Of a stretch of DNA of 64,000 bases, positions 1 through 64,000 are shown piece by piece (position 1 is the first letter of the stretch; every line of letters begins with the position of its first letter). The translations under genes were made by a program, and so were the position numbers. A model generated the notes under the pieces. The model was not told where the DNA came from. It saw nothing but the letters and a program-made list of their open reading frames with translations, and did not search any database. Source of the stretch: Pseudomonas hefeiensis (GTDB lineage Bacteria; Pseudomonadota; Gammaproteobacteria; Pseudomonadales; Pseudomonadaceae). The stretch lies in contig NZ_CP117449.1 of assembly GCF_030687835.1 (NCBI RefSeq), positions 4,402,001 through 4,466,000 on the forward strand, written 5' to 3'.

Positions 1-1482
1 ACAGCGGTACGGGACGCCCTGCAAGCCTGTCCATTCGTGGTGCTGCAAGAGGCCTTCCGGACCACCGAAACCGCCGCGTTTGCCGATCTGCTGCTGCCAG
101 CGGCCAGTTGGGGCGAGAAAGAAGGTTCAGTGACCAACTCCGAACGGCGTATTTCCCACGTCCGCCGGGCGATTGCCGCACCGGGTGAGGCACGGCCGGA
201 CTGGGCGATTACCGTGGATTTCGCCCAACGCCTGGAGAAACGCCTGCGCCCGGGCAGGCCCAGTCTGTTCGCCTTTGAAACCTCAGCCCAGTTGTTCGAT
301 GAATACAAGCAACTGACCCGTGGCCGCGACCTGGACTTGTCCGGTATCAGCCACGCCCTGATCGATCAACTCGGTCCTCAGCAATGGCCCTTCCCGGAAG
401 GCGCCAGCAGCGGAACGCCGCGCCTGTATCTGGACGGGATTTTTCCTACCGACAATGGCCGCGCGCGGTTCGTCGCAGAGCCGTATCGCGCCGCCAAAGA
501 GCTGCGCGATGCCCGCTACCCGCTGACCCTCAACACCGGTCGACTGCGGGACCAATGGCATGGCATGAGCCGTACCGGCACCGCAGCGCAATTATTCGGC
601 CATGTGAACGAGGCCGTGCTCAGCCTGCACCCCGACGAACTGCATCGCCATCGCCTGCAAGCCGGTGACCTGGTCAGCCTCAAGAGCCGTCGTGGCACCA
701 TCATCGTGGCGGTGGACAGTGACGACAGCGTGCGCCCCGGCCAGGCGTTCCTGCCCATGCACTGGGGCGACCGCTTTCTCAAGGGTGGGGTCAATACCCT
801 GACTCAACCGGCCTTCGACCCCTTGTCAAAACAGCCGGAGCTCAAACACAGCGGCGTGCGCCTGGAGCCGGTGAATCTGCCCTGGCAGCTTTTCGCCCTG
901 GTCGAAGGCAATGTTCAACAGCATCTGGAGACTTTGCGCCCACTGTGTGAGGCGTTTTCCTACGTCAGCCTGAGCCTGACCGGGCGCGAACGTCCCGCGT
1001 TGCTGATTCGCGCAGCCAGCGCCGTCGCCCCCGAGCCACAGTTGCTACAAGCGATCGACGAGCAATTGGGGCTCATCGAAGGACCCGTGCTGGCCTATGA
1101 CGATCCGCGTCGCTCCATCGGTAAACGGGTGCGGATCGAAAACGGCCGCATCACCGCGATTCGCCTGGCCGGTGAAACCCTCGCCCGGCACTGGCTGCAA
1201 AACCTCTGGCTCGAAGGCCGTGCCGATGAGCAGTTGCGGCGCTGGCTGCTGGCACCTTTAAGCGCTCCACCAGGCAATGTCGGCGCCTCGGTCGGCGGGA
1301 GCAAAACGCTGTGCAACTGCATGAACGTCAGCCAGCGTGCGATCTGCGCGGGCATTGAACGTGGCCTGGATTTGCAGGGGCTGAAACAGGAACTGGGCTG
1401 CGGCACGCAATGCGGCTCCTGTGTACCGGAAATCAAACGCCTACTGGTTGCCACCGCGCAACCGGTGGCCGCTGTCTCGTGA
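1..1482 (+). CDS. nasA: Assimilatory nitrate reductase catalytic subunit, C-terminal part (5' truncated by window edge)
   Basis: Reduces nitrate to nitrite in the cytoplasm for nitrogen assimilation, using Mo-bis-MGD. The frame is open from base 1, so the start lies outside the window; about 493 residues are visible. The first part looks like the end of the molybdopterin oxidoreductase fold and is followed by a molydopterin-dinucleotide-binding domain (NTGRLRDQWHGMSRTG, then LPMHWGDRF). The last ~60 residues are a BFD-like [2Fe-2S] domain with CNCMNVS and CGTQCGSC cysteine pairs, typical of NasA-type enzymes and absent from the respiratory NarG. cobA starts 11 bp downstream, giving a transcriptional unit that also supplies sirohaem for nitrite reductase. 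The family assignment is firm; the exact electron donor cannot be read here. Confidence 0.93.
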   Translation, partial: TAVRDALQACPFVVLQEAFRTTETAAFADLLLPAASWGEKEGSVTNSERRISHVRRAIAAPGEARPDWAITVDFAQRLEKRLRPGRPSLFAFETSAQLFDEYKQLTRGRDLDLSGISHALIDQLGPQQWPFPEGASSGTPRLYLDGIFPTDNGRARFVAEPYRAAKELRDARYPLTLNTGRLRDQWHGMSRTGTAAQLFGHVNEAVLSLHPDELHRHRLQAGDLVSLKSRRGTIIVAVDSDDSVRPGQAFLPMHWGDRFLKGGVNTLTQPAFDPLSKQPELKHSGVRLEPVNLPWQLFALVEGNVQQHLETLRPLCEAFSYVSLSLTGRERPALLIRAASAVAPEPQLLQAIDEQLGLIEGPVLAYDDPRRSIGKRVRIENGRITAIRLAGETLARHWLQNLWLEGRADEQLRRWLLAPLSAPPGNVGASVGGSKTLCNCMNVSQRAICAGIERGLDLQGLKQELGCGTQCGSCVPEIKRLLVATAQPVAAVS

Positions 1483-1492
1483 AGAAAACACT

Positions 1493-2311
1493 ATGAACGC
1501 AAAAGTCTGGCTGGTGGGTGCAGGTCCTGGCGACCCTGAATTGCTGACCCTCAAAGCCGTGCGCGCCTTGGGCGAAGCCGACGTGGTGTTGATCGACGAT
1601 CTGGTCAACGATGCGGTGCTGGAGCACTGCCCCGGCGCGCGGATCATTGCCGTGGGCAAGCGCGGCGGGTGCCGCTCCACGCCACAGGCCTTTATCCATC
1701 GGCTGATGCTGCGTTATGCCCGTCAGGGCAAGTGCGTGGTACGCCTCAAGGGCGGCGACCCGTGCATCTTCGGCCGGGGCGGCGAAGAGGCGCAGTGGCT
1801 GCGCGAGCGCGGCGTCGAAGTGGAGCTGGTCAATGGCATTACGGCCGGTCTTGCGGGGGCCACCCAATGTGATATTCCGCTGACGCTGCGCGGGATTGCC
1901 CGTGGCGTGACGCTGGTCACCGCCCACACCCAGGACGGCAGCAGCCTGAACTGGAAAGCCTTGGCCCAAAGCGGCACGACCCTGGTGGTGTATATGGGCG
2001 TGGCGAAACTCAGCGAGATCCGCGAGCAACTGCTGGCCGGTGGCCTGGCGGCAGACACACCAGTGGCCATGATCGAAAACGCCTCCCTGCCCCATCAGCG
2101 TGACTGTCGCAGCGACCTGGCCTCGATGGAAGCCGACGCAAACGCGTTCCAACTCAAGAGCCCGGCGATCCTGGTGATTGGTGCGGTGGCCAAAGCTGCC
2201 GAACCTGTGGGAGCAAAGCTTGCTCGCGATGAGGTAGAGTCAGCAACATTCATATGGGCTGGCACACCGCTATCGCGAGCAAGCTTTGCTCCCACAGGCT
2301 CAGTGTTTTAA
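1493..2311 (+). CDS. cobA: Uroporphyrinogen-III C-methyltransferase (SUMT)
   Basis: Transfers two methyl groups from S-adenosylmethionine to uroporphyrinogen III, giving precorrin-2, the precursor of sirohaem and cobalamin. The SUMT signatures are clear: VGAGPGDPELLTLKA at the N-terminus and GDPCIFGRGGEEAQWL near residue 85. The ATG at 1493 is chosen over an upstream in-frame start at 1421 because that one lies inside nasA. It follows nasA by 11 bp, so the two are probably co-transcribed to provide nitrate reductase and the sirohaem needed by nitrite reductase. The last ~35 codons run through a REP palindrome (2204-2298), so the C-terminal tail from about AEPVGAKLARDE on is repeat-encoded and probably dispensable. 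Family members end near the preceding ILVIGAVAKA. Confidence 0.93.
   Translation: MNAKVWLVGAGPGDPELLTLKAVRALGEADVVLIDDLVNDAVLEHCPGARIIAVGKRGGCRSTPQAFIHRLMLRYARQGKCVVRLKGGDPCIFGRGGEEAQWLRERGVEVELVNGITAGLAGATQCDIPLTLRGIARGVTLVTAHTQDGSSLNWKALAQSGTTLVVYMGVAKLSEIREQLLAGGLAADTPVAMIENASLPHQRDCRSDLASMEADANAFQLKSPAILVIGAVAKAAEPVGAKLARDEVESATFIWAGTPLSRASFAPTGSVF
2204..2298. repeat. REP pair (BIME), AAAGCTT subfamily, overlapping the cobA 3' end
   Basis: Two arms, GTGGGAGCAAAGCTTGCTC (from 2207) and its reverse complement ending near 2295, flank a ~40-bp centre. It lies between the convergent cobA and oprF genes and probably stabilises or terminates transcripts. It is the same subfamily as the copies at 42.4-43.6 kb. 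Confidence 0.9.
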
Positions 2312-2360
2312 CTCACCCCACTGTGGCAGACCCACGGCTTTTTTTATAAATCGCAGGCAA

Positions 2361-2390
2361 AGAAAAGCCCGGCCTAAGCCGGGCTTTTCT
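2361..2390 (-). terminator. Rho-independent terminator of oprF
   Basis: Perfect stem AGAAAAGCCCGGC / GCCGGGCTTTTCT with a short loop, 15 bp beyond the oprF stop codon. On the minus strand it ends in a T-rich run. Its symmetry would also stop cobA transcripts coming from the other side. Confidence 0.85.
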
Positions 2391-2405
2391 AAAGCTGTGG
2401 GCTAA

Positions 2406-3440
2406 TTACTTAGCTTCGGCTTCAACTTCTGCTTCTACGCGACGGTTTACAGCGCGGCCAGCGTCAGTAGCGTTGTCGGCAACTGGGCGGGATTCGCCGT
2501 AGCCAACAGACTGAACGCGGGACGATTCAACACCGTACTGGTTGGTCAGAACGTCTTTAACGGCGTTTGCACGACGCTCGGACAGTTTCTGGTTGTAAGC
2601 GTCAGGACCGACGGAGTCAGTGTGACCTTCAACAGTGGTGCTGGTGGATGGATACTGATTCATGAAATCAGCCAGGTTCTTGATGTCGCCGTAGCTGTTT
2701 TCTTTAACGACCGACTTGTCGAAGTCGAACTTGACGTCCAGCTCAACACGTACGACTTCAGCAACAGCTGGGCAGCCATCAGCGTCAACAGTTACGTTGG
2801 CTGGGGTGTCAGGGCACTTGTCGACGTTGTCGCACACGCCATCGTTGTCGCTGTCGGAGCAGACTTCAGCCGGAGCTGGAACTGGAGCAGCAGCAGGCTT
2901 GGAGCCGCCACCGAAGTTCACACCGATACCGACGCTTGGAGCCCACTCGGTGTCGCCCTGGTCGATGTTGTACTGAGCTTCAACGCCGGCACGGGCGTAG
3001 AAGTTGTCGGTGAAGTACAGCTTGGCACCGCCGCCAACGTTGGCGAAGGTGGAGCCATTGCGACCGCTACGGCCGTTCTGACCGATGCTCTGATCAGAGA
3101 AACCAGCCGATACGTATGGACGCAGCATGTCGCCTGGGTTGTTGAAGTGGTACAGAGCGTCCAGAGCGGTGTTGGAGCCCTTGATGTTACGGCCGTCGTC
3201 GGAACGTGCGTTGTGCACTTCGTCGTAGGCCAGACGCAGCTCAACGTCGTCGGTCAGGAAGTAGCCGATCGAACCGCCGAACAGGTTGCCGTTGTTCTTG
3301 AAGTTACGAGCGCTGTCGAATTGTTCTTTCTTCGCGAAGCCTTCGATTTCAACTGCGCCTTGGCCTTGTGCCAGAGCGCCGAACGAAGTGGCAGCAATCA
3401 AAGAACCAATGGCAAAGCCCAAGGTGTTTTTCAGTTTCAT
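2406..3440 (-). CDS. oprF: Major outer-membrane porin OprF (OmpA family)
   Basis: Major non-specific porin that also ties the outer membrane to peptidoglycan. 344 residues: signal peptide MKLKNTLGFAIGSLIAATSF ending about ALA-Q (residue 24), N-terminal eight-stranded barrel (about 25-185), a Pro/Ala linker (SKPAAAPVPAPAEV), a cysteine-bearing thrombospondin-3-like acidic loop (SDSDNDGVCDNVDKCPDTP) with four Cys, and a C-terminal OmpA peptidoglycan-binding domain (EGHTDSVG, LSERRANAVK, RAVNRR). Length and architecture match Pseudomonas OprF. sigX lies 107 bp upstream in the same orientation, and in P. aeruginosa SigX drives part of oprF transcription. The intergenic stretch contains two short imperfect hairpins, but no promoter I can assign with confidence. 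Confidence 0.98.
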   Translation of the reverse strand: MKLKNTLGFAIGSLIAATSFGALAQGQGAVEIEGFAKKEQFDSARNFKNNGNLFGGSIGYFLTDDVELRLAYDEVHNARSDDGRNIKGSNTALDALYHFNNPGDMLRPYVSAGFSDQSIGQNGRSGRNGSTFANVGGGAKLYFTDNFYARAGVEAQYNIDQGDTEWAPSVGIGVNFGGGSKPAAAPVPAPAEVCSDSDNDGVCDNVDKCPDTPANVTVDADGCPAVAEVVRVELDVKFDFDKSVVKENSYGDIKNLADFMNQYPSTSTTVEGHTDSVGPDAYNQKLSERRANAVKDVLTNQYGVESSRVQSVGYGESRPVADNATDAGRAVNRRVEAEVEAEAK

Positions 3441-3547
3441 CCGTTAAATCCCCATCTGGTGATTGTAAAGCAGTCCCGCAAACCGGGGGACAACTCGGCG
3501 ACAAGTCTATCAGAACTTGCCTACACGTAAGAGATATTTGCGCCGAA

Positions 3548-4138
3548 CTAAGTTTCAGCAATACCCGCAAATTTCTCACGCAATTTATCAAGAGCGCGCT
3601 TGTAACGCATTTTTGTCGCGCTCAACCCCATGTGCATTATGTCTGCGATCTCTTGGAATTCCAGCTCTGCGACAAATCGTAGCACCAGAATCTCCCGGTC
3701 GATCGGGTTCACATGGACAAGCCAGCGATCAAGCCCGCCTTTCTCCTCCGGTTTGGGCGCCTTTTCTTCAGAGGCTTCCTCCAGAGGGTCCAGGCTTAAA
3801 GCGTCCATCAAGCGACGCTTTCGCCGTTCCTTACGGTACTGCGTGATGCATTCGTTGTACGTGATGCTATATAGCCATGTCTTGAACTTCGATTTCCCCT
3901 CGAAGTTCTTCAGGCCATACAGCACCTTCAACATCACCTCCTGACAGACATCGTCAGCATCACGATCGTTCCCCAGATAACGTGCACAAACGTTAAATAA
4001 TGTTCTCTGGTAACGGCGCATCAATTCTTCGTAAGCACGCGTTACGTGAAAAAGTTCCGTATGCGCGCGCGCGACCAACTCCTCATCGGAGAGATCACGG
4101 GGGTCGTAGCGCGTGGATAGCGATTGGGGTTTGTTCAA
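3548..4138 (-). CDS. sigX: ECF sigma factor SigX
   Basis: Extracytoplasmic-function sigma-70 factor of 196 residues. Region 2 is recognisable from FNVCARYLGNDRDADDVCQE and FKTWLYSITYNECITQYRK, and region 4 from PIDREILVLRFVAELEFQEIA (cut here for length) through LSATKMRYKRALDKL. In P. aeruginosa and P. fluorescens SigX responds to envelope and osmotic stress and controls oprF, cmaX-crfX-cmpX and fatty-acid genes. The neighbours here (oprF downstream; crfX, cmpX and cmaX upstream) are exactly that set. There is no anti-sigma gene next to it, consistent with proposals that CmpX and CfrX modulate it. Confidence 0.96.
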   Translation of the reverse strand: MNKPQSLSTRYDPRDLSDEELVARAHTELFHVTRAYEELMRRYQRTLFNVCARYLGNDRDADDVCQEVMLKVLYGLKNFEGKSKFKTWLYSITYNECITQYRKERRKRRLMDALSLDPLEEASEEKAPKPEEKGGLDRWLVHVNPIDREILVLRFVAELEFQEIADIMHMGLSATKMRYKRALDKLREKFAGIAET

Positions 4139-4170
4139 AACAAGTCGGGCCGACAGTCTAGGTCAATGTG

Positions 4171-4204
4171 CGCCGCAGCCTGCGTTAACAGGCATTTTGC
4201 GGCG
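4171..4204. other. Inverted repeat between cmpX and sigX
   Basis: Outer arms CGCCGCA / TGCGGCG and inner arms GCCTG / CAGGC fold into a 12-bp interrupted stem just upstream of sigX (start codon at 4138) and after the cmpX stop. There is no T-run, so it is more likely an attenuator, processing site or operator than a simple terminator. Function is unknown. Confidence 0.5.
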
Positions 4205-4229
4205 GCATACATTAGCAGGGTTTGCCGGG

Positions 4230-5054
4230 TTAGCGGCTACTCACATGCTGTTCCAGCAGGATCCGATTGGAGAGCGATACCAGTTCGCCCTCCTCGGTCA
4301 GCAATGTGGTCTTCACCGTGCCGATCTCCTCGATCTGGCCTTCGACCTCGCCAACACGCACTTGTTGCCCAACCTCATACAATTCACGCACATAGATTCC
4401 CGCAAGAATCTGGCCGGCAATTTCCCGGCTTCCCAACCCCATTGCCAGCGCAACCGCCAGACCAACGGTAATCAATACGATGACGATCACGTGGTTGAGC
4501 AGGTCAGTCTTGACCTCCAACTGGCTGATCGCGACCGAAATACTGATGATGATCACCAGGCCTTGGGCAATGCGCCCCAAGCCTTGGGCGTAGTCGAGCC
4601 CGACGCCTTCGGCCGCGCCACGCACCAGCCCGTTGGCCAGTTGCGCCAGCAGAACGCCCACCAGCAATACCAGCGCGGCACCGAAAACCTTCGGCAAATA
4701 CAGCGCAAGCATATCGAGCGTAGCTGAAACTCGCTCAAGGCCAAGGGATTCAGCCGCGGAAACCAGGAAAATCAGCAGAACGAACCAGTAGACGATCTTG
4801 CCGACCAAGGTCGAGATCGGTACCTGAATGCCACCGCGCGACAGCAACTTGGTCAGGCCGGTGCCGCCCATCAGGCGGTCGAGCCCCAATTTTGCGAGCA
4901 GTTTTGAAAGCAGGGTGTCCAGCAACTTGGCCACCACGAACCCCAATAACAGCACCACCAGCGCGCCGAAGAGGTTCGGGATGAAATTAGCCACCTTGGT
5001 CCACAACGCGGTCATTGCCGTGACGAGGCTCTGGGTCCAGAGATCAAGTTCCAT
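4230..5054 (-). CDS. cmpX: MscS-type mechanosensitive channel family protein CmpX
   Basis: Cytoplasmic-membrane protein of 274 residues. It has five or so hydrophobic segments (for example NLFGALVVLLLGFVVAKLL, IVYWFVLLIFLVSAA, VFGAALVLLVGVLLAQLA) followed by a short MscS-like soluble part (LGSREIAGQILAGIYVREL, VGQQVRVGEVEGQI). The ATG at 5054 is preferred to a TTG two codons upstream; it lies 2 bp after the crfX stop. In P. aeruginosa CmpX affects SigX activity and membrane homeostasis. Family and synteny are firm; actual channel gating is inferred from the fold. Confidence 0.92.
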   Translation of the reverse strand: MELDLWTQSLVTAMTALWTKVANFIPNLFGALVVLLLGFVVAKLLDTLLSKLLAKLGLDRLMGGTGLTKLLSRGGIQVPISTLVGKIVYWFVLLIFLVSAAESLGLERVSATLDMLALYLPKVFGAALVLLVGVLLAQLANGLVRGAAEGVGLDYAQGLGRIAQGLVIIISISVAISQLEVKTDLLNHVIVIVLITVGLAVALAMGLGSREIAGQILAGIYVRELYEVGQQVRVGEVEGQIEEIGTVKTTLLTEEGELVSLSNRILLEQHVSSR

Positions 5055-5056
5055 AT

Positions 5057-5302
5057 TCAATCAGCCTTATCAGCGGTGCGAGTAACAGATTTACGACGGG
5101 AAACCGGCGAAACGTGGGCGGACCCGTTATTCAGGGCGATCATCAGCGCGGGCAACCAGCGGCCCAGCAGGCTGAACAGATCGCCGGCGCCAACCTGGCG
5201 ATTGGCGGTTTTCAGTACACGTCCCAGGCATGCATCGTCGTCCCGGCTGGACGGCGAAGCCTTGAGCATGTCGCGCAAAGACTGTTCAAACGGATCGTGC
5301 AT
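5057..5302 (-). CDS. crfX: Small protein CrfX/CfrX of the sigX locus
   Basis: 81 residues, hydrophilic, with an N-terminal MHDPFEQSLRDMLKASPSS segment and a basic C-terminus (VSRRKSVTRTADKAD). The ATG at 5302 is chosen over a GTG at 5308 because a GAGAGG ribosome-binding site sits 5 bp ahead of it. It lies between cmaX and cmpX in the same order as in P. aeruginosa PA1773-PA1776. I recognise it by position and length rather than by a known domain; a role in SigX signalling is reported for the locus. Confidence 0.82.
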   Translation of the reverse strand: MHDPFEQSLRDMLKASPSSRDDDACLGRVLKTANRQVGAGDLFSLLGRWLPALMIALNNGSAHVSPVSRRKSVTRTADKAD

Positions 5303-5365
5303 ACGCACCTCTCGTGATGTCTGTGAAAGACGCGATCAAATTTCGGCGGGTCACATGGCGCTCCG

Positions 5366-6361
5366 TCAAACCCAGCGCAAACGGCGGAATAACCACCACT
5401 GACCCAGGGCCACGCCGACCATCAACAGGCATGCAACCAGGAAGCCATAAGGGCTTTCGGAGAACGGAATGCCGCCGACATTGATGCCCAAAAGACCGGT
5501 GAGAAAACTCATCGGCAGGAAAATCCCGGTGATGATGCCAAAGCGGTACATGGTGCGATTCATGCGCACAGACAGACGCCGGTCCTCGGCCTCCAGCACA
5601 AGCCCCACGCGCTCTCGAGTCAATTCCAGCTCTTCGAGGTAGCGGGTCAGGCTGTTGTTCAATTCGTTCCAGTAGTCGCCATCATCTTCGACAAACCACG
5701 GCAGTTTGAGCCGGGTCATCTGGCCGAAAATATCCCGCTGTGGTGCCAGGAACCGCTTCAGCCCGGCCGCCCTTCTACGAATGTGCAAAATGGCATCATG
5801 CTCGGGGGTATACCGTTCGTCGGTATCGATTTTTTCTTCTTCGCCATCGACGATTTCCGAGAGCTGGGTGACCAGATCCTGCACCTTGTTGGTCAGGTAC
5901 TGCGCCATATAAAGGATGAGTTCCGACGCGGTCCTTGGCCCCTTGCCCTCGGCCAGTTGCGTCAATAGTTCATCGGTGGCGCGCAACGGACGCAGGCGCA
6001 GGGAGATGACTCGCTGGGCGGACGCGAAGATCCGCACCGACACCATGTCCTCAGGTTCAGCGCCCGGGTTGAGATTGATGCCGCGCAGAAACAGCAGCAA
6101 CTCGGCGTTGGGCAACGGCAACAGGCGCGGCCGGGTGTTCTCCTCCAGCAGCAGGTCGCAGTTGAATTCGCTCAGACCACTGGACTTGCGTAGCCAGGTG
6201 TGGGTTTGCGGGTGACTGCGATCCCAGTGCAGCCACAGGCTTTCGTGGGCCTGTAGCTGCAAATCGTCGAGTTCTGTCCGGGCTATCGAACGCGCGCCAC
6301 CAATACCGTCCAGCACCAGGGCATGCACCAGCCCCCATTGCGCGTTTTCTTCCTCGAACAT
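5366..6361 (-). CDS. cmaX: CorA-like divalent cation transporter CmaX/ZntB-type
   Basis: 331 residues with a large cytoplasmic domain and two C-terminal membrane helices (FGIITGIFLPMSFLTGLLGI and YGFLVACLLMVGVALGQWWL). The helix-1 end carries GINVGGIPF in place of the CorA GMN signature, as in the ZntB branch, so the ion may be zinc rather than magnesium. It heads the cmaX-crfX-cmpX group, which is linked to SigX. An ATG two codons upstream (6367) is an alternative start; MFEEENAQWG fits the SD spacing better. Confidence 0.88.
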   Translation of the reverse strand: MFEEENAQWGLVHALVLDGIGGARSIARTELDDLQLQAHESLWLHWDRSHPQTHTWLRKSSGLSEFNCDLLLEENTRPRLLPLPNAELLLFLRGINLNPGAEPEDMVSVRIFASAQRVISLRLRPLRATDELLTQLAEGKGPRTASELILYMAQYLTNKVQDLVTQLSEIVDGEEEKIDTDERYTPEHDAILHIRRRAAGLKRFLAPQRDIFGQMTRLKLPWFVEDDGDYWNELNNSLTRYLEELELTRERVGLVLEAEDRRLSVRMNRTMYRFGIITGIFLPMSFLTGLLGINVGGIPFSESPYGFLVACLLMVGVALGQWWLFRRLRWV

Positions 6362-6386
6362 CCTCATCCCTTATGGCATTGACGCT

Positions 6387-6878
6387 TCATTCAGGCATTT
6401 TCAGCGGGCTTGGCGAAACAATCACACCGTTGTTGTCCGCATAGACATACTCGCCTGGACGAAACGTCACGCCGGCGAAGGTCACCGCGACATTGAGATC
6501 GCCGATGCCACGCTTGTCGGTTTTCATTGGATGGCTGGCCAGGGCCTGGACACCGAGGTCTGTCTGGGCGATGACGTCGACGTCGCGGATGCAGCCGTAA
6601 ATCACCAACCCTTCCCAACCGTTTTTCGCGGCTTTCTCGGCCAGCATGTCACCCAGCAATGCCCGGCGCAGCGAGCCGCCGCCATCGACCACCAACACTT
6701 TGCCGTTTCCCTTGAGTTCCACCTGCTCCTTGACCAGGGAGTTGTCCTCGAAGCACTTGATGGTCACGATTTCGCCACCGAAGGAATCGCGGCCGCCAAA
6801 ATTGCTGAACATCGGCTCCAACACTTGCACCAACTCCGGGTAGGCGTCGCACAGGTCGGGCGTGAGGTAATGGTTCAT
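6387..6878 (-). CDS. rraA: RraA family protein (regulator of RNase E activity A / HMG aldolase fold)
   Basis: 163 residues, the full length of RraA. Signature stretches: [40 protein letters not shown] and the GxxxxD-type loop. In E. coli RraA binds RNase E and inhibits it; many homologues are 4-hydroxy-4-methyl-2-oxoglutarate aldolases, so the biochemical role cannot be decided from sequence. AGGAG lies 8 bp before the ATG. It sits 25 bp upstream of cmaX, facing the same way, as in P. aeruginosa PA1772. Confidence 0.9.
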
Positions 6879-7005
6879 TGAACAACTCCTGTAAAGGCTG
6901 GAACGTCAGGCTGAGTGAGCAACCGTTTGTGACCGGAACCGCGTATCGCGTCATATCTTAGCCGCAAGCCGAGAAGAGCGAAATGCCCTTGTCAGAGCCT
7001 TCGCT

Positions 7006-7995
7006 TCAAACCGCCTCGGCCAGCCGGGATGGATCTGCCAGCAACGGTTCGTGCTGATCCGCCAGCCAGCGCGCCACCAGCGGCCAGACCTCAGCGTGGG
7101 CCGCTTTGCTGACCAGCATCTCGACATGGCCGAAATTGTCGTTGAAGCCCTGCTCCCGGCCCAGGCAGACAAACTGCTTGTGCTCGGAGCCAATCTGTTC
7201 AAAGAGTTTGCGGCAAGCCCAGGTTGGGTCCTGCTGATCGCCGGCCGCGCTCACCGCCAGCACCGGCACCCGCACATCGGCCAGCCCCGCCCACCAGTTC
7301 TTCTCGGCATCACCGAAACGCCCGAACAAGCCATACCAGCGCATGCTCTCCAGGGCTAGGCCGATAGGCTCGTCCTCCGGGCCGCGCTTGAGCCGTGAAC
7401 CGGACAATTGGGCAAAACGCTTGAGGATGAAACGCCCGCTCCATTCCACCGGCGGGATTTTCAGCGGCCAGTAGGTGCGGCTGACCTGGGTGCCAAAAAA
7501 TGCCGCCGAAGCCACAGCCGGTTCGCCCAGGTAGTGGCCGCCCAACGCCGCCGCCAGGGTGATGCCACCCAGGGAGTGACCGATCCAGTGTGGCACCTGC
7601 CCGCTTTGCTCACGCACGAAGGCGCCAATGGCCGGCAGGTCGTAACGAGCGTAATCGGCGACGCGGTTCTTGCGGTAGTCATGATTGCGCTGGGACAGGC
7701 CATGGCCACGCATCTCGGGAATCCACACGTCAAAGCCCAGCCGCGCAAGATAGGCCCCCAGGCCCAAGCCCTTGGGCGAATACCAGAAGCGCCGGTTGGA
7801 AAAACTGCCGTGCAGCAGGATCACGGGAATGCCGCGAACCTCGCTGCCGTCGGCCAAACCCAATCGGGTGATGGCCAGTTCAACGCTGTAGTCCGGACTG
7901 TTGCCGGGCTTCAGACGATAGACGTCTTCGCTCAGATCACCACGCCGCTCGGCGCTGATCAGGGCGACAGGAAAAAGCTTGCTGCTGCTTTGCAT
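7006..7995 (-). CDS. Alpha/beta hydrolase (PA1771-like esterase)
   Basis: 329 residues. An oxyanion-hole region (VILLHGSFSNRRFW), the nucleophile elbow GHSLGG (IGHSLGGITLAAALGGH), a late acidic region and a C-terminal His (DNFGHVEML) form a standard alpha/beta hydrolase triad. The ATG at 7995 is used rather than one at 8079, because the extra N-terminal codons run through the ppsA terminator stem. Substrate is unknown; the synteny partner in P. aeruginosa is PA1771 (EstX). No signal peptide is seen, so it is probably cytoplasmic. Confidence 0.85.
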   Translation of the reverse strand: MQSSSKLFPVALISAERRGDLSEDVYRLKPGNSPDYSVELAITRLGLADGSEVRGIPVILLHGSFSNRRFWYSPKGLGLGAYLARLGFDVWIPEMRGHGLSQRNHDYRKNRVADYARYDLPAIGAFVREQSGQVPHWIGHSLGGITLAAALGGHYLGEPAVASAAFFGTQVSRTYWPLKIPPVEWSGRFILKRFAQLSGSRLKRGPEDEPIGLALESMRWYGLFGRFGDAEKNWWAGLADVRVPVLAVSAAGDQQDPTWACRKLFEQIGSEHKQFVCLGREQGFNDNFGHVEMLVSKAAHAEVWPLVARWLADQHEPLLADPSRLAEAV

Positions 7996-8008
7996 AATGC
8001 TCTTGCAC

Positions 8009-8040
8009 AAAAAAGGGCGGCATCCGCCTGGAGCCCGCCC
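8009..8040 (-). terminator. Rho-independent terminator downstream of ppsA
   Basis: On the minus strand a GGGCGG...CCGCCC stem is followed by TTTTTTG. It lies beyond the ppsA stop and a REP pair, and just before the hydrolase start at 7995, so it separates the two co-directional genes. Confidence 0.75.
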
Positions 8041-8080
8041 TACTTCAATCAAAAGGGGCCTATGGGTCAAGCCGCACAAC

Positions 8081-8172
8081 CAGTGGGAGCGGGCTTGCTC
8101 GCGAAGACGGTGGAACAGTCAACATTGATGTTGTCTGACACACCGCTTTCGCGAGCAAGCCCGCTCCCACAA
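8081..8172. repeat. REP pair, CGGGCTT subfamily
   Basis: Inverted arms GTGGGAGCGGGCTTGCTCGC and its complement around a ~50-bp centre, in the gap between ppsA and the hydrolase. The same subfamily occurs at 11.6 and 19.8 kb. Confidence 0.9.
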
Positions 8173-8221
8173 GGGTTGCGCTTAACCGACTGACATCAGC
8201 CGGTTAGGCCCCTTCACTCGA

Positions 8222-10597
8222 TCAGACCGCAGCCTGACCCTCAGCCAGGAAGAACCAGGTCTCCAGTACGGAGTCGGGGTTCAACGAAACGCTTTCGATG
8301 CCCTGCTCCATCAGCCACTTGGCCAGGTCCGGGTGGTCCGAAGGGCCCTGACCGCAGATACCGATGTACTTGCCGGCCTTGTTGCAGGCGGCAATGGCAT
8401 TGGCCAGCAGCTTCTTGACCGCCGGGTTCCGCTCGTCGAACAGGTGCGCAATGATGCCGGAGTCACGGTCCAGGCCCAGGGTCAACTGGGTCAGGTCGTT
8501 GGAGCCGATGGAGAAACCGTCGAAGAACTCAAGGAACTCTTCAGCGAGGATCGCGTTGGATGGCAGCTCGCACATCATGATCACGCGCAGACCGTTGTCG
8601 CCACGGGCCAGGCCGTTTTCCGCCAGCAGGTCGACAACCTGGCTCGCTTCGCCCAGGGTGCGCACGAACGGCACCATGATTTCGACGTTGGTCAGGCCCA
8701 TCTCGTTGCGCACACGCTTGAGGGCGCGGCACTCGAGCTCGAAGCAGTCACGGAACGACTCGCTGATGTAGCGCGAAGCGCCACGGAAGCCCAGCATCGG
8801 GTTTTCTTCTTCCGGCTCGTACAGCTTGCCGCCGATCAGGTTGGCGTATTCATTGGACTTGAAGTCCGACAGACGCACGATGACCTTTTTCGGCCAGAAC
8901 GCAGCCGCCAGGGTGCTGATGCCTTCCACCAGCTTCTCGACGTAGAAACCGACCGGATCGTTGTAGCCGGCAATGCGTTTGTCGACGCTGTCCTTGATCT
9001 CCGGCGGCAAACCGTCGTAGTTCAGCAACGCCTTGGGGTGTACGCCGATCATGCGGTTGATGATGAACTCCAGACGGGCGAGGCCCACGCCGGCGTTTGG
9101 CAGTTGCGCGAAGTCAAAGGCGCGATCCGGGTTGCCGACGTTCATCATGATCTTGAACGGCAGGTCCGGCATGGCGTCCACGGAGTTCTTCTTGATGTCG
9201 AAGCCCAGTTCGCCTTCGAAGATATAGCCGGTATCGCCTTCGGCGCAGGACACGGTGACGCCCTGGCCGTCCTTGAGCAGTTGGGTGGCGTTGCCGCAAC
9301 CGACTACGGCCGGGATGCCCAGTTCACGGGCGATGATCGCCGCGTGGCAGGTACGCCCCCCGCGGTTGGTGACGATGGCGCTGGCGCGCTTCATCACCGG
9401 TTCCCAGTCCGGGTCGGTCATGTCGGAAACCAGCACATCGCCGGCCTGGACCTTATCCATCTCCGAAACGTCCTTGATGATCCGTACCTTGCCGGCGCCG
9501 ATGCGCTGGCCGATGGCACGGCCTTCCACCAGCACGGTGCCGGTTTCCTTGAGCAGGTAGCGCTCCATGACATTGGCCTGGGTACGGCTCTTCACGGTTT
9601 CCGGACGGGCTTGCACGATATACAGCTTGCCGTCGTCACCGTCCTTGGCCCATTCGATGTCCATCGGGCACTTGTAGTGCTTCTCGATGATCATCGCCTG
9701 CTTGGCCAGCTCGCTGACTTCAGCGTCGCTCAGGCAGAAGCGCGCACGCTCGGCCTTGTCCACATCGACGGTCTTGACCGAACGACCAGCCTTGGCTTCG
9801 TCGCCGTAGACCATCTTGATGGCCTTGCTGCCCAGGTTACGGCGCAAGATGGCCGGACGGCCGGCTTCCAGCGTGCCTTTATGGACATAGAACTCATCCG
9901 GGTTCACCGCGCCTTGTACGACGGTTTCACCCAGGCCGTAGGCGCCGGTGATGAATACCACGTCACGGAAACCCGACTCGGTGTCGAGGGTGAACATCAC
10001 CCCGGCGGTGCCGGTTTCCGAGCGGACCATGCGCTGCACACCGGCAGACAGGGCGACCAGCTTGTGGTCGAAGCCCTGGTGTACACGGTAGGAAATGGCA
10101 CGGTCGTTAAAGAGAGAGGCGAAGACTTCCTTGGCGGCACGGATGACGTTTTCCACGCCACGGATGTTCAGGAAGGTTTCCTGCTGGCCGGCGAAGGAAG
10201 CATCCGGCAGGTCTTCGGCGGTAGCCGAGGAGCGCACGGCAACGGCAATGTCGGGATTGCCTTCGGACAATTTGGCGAAGGCCGTGCGGATCTCGGCGTT
10301 CAGCTTCTCGGGAAACTCGGCGTCCATGATCCACTGGCGGATCTGGGCGCCGGTCTTGGCCAGGGCATTGACGTCATCGACGTCCAGGGCATCGAGCGCG
10401 TCGTGGATCTGTTGGTTCAGGCCGCTCAGTTCCAGAAAATCACGATAAGCCTGAGCTGTCGTGGCGAAGCCACCTGGCACCGATACGCCGGCACCGGCGA
10501 GGTTACTGATCATCTCGCCCAGGGATGCGTTCTTGCCCCCCACATGCTCTACATCATGGACGCCGAGCTTATCGAGGGAAACTACGTACTCTACCAA
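8222..10597 (-). CDS. ppsA: Phosphoenolpyruvate synthase
   Basis: Converts pyruvate plus ATP to PEP, AMP and phosphate in gluconeogenesis. The TTG start at 10597 is chosen because GGAGA lies 6 bp upstream and it gives 791 residues beginning [20 protein letters not shown], the usual length; an ATG 48 codons upstream would run into the promoter. Domains: ATP-grasp PPDK N-terminal domain (about 1-350, [30 protein letters not shown]), phosphohistidine domain ([20 protein letters not shown], catalytic His near 418) and a TIM-barrel PEP/pyruvate domain with ELPSN and GSNDLTQL. It is divergent from ppsR, its regulator, with ~180 bp between them. Confidence 0.97.
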
Positions 10598-10776
10598 GGT
10601 GATCTCTCCACTAACTGTGTTGGAAAAGCTCAAGGCACCGGCAGCTCCAGGGGAGCAAATACCGGCGATATGGCCTGGACCTGGAAAATAAGTGAGAATG
10701 CGGGCCACTGGCGGCCGGCAAATCGCGCCTATCATATCCAAGAATCGTCACTAGCTCACTAGGGCCCAAGGCGCAA

Positions 10777-11595
10777 ATGAAACGATCTGCTTTCTTTATC
10801 TCCGACGGCACCGGCATCACGGCCGAAACACTGGGCCAAAGCCTGTTGGCGCAATTCGAAAACATTACCTTCGCCAAGCTGACCCGCCCCTACATCGACA
10901 ACGTCGACAAGGCCCGGGCCATGGTACAGCAAATCAATAAAGCCGCCGAAACCGACGGTTTCCGCCCGATTATCTTCGATACCATCGTCAATCAGGACAT
11001 CCGTGAGATTCTCGCAACGTCCAATGGTTTCATGATCGACATTTTTTCCACCTTCCTGGCGCCCCTGGAACAGGAACTGAGCGAGCATTCGTCCTACTCG
11101 GTCGGCAAGTCCCATTCCATTGGTCATAACTCCAACTACATGGAGCGGATCGAGGCGGTCAACTTCGCCCTGGACAACGATGACGGCGCCCGTACGCATT
11201 ATTACGACAAGGCCGATTTGATCCTAGTGGGCGTGTCGCGCTGTGGTAAGACGCCGACGTGCCTGTACATGGCAATGCAATTTGGTATCCGCGCGGCCAA
11301 CTATCCGCTGACCGAAGACGACATGGAGCGCCTGCAACTGCCCAGCGCCCTGCGCGCCCACCAGCACAAGCTGTTCGGCCTGACCATCGATCCGGACCGA
11401 CTTACGGCGATTCGCAACGAGCGCAAACCCAACAGCCGCTATTCGAGCTACGCCCAGTGCGAATTTGAAGTGCGCGAGGTGGAAAACCTGTTCCGGCGGG
11501 AGAACATTCCCCACATCAACTCCACGCATTTTTCCGTGGAAGAGATTTCGGCGAAGATCCTGGTGGAGAAAGGGGTGGAGCGGCGGTTCAAGTAA
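10777..11595 (+). CDS. ppsR: PEP synthase regulatory protein (bifunctional kinase/pyrophosphorylase)
   Basis: 272 residues of the DUF299/PSRP family. It inactivates PpsA by ADP-dependent phosphorylation of a threonine next to the catalytic histidine, and reactivates it by Pi-dependent dephosphorylation. The P-loop [10 protein letters not shown] sits near residue 150; the N-terminus [19 protein letters not shown] is the family hallmark. It is encoded divergently from its target ppsA, the common arrangement. Start at ATG 10777. Confidence 0.97.
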
Positions 11596-11612
11596 CCCGC
11601 AACAACACAAAA

Positions 11613-11706
11613 CCCTGTGGGAGCGGGCTTGCTCGCGAAAGCGGAGTGTCAGCTAATACTTGATTGACAGACAGACCGCTTTCGCGAGCAAGCCCGCTCC
11701 CACAGG
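11613..11706. repeat. REP pair, CGGGCTT subfamily
   Basis: Inverted arms CCTGTGGGAGCGGGCTTGCT / complement around a ~45-bp centre, lying between the convergent ppsR and mbtH genes. It is probably the shared 3' end structure. Confidence 0.9.
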
Positions 11707-11734
11707 GGTTAGGGGTTTTTTCAGAATTTCTGCA

Positions 11735-11962
11735 TTAATGAACCACAGCCACCTGCTCGTCCATTTTCTTGCGCAGGCTCAACGGGCGCATGTCAGTCCA
11801 GACTTCTTCGATGTAAGCCAGGCAGTCCTTCTTGAAGCCACTTTTTCCAATGGCACGCCAACCTTCAGGGATGGCCTTGTAGTCAGGCCAGATCGAATAC
11901 TGTTCTTCGTGGTTGACCACGACCTGAAAAACGATGTCCTCGCGGTCGAATACTGAAGTCAT
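11735..11962 (-). CDS. mbtH: MbtH-like NRPS accessory protein
   Basis: 75 residues with the whole MbtH consensus: [34 protein letters not shown]. MbtH proteins bind adenylation domains and are needed for their folding or activity; the expected partners are PvdL and the peptide-chain synthetases of pyoverdine. GGAGAGACACCC precedes the ATG. A PvdS promoter lies 64 bp upstream (12026-12049), so expression should follow iron starvation. pvdH lies directly upstream in the same orientation, 84 bp away. Confidence 0.97.
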
Positions 11963-12025
11963 GGGTGTCTCTCCATCTTTGCTCGAGGTTCACTGCGGTG
12001 CGTACGCAGCCAGGGTATGAAAGGA

Positions 12026-12049
12026 ACGTTTGGAGCCGGGTGAAAATTA
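12026..12049 (-). promoter_or_regulatory. PvdS-type (iron-starvation) promoter of mbtH
   Basis: On the minus strand TAATT, 16 bp, CGT (followed by T). Its -35 element overlaps the TAA stop codon of pvdH (12047-12049). One base departs from the TAAAT consensus. Confidence 0.75.
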
Positions 12050-13459
12050 GCTTTGGGCAACGGCAGCCTTCAAGGCACGTGCGAAAATCTCGGCAACCCG
12101 GTCGATTTCCGCCGCCGTGATGATCAGCGGCGGCAGGAACCGCACCACGCCGCCCTGTCGGCCACCCAACTCCAGGATCAACCCACGCTTGAGGCATTCA
12201 CGTTGCAACCGTGGCGCCAGAGATGCGTTGACTGGCGGGTGACCCAAGGCATCCGGCGTCCCGGCCGGGTCAACCAGTTCGACGCCAAGCATCAGCCCGC
12301 GACCACGGATATCGCCCAGCTGCGCAAAATCCCGCTGCAGGACGTACAGGTGTTCGCTCAAGCGATCGCCCATGGCGCTGGCGTGGGCCGGCAGGTTGTG
12401 TTCCACCAGATAACGCATCACCGCAGAACCGGCGGCCATGGCCATTTGATTGCCACGGAAGGTCCCGGCGTGGGCTCCCGGCAGCCAGGTGTCGAGCCAG
12501 TCACGATAGACCACCACCGCCAGCGGCAGGCTGCCGCCAATGGCCTTGGACAGCACCACCACATCTGGAATGATGCCGGCATGTTCGAACGCGAACATTT
12601 TGCCGGTGCGGCCAAAACCACTCTGGATCTCGTCGACGATCAGCGCCACGCCCGCCTGCTCGGTGATGCGCCGCAATCCGCGCAGCCAATCCAGATCGGC
12701 CGGGATGACCCCACCCTCGCCCTGCACCACCTCGACGATCACTGCCGCCGGCAATTGCACGCCGGCCTCGGGGTCAGTCAACAGGTTTTCCAGATAATGC
12801 AGATTGGCCTTCACCCCCAAGGCACCGCCCAAACCGAATGGACAGCGGTAATCGTAGGGGTAAGGCATGAACTGCACGCCGTTACCGAGCAAGGCGCCCA
12901 AGGGTTTTTTCGGCCCCAGGCTGCCCATCAGGCTCAGCGCACCCTGGCTCATGCCGTGATAACCGCCCTGGAACGACAGCACGGTGCTGCGCCCGGTGGC
13001 CGTGCGTACCAGTTTGAGGGCGGCTTCCACCGCGTCAGTACCGGTGGGGCCGCAGAACTGGATCTTCGCCTCGGCGGCAAGGTCCGCCGGCAACAGGCCG
13101 AACAGGTCCTGGACGAAGCGATCCTTGACCGGCGTGGTCAGGTCCAGGGTATGTAAAGGCAACTCATCGCTTAGCACCTGCTGGATCGCCTCGATCACCA
13201 CCGGATGGTTATGCCCCAGCGCCAGAGTGCCGGCCCCGGCCAGGCAGTCGATGAAAGTGCGGCCCTCGACGTCCTCGACATACAGGCCCCTGGCGCGCTT
13301 GAGGGCCAAGGGAATGCGCCGTGGATAGCTGCGGGCGTTGGACTCCTGCCGGCTCTGGCGGGCCAGCAGCGGCGATTCGTTGAATTGGTAGAGCATCTCG
13401 GTCGGCGCGCAACTGACCCGCGCCGGCTGTGCTTCGATAAGACTATTGGCGACTGACAT
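12047..13459 (-). CDS. pvdH: L-2,4-diaminobutyrate:2-oxoglutarate aminotransferase
   Basis: Makes L-2,4-diaminobutyrate from aspartate semialdehyde and glutamate; Dab is condensed with D-Tyr to form the pyoverdine chromophore. 470 residues, PLP class-III aminotransferase: QFCGPTGTDAVEAALKL, QGGYHGMSQG, IVDEIQSGFGRTG and the PLP lysine in VVLSKAIGGSLP (near residue 304). The ATG at 13459 (GAGAG upstream, 470 aa) is used instead of one 62 codons earlier, which would start inside the promoter and the GNAT gene. A consensus PvdS promoter lies ~100 bp upstream. Its product feeds the third adenylation domain of PvdL in this window. Confidence 0.95.
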   Translation of the reverse strand: MSVANSLIEAQPARVSCAPTEMLYQFNESPLLARQSRQESNARSYPRRIPLALKRARGLYVEDVEGRTFIDCLAGAGTLALGHNHPVVIEAIQQVLSDELPLHTLDLTTPVKDRFVQDLFGLLPADLAAEAKIQFCGPTGTDAVEAALKLVRTATGRSTVLSFQGGYHGMSQGALSLMGSLGPKKPLGALLGNGVQFMPYPYDYRCPFGLGGALGVKANLHYLENLLTDPEAGVQLPAAVIVEVVQGEGGVIPADLDWLRGLRRITEQAGVALIVDEIQSGFGRTGKMFAFEHAGIIPDVVVLSKAIGGSLPLAVVVYRDWLDTWLPGAHAGTFRGNQMAMAAGSAVMRYLVEHNLPAHASAMGDRLSEHLYVLQRDFAQLGDIRGRGLMLGVELVDPAGTPDALGHPPVNASLAPRLQRECLKRGLILELGGRQGGVVRFLPPLIITAAEIDRVAEIFARALKAAVAQS

Positions 13460-13556
13460 CTCTCGACCCCGCAATACACTGTAGTAGTGACCCAAATGGC
13501 ACCCCGGACAGGTGCGCATCCGGTTGGGGCGCACGTGCAGGTTTCCTGTTGTGGAA

Positions 13557-13580
13557 ACGCACCGGCGCGGCAAGGATTTA
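13557..13580 (-). promoter_or_regulatory. PvdS-type (iron-starvation) promoter of pvdH
   Basis: On the minus strand TAAAT, exactly 16 bp, CGTT: a perfect match to the iron-starvation box. The -35 element overlaps the TAA stop of the upstream GNAT gene (13578-13580). Confidence 0.88.
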
Positions 13581-14084
13581 CTCTCGAACCGAACTTTCCC
13601 CCGCAGGCTCGACCAGTGGTTTGTGCATGGCAATGGCGGTGACACCGCCGATGGCGAAAGCCTCGGCGCTTTGCTTGAACCCCAGGTGTCGATAGAACCC
13701 GTGGCTGCTGCGCGTGCTGTTGAGGGTCACCTGGACGACCCCGCGATCGCGCAACCACCCCTCGATGTCCCGCACCAGCGCTCGCCCGGCACCGCGGCGA
13801 AACCATTCCGGTTGCACATAGCAGAAGGCGATCCGGCCGCAGACCGAAGCCATGGCGGTGCCCACCAACCGCCCCTGCAAACGCGCCAGGGTCAGACGTA
13901 ACCTTGGGTCGAGCAGTAAAGGCTGTATTTGGGCGAGGGTGTTGCGGCGCGTCCAGGCCGCCACGATGCGCGGGTCGTTACGGTGTTCGGCGGCACATCC
14001 GAGGCGAATGGAGCGTTCGGCGATCCGGCTGATGATGCCGGCATCGCTGGGTGTTGCGGTGCTGATTTCAATGAGTGGTTCCAT
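13578..14084 (-). CDS. GNAT family N-acetyltransferase
   Basis: 168 residues. Typical GNAT features are visible: an N-terminal motif (STATPSDAGIISRIAERSI), the acetyl-CoA-binding stretch FRRGAGRALVRDIEGWLRDR (near residue 110) and a C-terminal SSHGFYRHLGFK motif. The ATG at 14084 gives a standard-length protein; the longer reading starting at 14153 lacks support. Substrate is unknown. It lies between the dsb sensor kinase gene and pvdH, in the same direction, and its stop codon overlaps the pvdH promoter; a link to siderophore synthesis is possible but not shown. Confidence 0.85.
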   Translation of the reverse strand: MEPLIEISTATPSDAGIISRIAERSIRLGCAAEHRNDPRIVAAWTRRNTLAQIQPLLLDPRLRLTLARLQGRLVGTAMASVCGRIAFCYVQPEWFRRGAGRALVRDIEGWLRDRGVVQVTLNSTRSSHGFYRHLGFKQSAEAFAIGGVTAIAMHKPLVEPAGESSVRE

Positions 14085-14210
14085 GGCACGGTTTTCCTCA
14101 GTCCTTGAGTCGAGCTGAAAAAAACATAGACCCGGATGAGGTGGGTGCGCCAATGGCAGGTCGTTACAACGGATGTATACAGCTCCCCGGTGGACGGCTC
14201 CTACGAGGGG

Positions 14211-15533
14211 TTAACCAACCTGCACCGGCATCGTCAATTCAACCCGCAATCCGTCCGGACGGCTGTCGAAATGCAGACCGCAACCGCAGCGCTGGACGAT
14301 CGCCTGGACGATCGCCAACCCCAACCCGCAGCCGGTGCTCTGGCCGTTGCGCCAGAAGCGCTGGGTCAGGTACTGGATGTCGTCGGCGTCTATGCCGGGA
14401 CCATGATCGCGAACCTGAAAGCGCACGCGCTGGCCAATCATTTCCAGGCTCAATTGCACCTCAGTATCGTCCGGCGTGTGACGCAAGGCGTTGTCCAGCA
14501 GATTGCGCAAGGCAGCGATGGAAAGCACCGCCGGCATTTGCACCGGCGCGTCGGAGACCTCGGGGGCCAGGTGCAGCTTGATCCGCTGGGGAGCGCCGCC
14601 GGTCGCATCCTGGATCGCCAGTCGCGCCACTTGCTCGGCGTTGCACTGCACGCCATCGTCGAACGACAGACTGCCCTCGACCCGGGCCAGCAACAGCAAC
14701 TGTTCGAGGGTGCGGTGCAAGCGGTCGGCACCCTCCTCGGCTCGGGCCAGGGACTGATCGCGGGCGACGCCCTCGGTCATGCGCGCCACTTGCAGGTGAG
14801 TCTTGATGGCCGTCAATGGGCTGCGCAGCTCATGGGCGGCGTCGCCGGTCAGCCGTCGCTCGCGCTCAATGGTCTTGCCGATACGCTGGAACAGCTGGTT
14901 CTGGGTCTCCAGCAACGGCCGCAGTTCACTGGGCAGCGGATGAATCTGCAAAGGCTCCAGGGAATCGGCATTGCGTCGCATCAACGCATCGCGCATGCGA
15001 TTGAGCGGTGCCAGGCCCTGGCCGATGCCCAGCCACAACAGACACAGGCAGCCCAGCAGCGCCACGCCGACCGGCACCGAGGCCGCCAACAGTACCGACA
15101 TGTTCAAAGCTTCGCGTTCGATCTGGCGGTCGCCGGTGGTGATGCGCAAATCCCCCCGGGCCAGAGTAAAACTGCGCCAGGGCGCGCCGTCGATCATCTG
15201 GTCGTGAAAGCCCAGCTTCTCGGCTTCCAGGGTTTGGTCCGGGGTGCCATGGCTGCGGGCCAGGATCTCCCCCCGCAAGGAACTGACCTGGCAGGCCATA
15301 CCCCCCGGAATGCTCAACTGCTCGGTTCTCAGGTGCGTGCCTTCTCCCTTGCTGGGCAATGGCGGCATCTGTTCCAGCAGCCCGGCGACCATCCGCGCCG
15401 AAGCCACCAGCCGTTGGTCCAGGGAAAACATCATCTGGTTGCGCAGATCACTGAGCATCCACGCCGCCGCCAGGGCCCAGATCAGGGCGAAGGCCGCGCC
15501 GAGGGTCAGGCTCAGGCGCAATCGCAAGCTCAT
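14211..15533 (-). CDS. dsbS: Sensor histidine kinase of the dsb locus (DsbS-like)
   Basis: 440 residues. TM1 (LSLTLGAAFALIWALAAAWM), a periplasmic sensor of ~120 residues, TM2 (VLLAASVPVGVALLGCLCLL), then HisKA with the phospho-acceptor His in DAAHELRSPLTAIK (near 235) and HATPase motifs NLLDNALRHT, DHGPGID and GCGLGLAIV. Its ATG overlaps the response regulator TGA by one base (TGATG). The order kinase, regulator, divergent dsbD-E-G matches P. aeruginosa PA2480-PA2476, described as the copper-responsive DsbRS system. The signal sensed here is therefore inferred to be periplasmic copper or thiol stress. The sensor part contains a Cys (GGMACQVSS). Confidence 0.9.
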   Translation of the reverse strand: MSLRLRLSLTLGAAFALIWALAAAWMLSDLRNQMMFSLDQRLVASARMVAGLLEQMPPLPSKGEGTHLRTEQLSIPGGMACQVSSLRGEILARSHGTPDQTLEAEKLGFHDQMIDGAPWRSFTLARGDLRITTGDRQIEREALNMSVLLAASVPVGVALLGCLCLLWLGIGQGLAPLNRMRDALMRRNADSLEPLQIHPLPSELRPLLETQNQLFQRIGKTIERERRLTGDAAHELRSPLTAIKTHLQVARMTEGVARDQSLARAEEGADRLHRTLEQLLLLARVEGSLSFDDGVQCNAEQVARLAIQDATGGAPQRIKLHLAPEVSDAPVQMPAVLSIAALRNLLDNALRHTPDDTEVQLSLEMIGQRVRFQVRDHGPGIDADDIQYLTQRFWRNGQSTGCGLGLAIVQAIVQRCGCGLHFDSRPDGLRVELTMPVQVG

Positions 15534-16213
15534 CACTTGGAGGACTCCCCGTCATCGGCCGGCCCCAGCCGATAACCCAGCCCGCGGACCGTCTCGACAA
15601 TGCCATTGCCGAGCTTGCGTCGCAGGTGATGGATATGGACGTTGAGGGCGTTGCTTTCCAGTTCGTCGTTGAACCCGTAGACGCTGTCCTTGAGTTGCTC
15701 GGTGGACAGGACCCGACCGCGGCTGTGCAATAGCGCCTGCAGCAGTGACTGTTCACGCCGGGAAAGGTCCACCGGCTGTCCGCCCAGGGTGGTTTCCCGG
15801 CTGCTGGGGTCGTAAGTCAGACGGCCATGCTCGATCAGGTTGACGCTGCGCCCCGCCACACGCCGCAGCAAGGTGTGCAGGCGCGCTGCGAGTTCACGCA
15901 GATCGAAGGGCTTGAGCAAATAATCATCGGCACCGGCCTGCAAGCCGTCGACCCGGTCGGTCACCGAATCCCGGGCGGTGAGGATCAGCACCGGTATCTC
16001 CAGGCCTTGCTGGCGCAATTGGCGCAGTAATTTGAGGCCATCCTCGTCGGGCAGCCCCAGGTCCAGCACCATGACATCGAACCTGGCCACGCCGACTATC
16101 GCCCGCGCCGCCGAGGCCGTGGCGACGTGCTCGACGGTCAGGCCCTGGGCCGTGAGACCGGCGACGATCCCGCTGGCGATCAACTCATCGTCTTCGCAGA
16201 CCAGTACGTGCAT
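15533..16213 (-). CDS. dsbR: OmpR/PhoB-family response regulator of the dsb locus (DsbR-like)
   Basis: 226 residues. Receiver domain with acidic pocket CEDDE, phospho-acceptor Asp in MVLDLGLPDEDG (near 51), LTARDS and KPFD lysine; then a winged-helix DNA-binding domain (LSRREQSLLQALL, VLSTEQLKDSVYGF, ALNVHIHHLRRKLG, VRGLGYRL). The ATG at 16213 is the normal receiver start. It is divergent from dsbD, with 175 bp between, where an 11-bp-spaced direct repeat offers a binding site (16322-16341). It should activate dsbDEG and possibly its own operon. Confidence 0.92.
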   Translation of the reverse strand: MHVLVCEDDELIASGIVAGLTAQGLTVEHVATASAARAIVGVARFDVMVLDLGLPDEDGLKLLRQLRQQGLEIPVLILTARDSVTDRVDGLQAGADDYLLKPFDLRELAARLHTLLRRVAGRSVNLIEHGRLTYDPSSRETTLGGQPVDLSRREQSLLQALLHSRGRVLSTEQLKDSVYGFNDELESNALNVHIHHLRRKLGNGIVETVRGLGYRLGPADDGESSK

Positions 16214-16321
16214 GGTAAGCCCCGTGGAAAAAGGTACATTAGGCCGCCGGCCGATTAAGCCGACATTATGCGACGAGTACGGCAAACATGGGCGATCATT
16301 GCTACCTGCCGATCGTCGCCG

Positions 16322-16341
16322 GGTTAATCGACGGTTAATCG
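16322..16341 (+). promoter_or_regulatory. Direct repeat, candidate DsbR operator
   Basis: GGTTAATCG at 16322-16330 is repeated at 16333-16341 (11-bp period, one helical turn), 48 bp before the dsbD start and in the divergent dsbR-dsbD gap. OmpR-family regulators typically bind such tandem half-sites. A related sequence in the opposite orientation (CGATTAAGCCG) lies near 16252-16262. Confidence 0.6.
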
Positions 16342-16388
16342 CCAGTCGCCATCGTGCATTCCACTTGCTCCGTTCTAAGGCTTTATCC

Positions 16389-18116
16389 ATGCGTCGATTG
16401 TTTTTGCTGTGGCTGCTGCTGATCTCGGGCCTGGCCCAGGCCGCCAATCCCTTCGAGACCAAAACCGATTTCCTACCGGTGGAAAAGGCATTCGTGTTTA
16501 CCTCCGAACGCCTGGACTCCGGTGAAACCCAGTTGTTCTGGCAGATCGCCGACGGCTACTACCTGTATCAGCAGCGACTCAAATTCGACGGTCTTGCCGA
16601 GGCGCAAAAGCCGCAGCTGCCGGAAGGTGAAGCCCACAGCGACGAGTTTTTCGGCGATCAACAGGTGTATCGCCAGGCGCTGGATCTGAAGATTCCCGCC
16701 GGCGCCACCGGCAAGATCAAGGTCGGCTTCCAGGGCTGCGCCGACGCGGGCCTGTGCTATCCACCCCAGACCCAAGTGGTAGACCTGGGCGGTAACGCAC
16801 CAGCGATTGCCAGTGGCGAGGCGCCGGACCAGGCCCTGGCCAGCGGCCTGCAACAACGGGCCTTGGGCTGGAGCCTGCTGGTGTTCTTTGGCCTGGGCCT
16901 GTTGCTGGCGTTTACACCATGCTCGCTGCCCATGTTGCCGATCCTGGCCGGGGTGGTGGTGGGCAGCGGCGCGGGGCCGCGGCGTGGATTGGCATTGGCC
17001 ATCAGCTACGTGATCAGCATGGCCCTGGTGTATGCCGCCATGGGCGTAATCGCCGCGCTGCTGGGGGCCAACCTTCAAGCGCTGCTGCAGCAACCGTGGC
17101 TGCTGGGTACTTTCGCGGCGATATTCGTCGTGCTGGCGCTACCCATGTTCGGCTTCTTCGAACTGCAACTGCCCGCCGCCCTGCGCGACCGCCTGGAAAG
17201 CGCCGGACGCCAGCGCCGCGGCGGCAGTCTGGTGGGCGCCGGCATTCTCGGAGCGCTGTCCGGCCTGTTGGTGGGCCCGTGCATGACCGCCCCGCTGGCC
17301 GGTGCGCTGCTGTACATCGCCCAGAGTGGCAATGCGGTGCACGGCGGGCTGATCCTGTTCGCCATGGGCATCGGCATTGGCCTGCCGCTGTTGCTATTGG
17401 TGACCGTGGGCAATCGTTTCCTGCCCAAACCTGGCGCCTGGATGAATGTGCTCAAGGGCGTGTTCGGTTTCCTGTTCCTGGGCACCGCGATTCTGATGAT
17501 TCGCCCGGTCATTGACGGCTCGCTGTGGATCGCTCTGTGGGGCACGCTGCTGCTAATTGCCGCCTATAGCGCCTGGCGTCAGACCGAAGGTTTCGGTCGC
17601 ACAGCCTATGTGTGCGGCAGCGCGTCGCTGCTGTTCGGCGTGTGGGGCAGCCTGCTGGTGATCGGCGCGGCGGGCGGTGGCGATGATTTCTTCCAGCCCC
17701 TGAAGGTCTATGCCGGCACCTCGGAAAGCTCGGCCGTCAGCGCCCACGATGCCTTTATCACGGTCAGCGAGCCTGCCGCGCTGCAACGGGAACTGGATGC
17801 GGCCAAGGCCCAGGGCCAATGGGTCCTGCTGGATTACTACGCCGACTGGTGCGTGTCCTGCAAGATCATGGAAAAACAGGTGTTCGGCCGCGCCGAAGTG
17901 CTGGACGCCTTGAAAGACGTACGTCTGGTGCGTCTGGATGTCACCGCCGACAATGCCGCCAGTCGTGAACTGCTGGGCCGCTATCAAGTGCCGGGACCAC
18001 CCAGCCTGCTGTGGATTGGCGCCGACGGTCAGGAGCGGCGCAGCCAGCGGATCACCGGGGAAGTCAATGCCAAGGAATTCCTGGAGCGCTGGAACATCAC
18101 CCGGGATGCGCGCTGA
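16389..18116 (+). CDS. dsbD: Thiol:disulfide interchange protein DsbD
   Basis: Carries electrons from cytoplasmic thioredoxin across the inner membrane to periplasmic DsbG- and TlpA-like proteins. 575 residues: signal peptide (LFLLWLLLISGLAQA), N-terminal DsbD-alpha domain with the Cys pair in GCADAGLCYPP, a membrane domain of eight or so helices with Cys in FTPCSLPMLPIL and LVGPCMTAPL, and a C-terminal thioredoxin domain with ADWCVSCKIMEK. The start at ATG 16389 gives the signal peptide; upstream in-frame codons belong to the promoter. Its stop overlaps the next start (TGATG). Many Pseudomonas have a second DsbD, so this is probably the inducible copy (PA2478-like). Confidence 0.94.
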   Translation: MRRLFLLWLLLISGLAQAANPFETKTDFLPVEKAFVFTSERLDSGETQLFWQIADGYYLYQQRLKFDGLAEAQKPQLPEGEAHSDEFFGDQQVYRQALDLKIPAGATGKIKVGFQGCADAGLCYPPQTQVVDLGGNAPAIASGEAPDQALASGLQQRALGWSLLVFFGLGLLLAFTPCSLPMLPILAGVVVGSGAGPRRGLALAISYVISMALVYAAMGVIAALLGANLQALLQQPWLLGTFAAIFVVLALPMFGFFELQLPAALRDRLESAGRQRRGGSLVGAGILGALSGLLVGPCMTAPLAGALLYIAQSGNAVHGGLILFAMGIGIGLPLLLLVTVGNRFLPKPGAWMNVLKGVFGFLFLGTAILMIRPVIDGSLWIALWGTLLLIAAYSAWRQTEGFGRTAYVCGSASLLFGVWGSLLVIGAAGGGDDFFQPLKVYAGTSESSAVSAHDAFITVSEPAALQRELDAAKAQGQWVLLDYYADWCVSCKIMEKQVFGRAEVLDALKDVRLVRLDVTADNAASRELLGRYQVPGPPSLLWIGADGQERRSQRITGEVNAKEFLERWNITRDAR

Positions 18117-18985
18117 TGCTGACGTTCACCCTGGGCACTTTTGCCATTGCGCTTAACCATCTGTTGCTGATCAGCGCGCTGGCCCTGGCCACCTTTGTCG
18201 GCTGGCGAGTAGCCAAGCGCGGGGGCGAGAACCCCGAATCGGTACTGTTCGTACTGTTCTTGCTAGGGATTCTGGCCGCGCGGATCGGGTTTGTCGCCGC
18301 CTATTGGAATCATTACCAGGATGACCTGTGGCAGATCGTCGACCTGCGCGACGGCGGTTTCCTGGCCTGGCCGGGTATCGTCGCGCTGGTGATTGGCGCG
18401 TTGCTGTGGACCCGGCACCGACCGGCCTTGCGTCGGCCGTTGGGTTTCGGCGTTGGCAGCGGCCTGCTGTTCTGGCTGGTGGCGACGATGTCATTGACGA
18501 TCTATGAACAAGGCACCCGAATGCCGGAAATCAACCTGCGCAACGCCGACGGCGAGACGGTGAAACTCACCGACTACCAGGGCGGCCCTCTGGTGATCAA
18601 CCTCTGGGCCACCTGGTGCCCGCCCTGCCGGCGCGAAATGCCCGTACTGGAAGAGGCCCAGCAGCAGCGCCCGGACCTGACGTTCCTGTTCGTCAACCAG
18701 GCCGAAAGCATGCAAAGCGTCAGCACTTTCCTCGCCACCCAGGGTTTGAGCCTGGACAACGTACTGTTTGATGGCAGTGGTCGCCTCGGTCAAGCCGTTG
18801 GTTCAATGGCCCTGCCCACGACGCTGTTCTACAGTGCAGACGGCCGCCTGCTGGGCAGTCACCTGGGCGAATTGTCGGAAGCGAGCCTGGCCCGCGCCCT
18901 GGAAAACTTTGAAACGCCGGGTTCGACCACGGCGTCCCACCCCGCCACAAGGAAATCGCCATGTCCCGCCTCCGCCACCTGCTGA
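18116..18985 (+). CDS. dsbE: TlpA/DsbE-like thioredoxin with polytopic membrane N-terminus
   Basis: 289 residues. The first ~135 are membrane helices (LLLISALALATFVGW, SVLFVLFLLGILAARIGFV, WPGIVALVIGALLW, GLLFWLVATMSLTIY), with an arrangement reminiscent of the N-terminal part of prolipoprotein diacylglyceryl transferase. A periplasmic TlpA-type thioredoxin domain with the WCPPC active site (INLWATWCPPCRREMPVLEE) follows. A usual DsbE has a single anchor, so this is a fusion-like architecture. It overlaps dsbD by one base and dsbG by 25 bases, so the three are tightly coupled. Expected role: periplasmic thiol reduction fed by DsbD. Confidence 0.88.
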   Translation: MLTFTLGTFAIALNHLLLISALALATFVGWRVAKRGGENPESVLFVLFLLGILAARIGFVAAYWNHYQDDLWQIVDLRDGGFLAWPGIVALVIGALLWTRHRPALRRPLGFGVGSGLLFWLVATMSLTIYEQGTRMPEINLRNADGETVKLTDYQGGPLVINLWATWCPPCRREMPVLEEAQQQRPDLTFLFVNQAESMQSVSTFLATQGLSLDNVLFDGSGRLGQAVGSMALPTTLFYSADGRLLGSHLGELSEASLARALENFETPGSTTASHPATRKSPCPASATC

Positions 18986-19728
18986 CCCTGGCCGTCGTCG
19001 CCGCGCTGTCGCAGGCACCGTTGCTGCAGGCCGAAGAACTGCCTGCGGCCATCAAGAAGATCGAAGCGAAAGGCGCGAAAATCGTCGGCACGTTCGAAGC
19101 CCCGGACGGGTTGCGTGGTTATGCGGCGCAATACCAGAACCGTGGGATGGCGCTGTACCTGACACCCGATGGCCAGCACGTTTTACTGGGCAACCTGTAC
19201 GACGCCGACGGCAAGGACCTGAGCGCCGAACCGCTGCAAAAGCTGGTCTATGCACCGATGGCCAAAGCCATCTGGGGGAAGATGGAAACAAGTAACTGGA
19301 TCGCCGACGGCAGCAAGGACGCGCCGCGCACCGTCTACCTGTTCAGTGACCCGAACTGCCCGTACTGCAACATGTTCTGGGAACAGGCACGGCCATGGGT
19401 CAAGGCCGGCAAGGTGCAGTTGCGCCACATCATGGTGGGCATCATTCGCGAAGACAGCCCAGGAAAATCCGCCGCCTTACTGGCGGCCAAGGACCCTGAG
19501 AAAGCCTTGGAAAACCACGAGAAGGCCGGCAAGGGCAGCGCGCTCAAACCCCTCAAAAACATACCGCCGGCCATCCAGACAAAACTGGACGCCAACCTGC
19601 AGTTGATGGAAGAGCTGGAACTGTCCGCCACCCCGGCGATTTTCTACCTGGATGACAAGGGCGAACTGCAACAGCAGCAAGGCGCACCGTCGCCGGACAA
19701 GCTGGTGAAGATTCTCGGGCCGAAGTGA
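18961..19728 (+). CDS. dsbG: Periplasmic thiol:disulfide isomerase/oxidase DsbG
   Basis: 255 residues: signal peptide (LLTLAVVAALSQAPLLQA), a DsbC/DsbG dimerisation domain (about 25-110) and a thioredoxin fold with the CPYC active site (FSDPNCPYCNMFW) and a cis-proline region (LSATPAIFYL). CPYC matches DsbG/DsbC-type folds. It protects or isomerises periplasmic cysteines and is kept reduced by DsbD. Its start lies 25 bp inside the preceding gene, indicating translational coupling. Confidence 0.93.
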   Translation: MSRLRHLLTLAVVAALSQAPLLQAEELPAAIKKIEAKGAKIVGTFEAPDGLRGYAAQYQNRGMALYLTPDGQHVLLGNLYDADGKDLSAEPLQKLVYAPMAKAIWGKMETSNWIADGSKDAPRTVYLFSDPNCPYCNMFWEQARPWVKAGKVQLRHIMVGIIREDSPGKSAALLAAKDPEKALENHEKAGKGSALKPLKNIPPAIQTKLDANLQLMEELELSATPAIFYLDDKGELQQQQGAPSPDKLVKILGPK

Positions 19729-19749
19729 CTGGCCCCCACAACAGGTCCC

Positions 19750-19841
19750 CCTGTGGGAGCGGGCTTGCTCGCGAATGCGCAGGACCAGTTAATACAGCTG
19801 TAACTGACCCACCGCATTCGCGAGCAAGCCCGCTCCCACCG
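19750..19841. repeat. REP pair, CGGGCTT subfamily
   Basis: Arms CTGTGGGAGCGGGCTTGCTC / complement around ~45 bp, between the convergent dsbG and the downstream hydrolase gene. Confidence 0.9.
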
Positions 19842-19848
19842 TTTTAGG

Positions 19849-20655
19849 TCAGTTGCGCAGAAACTCCAGCAAGGCCCGGGTGACGAATTCCGGGTTTTCC
19901 AGGTTGGAAATATGCCCCGCCTCTGGAATCAGCAGATGCGGGCACCCGATCAGCTCAGCCATTTCCAGTGCCTCGGACGGTGGTCGCGGTTTGTCCTGGT
20001 CGCCGCACATCACCAGCGTGCGCCTGGCATTGAGCTCAGGCAGGCGCGGCAGGATATCGTCCCGACCAAAAATGATTCGCCCCAACGGCACGATGCTGTC
20101 GCGCAGCCGCTCGGCCGGCAGTGCGGCCAGTGTGGCGCGAAACTGCTGGTAGAGCGGTGACTGCGGGTCAATGCCCGGCCGGAAAAAAATCGGCACGACA
20201 ATGTCCAGCAACGGCTCGGGGATGCTGCCGCTGGCTTGGATTGTGTCGAACAACGAGAAGTAATACTGGCGAGTCGGCTCAGGCTCGACCCCCACGTAAG
20301 TGTCCATCAGCACCAACGCCTCGAGCCGCTTGGGCGCCATCAGCGCCAGCCGTGCGCCCCACATCCCGCCCACCGAAAGCCCAACCAGACTGAAGCAATC
20401 GACCTCCAGATGATCCATCAACGCCAGTGCCTGGCGGGCCAGGTCGTCCAGGGACGTCATGCCCTCAGGCAAACGCCCGGACTGGCCGTGGCCCCACAAA
20501 TCCAGGGCGATCACCCGGTAATGCCGGGACAATGCCTCGATCTGCGGCGCCCACATGGTGTGATCCCACAGGTAGCTGCTGCCCAGCAGCACCACCGGGC
20601 CCTGGCCTTGGTCCAGATAGTGGAAGGGTTGTCCGTCAAGGGTTACAAAAGGCAT
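19849..20655 (-). CDS. Alpha/beta fold hydrolase
   Basis: 268 residues with the alpha/beta hydrolase core: nucleophile elbow GLSVGGMWG, an acid in the CGDQDKPRPP strand, and the catalytic His in PEAGHISNLENPE. It resembles 3-oxoadipate enol-lactonase and non-haem peroxidase-like hydrolases, but its substrate cannot be told. The ATG at 20655 (GAGG upstream) begins at MPFVTLDGQPF, the normal family start. It lies 220 bp after pvdL in the same direction with a REP pair between; I do not equate it with the pyoverdine thioesterase PvdG, which has a different motif set. Confidence 0.85.
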   Translation of the reverse strand: MPFVTLDGQPFHYLDQGQGPVVLLGSSYLWDHTMWAPQIEALSRHYRVIALDLWGHGQSGRLPEGMTSLDDLARQALALMDHLEVDCFSLVGLSVGGMWGARLALMAPKRLEALVLMDTYVGVEPEPTRQYYFSLFDTIQASGSIPEPLLDIVVPIFFRPGIDPQSPLYQQFRATLAALPAERLRDSIVPLGRIIFGRDDILPRLPELNARRTLVMCGDQDKPRPPSEALEMAELIGCPHLLIPEAGHISNLENPEFVTRALLEFLRN

Positions 20656-20753
20656 TGGCGACCTCTTTGATTGAGTGGGAAAAAAAGCCTTGGGGAGACT
20701 GAGCCGTGCAGGGCGAGGCGTCAATCTTGGGCTTTGCGGTGTTTAGTAATGAC

Positions 20754-20855
20754 GCCATCGCGGGCAAGCCTTGCTCCCACAGGTTTTTTGCTCTTGCACA
20801 GATGCGCTGTTCATAGCTGATCCCTGTGGGAGCAAGGCTTGCCCGCGATGAGGCC
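20754..20855. repeat. REP pair, GCAAGGCTTGCC subfamily
   Basis: Arms ATCGCGGGCAAGCCTTGCTC and its complement flank a ~50-bp centre in the gap between pvdL and the alpha/beta hydrolase. The same subfamily occurs after pvdS. Confidence 0.9.
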
Positions 20856-20874
20856 TCTTATAGACGCCGCAGAA

Positions 20875-33861
<12,987 letters not shown>

Positions 33862-33960
33862 GAGGTTTCCTGCCTGAAATTCGGCTTGCTAGTGGTATCT
33901 GGTGGCCTGCGGAATGCGGTGCGGCATCGGAACTGCCGCCCTAAACCTTCATCCCTGAGA

Positions 33961-33984
33961 ACGGATACCACCGACAAATAATTA
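33961..33984 (-). promoter_or_regulatory. PvdS-type (iron-starvation) promoter of pvdL
   Basis: On the minus strand TAATT, 16 bp, CGTT, about 100 bp upstream of the pvdL ATG. One base differs from TAAAT, as in the mbtH promoter. It shares the 325-bp divergent gap with the pvdS promoter. Confidence 0.78.
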
Positions 33985-34087
33985 GTCAGCGCCCTCTTGT
34001 TCCAGGCCCCCCGGAGGGCAAACCACCGCGGCAACGGGTCGCAGTTCTCACTCTGGACTTCTCATCATCAATAATTCTTCTTCTCAA

Positions 34088-34116
34088 TTGACAATCATTA
34101 TCATTCAGCCTAATTT
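34088..34116 (+). promoter_or_regulatory. Sigma70 promoter of pvdS with Fur-box-like sequence in the spacer
   Basis: TTGACA (34088-34093), 17 bp, TAATTT (34111-34116). The spacer contains a Fur-box-like run of ATCATTATCATT hexamer repeats (about 34090-34108, about 13 of 19 matches to the Fur consensus by eye). Fe-Fur bound here would block RNA polymerase, giving iron repression of pvdS, about 70 bp upstream of its start codon. Confidence 0.8.
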
Positions 34117-34186
34117 GTCGCTCGATATGCAGGACGAGTCAGGCAAATCCGTCGTCCTGCTAACTTTTTGCAGCAAGGTGAATTCC

Positions 34187-34735
34187 ATGACGGAACAAGT
34201 ATCCACAAGCAGGTGCGACTCACCGTTACTTCAGGCATTCGTCGACAACCGGATGATCCTGGTCAAGATCGCAGCACGAATCACCGGTTGCCGGTCCCGG
34301 GCAGAAGACGTGGTGCAGGATGCGTTTTTCCGGCTGCAATCGGCGCCCCAGATCACCTCGTCCTTCAAGGCTCAGCTCAGTTACCTGTTTCAGATCGTGC
34401 GCAACCTGGCAATCGACCATTACCGCAAGCAGGCGCTGGAACAGAAATACTCGGGGCCGGAAGAGGAAGGGTTGAATGTGGTGATCCAGGGTGCTTCGCC
34501 AGAAACGTCACACATCAATTTCTCGACGCTGGAGCATATCGCCGACGCGCTCACCGAACTGCCCAGCCGCACCCGCTATGCCTTCGAGATGTACCGCCTG
34601 CACGGCGTGCCACAGAAGGATATCGCCAAGGAGCTGGGCGTCTCGCCGACCCTGGTGAACTTCATGATCCGCGACGCCCTGGTGCATTGCCGCAAGGTCT
34701 CGGGGGTTCGCGGGGATACGTTCGCCCGGCGCTGA
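34187..34735 (+). CDS. pvdS: Iron-starvation ECF sigma factor PvdS
   Basis: 182 residues. Region 2 (RSRAEDVVQDAFFRLQSA, SYLFQIVRNLAIDHYRKQAL) and region 4 (LPSRTRYAFEMYRLHGVPQK, IAKELGVSPTLVNFMIRDAL) of an ECF sigma factor in the PvdS/PbrA/PfrI line. It directs RNA polymerase to TAAAT-N16-CGT promoters of pyoverdine genes. The ATG at 34187 (AAGGTGA upstream, MTEQVSTSRCDSPLLQ) is the usual start; the longer reading starts on a TTG inside the promoter. It is divergent from pvdL. Activity is expected to be held by an FpvR-type anti-sigma, not in this window. Confidence 0.96.
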   Translation: MTEQVSTSRCDSPLLQAFVDNRMILVKIAARITGCRSRAEDVVQDAFFRLQSAPQITSSFKAQLSYLFQIVRNLAIDHYRKQALEQKYSGPEEEGLNVVIQGASPETSHINFSTLEHIADALTELPSRTRYAFEMYRLHGVPQKDIAKELGVSPTLVNFMIRDALVHCRKVSGVRGDTFARR

Positions 34736-34752
34736 TGTGGGGTGTCAGTTTC

Positions 34753-34854
34753 GGCCTCATCGCGGGCAAGCCTTGCTCCCACAGGTTTTCCTGACCGGCA
34801 CAATTTTGTGAAGCCTGGAAAACCTGTGGGAGCAAGGCTTGCCCGCGATGGCAA
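34753..34854. repeat. REP pair with long perfect arms, GCAAGGCTTGCC subfamily
   Basis: The two arms pair perfectly over about 34 bp (from ATCGCGGGCAAGCC through CACAGGTTTTCC and back) around a ~25-bp loop region. It lies between convergent pvdS and the IucB-like gene and is the longest perfect palindrome noticed in the window outside the tandem array. Confidence 0.9.
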
Positions 34855-34886
34855 CCTGATGATCGCCACCTGACCCGGGCCAGACC

Positions 34887-35900
34887 TCACATCAACGCAC
34901 ACCGGTCAAAAAACCGCTCACGCCCCAGAATCATCAGCGCCGCGCGCTTGTGGGGGAAATCGAATTCCTTTTCGCAGTGGAAACACTGGTTGTGCAGATG
35001 ACCGATCATCCGGGCGTTGTCGGCCCGGGGTTCGGCCACCACGCGCTGAGTGCGCGGGTCGTCAAGAAACAGGTAATGCACCAGCGCCGACAGCCAACTC
35101 GCCACCTTGTGCGGGCCGCGGTGTTGCTCTTCGCCCACCAGCATGTGAATGCCGCGATCATAATTGTGCACGTCATAGAACGGCGCGAGCCGATCTTCCT
35201 TGGCCCAATAGGCTTCGAAATAGGCGAAAGGCTGGTCGTCGAAACAACCGATCAAGGTCAGTACCCGGGGCTCGCGCTGCAGATTGCTCAGATACTCGCG
35301 ATGCTGTTCCAGGCTGCCCTCCTCCTGCCAGAAACTCGCCACCCGAGGACTGTTCTGCCAGCGGTTGAAGCGCGTCAGGTCCTGTTCGATTTCCAGGGTG
35401 CGCAAGGACACCCAGGCCCCCAGGCGCGCATCGAAGCGCCGATATACCTCGCCTCGTGGCTTCATGGGCCGGCGCGGATGACGCTTGCCATCGGTGATGA
35501 TCATCTGTTGCGGATAGCTGCCGTTGAACGACTCCCCCAGCCAGGGTTGCGGCAGTTGCCAGAACATAGTGCGCTCGCAGATATACTCGTCGGCATACTC
35601 GCTGGGCGTCAGCAGGCCGCTGAGCAACGCTTCACCGGGGCGCTCGGTCAGATGCCAGGTCAAGCGCCGGCATTCAGGGTCGCGGGCGAACAGCCAATAG
35701 CAGGCCGCCCAAAGCGCCGGACCAACGGGCCGATCGTTGATTTCCTGCAAATGCACATGCAGCTCGGTGCCACGCTCCAGGCGTAGCCGGATCAGCGGCG
35801 CGCCCTCAAGCATCAGGCTCAGGTGGCGTTCGGTTTCATCGGCGCCGAGACGGCCACCGCCGGGTAAAGGCAGCGTCGTCGGGTGCTTGAAGTTGGACAT
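34887..35900 (-). CDS. IucB-type siderophore acyl/acetyltransferase (PvdYII-like)
   Basis: 337 residues. The C-terminal ~180 are a GNAT-like domain of the IucB family: RTLEIEQDLTRFNRWQNSPR, FWQEEGSLEQHREYL, a PFAYFEAYWAKEDRLAPFYD core and VVAEPRADNARMIGHLHNQC. IucB/PvdYII enzymes acetylate N-hydroxylated lysine or ornithine. A PvdS promoter 38 bp upstream shows iron-starvation control, so the likely substrate is N5-hydroxyornithine, giving acetyl-hydroxyornithine in pyoverdine instead of the formyl form made by PvdF. Substrate is inference. The ribosome-binding site before ATG 35900 is weak (GAGCC). Confidence 0.85.
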   Translation of the reverse strand: MSNFKHPTTLPLPGGGRLGADETERHLSLMLEGAPLIRLRLERGTELHVHLQEINDRPVGPALWAACYWLFARDPECRRLTWHLTERPGEALLSGLLTPSEYADEYICERTMFWQLPQPWLGESFNGSYPQQMIITDGKRHPRRPMKPRGEVYRRFDARLGAWVSLRTLEIEQDLTRFNRWQNSPRVASFWQEEGSLEQHREYLSNLQREPRVLTLIGCFDDQPFAYFEAYWAKEDRLAPFYDVHNYDRGIHMLVGEEQHRGPHKVASWLSALVHYLFLDDPRTQRVVAEPRADNARMIGHLHNQCFHCEKEFDFPHKRAALMILGRERFFDRCALM

Positions 35901-35937
35901 GGGCAGGGCTCACGTAGTCGTCGGTAGTCAACGTGTG

Positions 35938-35961
35938 ACGTGAGTCAGGCAGGGAAATTTA
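35938..35961 (-). promoter_or_regulatory. PvdS-type (iron-starvation) promoter of the IucB-like gene
   Basis: On the minus strand TAAAT, exactly 16 bp, CGT: a consensus iron-starvation box, 38 bp ahead of the ATG at 35900. Confidence 0.88.
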
Positions 35962-35970
35962 GTGCCCCGA

Positions 35971-36753
35971 TCAATGATTGTGCGTTGGCACCAGTTGGAT
36001 CTGGTAGGGCTTGAAAATCGCCAGCATCTGACCGTCGTCCCGCAGCGCTTGCAGCAGTCGCGCGAACGCTTCACCGGAGATCGGCGCTTGGGGCCGGATC
36101 AGCGCGAAATGGTGGTAGATCTGATCGATACGTTCGGAGATCAGCAGTTGGGGATCGACTTCAGGATTGCGCAGCACGTAATCGATGAGATACGAACGGG
36201 TCACCAACGCGATGTCCGCACGCCCGCGCAATACCATCAGCAGGTTGCTGTCATGGGAGTACGTCAGCGTGGCGTTGTATTGGCCGGTCAGGAACTTGGG
36301 GTCGGCGTTGAATTCGGCAAAGGCGTAGTGATAGCCGTTGAACAGGGCCAGGCGCTTGCCCCTCAGATCAGAGAAATAATCTTGGTGACGACCCGGTTGA
36401 GGCTGGGCAACGAAAATTTCCGCATCCTCCAGGCCCATGTCTACCGCGGTATGAGGCACATCCTTCCAGCCCCAGTCCGGGTTCTCGAAAATGGCCATAT
36501 CGACCCGGCCTTGCTTGAAATCATTGAAACGGCGCGGAATCGACGTCGGAACCAGCACGAATTGATAGTCGCTTTGGGACCGGTTCAAGGCTTCTACCAA
36601 CTGCGGCAGCAAACCGGTATCCGCACCAGTTTCGGGGCGTATGGTGTAGGGCGGAAAATGCGCTGCGCCAATACGGACCAGTTGCGCAGCCGCGGCCGGT
36701 AATGCGAACACTGCAATAAACGCAGCCAGTAAGACGCGCGAGGCGATCCCCAT
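35971..36753 (-). CDS. Periplasmic amino-acid-type substrate-binding protein (SBP family 3)
   Basis: 260 residues from ATG 36753: signal peptide MGIASRVLLAAFIAVF ending in ALPAAAAQ, then a bilobal binding fold (VRIGAAHFPPYTIRPETGAD, GRVDMAIFENPDW, LRGKRLALFNGYHYAF, VLRGRADIALVTRSY). No permease or ATPase gene is near, so it may be a stand-alone sensor or serve a distant transporter. Start is uncertain: in-frame GTG (36777) and TTG (36768) codons also exist, and the SD GGGGAG is nearer to these; the signal peptide favours 36753. Ligand is unknown. Confidence 0.8.
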   Translation of the reverse strand: MGIASRVLLAAFIAVFALPAAAAQLVRIGAAHFPPYTIRPETGADTGLLPQLVEALNRSQSDYQFVLVPTSIPRRFNDFKQGRVDMAIFENPDWGWKDVPHTAVDMGLEDAEIFVAQPQPGRHQDYFSDLRGKRLALFNGYHYAFAEFNADPKFLTGQYNATLTYSHDSNLLMVLRGRADIALVTRSYLIDYVLRNPEVDPQLLISERIDQIYHHFALIRPQAPISGEAFARLLQALRDDGQMLAIFKPYQIQLVPTHNH

Positions 36754-36875
36754 CGTTGGAAACGTCAAGAACCTCACTCCCCAGAAAATTAATCATCAGT
36801 GAATCAAACCAGGCATCTCAATGCACATCACGCAGGGAACGCAGGGCGACCACTCAGCGGCATTGCTGCCTCTTT

Positions 36876-37499
36876 TTATTTTTCTTCAAGCACCAGAATC
36901 AAGGCTTGCTCGGCCAACTCGTCGAGACTCAGGCTGCCCTCGGCGCGAAACCAGGTGGTGGTCCAGGACAAGGCGCCAGTCAGGAAGCGACGGGTGATGA
37001 ACACGTCGCCCCGAATATACCCCGCGTCCTTGGCCTGCCCAAGAACCTCAAGCCACAGGGCCTCATAAATATCACGCAAAGCCAGCACCTGTCTTTGTCC
37101 TTGCTCGGACAACGAGCGCCATTCGTAGACCAGTACCGCCATCGCCTCGCCGCTGCCGCCCATGATCGACTGCAATTCGCAGCGGATCAGCGCCAGGACC
37201 CGCTCGCGTACGCTATCGGCCTCAGTCAGCGCCGCACGCATCAACGCCGTGTTGTAGCGAATGGTCTCTTCCATTACCGCCCGCAGGATCTCGTCCTTGC
37301 TTTTGAAGTGATGAAAGATACTGCCCGACTGGATGCCCACCGCGCTCGCCAGGTCGCGCACCGTGGTGCGCTCGAACCCCTTGTTGCGAAACAGGTGGGC
37401 GGCGGTCTGGAGCAGTTTGCCGCGAGCGCTATCAGGATCGGTCAGTTGCCCGTTATCGACCAGCTCACGCATCACGTTCAGGGCTTTTTGCTCATCCAC
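36876..37499 (-). CDS. atuR: TetR-family repressor AtuR
   Basis: 207 residues. N-terminal helix-turn-helix (AAHLFRNKGFERTTVRDLAS, AVGIQSGSIFHHFKSKDEIL) and a helical ligand domain. The GTG start at 37499 is chosen for its AGGAGAG site 5-6 bp upstream. It is divergent from atuA with ~180 bp between, where two 13-bp inverted sites lie. AtuR of P. aeruginosa represses the acyclic-terpene genes and is released by pathway intermediates; the same role is expected here. Confidence 0.88.
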   Translation of the reverse strand: MDEQKALNVMRELVDNGQLTDPDSARGKLLQTAAHLFRNKGFERTTVRDLASAVGIQSGSIFHHFKSKDEILRAVMEETIRYNTALMRAALTEADSVRERVLALIRCELQSIMGGSGEAMAVLVYEWRSLSEQGQRQVLALRDIYEALWLEVLGQAKDAGYIRGDVFITRRFLTGALSWTTTWFRAEGSLSLDELAEQALILVLEEK

Positions 37500-37588
37500 C
37501 CATTCTCTCCTACAGTCGATCAATCAACGTGGGGCCACGCTTGCGGAACCGGCGAGGTGGCGCGGGCAATTTAAGCTGGCCGGGGCAC

Positions 37589-37647
37589 CCAAGCAAGCGC
37601 TCGGATCGAAGAACTGGCGGCCGTTTACAAACCAAGCGCTTGCTTGG
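37589..37647. promoter_or_regulatory. Paired 13-bp inverted sites, candidate AtuR operators
   Basis: CCAAGCAAGCGCT (37589-37601) and its exact reverse complement AGCGCTTGCTTGG (37635-37647) lie in the atuR-atuA gap. The second is part of a longer palindrome, ACCAAGC-GCTT-GCTTGGT (37631-37648). AtuR is reported to bind two 13-bp inverted repeats in the atuA promoter region. Confidence 0.8.
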
Positions 37648-37680
37648 TAGTCTCGGGCGACGTGGGCCGGAGGGAGCACC

Positions 37681-39471
37681 ATGCCAAAAACGATTCGTAT
37701 CGGTTGCGCCAGCGCCTTCTGGGGCGATACCTGTACCGCTGCGGCGCAACTGGTTGAAGGCGCTGAACTGGACTACCTGGTGTTCGATTACCTGGCCGAG
37801 GTCACGATGTCGATCATGGCCGGGGCGCGCATGAAAGACCCTCGGGGCGGCTATGCCCCGGACTTTATCGAAGTGCTCACTCCGCTGCTTCATCGTTTAC
37901 ATGAACGCAGGATCCGCGTCATCAGCAATGCCGGCGGGATCAACCCCCAGGCCTGCGCGGCCGCTCTGCAAGCGGCCTGCGACAAGGCCGGCGTGCCCTT
38001 GAAGATCGCGGTGCTGCTGGGAGACGACCTGCAACCGCAATTGGAACAACTCGCCCGCCAGGGCATTGCCGAGATGTTCAGCGGCGCGCCCTTGCCGGCG
38101 GCGTGTGTGTCCACCAACGCTTACCTGGGTGCCCCTGGCATTGTCGAGGCCTTGCGTCTGGGAGCCGACATCGTGATCACCGGCCGGGTGGTCGACAGCG
38201 CCGTGGTCAGCGCGGCTCTGGTGCATGAGTTTGGCTGGGCCTGGCACGACTACGACAAACTGGCCCAGGCCGCATTGGCCGGGCACCTCATTGAGTGTGG
38301 GGCCCAATGCACGGGCGGTAATTTCACCGACTGGCGGGAAGTACCGGATTACGAGCACATCGGTTTTCCCATCGTTGAAATCAGCGCCGACGGCCAATTC
38401 ATCGTCACCAAGGCCGAAGGCACCGGCGGACTGGTCACGCCGCTGACGGTCGGGGAACAACTGCTCTATGAAATCGGCGACCCCCAAGGCTATCTCTTGC
38501 CGGACGTGATCTGCGACTTCAGCCAGGTCAGGTTGATCCAGCAAGGCAAGCACGCCGTGCGCGTCCAAGGCGCCAAGGGCTTGCCGCCCTCCGATCAATA
38601 CAAGGTCTGCGCCACCTGGGCCGATGGCTTTCGTTGCACCGCCCTGTGCCTGATCGCCGGCATCGATGCGGTGGCCAAGGCCGAACGGGTCAGCCAGGCG
38701 ATCATCGTCAGGACTTCGCAGATGTTCAGCCTGCGCGGCTGGACGCCCTACAGCGAGGTGAACGTCGAGCTTCTGGGCAGCGAAGCCACTTACGGCCAGC
38801 ATGGCCGGCGCCAGGACAGCCGCGAAGTGGTGATCAAACTGGCGGTGCGCCACCCCGACAAACAGCCGCTGGTGCTGTTCTCCAGGGAGATCGCCCCGGC
38901 CGCCACCGGTATGGTGCCGGGGCTGACCGGCCTGATGGGTGGCCGCCCGACCGTGTATCCACTGATTCGCGTGTTCTCGTTCCTCATCGACAAGTCCGCT
39001 TGCCGACTCGAAATCGAATTCGACGGGCAGCGGCATCCTTGCCTGCTGCCTGCCGTCGAGCCGCTGCAAACCCGCGACTTCCCGGTCGCTCCCGACTTGC
39101 CCAGACCCCAGGGCCGGGCTGACGCCAGCGTGCCATTGGTCAAACTGGCGGTGGCGCGCTCCGGCGACAAGGGCAACCACAGCAACATCGGTGTGATCGC
39201 CCGGACCCCCGAATACTTGCCGTGGATCGCCGAGGCGCTGACGCCCCAGGTGCTGGTCGACTGGATGAGCCATGTGCTCGACCCACTGCTGGGGCGCGTC
39301 GAACGCTGGTATCTGCCGGGTACCCACAGCCTGAACTTCGTGCTGGAACATGCCCTCGGCGGTGGCGGTGCCGCCAGCCTGCGCATTGATCCACAAGGCA
39401 AGGCGTTCGCTCAGCAGTTGCTGGAGATCCAGATACCGGTGCCACAGCGCATCGCCGATCAGGTCAACTAA
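37681..39471 (+). CDS. atuA: Acyclic terpene utilization protein AtuA (DUF1446)
   Basis: 596 residues. DUF1446 domain over ~1-450 (IRIGCASAFWGDTCTAAAQL, FDYLAEVTMSIMAGARMKDP, GRVVDSAVVSAAL, GAQCTGGNFTDWREVPDYEH, VTPLTVGEQLLYEIGDPQGY), then a C-terminal ~110-residue AtuA-associated domain (LAVARSGDKGNHSNIGVIAR). It is essential for growth on citronellol/geraniol in P. aeruginosa, but its reaction is not established. First gene of the operon, with ATG at 37681 preceded by GGAGGGAGC. In P. aeruginosa atuB follows; here atuC follows directly after 43 bp. Confidence 0.92.
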   Translation: MPKTIRIGCASAFWGDTCTAAAQLVEGAELDYLVFDYLAEVTMSIMAGARMKDPRGGYAPDFIEVLTPLLHRLHERRIRVISNAGGINPQACAAALQAACDKAGVPLKIAVLLGDDLQPQLEQLARQGIAEMFSGAPLPAACVSTNAYLGAPGIVEALRLGADIVITGRVVDSAVVSAALVHEFGWAWHDYDKLAQAALAGHLIECGAQCTGGNFTDWREVPDYEHIGFPIVEISADGQFIVTKAEGTGGLVTPLTVGEQLLYEIGDPQGYLLPDVICDFSQVRLIQQGKHAVRVQGAKGLPPSDQYKVCATWADGFRCTALCLIAGIDAVAKAERVSQAIIVRTSQMFSLRGWTPYSEVNVELLGSEATYGQHGRRQDSREVVIKLAVRHPDKQPLVLFSREIAPAATGMVPGLTGLMGGRPTVYPLIRVFSFLIDKSACRLEIEFDGQRHPCLLPAVEPLQTRDFPVAPDLPRPQGRADASVPLVKLAVARSGDKGNHSNIGVIARTPEYLPWIAEALTPQVLVDWMSHVLDPLLGRVERWYLPGTHSLNFVLEHALGGGGAASLRIDPQGKAFAQQLLEIQIPVPQRIADQVN

Positions 39472-39514
39472 AGGACGATCGCCATGGCGTTCGGATCGAG
39501 CACAAGGAACATCC

Positions 39515-41131
39515 ATGCCAGTCATCGAATCGCACCTTGACACTCACAGCGCCGATTTCGCCCGCAACCGCGTGGCCATGCTGGCTGGCGTGGCACACCT
39601 GCGCCAGATCGAACAGGCGGTGCTGGAGAAAGCCGCCCTGGCCCAGGCCAGGTTCGAGCAACGCGGCCAACTGCTGCCGCGCGAACGTCTGAACCTGCTG
39701 CTGGACCCCGGCGCACCGTTCCTGGAACTGGCGAGCCTGGCCGGCTACAAACTCCATGACGACAAGGACGGCAGCCAGGCCGGTGGCGGCTTGATCGCGG
39801 GAATCGGCTATGTGTCCGGCGCGCGGGTGTTAGTGGTGGCGAACAACAGCGCAATCAAAGGCGGGACCATCTCCCCCAGCGGCTTGAACAAGACCCTGCG
39901 TCTGCAACAGATCGCCATGGAGAACAAACTGCCGGTCATCACCTTGGCCGAAAGCGGCGGCGCCAACCTCAATTATGCCGCGCAGATTTTTGTCGAAGGT
40001 GCGCGCAGCTTCGCCAATCAGGCACGGATGTCGGCCATGGGCTTGCCGCAGATTACCGTGGTGCATGGCTCGGCCACCGCGGGCGGCGCCTACCAGCCGG
40101 GGCTCTCGGACTACGTGGTGGTGGTGCGCGACAAGGCACGGCTGTTTCTGGCCGGACCTCCGCTGCTCAAGGCCGCCACGGGCGAAGTCGCCACCGAAGA
40201 GGAACTGGGTGGTGCGCAAATGCATGCGCAGGTGGCGGGCACCGCTGAATATCTGGCCGAGAATGACGCCGATGGGATACGCCTGGCCCGGGAGATCGTC
40301 AGTCTGTTGCCTTGGAACGAACAACGGCCACCCCAGCCTGAGCGGAGCTGGAAAGAGCCGCGCTACCCGGCCGATGAGTTGCTGGGGTTGATCCCCGACG
40401 ATCCGAAGAAACCCTATGACGTGCGGGAAATCATCGCCCGTATCGCCGACGGTTCGGACTTCCTGGAGTTCAAAAGCGAGTTCGATCAACAGACGATTTG
40501 TGGCCACCTGCGCATTCGTGGCCAGGCCTGCGGCCTGATTGGCAACAATGGCCCGATCACGCCCAAGGGTGCGAGCAAAGCCGCGCAGTTCATCCAGCTA
40601 TGCGACCAGAGCCGCACACCGCTGCTATTCCTGCACAACACCACCGGATTCATGGTCGGCACCGAGTCGGAACAACAAGGCGTGATCAAACACGGGGCGA
40701 AGATGATCCAGGCCGTCGCCAACGCCCGTGTGCCCAAGCTGACGGTCGTGGTGGGCGGCTCCTACGGCGCCGGCAATTACGCCATGTGCGGTCGGGGGCT
40801 GGACCCACGCTTCATTTTCGCCTGGCCCAACAGCCATACGGCGGTGATGGGCGGTGCCCAGGCCGGCAAGGTTCTGCGCATCATCACGCAGGCCACGCAG
40901 ATCAAAAACGGCCTCACCCCCGACCCGAAGATGCTGGACCAGCTCGAACAAACCACCGCACAGAAACTCGACAGTCAGTCCACTGCCCTATACGGCAGCG
41001 CCAACCTGTGGGATGACGGCCTCATCGACCCGCGGGACACCCGCACGTTGCTAGGCTACCTGCTGGACATCTGCCACGCGGCTGAGCTTCGGCCGCTGCA
41101 AGCCAACAGCTTCGGTGTGGCCCGTTTTTGA
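39515..41131 (+). CDS. atuC: Geranyl-CoA carboxylase, carboxyltransferase (beta) subunit
   Basis: 538 residues, acyl-CoA carboxyltransferase fold with two crotonase-like halves: RLNLLLDPGAPFLELASLAG, SGGANLNYAAQIFVEG, GSATAGGAYQPGLSDYVV, LFLHNTTGFMVGTESEQQGV, GGSYGAGNYAMCGRGLDPRF. It takes carboxybiotin from AtuF and carboxylates cis-geranyl-CoA. The homologue LiuB acts on methylcrotonyl-CoA; assignment to Atu rests on the neighbours atuA, atuD and atuR. Start at ATG 39515 with AAGGAAC upstream. 43 bp after atuA, 45 bp before atuD. Confidence 0.9.
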   Translation: MPVIESHLDTHSADFARNRVAMLAGVAHLRQIEQAVLEKAALAQARFEQRGQLLPRERLNLLLDPGAPFLELASLAGYKLHDDKDGSQAGGGLIAGIGYVSGARVLVVANNSAIKGGTISPSGLNKTLRLQQIAMENKLPVITLAESGGANLNYAAQIFVEGARSFANQARMSAMGLPQITVVHGSATAGGAYQPGLSDYVVVVRDKARLFLAGPPLLKAATGEVATEEELGGAQMHAQVAGTAEYLAENDADGIRLAREIVSLLPWNEQRPPQPERSWKEPRYPADELLGLIPDDPKKPYDVREIIARIADGSDFLEFKSEFDQQTICGHLRIRGQACGLIGNNGPITPKGASKAAQFIQLCDQSRTPLLFLHNTTGFMVGTESEQQGVIKHGAKMIQAVANARVPKLTVVVGGSYGAGNYAMCGRGLDPRFIFAWPNSHTAVMGGAQAGKVLRIITQATQIKNGLTPDPKMLDQLEQTTAQKLDSQSTALYGSANLWDDGLIDPRDTRTLLGYLLDICHAAELRPLQANSFGVARF

Positions 41132-41176
41132 ACGTGTGAAGGACTTTTGACCGCTGCCCACAGGAGAACAATAAAA

Positions 41177-42334
41177 ATGATCTTCACCCCGGAACACGAA
41201 GCTCTGCGGCGCACCGTTCGCCAGTTTGTCGACTACCACATCAACCCCTACGTCGACGAATGGGAGAAGGCCGGACGGTTTCCCATCCACGAGGTGTTCC
41301 GCAAGGCTGGTGAACTGGGATTGCTGGGTATTTCCAAACCGGAACAATTCGGCGGCATGGGTCTGGACTACAGCTATTCGATCGCCGCCGCCGAGGAGTT
41401 CGGCACTATTCATTGCGGCGGCGTACCGATGTCCATCGGCGTACAGACCGACATGTGCACCCCGGCCCTGGCGCGGTTTGGCTCCGATGAACTGCGTGAA
41501 GCGTTCTTGCGCCCGGCCATCAGCGGTGAGCAGGTAGGTTGCATCGGCGTCTCGGAAGTCGGGGCCGGCTCCGATGTCGCCGGGCTCAAGACCACGGCCC
41601 GCAAAGATGGCGACGACTACATTATCAACGGCAGCAAGATGTGGATCACCAATTCACCGAGCGCCGATTTCATGTGCCTGCTGGCCAACACTTCGGACGA
41701 CAAGCCCCACATCAACAAATCACTGATCATCGTGCCGATGAACAGCCCTGGTATCAGCCTCGGCGGGCACCTGGACAAACTCGGCATGCGCAGTTCGGAA
41801 ACCGCCCAGGTGTTCTTTGACGACGTACGGGTGCCGCAACGCAATCGCGTTGGCCAGGAAGGCGCCGGCTTCATGATGCAGATGTTGCAGTTCCAGGAGG
41901 AACGACTGTTCGGCGCCGCGAACATGCTCAAGGGCATGGAGCACTGCATCGACAGCACCATCGCGTACTGCAAGGAGCGCAAGACCTTCGGCACCGCCCT
42001 GATCGACAACCAGGTGATCCACTTTCGCCTGGCGGAACTGGCCAGCGAAATCGAATGCCTGCGGGCGCTGGTCTACCAGGCGACCGAGCAGTACATCAAC
42101 GGCCAGGATGTGACGCGGCTGGCGTCCATGGCCAAGCTCAAGGCCGGGCGCCTGGCCCGGGAAGTCACCGACAGTTGCCTGCAATATTGGGGCGGCATGG
42201 GTTTCATGTGGGACAACCCGGTGGCACGGGCGTATCGCGACGTGCGACTGGTGTCCATCGGCGCTGGTGCGGACGAGATCATGCTGGGCATCATCTGCAA
42301 ACTCATGGGCATTTTGCCGGGCAAGAAAAAATGA
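41177..42334 (+). CDS. atuD: Citronellyl-CoA dehydrogenase (acyl-CoA dehydrogenase family)
   Basis: 385 residues, full-length acyl-CoA dehydrogenase: N-terminal helical domain, beta-domain with CIGVSEVGAGSDVAGLKTTA and KMWITNS, and a C-terminal helical domain (QYWGGMGFMWDNPVARAYRD). Oxidises citronellyl-CoA to cis-geranyl-CoA with FAD. CAGGAG precedes the ATG at 41177. The next gene is not atuE as in P. aeruginosa but a tandem-repeat array of 1.2 kb. Confidence 0.9.
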   Translation: MIFTPEHEALRRTVRQFVDYHINPYVDEWEKAGRFPIHEVFRKAGELGLLGISKPEQFGGMGLDYSYSIAAAEEFGTIHCGGVPMSIGVQTDMCTPALARFGSDELREAFLRPAISGEQVGCIGVSEVGAGSDVAGLKTTARKDGDDYIINGSKMWITNSPSADFMCLLANTSDDKPHINKSLIIVPMNSPGISLGGHLDKLGMRSSETAQVFFDDVRVPQRNRVGQEGAGFMMQMLQFQEERLFGAANMLKGMEHCIDSTIAYCKERKTFGTALIDNQVIHFRLAELASEIECLRALVYQATEQYINGQDVTRLASMAKLKAGRLAREVTDSCLQYWGGMGFMWDNPVARAYRDVRLVSIGAGADEIMLGIICKLMGILPGKKK

Positions 42335-42355
42335 ATACATCGCCTGCCAGGCCGC

Positions 42356-42430
42356 CATCGCGAGCAAGCTTTGCTCCCACAGTGGAGTTGCAACACATTC
42401 ACCTGTGGGAGCAAAGCTTGCTCGCGATGA
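42356..42430. repeat. REP pair at the head of the atuD-atuF array, AAAGCTT subfamily
   Basis: The only complete inverted pair here: ATCGCGAGCAAGCTTTGCTC and its complement, with ~25 bp between. Its right arm (from 42405) is the first of the twelve half-REPs of the array. Confidence 0.88.
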
Positions 42431-43608
42431 GGCCCTGACAGCCACCGGAAAAACCCAGGAATGACCACCATGCCCACCTTCCAAATTTAACTGTGTTCAC
42501 GCCCCATTGTGGGAGCAAAGCTTGCTCGCGATGAGGCACTGACAGCCACCGGAAAAACCCAGGAATGACTACCATGCCCACCTTCCAAATTTGACTGTGT
42601 TCACCCTCCATTGTGGGAGCAAAGCTTGCTCGCGATGAGGCCCTGACAGCCACCGGAAAACCCAGGAATGACCACCATGCTGCCTTCCAAATTTGACTGT
42701 GTTCACCCTCCATTGTGGGAGCAAAGCTTGCTCGCGATGAGGCCCTGACAGCCACCGGAAAACCCCAGGAATGACCACCATGCCCGCTTTCCAAATTTGA
42801 CTGTGTTCACCCTCCATTGTGGGAGCAAAGCATGCTCGCGATGAGGCACTGACAGCCACCGGAAAAACCCAGGAATGACCACCATGCCCGCTTTCCAAAT
42901 TTGGCTGTGTTCACCCTCCATTGTGGGAGCAAAGCTTGCTCGCGATGAGGCCCTGACAGCCACCGGAAAAACCCAGGAATGACCACCATGCCCGCTTTCC
43001 AAATTTGACTGTGTTCACCCCCCATTGTGGGAGCAAAGCTTGCTCGCGATGAAGCCCTGACAGCCACCGGAAAACCCAGGAATGACCACCATGCCCACCT
43101 TCCAAATTTAACTGTGTTCACGCCCCATTGTGGGAGCAAAGCTTGCTCGCGATGAGGCACTGACAGCCACCGGAAAAACCCAGGAATGACTACCATGCCC
43201 ACCTTCCAAATTTGACTGTGTTCACGCCCCATTGTGGGAGCAAAGCTTGCTCGCGATGAGGCCCTGACAGCCACCGGAAAACCCAGGAATGACCACCATG
43301 CTGCCTTCCAAATTTGACTGTGTTCACCCTCCATTGTGGGAGCAAAGCTTGCTCGCGATGAGGCACTGACAGCCACCGGAAAAACCCAGGAATGACCACC
43401 ATGCCCGCTTTCCAAATTTGGCTGTGTTCACCCTCCATTGTGGGAGCAAAGCTTGCTCGCGATGAGGCCCTGACAGCCACCGGAAAAACCCAGGAATGAC
43501 CACCATGCCCGCTTTCCAAATTTGACTGTGTTCACCCCCCATTGTGGGAGCAAAGCTTGCTCGCGATGAGGCACTGACAGCCACCGGAAAAACCCAGGAA
43601 TGACTACC
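42405..43608 (+). repeat. Tandem array of twelve 102-104-bp units inside the atu operon
   Basis: Half-REP copies (GTGGGAGCAAAGCTTGCTC, one with a T-to-A change) begin at 42405, 42509, 42613, 42715, 42819, 42923, 43027, 43130, 43234, 43336, 43440 and 43544. Each is followed by CTGACAGCCACCGGAAAA, a CCAGGAATGAC(C/T)ACC ribosome-binding region and an ATG. In unit 1 that ATG is at 42470, 65 bp after the REP; after the last copy the same 65-bp offset lands on the real atuF start (43609). Most units continue CCCGCTTTCCAAATTTGA or CCCACCTTCCAAATTTAA, so their ATGs encode six-residue peptides. Two units (from 42613 and 43234) are 102 bp and read ATGCTGCCT. Variant order repeats: units 1-3,5,6 resemble units 7-11. 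Confidence 0.93.
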
Positions 43609-45579
43609 ATGCCCGCCTTCAGCAAGATCCTCATCGCCAACCGCGGTGAAATCGCCTGCCGGATCCAGCGCACCGCCCAGGCCCTGGGCTATCGCACCGT
43701 GGCGGTGTTCAGCGAAGCCGACGCTGACGCGCTGCATGTGCGCATGGCCGATGAGGCGGTACTCATCGGCGCGGCACCGGTGCCGCAGTCCTACCTCAAT
43801 CAGCCGGCCATCCTCGATGCGGCCCGGCGCACTGGCGCCGATGCGATCCACCCCGGCTACGGTTTCCTCTCGGAAAACGCCGGGTTCGCCAAGGCCTGCG
43901 AAGAGGCCGGTATCGTGTTCATCGGCCCCAGCCCCGACGCCATCGACCTGATGGGCAGCAAACGCCGTGCGAAAGTCGCCATGATTGCCGCGGGCGTACC
44001 GTGCATCGCCGGTTACGAAGGCACGGATCAGGACGACGACACCTTGCGCCTTGAAGCCGAGCACATCGGCTATCCGTTGATGATCAAGGCCAGCGCCGGC
44101 GGTGGTGGCCGAGGAATGCGTCTGGTTTGGCGGGCTGAAGACCTGCTGGAACAGTTGCGCACCGCGCGCTCCGAGGCGCTGCATGGTTTTGGCAGCGATG
44201 AGCTGATCCTCGAACAGGCCTTGATCAATCCGCGGCATGTGGAAGTCCAGATTTTCGGTGATCACCACGGCAATCTTGTTCATTTGGGCGAACGGGACTG
44301 CTCGATCCAGCGACGCCACCAGAAGATCATTGAAGAAGCGCCCTGCCCGGTCATGACCGCCGATCTGCGCCAGGCCATGGGTGACGCAGCGCTCAAGGCT
44401 GGCCGCGCGGTCAACTATGTGGGCGCCGGGACCGTGGAGTTTTTGCTCGCCCCGAACGGCGGTTTTTACTTTCTGGAGATGAACACGCGCCTGCAAGTCG
44501 AACATCCGGTCACCGAGATGATCACCGGCCTGGACCTGGTGGCCTGGCAACTGGATGTAGCCGCCGGTCTGCCGCTGCCCCTGCGCCAGGACCAAATACA
44601 GCTCAACGGTCACGCCATGCAGGCGCGGCTTTACGCCGAAGACCCTGCCGAGGATTTTTTGCCTCAGAGCGGACGGTTGATCGGCTGGGAACCGCCCACC
44701 CGGGACAGCCTGCGAATCGACCACGGTCTGCTGGAAGGCCAGACCATCACCCCTTTCTACGACCCGATGCTGGGCAAAGTCATTGCCCACGGCTCCACCC
44801 GTGAACAAGCCCGACGCAAATTGTTGCGCGCGGTAGAGGATTGCGTGCTGCTCGGCGTCCAGAGCAATCAGCGATTGTTGGCGGGGTTACTCGCTCATCC
44901 GCGATTCATTGGCGGTGATTTCGATACCGGGCTTATCGGACAGGACTTCGCCAATCATGCTGCGCTGCAAATCCATGCCCCCTCGGCTGAGCAGCTCGCC
45001 ATCGCCGCGGCCTCGTTCTATCAGGCTATGCATGCAAGCCATGCACCCGGGCTGGCGGGGTGGAGCAACAATACCGGCGCGGCGCGGCGCTATCGCATCG
45101 GTCTGGGCGAGCGCGACTGGACACTGAGCCTGGCCGCCGAAGCTGGCGGCACGCTGCGCATCCGGATCGCCGAGCGTGTGATCGAGCTGCAGTGGCTGGA
45201 GTCTGATCAGTGCGGCGCAACACTGATGATCGACGGTATTCGCCAACATCATGCCTGGCGCCGCGAAGGTAATGACCTGTGGCTGTTCACTCGCCCCGGC
45301 GGCCTGCATTTGCAAGATCGGACCCAGGTACCCATCACAGCCAAGGCCAACGCCAGCGACGGCACCCTCAAAGCGCCGATGGACGGCGCTATCGTCGAGG
45401 TACTGGTCAGCGAAGGCAGCGCAGTGCGCCAAGGACAGCTGTTGATGGTGCTGGAGGCGATGAAAATGGAACATCCACTCAAAGCGGGCATCGATGGGGT
45501 GGTCAGCACATTGCAAGTCAAGCAAGGCGATCAGGTGAAAAACCGACAGGTTTTGTTGCAGGTTGAAACAGCGCACTAG
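43609..45579 (+). CDS. atuF: Geranyl-CoA carboxylase, biotin-containing (alpha) subunit
   Basis: 656 residues. Biotin carboxylase (about 1-450: KILIANRGEIACRI, GYGFLSENAGFAKAC, ATP-grasp KASAGGGGRGMRLVW, EMNTRLQVEHPVTEM), a linker domain and a C-terminal biotin-carrier domain with the lysine in VLEAMKMEHPL (near residue 622). Pairs with AtuC to carboxylate geranyl-CoA. The ATG at 43609 is chosen: AGGA lies 9 bp upstream, whereas the in-frame ATG at 43600 directly abuts it. The first codons ATG-CCC-GCC-TTC are those copied in the array upstream. No atuG/atuH follows; an exonuclease gene comes next. Confidence 0.92.
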   Translation: MPAFSKILIANRGEIACRIQRTAQALGYRTVAVFSEADADALHVRMADEAVLIGAAPVPQSYLNQPAILDAARRTGADAIHPGYGFLSENAGFAKACEEAGIVFIGPSPDAIDLMGSKRRAKVAMIAAGVPCIAGYEGTDQDDDTLRLEAEHIGYPLMIKASAGGGGRGMRLVWRAEDLLEQLRTARSEALHGFGSDELILEQALINPRHVEVQIFGDHHGNLVHLGERDCSIQRRHQKIIEEAPCPVMTADLRQAMGDAALKAGRAVNYVGAGTVEFLLAPNGGFYFLEMNTRLQVEHPVTEMITGLDLVAWQLDVAAGLPLPLRQDQIQLNGHAMQARLYAEDPAEDFLPQSGRLIGWEPPTRDSLRIDHGLLEGQTITPFYDPMLGKVIAHGSTREQARRKLLRAVEDCVLLGVQSNQRLLAGLLAHPRFIGGDFDTGLIGQDFANHAALQIHAPSAEQLAIAAASFYQAMHASHAPGLAGWSNNTGAARRYRIGLGERDWTLSLAAEAGGTLRIRIAERVIELQWLESDQCGATLMIDGIRQHHAWRREGNDLWLFTRPGGLHLQDRTQVPITAKANASDGTLKAPMDGAIVEVLVSEGSAVRQGQLLMVLEAMKMEHPLKAGIDGVVSTLQVKQGDQVKNRQVLLQVETAH

Positions 45580-45641
45580 GCGGATGCGCCGGGTTTGACT
45601 ACGCTCAAACCCATCAGCACGCCGATACCGGGAACCCTGCG

Positions 45642-46184
45642 ATGCCTCACTGGCTGGTGATTGATCTGGAGGCCACCACCGATGAAGGTGGTTGGCCGGT
45701 TACCGAAATGGAAATTATCGAAATCGGCGCCACGCTGGTGAATCGGGACGGCCGCGAGCTGGACCATTTCCAGCGGTTTGTAAGGCCCTTGAGGCGTCCC
45801 TTGCTCACTCCTTTTTGTCGCGAGCTGACCCACATCACCCAGGCCAATATCGACAGCGCCGCACCCTTGACCGAGGTCTGGCCGGCGTTCGAACGCTGGC
45901 TGGCACCGTATCACGCGAACCTGGAGAGCTGGGTCAGTTGGGGTGATTACGACCGTCAGCAATTGCTTCAGGAATGGCAACACCAGCCACTGCACAGTTT
46001 CCTCGGCCAGGTGCCGCACATGAACCTCAAGCAGCGCTTCGCCAAGGCCCGCCGGCTGGAGCGACCGCTGGGGCTTAACGGCGCGCTGCAACTGGCCGGC
46101 CTGCAATTCTGCGGTCAACAGCACCGGGCCCTGGAGGATGCGCGCAATACAGCGCGGTTATTACCCCTGGTACTCCCAGGCTGA
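45642..46184 (+). CDS. 3'-5' exonuclease, DEDDh family
   Basis: 180 residues. Exonuclease I-III motif set: VIDLEATT (Asp-Glu, exo I), EIIEIGATLV, WGDYDRQQL (exo II Asp) and HRALEDARNTARL (exo III with His and Asp). Related to the ERI1/KapD-like group of small exonucleases acting on RNA or DNA. It follows atuF by 62 bp in the same direction, but a functional link with terpene use is unlikely. Confidence 0.88.
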   Translation: MPHWLVIDLEATTDEGGWPVTEMEIIEIGATLVNRDGRELDHFQRFVRPLRRPLLTPFCRELTHITQANIDSAAPLTEVWPAFERWLAPYHANLESWVSWGDYDRQQLLQEWQHQPLHSFLGQVPHMNLKQRFAKARRLERPLGLNGALQLAGLQFCGQQHRALEDARNTARLLPLVLPG

Positions 46185-46279
46185 ACGCGAGCCATGACTG
46201 CGGCGCGGCAGATGACGAACGTTGAAGCCTTGTGCATACTGGCCGGCCTTTTTCAGCCCCTTTTTTCGAGGAATCGCCC

Positions 46280-46564
46280 ATGTTTAAAGTCAACGAGTAC
46301 TTCGACGGCACCGTCAAGTCGATCGCTTTCGGCACTGCCGAAGGCCCTGCGACCATCGGCGTCATGGCTCCGGGCGAATATGAATTCGGCACGGCCCAGC
46401 GGGAAATCATGCACGTCGTCTCCGGCGCCCTGACCGTGAAGCTGCCCGACAGCACCGACTGGGAAACCTTCGAGGCCGGCAACCAGTTCAATGTACCGGC
46501 CAACAGCAAGTTCCAGCTCAAAGTCGCCGTCGATACCGCCTACCTGTGTGAATACCGCGGCTGA
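46280..46564 (+). CDS. ppnP: Pyrimidine/purine nucleoside phosphorylase (PpnP/YaiE)
   Basis: 94 residues, the whole UPF0345 cupin: [61 protein letters not shown]. PpnP splits diverse nucleosides with phosphate into base and ribose-1-phosphate. CGAGGA lies 7 bp before the ATG at 46280; the earlier in-frame start at 46232 is not supported. Confidence 0.93.
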
Positions 46565-46567
46565 GCC

Positions 46568-46612
46568 TGTGGCGAGGGGCGGTGCGACGTTTCGCTAAAT
46601 CCCCTCGCCACA
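46568..46612. repeat. Inverted repeat of the TGTGGCGAGGGG family
   Basis: TGTGGCGAGGGG (46568-46579) and CCCCTCGCCACA (46601-46612), perfect 12-bp arms with a 21-bp loop, a few bases after the ppnP stop. A separate Pseudomonas intergenic repeat family, unlike the GTGGGAGC REPs. Confidence 0.8.
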
Positions 46613-46638
46613 AAAACCCCGGCGTTGCATCGGGGTAA

Positions 46639-46679
46639 CAAAAAATGCCCGTGTCCAGTGGACACGGGCATTGCTTTTT
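46639..46679. terminator. Bidirectional Rho-independent terminator
   Basis: AAAAAATGCCCGTGTCC / GGACACGGGCATTGCTTTTT: 13-bp stem with A-run on one side and T-run on the other, between convergent ppnP and the MOSC gene. Confidence 0.9.
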
Positions 46680-46691
46680 CAAATGCGGTGT

Positions 46692-47501
46692 TTATTCGAG
46701 CACTTCAACCGGCATACCCACTTCAAGCCAACCATTGCTGTCATTGACCAGATTCTGGCCGAACATTGCGCCGTCCGGTGTCGAACGGTACTGCTGCAAC
46801 GTGGCGAAGGGTTCGCGGTTCGGATCGCGTTCGCCGGTTTGCGGATCGACCGTGGTCATGATGCAACGCGAGCAGGGCTTGACGACCCGGAACTCCACAT
46901 CGCCGATACGAATGCGCTTCCAGCCATCCTCGGCAAACGCCTCACTGCCTTCGACCACCAGATTGGGACGAAAGCGCAGCATTTCCAAGGGGCGACCGAC
47001 CCGATCGGACACGTCCTGCAAGGAGGCCTGGCCGATCAGCAGCAATGGGAAGCCGTCCGCGAAGGCAACCTTGTCGTCATCCTTGCCGTAACCGGAGGCG
47101 GTGGTTCGCGCCAGTTCCACCGGCACATGCACCAGCCGAGTGGGTTTGCCGATGAACTCGCTGACCCAGGCTGACGCCTCGTCACCGGCATCCGGTACGC
47201 GCAAGGTATCGCGCCAAATGATCACGCCGCGCCGCTGCTCTTCGTCAGCAGGCGGTAGCGGTACATCAAGGGTGCCGAAACCCGGCGCGCTGAGCGTCAG
47301 ACCACCGGCCTCGTTCCACAATGCCGAGAGCTGGCTCATCTTCGCCACCGCACGCTGGGTCAGGAAACGCCCGGTGCCCTCGTCCACCAGCATCCAGCGC
47401 CGGTCACCGTCCAGGCCGAGCTTGTCCAGGCCTATGCTTTGCAGGAACTGGCCCTTGCCGGATTTCAACGGATAACGATACAGCGCGCTCAGCCGCAACA
47501 T
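46692..47501 (-). CDS. MOSC domain protein (YcbX-like)
   Basis: 269 residues. N-terminal MOSC beta-barrel domain (LSALYRYPLKSGKGQFLQSI, LDGDRRWMLVDE) followed by the MOSC domain with its conserved Cys in VVKPCSRCIMTTVDPQTGER. MOSC proteins bind molybdenum cofactor; YcbX with a ferredoxin partner reduces N-hydroxylated compounds. This copy lacks a fused 2Fe-2S domain. Start at ATG 47501. Confidence 0.9.
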   Translation of the reverse strand: MLRLSALYRYPLKSGKGQFLQSIGLDKLGLDGDRRWMLVDEGTGRFLTQRAVAKMSQLSALWNEAGGLTLSAPGFGTLDVPLPPADEEQRRGVIIWRDTLRVPDAGDEASAWVSEFIGKPTRLVHVPVELARTTASGYGKDDDKVAFADGFPLLLIGQASLQDVSDRVGRPLEMLRFRPNLVVEGSEAFAEDGWKRIRIGDVEFRVVKPCSRCIMTTVDPQTGERDPNREPFATLQQYRSTPDGAMFGQNLVNDSNGWLEVGMPVEVLE

Positions 47502-47572
47502 GGTCGACTTTCCTGGTGACGAAAAAATGCCACCTTATACGAGCCGGCCATTGAAGCAAACCATGATCGGCC

Positions 47573-48496
47573 TCAGTCGAGCATCAGTCGCTGGCGCACT
47601 ACATCAACCAACTTGTCCGGCTGGAATTTGGAGAGGAAGTTGTCGCAGCCGACCTTCTTGACCATCGAATCGTTGAAGCTGCCCGACAGCGAGGTATGCA
47701 GCACCACGTAAAGCCCACGCAGACGCGGGTCGTTGCGGATCTCGGTAGTCAGGCGATAGCCGTCCATCTCCGGCATTTCCGCGTCAGTGAAGATCATCAG
47801 CAATTTGTCGGTCATCACTACGCCGGAATCGGCCCAGGCCTTGAGCATGTTCAGGGCTTTCAAGCCGTCGCTGGCAACGTGCATTTTCACCCCCAACTGC
47901 CCCAGGGTGTCGCGCAGTTGCGAAAGCGCGACGTTGGAATCGTCCACCAGCAACACTTCGCGTCCGCGGGCGCGCTCCAGCACCGGGTCTTCGAGTTTGT
48001 CTCTGGAAACCTTGGCGTTGTACGGCACGATTTCAGCCAGGACTTTTTCCACGTCGATGATTTCCACCAACTGATCGTCCACTTTGCTGATGGCCGTCAG
48101 GTAGTGTTCGCGTCCGGCGCTGGTTGGGGGCGGCAAGATCGCCTCCCAGTTCATGTTGACGATGCGGTCCACACCGCCCACCAGAAACGCCTGAACCGAA
48201 CGGTTGTATTCAGTGACGATGATGGTGCTGTTGGGGCCCGGCACCAGCGGACGCATCCCGATGGCCTGGGACAGGTCGATCACCGGCAACGTCTGGCCCC
48301 GCAGATTGACCACGCCGCACACAAATGGATGGCGCTGCGGCATCAACGTCAGCTTCGGCAGTTGCAGCACTTCCTGGACCTTGAATACGTTAATGGCGAA
48401 CAACTGCCGCCCCGCCAGGCGAAACATGAGAATTTCCAGGCGATTCTCACCCACCAGTTGGGTTCGTTGATCTACTGTGTCGAGAATGCCGGCCAT
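47573..48496 (-). CDS. cheV: Chemotaxis coupling protein CheV
   Basis: 307 residues: an N-terminal CheW domain (EILMFRLAGRQLFAINVFKV, FVCGVVNLRGQTLPVIDLSQ) followed by a receiver domain (EVLLVDDSNVALSQL, phospho-acceptor in IFTDAEMPEMDG, LHTSLSGSF, Lys near FLSKFQPD). Couples chemoreceptors to CheA and can be phosphorylated for adaptation. The ATG at 48496 has AGGAG 8 bp upstream; the ATG 11 codons earlier has none. An orphan cheV away from the main che operon. Confidence 0.95.
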   Translation of the reverse strand: MAGILDTVDQRTQLVGENRLEILMFRLAGRQLFAINVFKVQEVLQLPKLTLMPQRHPFVCGVVNLRGQTLPVIDLSQAIGMRPLVPGPNSTIIVTEYNRSVQAFLVGGVDRIVNMNWEAILPPPTSAGREHYLTAISKVDDQLVEIIDVEKVLAEIVPYNAKVSRDKLEDPVLERARGREVLLVDDSNVALSQLRDTLGQLGVKMHVASDGLKALNMLKAWADSGVVMTDKLLMIFTDAEMPEMDGYRLTTEIRNDPRLRGLYVVLHTSLSGSFNDSMVKKVGCDNFLSKFQPDKLVDVVRQRLMLD

Positions 48497-48977
48497 CGAT
48501 GACTCCTGGGCTTGTTCGGATGAATCCATAAAGGAGATATCGGCCGTGCAGGCCGGATCTTGACCCCTGTATAAAATGTCGCGCAGGGCATTGATGTCAC
48601 ATTAACATCATGCTTTACTGGCTTCACGGATTTCATCCGTCCACTCTCCGCGCACCGAGACCTCGATTTGCGCACAAAGTTCCCTCGCGTAAGGGTTTCC
48701 CCTAGGAACAATCAGGACCAACCTGATATTCCCGCTATCCAATAGCCATTAATGTGACGCCATTCTCATTGCTGAATGGAGTCAGGCTTTTGTGCGCGAC
48801 CGCAGGACACCGGACTTCCAGCCTTGTGGCCGATTCTGCCAGTGCAATCGTTTGCGAGCGCGCTTTTGCCCAAGAGCAAGGATGTGTCCGCGCGTCTTCG
48901 TTAGTTGCCGGCCGTGAGGTCCAGCCGTTCGCCACACGCGATTTTATTTCGCCTGACATGATGTTGTGGAGATAAGC
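48497..48977. other. Intergenic gap between cheV and the Hpt-like gene
   Basis: 481 bp. Short plus-strand reading frames exist (for example 48754-48975) but have no recognisable motif. I see no repeat, RNA gene or clear promoter; it must hold the divergent promoters of cheV and the downstream gene. Confidence 0.5.
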
Positions 48978-49448
48978 ATGCCGAACGATCGTAAGAACTG
49001 GAGTCAGCGTCTTCCCGAATTTCTGATCGAGGCCGAAACACTTTTGGCCAAGTCAGAGGAATGCCTGAGCCATCTGCAATTGATCAACAACGACAAGGAC
49101 GCCATCGATTGCATGCTCAGCACCTTGCTGAAGCTGGCAAACAAGGCCGATGCCCTGGCGCTGGAAGCCGTTTCGGAATTTTCACTGCATATCCATGGTT
49201 TGCTGAGCCATGCGCAGAGTCATATTGAATTGCATGATCAGGCCCTGGGCGCTCTGAAGGACTGTTTCACGCTGATGGCCTGGCAACTGGAACTGGTCGA
49301 TCACACCACCGGACAACTAGGCCTGGACAGCAGCGAACAGACGTCGTTGATCGAAGCCTTTGCCTTCCAGGTTGGCCAGAGCCCCGACCAGGCATTGCCT
49401 GCTTCGCGCCCCCTGGGTTTGGTGCCCTACTCGCAAAAACAGGCCTGA
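48978..49448 (+). CDS. Uncharacterised helical protein, possibly a degenerate Hpt/CheA-P1-like domain
   Basis: 156 residues, mostly alpha-helical. LPEFLIEAETLLAKSEECLS and ALALEAVSEFSLHIHGLLSHA resemble the first helices of a histidine phosphotransfer bundle, but where an Hpt protein has H-x-L-K-G this reads STLLKLANKAD, so the phosphorylatable His is missing. GGAG lies 6 bp before the ATG at 48978. It lies between cheV and a sensor kinase pair, and may bind a receiver or CheV without phosphotransfer. The fold comparison is by eye and is weak. Confidence 0.6.
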   Translation: MPNDRKNWSQRLPEFLIEAETLLAKSEECLSHLQLINNDKDAIDCMLSTLLKLANKADALALEAVSEFSLHIHGLLSHAQSHIELHDQALGALKDCFTLMAWQLELVDHTTGQLGLDSSEQTSLIEAFAFQVGQSPDQALPASRPLGLVPYSQKQA

Positions 49449-49681
49449 TGCCGATGAGTGCGGTTCAACCCTATGCGGCTGACACTGGGCCCTTTCACGC
49501 CACCATGCTGAACGCGACCAACGAAATATGAAATGGTACTATCTCCCGCGTCAGTGGCTTCAAGATAGTGGCATTAAGCCGCCAACTGAGGCTGCCTTCG
49601 ACCTGAAACGTTTATCCGTCCCGGCCTGTCAGATACGCTGACCGGCCTGCCCGCAGCGAACATTTATTGGCTCCATCCGTT

Positions 49682-50575
49682 ATGTACGCCAGCCTCAAGT
49701 CAATCATTACCTGGCCACCCTCCCGAGAAAATGCCCGCCGGTTCACGTTATTGTTGTGCATCTGCTCGGCCCTCGGCGGCCTGTTGGCCTACCTGTTCGC
49801 CCATACCGTACCGTTGAGCCTGCTGGCGCTGAATATCGCCGCCATGTCCTGTGTCTGGATCCAGCATCGCCTGTCACGCAAATCCATCAAGTTCCAGCCT
49901 CAGGAACTGGCCGATCGGTTGCTCGAGGTCCAGGAAAACGAGCGCCATCGGCTCAGCCGCGAATTGCACGACGATATCGGCCAGTTATTGACCGCGGCAA
50001 AACTGCAAAGCGAATGGCTCAAGCGGCGGATGCCTGAAGAACTGCACGGCCAATGCACGACTCTTTGCGAGACACTGGACGAAACCCTCAATAAGGTTCG
50101 CGACGTATCAGCCATCCTTAACCCAAGACAACTGACCAGCCTGGGGCTTGAAGCCAGCCTGCGTGCGCACCTGCTCAAGACGCTGGCGAACACCCAGGTG
50201 AAATGGAGTCTCGACTGCCAGCAACGCATGGCCGGTATCCCGGAGGAAATGACGGTTGCCGCGTTTCGAATCACCCAGGAAGCCGTGACCAATATCTTGC
50301 GTCATGCCCAGGCGAAAAACCTGCTGGTGCGCCTGCAGCGGCTACCCGAAGGCCTGACACTGTTGATCAGCGACGATGGCTGTGGATTTGTCCCGGCCTC
50401 CCACCCCGCTCGCGAAGGACAACGTGGCATGGCCGGCATGTCGGAGCGGGTCGAACAATTGGGCGGCACCTTGAAAGTCATCAGCGAGGCCGGCAAAGGC
50501 ACGCACATCGAAGCAAGCTTTCCCTGGGCACCTCGTGCCCTGGAACGGGCCAGTAAGAATAAGGTTCTCCATTGA
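49682..50575 (+). CDS. NarX/UhpB-type sensor histidine kinase
   Basis: 297 residues. Two N-terminal membrane helices (LLLCICSALGGLLAYLFAHT, SLLALNIAAMSCVWI), then HisKA_3 with the phospho-acceptor His in NERHRLSRELHDDIGQLLTA, and an HATPase domain (ITQEAVTNILRHAQAKN, DDGCGFV, GQRGMAGMSERVEQLGG). There is almost no periplasmic loop, so it may sense within the membrane or via a partner. It overlaps the regulator gene by 4 bases. Start uncertain: the ATG at 49682 has a poor SD; a TTG at 49667 is the alternative. Confidence 0.88.
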   Translation: MYASLKSIITWPPSRENARRFTLLLCICSALGGLLAYLFAHTVPLSLLALNIAAMSCVWIQHRLSRKSIKFQPQELADRLLEVQENERHRLSRELHDDIGQLLTAAKLQSEWLKRRMPEELHGQCTTLCETLDETLNKVRDVSAILNPRQLTSLGLEASLRAHLLKTLANTQVKWSLDCQQRMAGIPEEMTVAAFRITQEAVTNILRHAQAKNLLVRLQRLPEGLTLLISDDGCGFVPASHPAREGQRGMAGMSERVEQLGGTLKVISEAGKGTHIEASFPWAPRALERASKNKVLH

Positions 50576-51231
50576 CTTGTAATTTGCTTCTGGTAGATGA
50601 CCACTCGCTGATCAGGGCCGGCGTGCGCGCCCTCGTGATGGATCTTCCCGGCTATGCGGTCGTCGGCGAAGCCAGCGACGGCGCACAATTGCTGGAGCTG
50701 GTAGAACGCCTGGCGCCAGATATCGTCTTGCTCGACATCTCCATGAAAGACACCTGCGGCCTGGATGCGTTGCAGCAGCTCAAACGCGTACGCCCCCATA
50801 GCAAAGTGCTGATTCTGTCGATGCACACCGATCCGGCGTTGATCATGCAGGCGCTGGAATCGGGGGCCCACGGCTATCTGCTCAAGGACACCACCGCCAC
50901 CGAGCTGGAACACGCGCTGGAGGCGCTGCGCAACAACGAACGCTACCTGAGCCCAGCCATCGCCCATACCGTGATCAACCAGGCATTGACCCGCGTCCAG
51001 AAGCCGCAACCCGATCCGGCTCAGACCCACAACCTGACGGCACGCCAGTTGGAGATCCTGCGACTGATTGTGCGCGGAAAGTCCACTCGGGAAATCGCCA
51101 TCGGCCTGAGCCTGAGCATCAAGACCATTGAAACCCATCGAGCGCAAATCATGAAGCGCCTGCAGATCCATGATGTCGCCGGGCTGGTGCTGTTCGCCGT
51201 GCGCGAGCAGATCATCAGCCTGGACGATTGA
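50572..51231 (+). CDS. NarL/FixJ-family response regulator
   Basis: 219 residues. Receiver (LLLVDDHSLIRAGVRAL, phospho-acceptor in IVLLDISMKDTCG, ILSMHTDPALI, LKDTTATEL) and LuxR-type helix-turn-helix (LTARQLEILRLIVRGKST, IAIGLSLSIKTIETHRAQIM). It begins with TTG at 50572, overlapping the kinase stop; AAGG lies 7 bp upstream. Partner of the preceding kinase; targets unknown. Its 3' end overlaps the convergent YegS-like gene by 17 bp. Confidence 0.92.
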   Translation: MTCNLLLVDDHSLIRAGVRALVMDLPGYAVVGEASDGAQLLELVERLAPDIVLLDISMKDTCGLDALQQLKRVRPHSKVLILSMHTDPALIMQALESGAHGYLLKDTTATELEHALEALRNNERYLSPAIAHTVINQALTRVQKPQPDPAQTHNLTARQLEILRLIVRGKSTREIAIGLSLSIKTIETHRAQIMKRLQIHDVAGLVLFAVREQIISLDD

Positions 51232-52132
51232 GCGCCGCCGAACCGCCCAGCAGAGGCGAACCCGATGGCAGATGCACACGCAGCGCCTTCGCACAGACGG
51301 TGAAACGCAAACTGTCGACCTGCAACGGTTCGCCATCAAGATTGATGTCCAGGCCTTGGGCGACCTTGATTTCCACCCATGGCAAGCGGGCGCGCACAAA
51401 CATGTTGTCGATACCCAGGCCACCCGCCAGCAGGTCCTTCAAGGTGCCGACCACTTCCTGAGGCGCCGGCAGGATGCTGATGTCCAGCAAACCATCATCG
51501 GCCAGTGCCTCTGGACACAGCACATGGCCACCTCCTGCCTGCCGGCCATTGCCGATGCCCAGCGCCAGCAAATCGCCCCGCCACTGGAAATCGGGGCCCT
51601 GTAACTCACCATAGGCCGTACTCAGCTCACTGAAACGCGACAAACCAGTGAACAGGTAAGCAGCCCCCCCCAAGACCTTTTTAAGGTCCTCGGAGGTATT
51701 GGCCGTCACCTGACTGCCGAAACCACCCGTAGCCATGTTCAGGAAGATCCGGCCGCCGACTTCACCCAGGTCAATGGCCTGGGGCGCGACATCCAGCAGG
51801 TCCAGAGCCTGGGCCGGCTCCAGCGGGATTCCCGCTGCCCGGGCAAAATCATTGGCCGTGCCCAGCGGTAACAACACCAGGCTGACGTCGCTCGACTTGC
51901 GCGCGATCGCCTCGGCGATATCACGCAAGGTCCCATCACCGCCACCGGCGATCAGCTTCGTGTAACCGGCATCCAGCGCCTCATCGACGCATCGCCGGGC
52001 ATCGCCGGCCTCCCAGGTCAGCCGGACCGCCAGATCCCAGCCCTGCTTGCGCTTGAGCATCACGGCGGCGCGAACCTCTTCGTTGAGCGCTTGCTTGCCA
52101 TGCAAAATCAACAGCGCCTTGCCTTTGCTCAT
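51215..52132 (-). CDS. yegS: YegS-like lipid/diacylglycerol kinase
   Basis: 305 residues of the DAGK catalytic family: LIAGGGDGTLRDIAEAI (nucleotide loop), VLLPLGTANDFARAAGIP, FLNMATGGFGSQV and the beta-sandwich C-terminal part. Phosphorylates lipids such as phosphatidylglycerol or diacylglycerol. The ATG at 52132 is preceded by GGAG with 6-bp spacing; an ATG two codons earlier is the alternative. Confidence 0.92.
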   Translation of the reverse strand: MSKGKALLILHGKQALNEEVRAAVMLKRKQGWDLAVRLTWEAGDARRCVDEALDAGYTKLIAGGGDGTLRDIAEAIARKSSDVSLVLLPLGTANDFARAAGIPLEPAQALDLLDVAPQAIDLGEVGGRIFLNMATGGFGSQVTANTSEDLKKVLGGAAYLFTGLSRFSELSTAYGELQGPDFQWRGDLLALGIGNGRQAGGGHVLCPEALADDGLLDISILPAPQEVVGTLKDLLAGGLGIDNMFVRARLPWVEIKVAQGLDINLDGEPLQVDSLRFTVCAKALRVHLPSGSPLLGGSAALNRPG

Positions 52133-52589
52133 CGTCATCTCCATCGTTGAACGGTACAGGGAATGGGACCACTCACACGGCCGAAAAAGCCCAGGCTGAC
52201 TCAATTTAAATAAAAGACGCGCCGCCCATGAGGGAAGAACAGCCAAGCAGCTTGCCCCACTCCACACTTCTCAATTCGAAGAATTTTCTTACAAGAACTG
52301 GCGAATCTGCTCAATTGACCCTCCATCAGTATTGAGACACCTTGGCACTCTGTTGTGCTGGATCGTTAAAACGCTCATTACACAAGGATGTCCTAACCCA
52401 TGGATGGATACGTCACGGCCCGCAAGGGCCGGAACAGTGGTTCGAACAGTTATGGCCAAAGGGATAAAAACGCCCATGCATAGCCATAAATACAAGCTGT
52501 CGCCGCGGCAGCTCGCATCGTTTGGAAGCGAGCAGGCCGACGCTCAAAACGAATGCAAAAGTTGCAGTAATTTCGCTGGAGGAATTGAT
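52133..52589. other. Gap between yegS and the XhlA-like gene
   Basis: About 457 bp. The frame of the downstream small protein stays open back to 52332, with ATGs at 52452 and 52476 that lack a good ribosome-binding site. A perfect small hairpin CGGCCC-GCAA-GGGCCG sits at 52416-52431. Nothing else recognised. Confidence 0.45.
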
Positions 52590-52784
52590 TTGGAACCGCG
52601 CGTCGTTGAACTGGAAACCCACCTTAAGTACATCCGCAAAGACATGGATGAAATCCGTACCGATGTGAAGGTGATACGTCACAGGCTCGCCTATTCGACC
52701 GGCGCGGCGGCGGTGGTCATCGGCCTGCTGGGCTGGGTTGCGAACAGTCGATTTGATCAACTGGTCATGCTGCTCTCGCGATGA
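52590..52784 (+). CDS. Small XhlA-like membrane protein
   Basis: 64 residues: an amphipathic coiled-coil (VVELETHLKYIRKDMDEIRT, DVKVIRHRL) followed by one membrane helix (GAAAVVIGLLGWVANSRF). This is the layout of haemolysin XhlA/holin-associated proteins, but no phage genes surround it. The TTG at 52590 is chosen because a near-perfect GGAGG lies 7 bp upstream. A longer reading from ATG 52476 would add 38 polar residues with two Cys (NECKSC). Function unknown; likely an inner-membrane coiled-coil protein. Confidence 0.65.
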   Translation: MEPRVVELETHLKYIRKDMDEIRTDVKVIRHRLAYSTGAAAVVIGLLGWVANSRFDQLVMLLSR

Positions 52785-52844
52785 ATTGGCTGGATATAGA
52801 CGCCCGAGAATCAACTCGGGCAGAAAACATCCGCTGCCGCAGCG

Positions 52845-54071
52845 CTAGCCCAGGACCTCGCTCAAGGGAATAAACCCCACTTCGTCACCCTCGACAAGGG
52901 TCCGCTCTTCGAGCACTTCGACCAGACCTTCAGCCCAGGCCGCGCTACGCAGCACGCCAGAGCTTTGATTCCGGTAGATGATCGCCCGACCGTCCTCGAT
53001 GCGGCCTCGCAAGTATTCTCGGCGACTGCCTGCCTTCGGCCAGACGAAACCGGCCGGCACCTTGAACTTGAGCGGCGTCACGGACTTAACACCCTGACGT
53101 CGTAGCAAGTACGGCCGAGCCAGCAGTGCGAATGTCACCAGTGTCGAGGCCGGGTTTCCAGGCAGGCCAATCACGGGCACGCCACGGAAATGCCCGAACG
53201 TCAGCGGCTTGCCAGGTTTGATGGCGAGCTTCCAAAGAGCCAGCTCGCCCTCTTCACGCAACGCAACACCCAGGAAGTCGGCCTCCCCCACCGAGACACC
53301 ACCAGTGGACAGGATCAGGTCGACATCCGACAGCTGCCCCAAACGCTGGCGGGTGGCTGGCAAGTCATCGGGCAGAATACCCGCGTCAACCACTTCACAG
53401 CCCAGTCGCCGCAGCCAGCCACAGAGCAGCACGCGGTTACTGTTATAGATCTGACCAGGCCCTAGCGCCTGGCCTGGCTCAACCAGCTCATCACCGGTGG
53501 AGAGGACCGCAACACGCACCTTGCGCACCACTTCCAGTGACGCACAACCCAGGGATGCCGCCAGCCCCAGCTCAATCGGTCCCAGGCGAGTGCCGCAAGA
53601 GAGAACCTGCTCCCCGATCGTTGTTTCCTGGCCCTGAGGGCGGATGTTTTGTCCGCTGACCATGGGTCGGGTGAACCGTATCCGCTGGTCAGCTTCAACC
53701 ACGGCGTTTTCCTGCATTTCGACGCAATCGGCGCCGGCAGGAACTGGCGCTCCCGTGAAGATCCGTGCACAAGTCCCGGCGGCTAGTGGTTGCGGGGCCT
53801 GCCCGGCGAAAATCCGCTGGCTGACCACCAGCGGCTCACCCTCGCAGTCAGCCAGCCGCAAGGCGTAGCCGTCCATGGCGCTGTTGGGCCATGGCGGTAA
53901 ATCGAGGGTTGAGACCACATCCTCTGCAAGCACCCGGCCTTGTGCCGCGGCCAAAGGCAAACGCTCGCGCTGGGTAATCGGCGTGGCCGCCGCCATCTCA
54001 AGCAAACGCTCCAACGCCACATCCACGGCCATCAAGGCACCGGCCTTGCCCGGTTTACCCACGGGATTCAC
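52845..54071 (-). CDS. moeA: Molybdopterin molybdenumtransferase MoeA
   Basis: 408 residues. Inserts molybdate into adenylylated molybdopterin. MoeA motifs: LPPWPNSAMDGYAL, RIFTGAPVPAGADCVEMQE, VAVLSTGDELVEPG, DLILSTGGVSVGEADF, GLPGNPAST. The GTG start (54071) overlaps the moaB stop by 17 bp; an internal ATG at 54032 is possible. With moaB and the divergent mobA it forms a molybdenum-cofactor cluster that would serve NasA at the other end of the window. Confidence 0.95.
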   Translation of the reverse strand: MNPVGKPGKAGALMAVDVALERLLEMAAATPITQRERLPLAAAQGRVLAEDVVSTLDLPPWPNSAMDGYALRLADCEGEPLVVSQRIFAGQAPQPLAAGTCARIFTGAPVPAGADCVEMQENAVVEADQRIRFTRPMVSGQNIRPQGQETTIGEQVLSCGTRLGPIELGLAASLGCASLEVVRKVRVAVLSTGDELVEPGQALGPGQIYNSNRVLLCGWLRRLGCEVVDAGILPDDLPATRQRLGQLSDVDLILSTGGVSVGEADFLGVALREEGELALWKLAIKPGKPLTFGHFRGVPVIGLPGNPASTLVTFALLARPYLLRRQGVKSVTPLKFKVPAGFVWPKAGSRREYLRGRIEDGRAIIYRNQSSGVLRSAAWAEGLVEVLEERTLVEGDEVGFIPLSEVLG

Positions 54072-54594
54072 AAGGCGCCGCCTTTTTCAGATGGGCCACG
54101 AAGTTACACGGACGATGCCGCACATCCAGTTGTTCGGCCAGGATCCCGTCCCAACCGGTGCGAACCGCGTTGGTAGAGCCAGGCAGACAGCAAACCAGCG
54201 TGCCATTGGCCAGGCCTGCCAACGCCCGCGACTGAACAGTGGAAGTGCCGATGTCCGCCACCGATATCTGTCGAAACAACTCACCGAAGCCGTCGACCTG
54301 CTTGTCCAGCAGGCACGCGACGGCTTCCGGAGTGCTGTCGCGTCCGGTGAACCCGGTGCCGCCAGTAATCAGTACCACTTGCACCACGTCCTCGGCGATC
54401 CAGTTCGCGACTTGCGCCCGGATCTTGTACAAATCATCTTTGAGCAGAACCCGCGCCGCCAGGTTGTGACCGGCCGCCGTGAGCCGATCGACAAAGACCT
54501 GCCCGGAAGTATCGGTTTCAAGGGTGCGGGTATCACTGACTGTCAGCACCGCGATATTGAGCGGTACGAAAGGTACATCAGCCTTGGCTTTCAT
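54055..54594 (-). CDS. moaB: Molybdenum cofactor biosynthesis protein B (molybdopterin adenylyltransferase family)
   Basis: 179 residues with the MoaB/MogA core: NIAVLTVSDTRTLETDTSGQ, VVQVVLITGGTGFTGRDSTP and ALAGLANGTLVCCLPGSTNA. Adenylylates or binds molybdopterin before MoeA acts. First gene of moaB-moeA; divergent from mobA with ~80 bp between. The start at ATG 54594 has only a weak SD (GAGCC). Confidence 0.94.
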   Translation of the reverse strand: MKAKADVPFVPLNIAVLTVSDTRTLETDTSGQVFVDRLTAAGHNLAARVLLKDDLYKIRAQVANWIAEDVVQVVLITGGTGFTGRDSTPEAVACLLDKQVDGFGELFRQISVADIGTSTVQSRALAGLANGTLVCCLPGSTNAVRTGWDGILAEQLDVRHRPCNFVAHLKKAAPCESRG

Positions 54595-54672
54595 AGGCTC
54601 GTCCAGTTGTAGAGGAAACAGCCCGGTGTTATATCACAGCGCTTCATTTTTTCGCCCGTGCGGAGATACACC

Positions 54673-55275
54673 ATGACCTCGAACACTTCCCCGCCATCAT
54701 GCTCCATCCTGCTGCTGGCGGGTGGACGCGGACAACGCATGGGCGGGCAGGACAAAGGCCTGCTGGAGTGGCAGGGCGAACCGTTGATCGCTCATTTGCA
54801 TAGACGGACCCGAGCGCTGAGCGACGACTTGATTATCTCCTGCAACCGCAACCCGGAACGCTATGCGCTGTATGCCGATCAATTGGTGCATGACGATGAA
54901 GAGGGCTTCCCCGGCCCGTTGGCAGGCATCCGGGCGGGCCTCAAGGTGGCACGATACCCAACGCTGTTGGTGCTGCCGTGTGATGTACCGCAAATCGACT
55001 CCAGCCTGCTTGACAGCATGCTCAGCGAGGCGAGCCAGCATCCCGACAAACCGCTGATGATACGTCATGGTGAACATTGGGAACCGCTGCTGTGCGTCAT
55101 TCCTGTGGCTCTGGCACCGGCCTTCGAACAGGCCTGGAGCGAAGGCGAACGCAGCCCGGGACGCATCATGCGGGCACTGCATGCGATTGCCCTGCAATGC
55201 CCTGCCAACGATATTCGCCTGGCAAATCTGAACACGCCGGAGCTGCTCAACGGCCACAAAGGTGTGTCAGATTGA
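54673..55275 (+). CDS. mobA: Molybdenum cofactor guanylyltransferase MobA
   Basis: 200 residues. Adds GMP to Mo-molybdopterin to make MGD, the form used by nitrate reductases. Nucleotidyltransferase motifs: [45 protein letters not shown]. The ATG at 54673 has GGAG 8 bp upstream; the GTG five codons earlier is less likely. Divergent from moaB-moeA. Confidence 0.95.
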
Positions 55276-55351
55276 CACTAGCCAGGAACTTGCGCGCGAT
55301 GTATACGTCTGAAGGTCAGTAACTTGAAGAATCCTATTTCGGAGAAACACC

Positions 55352-55573
55352 ATGACTCAACGGACCCTCGCCACTTTCATGCTCGCACTGGGCCTCGCCA
55401 CTCTCGCCGGGTGTGCATCGCCAACAGTGATTACCTTGAATGACGGTCGCGAAATCCAGGCCGTCGATACCCCCGAGTACGATGAAGACACTGGCTTCTA
55501 CGAATTCGAGCAACTGGACGGTAAAGAGACTCGCGTGAACAAGGATCAGGTTCGTACCGTTAAAGATTTGTAA
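55352..55573 (+). CDS. YgdI/YgdR-family small lipoprotein
   Basis: 73 residues with a lipoprotein signal (TFMLALGLATLAGC; lipobox LAGC, Cys at 21) and a ~50-residue SH3-like domain (VITLNDGREIQAVDTPEYDE, GKETRVNKDQVRTVKDL), the DUF903 signature. Anchored in the outer or inner membrane; function unknown. GGAG precedes the ATG. Same position as PA3031, next to mobA. Confidence 0.9.
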   Translation: MTQRTLATFMLALGLATLAGCASPTVITLNDGREIQAVDTPEYDEDTGFYEFEQLDGKETRVNKDQVRTVKDL

Positions 55574-55597
55574 TCTTCAACGCCACAGCCAGATAGA

Positions 55598-55626
55598 GAA
55601 AAGCCCGCGATATTAGCGGGCTTTTT
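55598..55626 (+). terminator. Rho-independent terminator after the YgdR-like lipoprotein gene
   Basis: AAAGCCCGC-GATATTA-GCGGGCTTTTT, 25 bp beyond the stop codon. The A-rich left side lets it also serve the convergent pseudouridine synthase gene. Confidence 0.9.
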
Positions 55627-55651
55627 GATGCCTGCTCGAAAGTCGGCGCGA

Positions 55652-56542
55652 TTACCACTGCAAGCTGATATCGCTTTGGAAAACACGTTCCTGACCGGTG
55701 ACAGGGTCGATAAAACTCAACCCCTGGGCCAGCAACTTGAGCGGGTTGGCGTAATCGTCCGCCACGTCCCGCAGCACATCGGGGTAGAACGGATCGTTAC
55801 AGATACCCGCCCCGAGGGCATGCATATGTACTCGTAACTGGTGCTTCTTGCCCGTGACCGGATACAAGCCGTAGCGCCACAACTCACCGTTTTTTTCCAG
55901 GACTTCGATGGCCGTTTCGGTATTGGGCTCGCCCGGCCCTTCCTGCATCCGGAAGAATGGTTCGCCATCGATCATTCGGCTTTTGTGTACTCGAGGAAAG
56001 ATCAACTCGGGCAACGCAGGGGCTATGGCCTGATAGCGTTTCTCGATTTGCCGCGTTGGAAACAGCGACTGATAAGCCGAACGGCTCTGTGGGTTGGCTG
56101 AAAACAGCACCAGCCCGGCCGTATGCCGGTCGATACGGTGCAGGGGCACCAAATGGGGATTGTCCAGACGTCGGATCAGGCGGCGCAACAGGGTTTGCTC
56201 GACATACTCGCCCGCCGGAGTGACAGGCAGAAAATGCGGCTTGTCTGCCACCACCAGATGTTCGTCGGCATACAGAATCGATTCCACGACCGGGATCGGC
56301 TTCTCGTCGGGCACCTCACGAAAATAGTGGATGCGCAGGCCCTCCCGGTACGGCAGGCCGGCAGCAATGGCCTTGCCCTCGCCGTCCAATACCCGGCCCC
56401 GGGCAATCCGGTCCAGCCACTGCTCGCGACTGATGGTGCTGAAATGCTCGCACAGGCACTCCAGCACCGTCTGCCAGGAGCCGGGCGGAAGATACAAGGT
56501 GCTGGCCTGATGGTGTGCGGCGCAAAACGATGACCGGGACAT
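55652..56542 (-). CDS. RluA-family pseudouridine synthase
   Basis: 296 residues. Catalytic motif VPLHRIDRHTAGLVLF with the nucleophilic Asp (near residue 138), a KRYQAIAP strand and the C-terminal PVTGKKHQLRVHMHALGAGI. Isomerises uridines in rRNA or tRNA; the N-terminal region (SREQWLDRIARGRVLDGEGK) looks like a degenerate S4-like domain, similar to the TruC/YqcB-like and RluA-like tRNA-32 branches. Exact target cannot be told. Confidence 0.9.
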   Translation of the reverse strand: MSRSSFCAAHHQASTLYLPPGSWQTVLECLCEHFSTISREQWLDRIARGRVLDGEGKAIAAGLPYREGLRIHYFREVPDEKPIPVVESILYADEHLVVADKPHFLPVTPAGEYVEQTLLRRLIRRLDNPHLVPLHRIDRHTAGLVLFSANPQSRSAYQSLFPTRQIEKRYQAIAPALPELIFPRVHKSRMIDGEPFFRMQEGPGEPNTETAIEVLEKNGELWRYGLYPVTGKKHQLRVHMHALGAGICNDPFYPDVLRDVADDYANPLKLLAQGLSFIDPVTGQERVFQSDISLQW

Positions 56543-56612
56543 TGGAAACTCTAATCTTTTGGCAGGGTGGCATTATCCGCCAGCCGCGCATGCCAGCCCA
56601 GCAATGATTGCT

Positions 56613-56933
56613 TCACGCCGGGATCGACGTCGTCTTTGCTGCCGCTTCGGTGAACTCTTTCAACCAGCGCAGCACCTCCACCGCCTCCCAGCGACCCGGA
56701 TCGTACAATGCATACAACAGGCCCTGATAACCCACCACATCCAGTTGCTTGTGGTAGCCGGCACGCTGGAACAATGCCTCGATCTCGGCGAAGCAGGTGT
56801 TGAAATGCAGCTTGTTGAAGGGCGTCTTGCCTTCGGTTACCAGCCCGTCCAGGCGCAGCTCCTGGACCGCCTCGCGCACAACGTCCACGGACATCCGGTT
56901 CACGCTGTTTTTCAGTTGTTCGACATTGACCAA
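56613..56933 (-). CDS. Uncharacterised protein with a LexA box (putative SOS-induced gene)
   Basis: 106 residues, helical, with a conserved-looking core (MSVDVVREAVQELRLDGLVT, PFNKLHFNTCFAEIEALFQR, WEAVEVLRWLKEF). No domain recognised. The TTG at 56933 is chosen because TGGAG lies 8 bp upstream; an ATG at 56963 would place the start codon inside the LexA box. A single-gene SOS response unit is implied by the box at 56952-56967, 19 bp before the start. Function is not known; a role after DNA damage is inferred from the promoter alone. Confidence 0.75.
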   Translation of the reverse strand: MVNVEQLKNSVNRMSVDVVREAVQELRLDGLVTEGKTPFNKLHFNTCFAEIEALFQRAGYHKQLDVVGYQGLLYALYDPGRWEAVEVLRWLKEFTEAAAKTTSIPA

Positions 56934-56951
56934 GGGACGCACTCCAGATAG

Positions 56952-56967
56952 CTGTATGTGCATACAG
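56952..56967 (-). promoter_or_regulatory. LexA (SOS) box
   Basis: CTGTATGTGCATACAG: both CTGTAT and ATACAG half-sites are intact and only the four central bases depart from the CTG-(TA)5-CAG consensus. It lies 19 bp upstream of the chosen start codon. Confidence 0.82.
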
Positions 56968-57025
56968 TAACCGAAGAAGGGGATTTTCGCCAATGGCAGT
57001 GCCCGGACTCGACGTATGGCAGGGT

Positions 57026-57280
57026 TCAACTCAGGAAAGCGGCCACCTGATCAGCATCATCGAAAGGCCAATCCAGTTCCGCGCCGGTATCGATCCGGCG
57101 CAGGACCGGGATTCGTAGCCCATAACGCTCGAATAAAGCCTCGCTCTCGGCAATATCCACCAGTTCCACCAATAATCCATGCTCAACGAAAGACATCAAC
57201 ACACCTTCGGCAACTTCGCAAAGATGACAACCCAGGGTGCCGAACAACTGGCATTCAGGAGGCATGGCAGGTAGACCCAT
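57026..57280 (-). CDS. Glutaredoxin family protein (DUF836)
   Basis: 84 residues with a glutaredoxin fold: active site GTLGCHLCEVAEGVL (CxxC), cis-Pro in LRIPVLRRIDTG. Small redox protein of unknown partner. The ATG at 57280 is used; an internal ATG at 57265 (MPPEC) is possible and neither has a strong SD. It is upstream of the putative SOS gene, in the same direction, with its stop 59 bp before the LexA box. Confidence 0.85.
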   Translation of the reverse strand: MGLPAMPPECQLFGTLGCHLCEVAEGVLMSFVEHGLLVELVDIAESEALFERYGLRIPVLRRIDTGAELDWPFDDADQVAAFLS

Positions 57281-57457
57281 CAAAGAGAGACGGTCATTCT
57301 AGGCCCACCCTGCGAAACCGTCGAGCCAGGTCGAACATCTGACGGCGCTTCGGTAAAACGCTGATGCAAATCATTGAGCGCCAATGCTTTTCCGGCAATG
57401 CTTGGTGCTTTTTTTCCTTCTACGCTGTGTGACGCGAACCTTGAAACGGAGTACCCC

Positions 57458-59170
57458 TTGTTTGCCAATCTGTTGATCATTCTTGCCTCGTCCCTGGTGG
57501 TCATCGCGCTGTTCAGGCGACTGCGCCTGCCACCGGTACTGGGCTATCTCTGTGTCGGCCTGGCGATCGGCCCCACCGCCCTGGACTGGGTGAACGACAG
57601 CGAAGAACTGCCAGACCTGGCTGAGCTCGGGGTAGTTTTCCTGTTGTTCTCGTTGGGGCTCGAGTTCTCCCTGGCGAAGATGATCGAACTGCGCAGGGTC
57701 GTGTTCGGCCTTGGCAGCCTGCAAGTGCTGTGCTCAGGGATACTGCTGGGCGGCTTGTTACTCCTCGCCGGCGCGCCCCCTATCGCGGCAATACTGCTCG
57801 GTGCCGGGCTGGCCTTGTCATCCACCGCTATTGTCAGCAAGGAGCTGACCAGCCTGGGGGAAATATTCAGTAGCCATGGCCAGAACGCAATCGGTGTGCT
57901 GCTGTTTCAGGATGTTGTCGCGGTGTTGCTGTTGACCCTCGTCCCCGTGTTCGCCGGCAGCAGCGAACAACCATGGTATTGGGCGTTGCCACTGACCTTG
58001 GGCAAGACCCTGGTGCTGTTCGGCGGCTTACTGCTGGCCAGTCGTCTGCTGCTGCCACGGCTGTTCCATGAAGTGGCCGAATCCCGGTCCGCTGAGCTGT
58101 TCGTGCTGCTGGCCCTGGTGATCGTATTGCTGACGGCGTGGCTGACGCATCTGCTGGGTCTGTCACCGGCCCTTGGGGCGTTTCTGGCGGGCATGTTGTT
58201 GGGGGAAAGCCATTACCGACATCAGATCGAGGCAGACATACGGCCGTTCCGCGACATTCTGCTGGGGCTGTTTTTCGTCAGCATCGGCATGTTGATCGAT
58301 CTGCAATTGTTTGTGGAGGACGGCTTGCTGATCCTCGGGTTGACCTTGGGATTGATGCTCATCAAGGGCTGCGTGGTCGCCGTGCTGGTGAAATGGCAAG
58401 GGGACGACGGCGAAACCTCCTGGCGCAGTGGCCTGGCCCTGGCCCAGGGCGGCGAATTCTGTTTTGCCCTGATGGCCCTGATGCAGCAGAACCGCCTCAT
58501 GCCCGCCGACATCAGCGGTCTGCTGCTGGCAGCGACCTTCTGCTCGATGCTGCTGACGCCACTGCTGCTGCGAGCCGCGCCGCGTATCGCCGCTCGCCTG
58601 CACCGCAAACCCAACGAAGAGGCGCAACTGGACCAGATAAGCGCGCTCAATGCCGACTTATCAGGTCATGTGGTCATTTGCGGATATGGTCGCGTCGGCC
58701 AGTCAATCGGAAGGTTTCTACGCCGGGAAAACCAGGCGTTCGTCGCCCTGGATGACGACCCGGTCATCATTCAGGAAGCCAGCGTCGGGGAACGCTGCGT
58801 GCACTATGGAGATTCACGCCGGGGCGACCTGCTGGCCGCCGTCGGGCTGAGTCGCGCCAAGCTGTTGGTGATCGCCGTGGACAAAACAGATATCGCCATC
58901 AGCGTGCTCAAGGAAGCCCGCCGGCTCAATCCGCAGGTGCCGATTCTGGTGCGCACCCGCGATGACAGCCAATTGGCGGAGTTGCAGGCTGCCGGGGCCA
59001 GCGAAGTGGTCCCGGAACTGCTGGAGTCAAGCCTGATGCTGGCCTCCCACGCGCTGATCATGCTCGGGCTGCCGAACCAACAGGTCCAGCAGCATGTAGA
59101 TCAGGTCCGCCACGACCGCTATCGCTTGCTACACGGTTTTTACCCTGGGAATCAGGACAAAGAGCCGTAG
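57458..59170 (+). CDS. KefB-type monovalent cation:proton antiporter (CPA2) with TrkA-N domain
   Basis: 570 residues. Twelve or so membrane helices (LGYLCVGLAIGPTALDWV, LFSLGLEFSLAKMI, LSSTAIVSKELTSLGE, FLAGMLLGESHYRH, FFVSIGMLIDL) then a C-terminal Rossmann NAD-binding TrkA-N domain (HVVICGYGRVGQSIGRFLRR, YGDSRRGDLLAAVGL). Potassium or sodium efflux in exchange for protons. The TTG start at 57458 has GGAG 6 bp upstream; 28 codons of a longer reading lack a site. No KefF/KefG-type partner is adjacent. Confidence 0.9.
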   Translation: MFANLLIILASSLVVIALFRRLRLPPVLGYLCVGLAIGPTALDWVNDSEELPDLAELGVVFLLFSLGLEFSLAKMIELRRVVFGLGSLQVLCSGILLGGLLLLAGAPPIAAILLGAGLALSSTAIVSKELTSLGEIFSSHGQNAIGVLLFQDVVAVLLLTLVPVFAGSSEQPWYWALPLTLGKTLVLFGGLLLASRLLLPRLFHEVAESRSAELFVLLALVIVLLTAWLTHLLGLSPALGAFLAGMLLGESHYRHQIEADIRPFRDILLGLFFVSIGMLIDLQLFVEDGLLILGLTLGLMLIKGCVVAVLVKWQGDDGETSWRSGLALAQGGEFCFALMALMQQNRLMPADISGLLLAATFCSMLLTPLLLRAAPRIAARLHRKPNEEAQLDQISALNADLSGHVVICGYGRVGQSIGRFLRRENQAFVALDDDPVIIQEASVGERCVHYGDSRRGDLLAAVGLSRAKLLVIAVDKTDIAISVLKEARRLNPQVPILVRTRDDSQLAELQAAGASEVVPELLESSLMLASHALIMLGLPNQQVQQHVDQVRHDRYRLLHGFYPGNQDKEP

Positions 59171-59172
59171 GA

Positions 59173-60381
59173 TCAGTCCTGACTGACTGCGCCGATCTTG
59201 TGGATCGAAAGGTCGGCGCCGTAATACTCCTGTTCCTGGGTCAGCCGCAGCCCCAACACAACCTTGATCGCGCCATACACCGCGAACCCGCCGCACAGGG
59301 CAACGACAATACCCAGCGTGGTGCCGATCAGTTGGCTGATCAAACTGACCCCGCCCAAGCCGCCCAGAGCGCTCTGGCCGAAGATGCCGCAAGCAATGCC
59401 GCCCCAGACACCGCACAGCCCGTGGAGCGGCCAGACACCGAGCACATCGTCGATCTTCCACTTGCCCTGGGCCGCGGTGAAACACCAGACAAACAAGGCA
59501 CCCGCGATAGCGCCGGTCACGAGTGCGCCAATCGGGTGCATCAGGTCCGAACCGGCACAGATCGCGACCAGCCCGGCCAACGGACCGTTGTGCAAAAAAC
59601 CGGGGTCGTTGCGCCCGACGACCAACGCCGCCACGGTCCCGCCGACCATGGCCATCAATGAATTGATCGCCACCAACCCGCTCACCGCCGGCAGCGTCTG
59701 GGCGCTCATCACGTTGAAGCCGAACCAGCCGACAATCAGAATCCACGACCCCAAGGCCAGGAAAGGAATGCTCGAAGGCGCGAACGCGACCAAGCGACCG
59801 TCCCGGTAGCGGCCGTTACGCGGCCCTAGCAAGAGCACAGCGGCCAGCGCCAGCCATCCGCCCATGGCATGCACGACCACGGAGCCTGCAAAATCATGAA
59901 AGCCCGCGCCGAACCGGGCTTGCAACCAGGCTTGCAGGCCGAAATTGCCGTTCCAGACCACGCCTTCGAAAAACGGATAAACAAACGCCACGATCAATAC
60001 CGTGGCGCACAATTGAAGCGAAAATCGGGCACGCTCGGCAATACCGCCGGAAATGATCGCCGGGATCGCGGCGGCAAATGTCAACAGGAAGAAAAATTTC
60101 ACCAGGCTGTAACCATGATCGACGTTGAGCGCCGCAGCAGGTTGCAGAAAGGTCACGCCGTAGGAAATCCAGTAGCCTACGAAGAAATAGGCCAGGGTCG
60201 AGACAGCGAAATCGCTGAGAATTTTCGACAGTGCGTTAACCTGGTTCTTCTGCCGTACCGTCCCCACTTCAAGGAACGCGAAACCGGCATGCATCGCCAG
60301 AACCATGACTGCACCCAGCAGAATGAACAGCGTGTTGGAGCTATGGACCAGATTGTCCACGGCGCTTTGCATATTTTCCAT
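59173..60381 (-). CDS. amtB: Ammonium transporter AmtB
   Basis: 402 residues, 11 or so helices, Amt family: FAFLEVGTVRQKNQVNAL, PAIISGGIAERARFS, FHDFAGSVVVHAMGG with the conserved Asp/His, GSWILIVGWFGFNVMSAQ, HPIGALVTGAIAG. Takes up ammonium when it is scarce. No glnK is adjacent, unlike the usual glnK-amtB pair, so this is probably a second copy. The N-terminus lacks a cleavable signal. CAGG lies ~12 bp before the ATG. Confidence 0.93.
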   Translation of the reverse strand: MENMQSAVDNLVHSSNTLFILLGAVMVLAMHAGFAFLEVGTVRQKNQVNALSKILSDFAVSTLAYFFVGYWISYGVTFLQPAAALNVDHGYSLVKFFFLLTFAAAIPAIISGGIAERARFSLQLCATVLIVAFVYPFFEGVVWNGNFGLQAWLQARFGAGFHDFAGSVVVHAMGGWLALAAVLLLGPRNGRYRDGRLVAFAPSSIPFLALGSWILIVGWFGFNVMSAQTLPAVSGLVAINSLMAMVGGTVAALVVGRNDPGFLHNGPLAGLVAICAGSDLMHPIGALVTGAIAGALFVWCFTAAQGKWKIDDVLGVWPLHGLCGVWGGIACGIFGQSALGGLGGVSLISQLIGTTLGIVVALCGGFAVYGAIKVVLGLRLTQEQEYYGADLSIHKIGAVSQD

Positions 60382-60719
60382 GGTGTTGGCAGACCTGAAA
60401 AGTTGAAAAAAGCACCAAATCGGTTCGCTCGCCCTGCCGGCGCACCAAGTCGAAACATCTCGTCTAGCTGCCGAAAAGCCGATGAACCGAATGAGTGCAC
60501 AAAAACCGACAACGCGGTGCTCCCCTTGGAGTGCTTCGCGGGTTTTGATTTTTTGGGTTAAGGTTTCTCGGGCTTACGCCCAGCTTCAGCGCATGGGCGA
60601 AGGGTGTCGCACCAGTACATGGCACAACCCCGAGCAAAAGTTGTACCAGTCAGTTTCACTGAACCTTCCGGCAAGGCTCATACTCGAACGCTTCAGACGT
60701 CACTTACGGAGATCCACCC
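60382..60719. other. Intergenic gap between amtB and the YqjD-like gene
   Basis: 338 bp, divergent. A TGGCAC-N9-GCA sequence near 60620-60636 resembles a sigma54 promoter, but its spacing is off by one and it points away from amtB. No other element is recognised. Confidence 0.4.
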
Positions 60720-61034
60720 ATGGCCAGAACCCAAGCAAAGACTGCTCAAGAAATCCTGATGGAGGATTTTCAGACGCTGGTCAGCGACACCGAACGGCTG
60801 TTGGATCACACCGCGACACTGGCCGGCGACCAGGCCGATGAGCTGCGCAGTCAGATCCACGAAACCCTCCTGCGCGCCCGCGACACCCTCAAGTTGACCG
60901 AAGACTCGGTGCGTGAGCGTGGCCAGGCTGCGGTGATTGCTACCGAGGAATACGTACAGGCCAATCCTTGGCAATCCGTCGGCATCGCAGCGGGCGTGGG
61001 CTTTCTGATCGGCCTGCTGGCGACACGGCGCTAA
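60720..61034 (+). CDS. yqjD: DUF883 (ElaB/YqjD-like) ribosome-associated membrane protein
   Basis: 104 residues: long amphipathic helix (LMEDFQTLVSDTERLLDHTA, DELRSQIHETLLRARDTL) and a C-terminal membrane anchor (WQSVGIAAGVGFLIGLLATRR). In E. coli YqjD and ElaB bind stationary-phase ribosomes at the inner membrane. CGGAGA precedes the ATG. First gene of a three-gene operon with overlapping ends (TAATG). Confidence 0.9.
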   Translation: MARTQAKTAQEILMEDFQTLVSDTERLLDHTATLAGDQADELRSQIHETLLRARDTLKLTEDSVRERGQAAVIATEEYVQANPWQSVGIAAGVGFLIGLLATRR

Positions 61035-61426
61035 TGATGGGCGTTGACGAATCCGGCTCGTCCGAAGCGGGCACACAACCTACGGCGCGCCGCCTGGGCG
61101 CAGCGTTCCTCGGGTTGCTGCACAGCCACGTCGAATTGTTCGGCATTGAACTTCAGGAACAGAAGGCGCGCACCGTCAGCCTGCTGTTATTCGCAGGGCT
61201 GGCGCTTGTTTTCGCGTTGCTGCTGCTGGTTGGGCTGTCGGCGCTGGTACTGATCCTGGTGTGGGATACCTATCGTCTGGCCGGAATTATCGGCCTGTGC
61301 CTGTTTTATCTGCTGGCGGCGTTGTTCTGTGGCCTGCGGCTCAAGGCAGCCATCTATGACGAGTCCTCACCCTTCCATGCCACTTTGGAAGAACTGGCCA
61401 ACGACCGGGAGCGCCTGTTGCCATGA
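61034..61426 (+). CDS. yqjE: YqjE-like / phage holin family membrane protein
   Basis: 130 residues with two long membrane helices (LLFAGLALVFALLLLVGLSA, LAGIIGLCLFYLLAALFCGL) and a cytosolic N-terminal helix (HSHVELFGIELQEQKART). The family is annotated as holin superfamily III, but the location beside YqjD suggests a cell-envelope role rather than lysis. Start overlaps the previous stop by one base (TAATG), and its stop overlaps the next start (ATGA). Confidence 0.88.
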   Translation: MMGVDESGSSEAGTQPTARRLGAAFLGLLHSHVELFGIELQEQKARTVSLLLFAGLALVFALLLLVGLSALVLILVWDTYRLAGIIGLCLFYLLAALFCGLRLKAAIYDESSPFHATLEELANDRERLLP

Positions 61427-61758
61427 GCCTGCCTGATATCCCTCAAGCCCGGACACGCCAGGAAATGCGCAAGGCGCTGGTACGTCTGCGCATGGAAATG
61501 CACCGACAGGAAATCCGCCAGGAAACCCGTCAACTGCTGCAACCGCTGCAACGGGTGCGCGGCTTTACCCAGAGTTGGCACGAAGGCTTCGGGATCAAGC
61601 ACGCGCCGCTTTGGGGCGTGGCAGCGGTGTCCTTGCTCGGTTTTCTCACCGGCAAACGGACCCGCAGCGGCCGCACCAGCAGCCTGACGGGACTGATCCG
61701 GCTGGCAACGACCCTGCTGCCGCTCATCAAGCTGGCCAAAAGTGTGCGCAAACCCTGA
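61423..61758 (+). CDS. YqjK-like small protein
   Basis: 111 residues: a strongly charged N-terminal helix (TRQEMRKALVRLRMEMHRQE) and a short hydrophobic segment (WGVAAVSLLGFLTG) with a basic C-terminus. Overlaps the upstream gene by four bases. Likely acts with the two preceding proteins; function unknown. Confidence 0.83.
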   Translation: MSLPDIPQARTRQEMRKALVRLRMEMHRQEIRQETRQLLQPLQRVRGFTQSWHEGFGIKHAPLWGVAAVSLLGFLTGKRTRSGRTSSLTGLIRLATTLLPLIKLAKSVRKP

Positions 61759-61842
61759 CGTAGCAATAGCCTATAGGCCTTGCGAGGTGCCCCGCGAACC
61801 GCGAAGCTAGGACATCGACCTTATCAAACGGAGCAACCAGCC

Positions 61843-63171
61843 TTGGATTGGCACACCCTGCTGACTCGCGAGCGCCTCGGGAAAACGCTGCATAGCCCGG
61901 AAGAGTTGGGCCGCAGCCCGTTCCATAAAGACCATGACCGCATCATTTTTTCCGGCGCGTTCCGGCGCCTCGGACGCAAGACGCAAGTGCATCCGGTCTC
62001 CAGCAACGACCACATCCACACACGCCTGACCCATTCGCTGGAAGTCAGTTGCGTGGGGCGCTCCCTGGGCATGCGCGTGGGAGAAACCATCCGCAACGTG
62101 CTGCCTGACTGGTGTGAGCCAAGCGACTTGGGCATGGTGGTGCAATCGGCCTGTCTGGCCCATGACATCGGCAACCCGCCATTTGGTCATTCCGGTGAAG
62201 ACGCCATACGCTATTGGTTCCAGCAGGCTGCCGGTCGCGGTTGGCTGGACGCCATGAGCGAGGCCGAGCGCAATGACTTTCTCAATTTCGAAGGCAACGC
62301 CCAAGGGTTCCGGGTGCTCACGCAGCTTGAATACCACCAGTTCGACGGCGGTACGCGGCTGACTTACGCCACCCTCGGCACCTACCTGAAATACCCCTGG
62401 ACCGCTCGTCACGCAGACTCCCTGGGCTACAAGAAGCACAAGTTCGGCTGCTACCAGAGCGAACTGCCATTGCTGGAGCAGATCGCCCACAAACTCGGCC
62501 TGCCTCAGCTCGAAGACCAACGCTGGGCACGGCATCCACTCGTTTACCTGATGGAAGCCGCCGATGACATCTGCTATGCGCTGATCGACCTGGAAGATGG
62601 CGTGGAAATGGAGCTGCTGGAATACTCGCAAGTAGAGTCGCTGCTTCTGGACCTGGTGGGCGACGATCTCCCGGACACTTACCGTCAGCTTGGGCCGCTG
62701 GACTCCCGACGACGCAAACTGGCGATCCTGCGGGGCAAGGCCATCGAACACCTGACCAACGCCGCGGCCAGGGCTTTCGTCGAGCAGCAGCAAGCGTTGC
62801 TGGCCGGCACGCTGCCAGGGGACCTGGTGGAGCACATGCATGGCCCAGCCAAACGCTGCGTACTGAATGCCAAGGACATGGCGCGCAAGAAAATATTCCA
62901 GGATAAGCGCAAGACCCTGCACGAGATCGGCGCTTACACCACGTTGGAAATCCTCCTCAACGGATTTTGCGGCGCCGCCCTGGAGCAGCATGGCGGTCGT
63001 ACGCCGTCGTTCAAGAATCGCCGCATTCTGGATCTACTGGGCAACAACGCGCCCGATCCGAACGGCTCTTTGCATGGTGCGTTCTTGCGAATGATCGATT
63101 TTATCGCCGGGATGACCGACAGTTACGCCAGCGAAATGGCCCAGGAGATGACGGGCCGTACCCGCCAGTGA
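61843..63171 (+). CDS. dgt: dGTP triphosphohydrolase-like protein
   Basis: 442 residues, HD-domain phosphohydrolase: [55 protein letters not shown] (HD metal-binding motif) and [16 protein letters not shown]. Splits dGTP to deoxyguanosine and triphosphate in the Dgt family; Pseudomonas enzymes are dGTPase-like with less certain preference. The TTG at 61843 (GGAGC upstream, (M)[13 protein letters not shown]) matches the usual N-terminus; the reading from 61780 adds 21 unrelated codons. Confidence 0.93.
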
Positions 63172-63555
63172 CAACTGACGTCGGCCACCACCGCCAGCCG
63201 ACGCCATGCCTTCATCAAAGTGGAACGAGCCTGCTATCGCGCGCAGGCTCGCTCACAACGGCTCGTCGCGAAAGTTGTACATAAAAGGACGGGGAAACAT
63301 TCTAATAAATCACCTCTCCCGACTTACTTTAACAAATGACTTCTCCAAAGAAACACCCGGCCATCCATAACTTTGCAATATAAAACTGACGCAACTCTTC
63401 CTGCCTGCCTACCGCACCCCTTATTACCCCGTAGTACCACACCTCTTTTTTTGTAGGAAACTTCTGAAATTGAAGATGTACGCCTGTCGCCTCATACGAC
63501 CTCGGCTTTAACTGGGCTAAGGTGCGCGCTTTATAAGCTCGTAGGGACTTTATTC
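63172..63555. other. Intergenic gap after dgt
   Basis: 384 bp. A perfect 8-bp inverted repeat GAGCCTGC / GCAGGCTC lies at 63227-63250 and may terminate dgt. The part before the next start is AT-richer than the surroundings, likely the regulator promoter. No gene seen. Confidence 0.5.
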
Positions 63556-64000
63556 ATGAACTCCGTTTTCATTGTCGACGACCATCCAGTCATCCGCCTC
63601 GCCGTGCGCATGCTCCTGGAGCATGAAGGCTATAAAGTCGTAGGGGAAACTGACAACGGCGTCGATGCGATGCAAATGGTGCGCGAATGCATGCCGGACC
63701 TGGTCATCCTGGACATCAGCATACCCAAACTTGACGGGCTGGAAATCCTCTCGCGCTTCAACGCCATGACCACTCCGCTTAAAACCTTGGTGCTCACGGC
63801 CCAATCCCCAACGCTCTTCGGCATTCGATGCATGCAATCCGGCGCCTCCGGATACGTTTGTAAACAGGAAGACCTCAGCGAGTTGGTTAGCGCGATCAAA
63901 GCCGTGCTGTCAGGCTACAACTATTTCCCCAGCCAAGCGCTGAACCCTGTCCGTCATGATGATCCGCGCAGTATGGAGTTGGAACTTTTCAAGAGTGTCA
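63556..64000 (+). CDS. BvgA/RocA-type response regulator (3' truncated by window edge)
   Basis: 148 residues are visible: MNSVFIVDDHPVIRLAVRML, phospho-acceptor in LVILDISIPKLDGLEIL (Asp ~53), TLVLTAQSP, CKQEDLSELVSAIKAV. The receiver and the linker are present; the LuxR-type DNA-binding domain should follow beyond 64000. It resembles RocA1/RocA2 and BvgA, regulators paired with unorthodox sensor kinases; in P. aeruginosa rocA2 is PA3045, two genes beyond the dGTPase gene PA3043. The matching kinase is not in the window. Confidence 0.88.
   Translation, partial: MNSVFIVDDHPVIRLAVRMLLEHEGYKVVGETDNGVDAMQMVRECMPDLVILDISIPKLDGLEILSRFNAMTTPLKTLVLTAQSPTLFGIRCMQSGASGYVCKQEDLSELVSAIKAVLSGYNYFPSQALNPVRHDDPRSMELELFKSV

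Follow-up and report, generated by a model that had tools for sequence, protein, structure and literature searches.

The translation start of atuF in Pseudomonas hefeiensis lies at the downstream end of a tandem array of twelve half-REPs, and eleven extra units of this array each carry a further copy of the atuF ribosome-binding region and first codons. Tandem REP arrays are a known kind of structure; a unit fused both to a gene start and to a non-native REPIN loop would appear to be new. The array is best explained by local tandem duplication seeded by a REPIN, with later reshuffling of blocks and a probably near-neutral effect, a reading to which we assign a probability of about 0.72.

Structure of the array upstream of atuF

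Within the window (the whole stretch of DNA analysed, 64,000 nucleotides), TRF placed the array at 42404-43620 (period, 104; copies, 11.8; matches, 95%; score, 2161), and the two remaining TRF loci of the window scored 50 and 74. The REP half TGTGGGAGCAAAGC occurs twelve times, starting at 42404, 42508, 42612, 42714, 42818, 42922, 43026, 43129, 43233, 43335, 43439, and 43543, with successive spacings of 104, 104, 102, 104, 104, 104, 103, 104, 102, 104, and 104 bp that sum to 1139 bp for the eleven extra units. The original prediction of twelve half-REPs at 102-104-bp spacing is confirmed by both TRF and the alignment of the units. The features of the region are as follows.

41177..42334, + strand: atuD-like acyl-CoA dehydrogenase, the upstream neighbour (ORF with Pfam Acyl-CoA_dh domains; stop at 42332-42334)
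42355..42433, no strand assigned: leftmost REPIN, consisting of an inverted REP arm, the loop GTGGAGTTGCAACACATTCACC, and the REP of unit 1 (sequence; fold)
42404..43542, + strand: eleven extra tandem units of 102-104 bp each (TRF; unit alignment)
42461..42490, + strand: duplicated start and mini-ORF of unit 1 (ATG1 at 42461, ATG2 at 42470, MPTFQI from ATG2, TAA at 42488-42490)
42482..42507, + strand: first copy of the 26-bp segment, loop-derived, in the variant CAAATTTAACTGTGTTCACGCCCCAT (sequence; comparison with the loops of relatives)
42875..42982, + strand: longer mini-ORF of unit 5 (35 codons from ATG1, 32 from ATG2)
43543..43608, + strand: unit 12, the last REP and the real atuF leader (sequence; orthologous leader in G035 and Q11)
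43609..45579, + strand: atuF, a biotin-dependent carboxylase subunit with biotin carboxylase and biotinyl domains, starting at ATG2 (Pfam)

The name atuD for the upstream ORF follows the first reading of the sequence. Each extra unit (units 1-11) begins with the REP half and continues with a leader of the form GAGGC(C/A)CTGACAGCCACCGG, CCCAGGA, ATG1-ACC/ACT-ACC-ATG2, the first atuF codons, and a 26-bp segment, CAAATTTGACTGTGTTCACCCTCCAT or a near variant, that fills the space from codon 4 to the following REP. An inverted partner is present for the leftmost REP alone: the left arm of this REPIN ends at ~42381, its right arm is the REP of unit 1, and the predicted hairpin is very stable (-59.2 kcal/mol). 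The other 11 of the 12 REPs are single halves, and the locus was therefore classed as a tandem REP array rather than a REPIN cluster, with head-to-tail, evenly spaced copies that include flanking sequence. A CRISPR array was rejected as an identity, the spacers not being unique and whole units differing by 5% on average. By position the array is intergenic, though its units nevertheless hold copies of the first atuF codons.

The real atuF has two in-frame candidates for its start, ATG1 at 43600 and ATG2 at 43609. ATG2 is the likely true start, since close relatives retain it, whereas in some of them GTG, GCG, or ATA stands in place of ATG1. As originally described, an ATG lies 65 bp after the REP in both unit 1 (42405 to 42470) and the last unit (43544 to 43609). 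The claim that the start region was copied in eleven extra units also held, since the CCCAGGA string and both ATGs are intact in all twelve units, and no unit in the alignment departed from the atuF leader at the SD or the ATGs. The first codons seen in the extra units place the 5' end of atuF inside the duplicated segment, again as proposed. The further statement that the first four codons, with GCT or GCC at the third, were common to several units needs qualification: nine of the 11 extra units read ATG-CCC-ACC/GCT-TTC, a 1-base deletion following ATG2 (ATGCTGCCTTCC) shifts the frame in the other two (units 3 and 9), and GCC, the codon of atuF itself at that position, is present in none of the eleven.

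Variation among the units is ordered. Units 1-11 vary at 14 columns; no differences separate units 3 and 9 or units 6 and 11, and few separate units 1 and 7 (2), 2 and 8 (2), and 5 and 10 (1). Units 1-3 thus resemble units 7-9, and units 5-6 resemble units 10-11, in the same order, giving a collinear chain of five pairs (p = 0.02, permutation of unit order) that fits duplication of a multi-unit block with the loss of one unit. Over the shared part a single base sets unit 12 apart from units 2 and 8, so that exchange seems to have reached the unit that serves atuF. The same pattern bears on whether the array is an assembly artefact, which we regard as highly improbable: repeats of ~100 bp are hard for short reads, but the genome is a single contig of 6.45 Mb, and stutter of one unit would not give variable columns and ordered blocks across the first 11 units.

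Tandem REP arrays in the genome and the genus

The REP belongs to a high-copy palindromic family, with 337 forward and 322 reverse matches in the genome within 3 mismatches and 0 for the reversed control. RAYT genes are also present, as judged by three matches to PF01797 over the cut-off, one of which (132862-133185) lies between REPs at 132735 and 133771 that are identical to those of the array over 25-33 bp. The RAYT-type gene at 132862-133185 is flanked on both sides by a 28-bp tandem repeat with GTGGGAG in its unit, in 5.9 copies on one side (positions 553-716 of stretch L018; genome 132552-132715) and 13.8 copies on the other (L018 1397-1783; genome 133396-133782).

Direct triplets of the exact REP core gave 20 matches at periods of 77-107 bp, of which 7 are in the atuF array, and 39 matches at periods of 108-138 bp, though one array can yield several matches. 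Across the genus, 27 of 398 genomes, including the source genome, hold at least one exact triplet with a period of 82-112 bp. By these counts tandem REP arrays are ordinary in this genome and genus, and the start-bearing unit is the unusual part. The original prediction had called an array fused to a gene start unusual, which stands for the start-bearing unit and not for REP arrays themselves. Its premise that REPs are usually single or paired understates the tandem REP arrays of this genome and of P. fluorescens SBW25, for which the available portions of Bertels & Rainey 2011 (PMC3116915) report 16 tandem clusters of REPINs along with several arrays of tandem REPs, of which the largest two comprise 12 REPs. 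The atuF array is like those of SBW25, as far as they are described in those portions, in its evenly spaced tandem REPs, in a host of the same genus, in the repetition of the unit together with flanking sequence (there of REPIN units), and in a size within the maximum of 12 REPs per array (PMC3116915). Unlike the atuF array, no SBW25 array is described in those portions with a unit holding a ribosome-binding site and first codons (PMC3116915).

Within the source genome, the 88-bp and ~136-bp REP or REPIN arrays share with the atuF array the REP core GCTTGCTCGCGA and resemble it in period and copy number. Several loci have an 88-bp unit of nearly one sequence, whereas the atuF unit is locus-specific, and the ~136-bp units appear to hold whole REPINs, unlike the atuF units. 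The 88-bp REP-bearing unit recurs, much alike, at the distant loci L009-L012 and in another genome (G060, locus L102), which marks it as a dispersed array type rather than a set of independent local duplications.

A gene start inside a repeat unit was sought by ORF inspection at 30 loci (L092-L121) from 27 genomes, with one or two loci per genome, and at 15 stretches of the source genome (L009-L023), 8 of which have an array by the filter applied. No clear second case was found in these sets, by a check that is crude in that ORFs running through whole arrays (e.g., L092, L094, and L116) were left ambiguous. Among the loci, L101 is the source genome, L119 and L121 show the arrays of L092 and L094 again, L114 has no array by TRF, and L021 of the stretches is the atuF array itself. 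At L107 the likely start, judged by an aldehyde dehydrogenase domain, lies 66 bp beyond the array. At two loci, L096 (~1478-1494, genome G229) and L110 (~1483-1494, genome G388), the upstream ORF seems to have its last codons and stop inside the repeated unit, so that the end of a gene would be copied there as the start of one is at atuF. Among the titles listed in a literature search, none points to a gene start within a REP array, which is no proof of absence.

The single-copy state and the 26-bp segment

From the atuD stop to ATG2 of atuF there are 1274 bp in the source genome, compared to 135 bp in Pseudomonas sp. Q11 (locus L122; 93% AtuF protein identity) and 134 bp in G035 (L063; 89%), the two closest genomes. 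The comparison of this gap among related genomes, which had been proposed at the outset, is arithmetically exact: 1274 is 135 plus the 1139 bp of the eleven extra units. Reading and TRF revealed no such array upstream of atuF in the 29 best-matching genus relatives (L063-L091), atuF itself having a match in 246 of 398 genomes including the source genome. Among named loci, 76 of 80 were scanned by TRF (L169, L170, L189, and L192 were dropped because their upstream sequence was too short), and none has an array of the atuF kind in the gap; the TRF rows among them were a repeat of 40 bp x 2.1 just upstream of atuF (L130) and one of 75 bp x 3.0 ~1 kb upstream (L183). A two-unit query against 392 genomes, with 2 candidates scored per genome, matched in five, namely the source genome and, once each, G035, G060, G146, and G231. 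The collections hold one genome per species, and the relatives that were read have one copy. An inverted REP pair occupies the atuD-atuF gap in 11 of the 12 closest relatives fetched (L063-L074), G133 being the one without, and in G410 (L072, about 2555-2663) part of the REPIN in this gap has undergone its own 47-bp tandem duplication (2.3 copies).

By reading, atuD directly precedes atuF in the source genome and its 12 closest relatives. More distant relatives (L075-L091) have an extra gene between the two, presumably atuE, whose protein ends in a sequence like FVQKRKPxW. At 37681-45579 of the window the AtuA ORF and the carboxyltransferase ORF have no gene between them, at the place expected for atuB. 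Elsewhere in the window, a 4328-aa ORF on the minus strand (20875-33861) has repeated motifs and looks by eye like a nonribosomal peptide synthetase.

The proposal that one REP and the atuF leader were duplicated in tandem is upheld in part by the single-copy relatives (Q11 and G035) and by the copied 5' end of atuF, with the amendment that the unit also contains the 26-bp segment. This segment is absent from the atuF reading frame and the leader of the relatives. In direct orientation it agrees at 20 of 22 bases with the loop that the G231 REPIN has at this site (score, 37.4; p = 0.0002), and the loops of G311 and G362 match it when inverted (scores, 32.1 and 29.1; each p = 0.0002), these three p values being based on 5000 shuffles. 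The weaker orientations also scored (G231 inverted, p = 0.0006; G311 and G362 in the same orientation, p = 0.0014 and 0.0038), several further loop comparisons fell at p = 0.01-0.05, and the partly palindromic sequence of some loops makes the calls of orientation less sharp. Compared with the left REPIN loop of the array itself, the segment scored 20.4 when inverted (p = 0.001) and 9.3 when not (p = 0.27). This left loop differs at 2 positions in 22 from that of Q11, which has the same orientation, and so looks like the native allele. Among species, the loop of the atuD-atuF REPIN appears in opposite orientations, as if the hairpin flips, both by score against the array segment (G231, L070, versus G311, L065, and G362, L067) and by eye (G035, L063, versus G060, L064, and G302, L066).

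By these comparisons the 26-bp segment is REPIN-loop DNA and not a straight copy of the loop that now adjoins it. Simple one-step duplication of the present left REPIN is inadequate, because its loop fits the segment weakly, and best when inverted, while the loops of the more distant relatives G231, G311, and G362 fit better and Q11 shares the left loop. So either the loop underwent turnover or flipped, or the segment derives from another allele or another REPIN. A flip of the left REPIN after the array had formed is made less likely by Q11, where a nearly identical loop stands in that orientation with no array beside it; the idea survives only if Q11 lost an older array. On the loop sequences, then, there are two alternatives. 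The array would predate the split from Q11 and have been lost there, recombination between the outermost REPs being able to restore the single-copy state without trace, or the segment would derive from a different allele or from some other REPIN. The 19-bp core of the segment (at most 3 mismatches) occurs at 11 sites in the array and 3 elsewhere in the genome, the latter with no REP core within about 110 bp. An exact 20-base scan of the named genomes for the segment gave 0 matches, in a collection that may omit the source genome.

Origin of the array and its bearing on atuF

A REPIN just upstream of atuF, as in this group of Pseudomonas, would have been the starting structure. A segment comprising the REPIN loop, the right REP arm, the atuF leader, and the first atuF codons would then have undergone tandem duplication, for which template switching or illegitimate joining at the REPIN hairpin is the probable mechanism. 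Growth to 12 units may have proceeded by unequal recombination between REPs, including duplications of multi-unit blocks, while the true atuF start survived at the downstream end. Similar events are known in starving Escherichia coli, where 22 of 90 sequenced novel junctions were at REPs and where, in the parts of the paper available, the authors propose that the template is switched at structured DNA and that unequal crossing over follows (PMC3161906). The likeness lies in rearrangement junctions at REP sequences; as far as those parts describe them, the E. coli amplicons are kilobases long and arose under laboratory selection (PMC3161906), whereas the atuF unit is 104 bp and natural. Counted against REPIN-seeded local duplication is the mean divergence of 5% between units, compared to ~1 difference in 78 shared positions between the unit consensus and the Q11 single copy, which leaves the age of the array ambiguous. 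atuF itself differs from that of Q11 at 17% of fourfold sites (56/329), with 92.5% nucleotide identity overall.

A two-step origin, rather unlikely in our judgement, would begin with a REPIN or half-REPIN with a G231-type loop inserting after atuF codon 4, whether RAYT-mediated or by recombination. Sister-chromosome crossing over between the inserted REP and the native leader REP would then restore atuF and leave the first tandem unit. Such a history would account for a segment that differs from the native loop and for the lack of clear microhomology at the join (TTC followed directly by CAAATTT), in a genome where RAYT-type genes are present. It also requires a stage with atuF interrupted and the loss of the left REP arm, and no REPIN with the loop of the segment was found elsewhere in the genome, the three off-array core sites being REP-less.

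If the array is transcribed with the operon, the atuF mRNA would carry 11 upstream starts that open only short, closed ORFs. From ATG2 these mini-ORFs have 6 codons in seven units, 23 codons in units 3 and 9, and 32 codons in units 5 and 10; all 11 are closed and none is fused to atuF. The TGA of the unit 5 mini-ORF overlaps ATG1 of unit 6 (ATGA), and the mini-ORF of unit 10 (43392-43499) has the same overlap with ATG1 of unit 11. No sigma-70-like promoter (shuffles mean, 0.5) and no intrinsic-terminator-like site (shuffles mean, 2.2) was found in the array, and no Rfam family matched it at the gathering score. The predicted probability that AGGA of the real SD is unpaired is 0.023 here and 0.068 in G035, low with and without the array and judged uninformative.

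Candidate effects on atuF are polarity through the 1.2-kb leader, decoy initiation, or none, and little net effect on atuF expression seems likeliest because none of the relatives examined has the array. The extra units may act as decoy starts or through their copy number. In a regulatory reading of the array, which we consider improbable, the 11 extra starts would act as decoy or relay entry points for ribosomes and copy number would tune atuF in the manner of a contingency locus, some starts being coupled by the ATGA overlaps and perhaps shielding the spacer from Rho. The intact SD string and ATGs, the closure of all 11 extra ORFs, and the overlaps of units 5 and 10 with the next start are in keeping with such a role. 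Zero variation in the 13 SD and ATG columns, however, given 14 variable columns of 104, is expected ~15% of the time by chance, so that selection on the duplicated start sites was not significant by this arithmetic and their intactness is no evidence of it. The lack of such an array in the relatives examined, the low predicted access to the real SD in both states, and the count of promoter-like sites (0 versus a shuffle mean of 0.5) also stand against regulation. More doubtful again is a natural series of twelve almost identical starts, seeded by a mobile hairpin and serving as an atuF rheostat, in which REP recombination would set copy number and would act by decoy initiation and by periodic translation of mini-ORFs that shields the 1.2-kb leader from Rho.

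How tandem REP arrays begin is apparently not a settled matter in the portions of the literature available. At this locus the duplicated segment contains a gene start and a REPIN loop, so that comparison with single-copy relatives allows its edges to be located and the structure from which it started to be identified. The array is likewise a natural test of the effect of serial upstream start sites on a bacterial gene.
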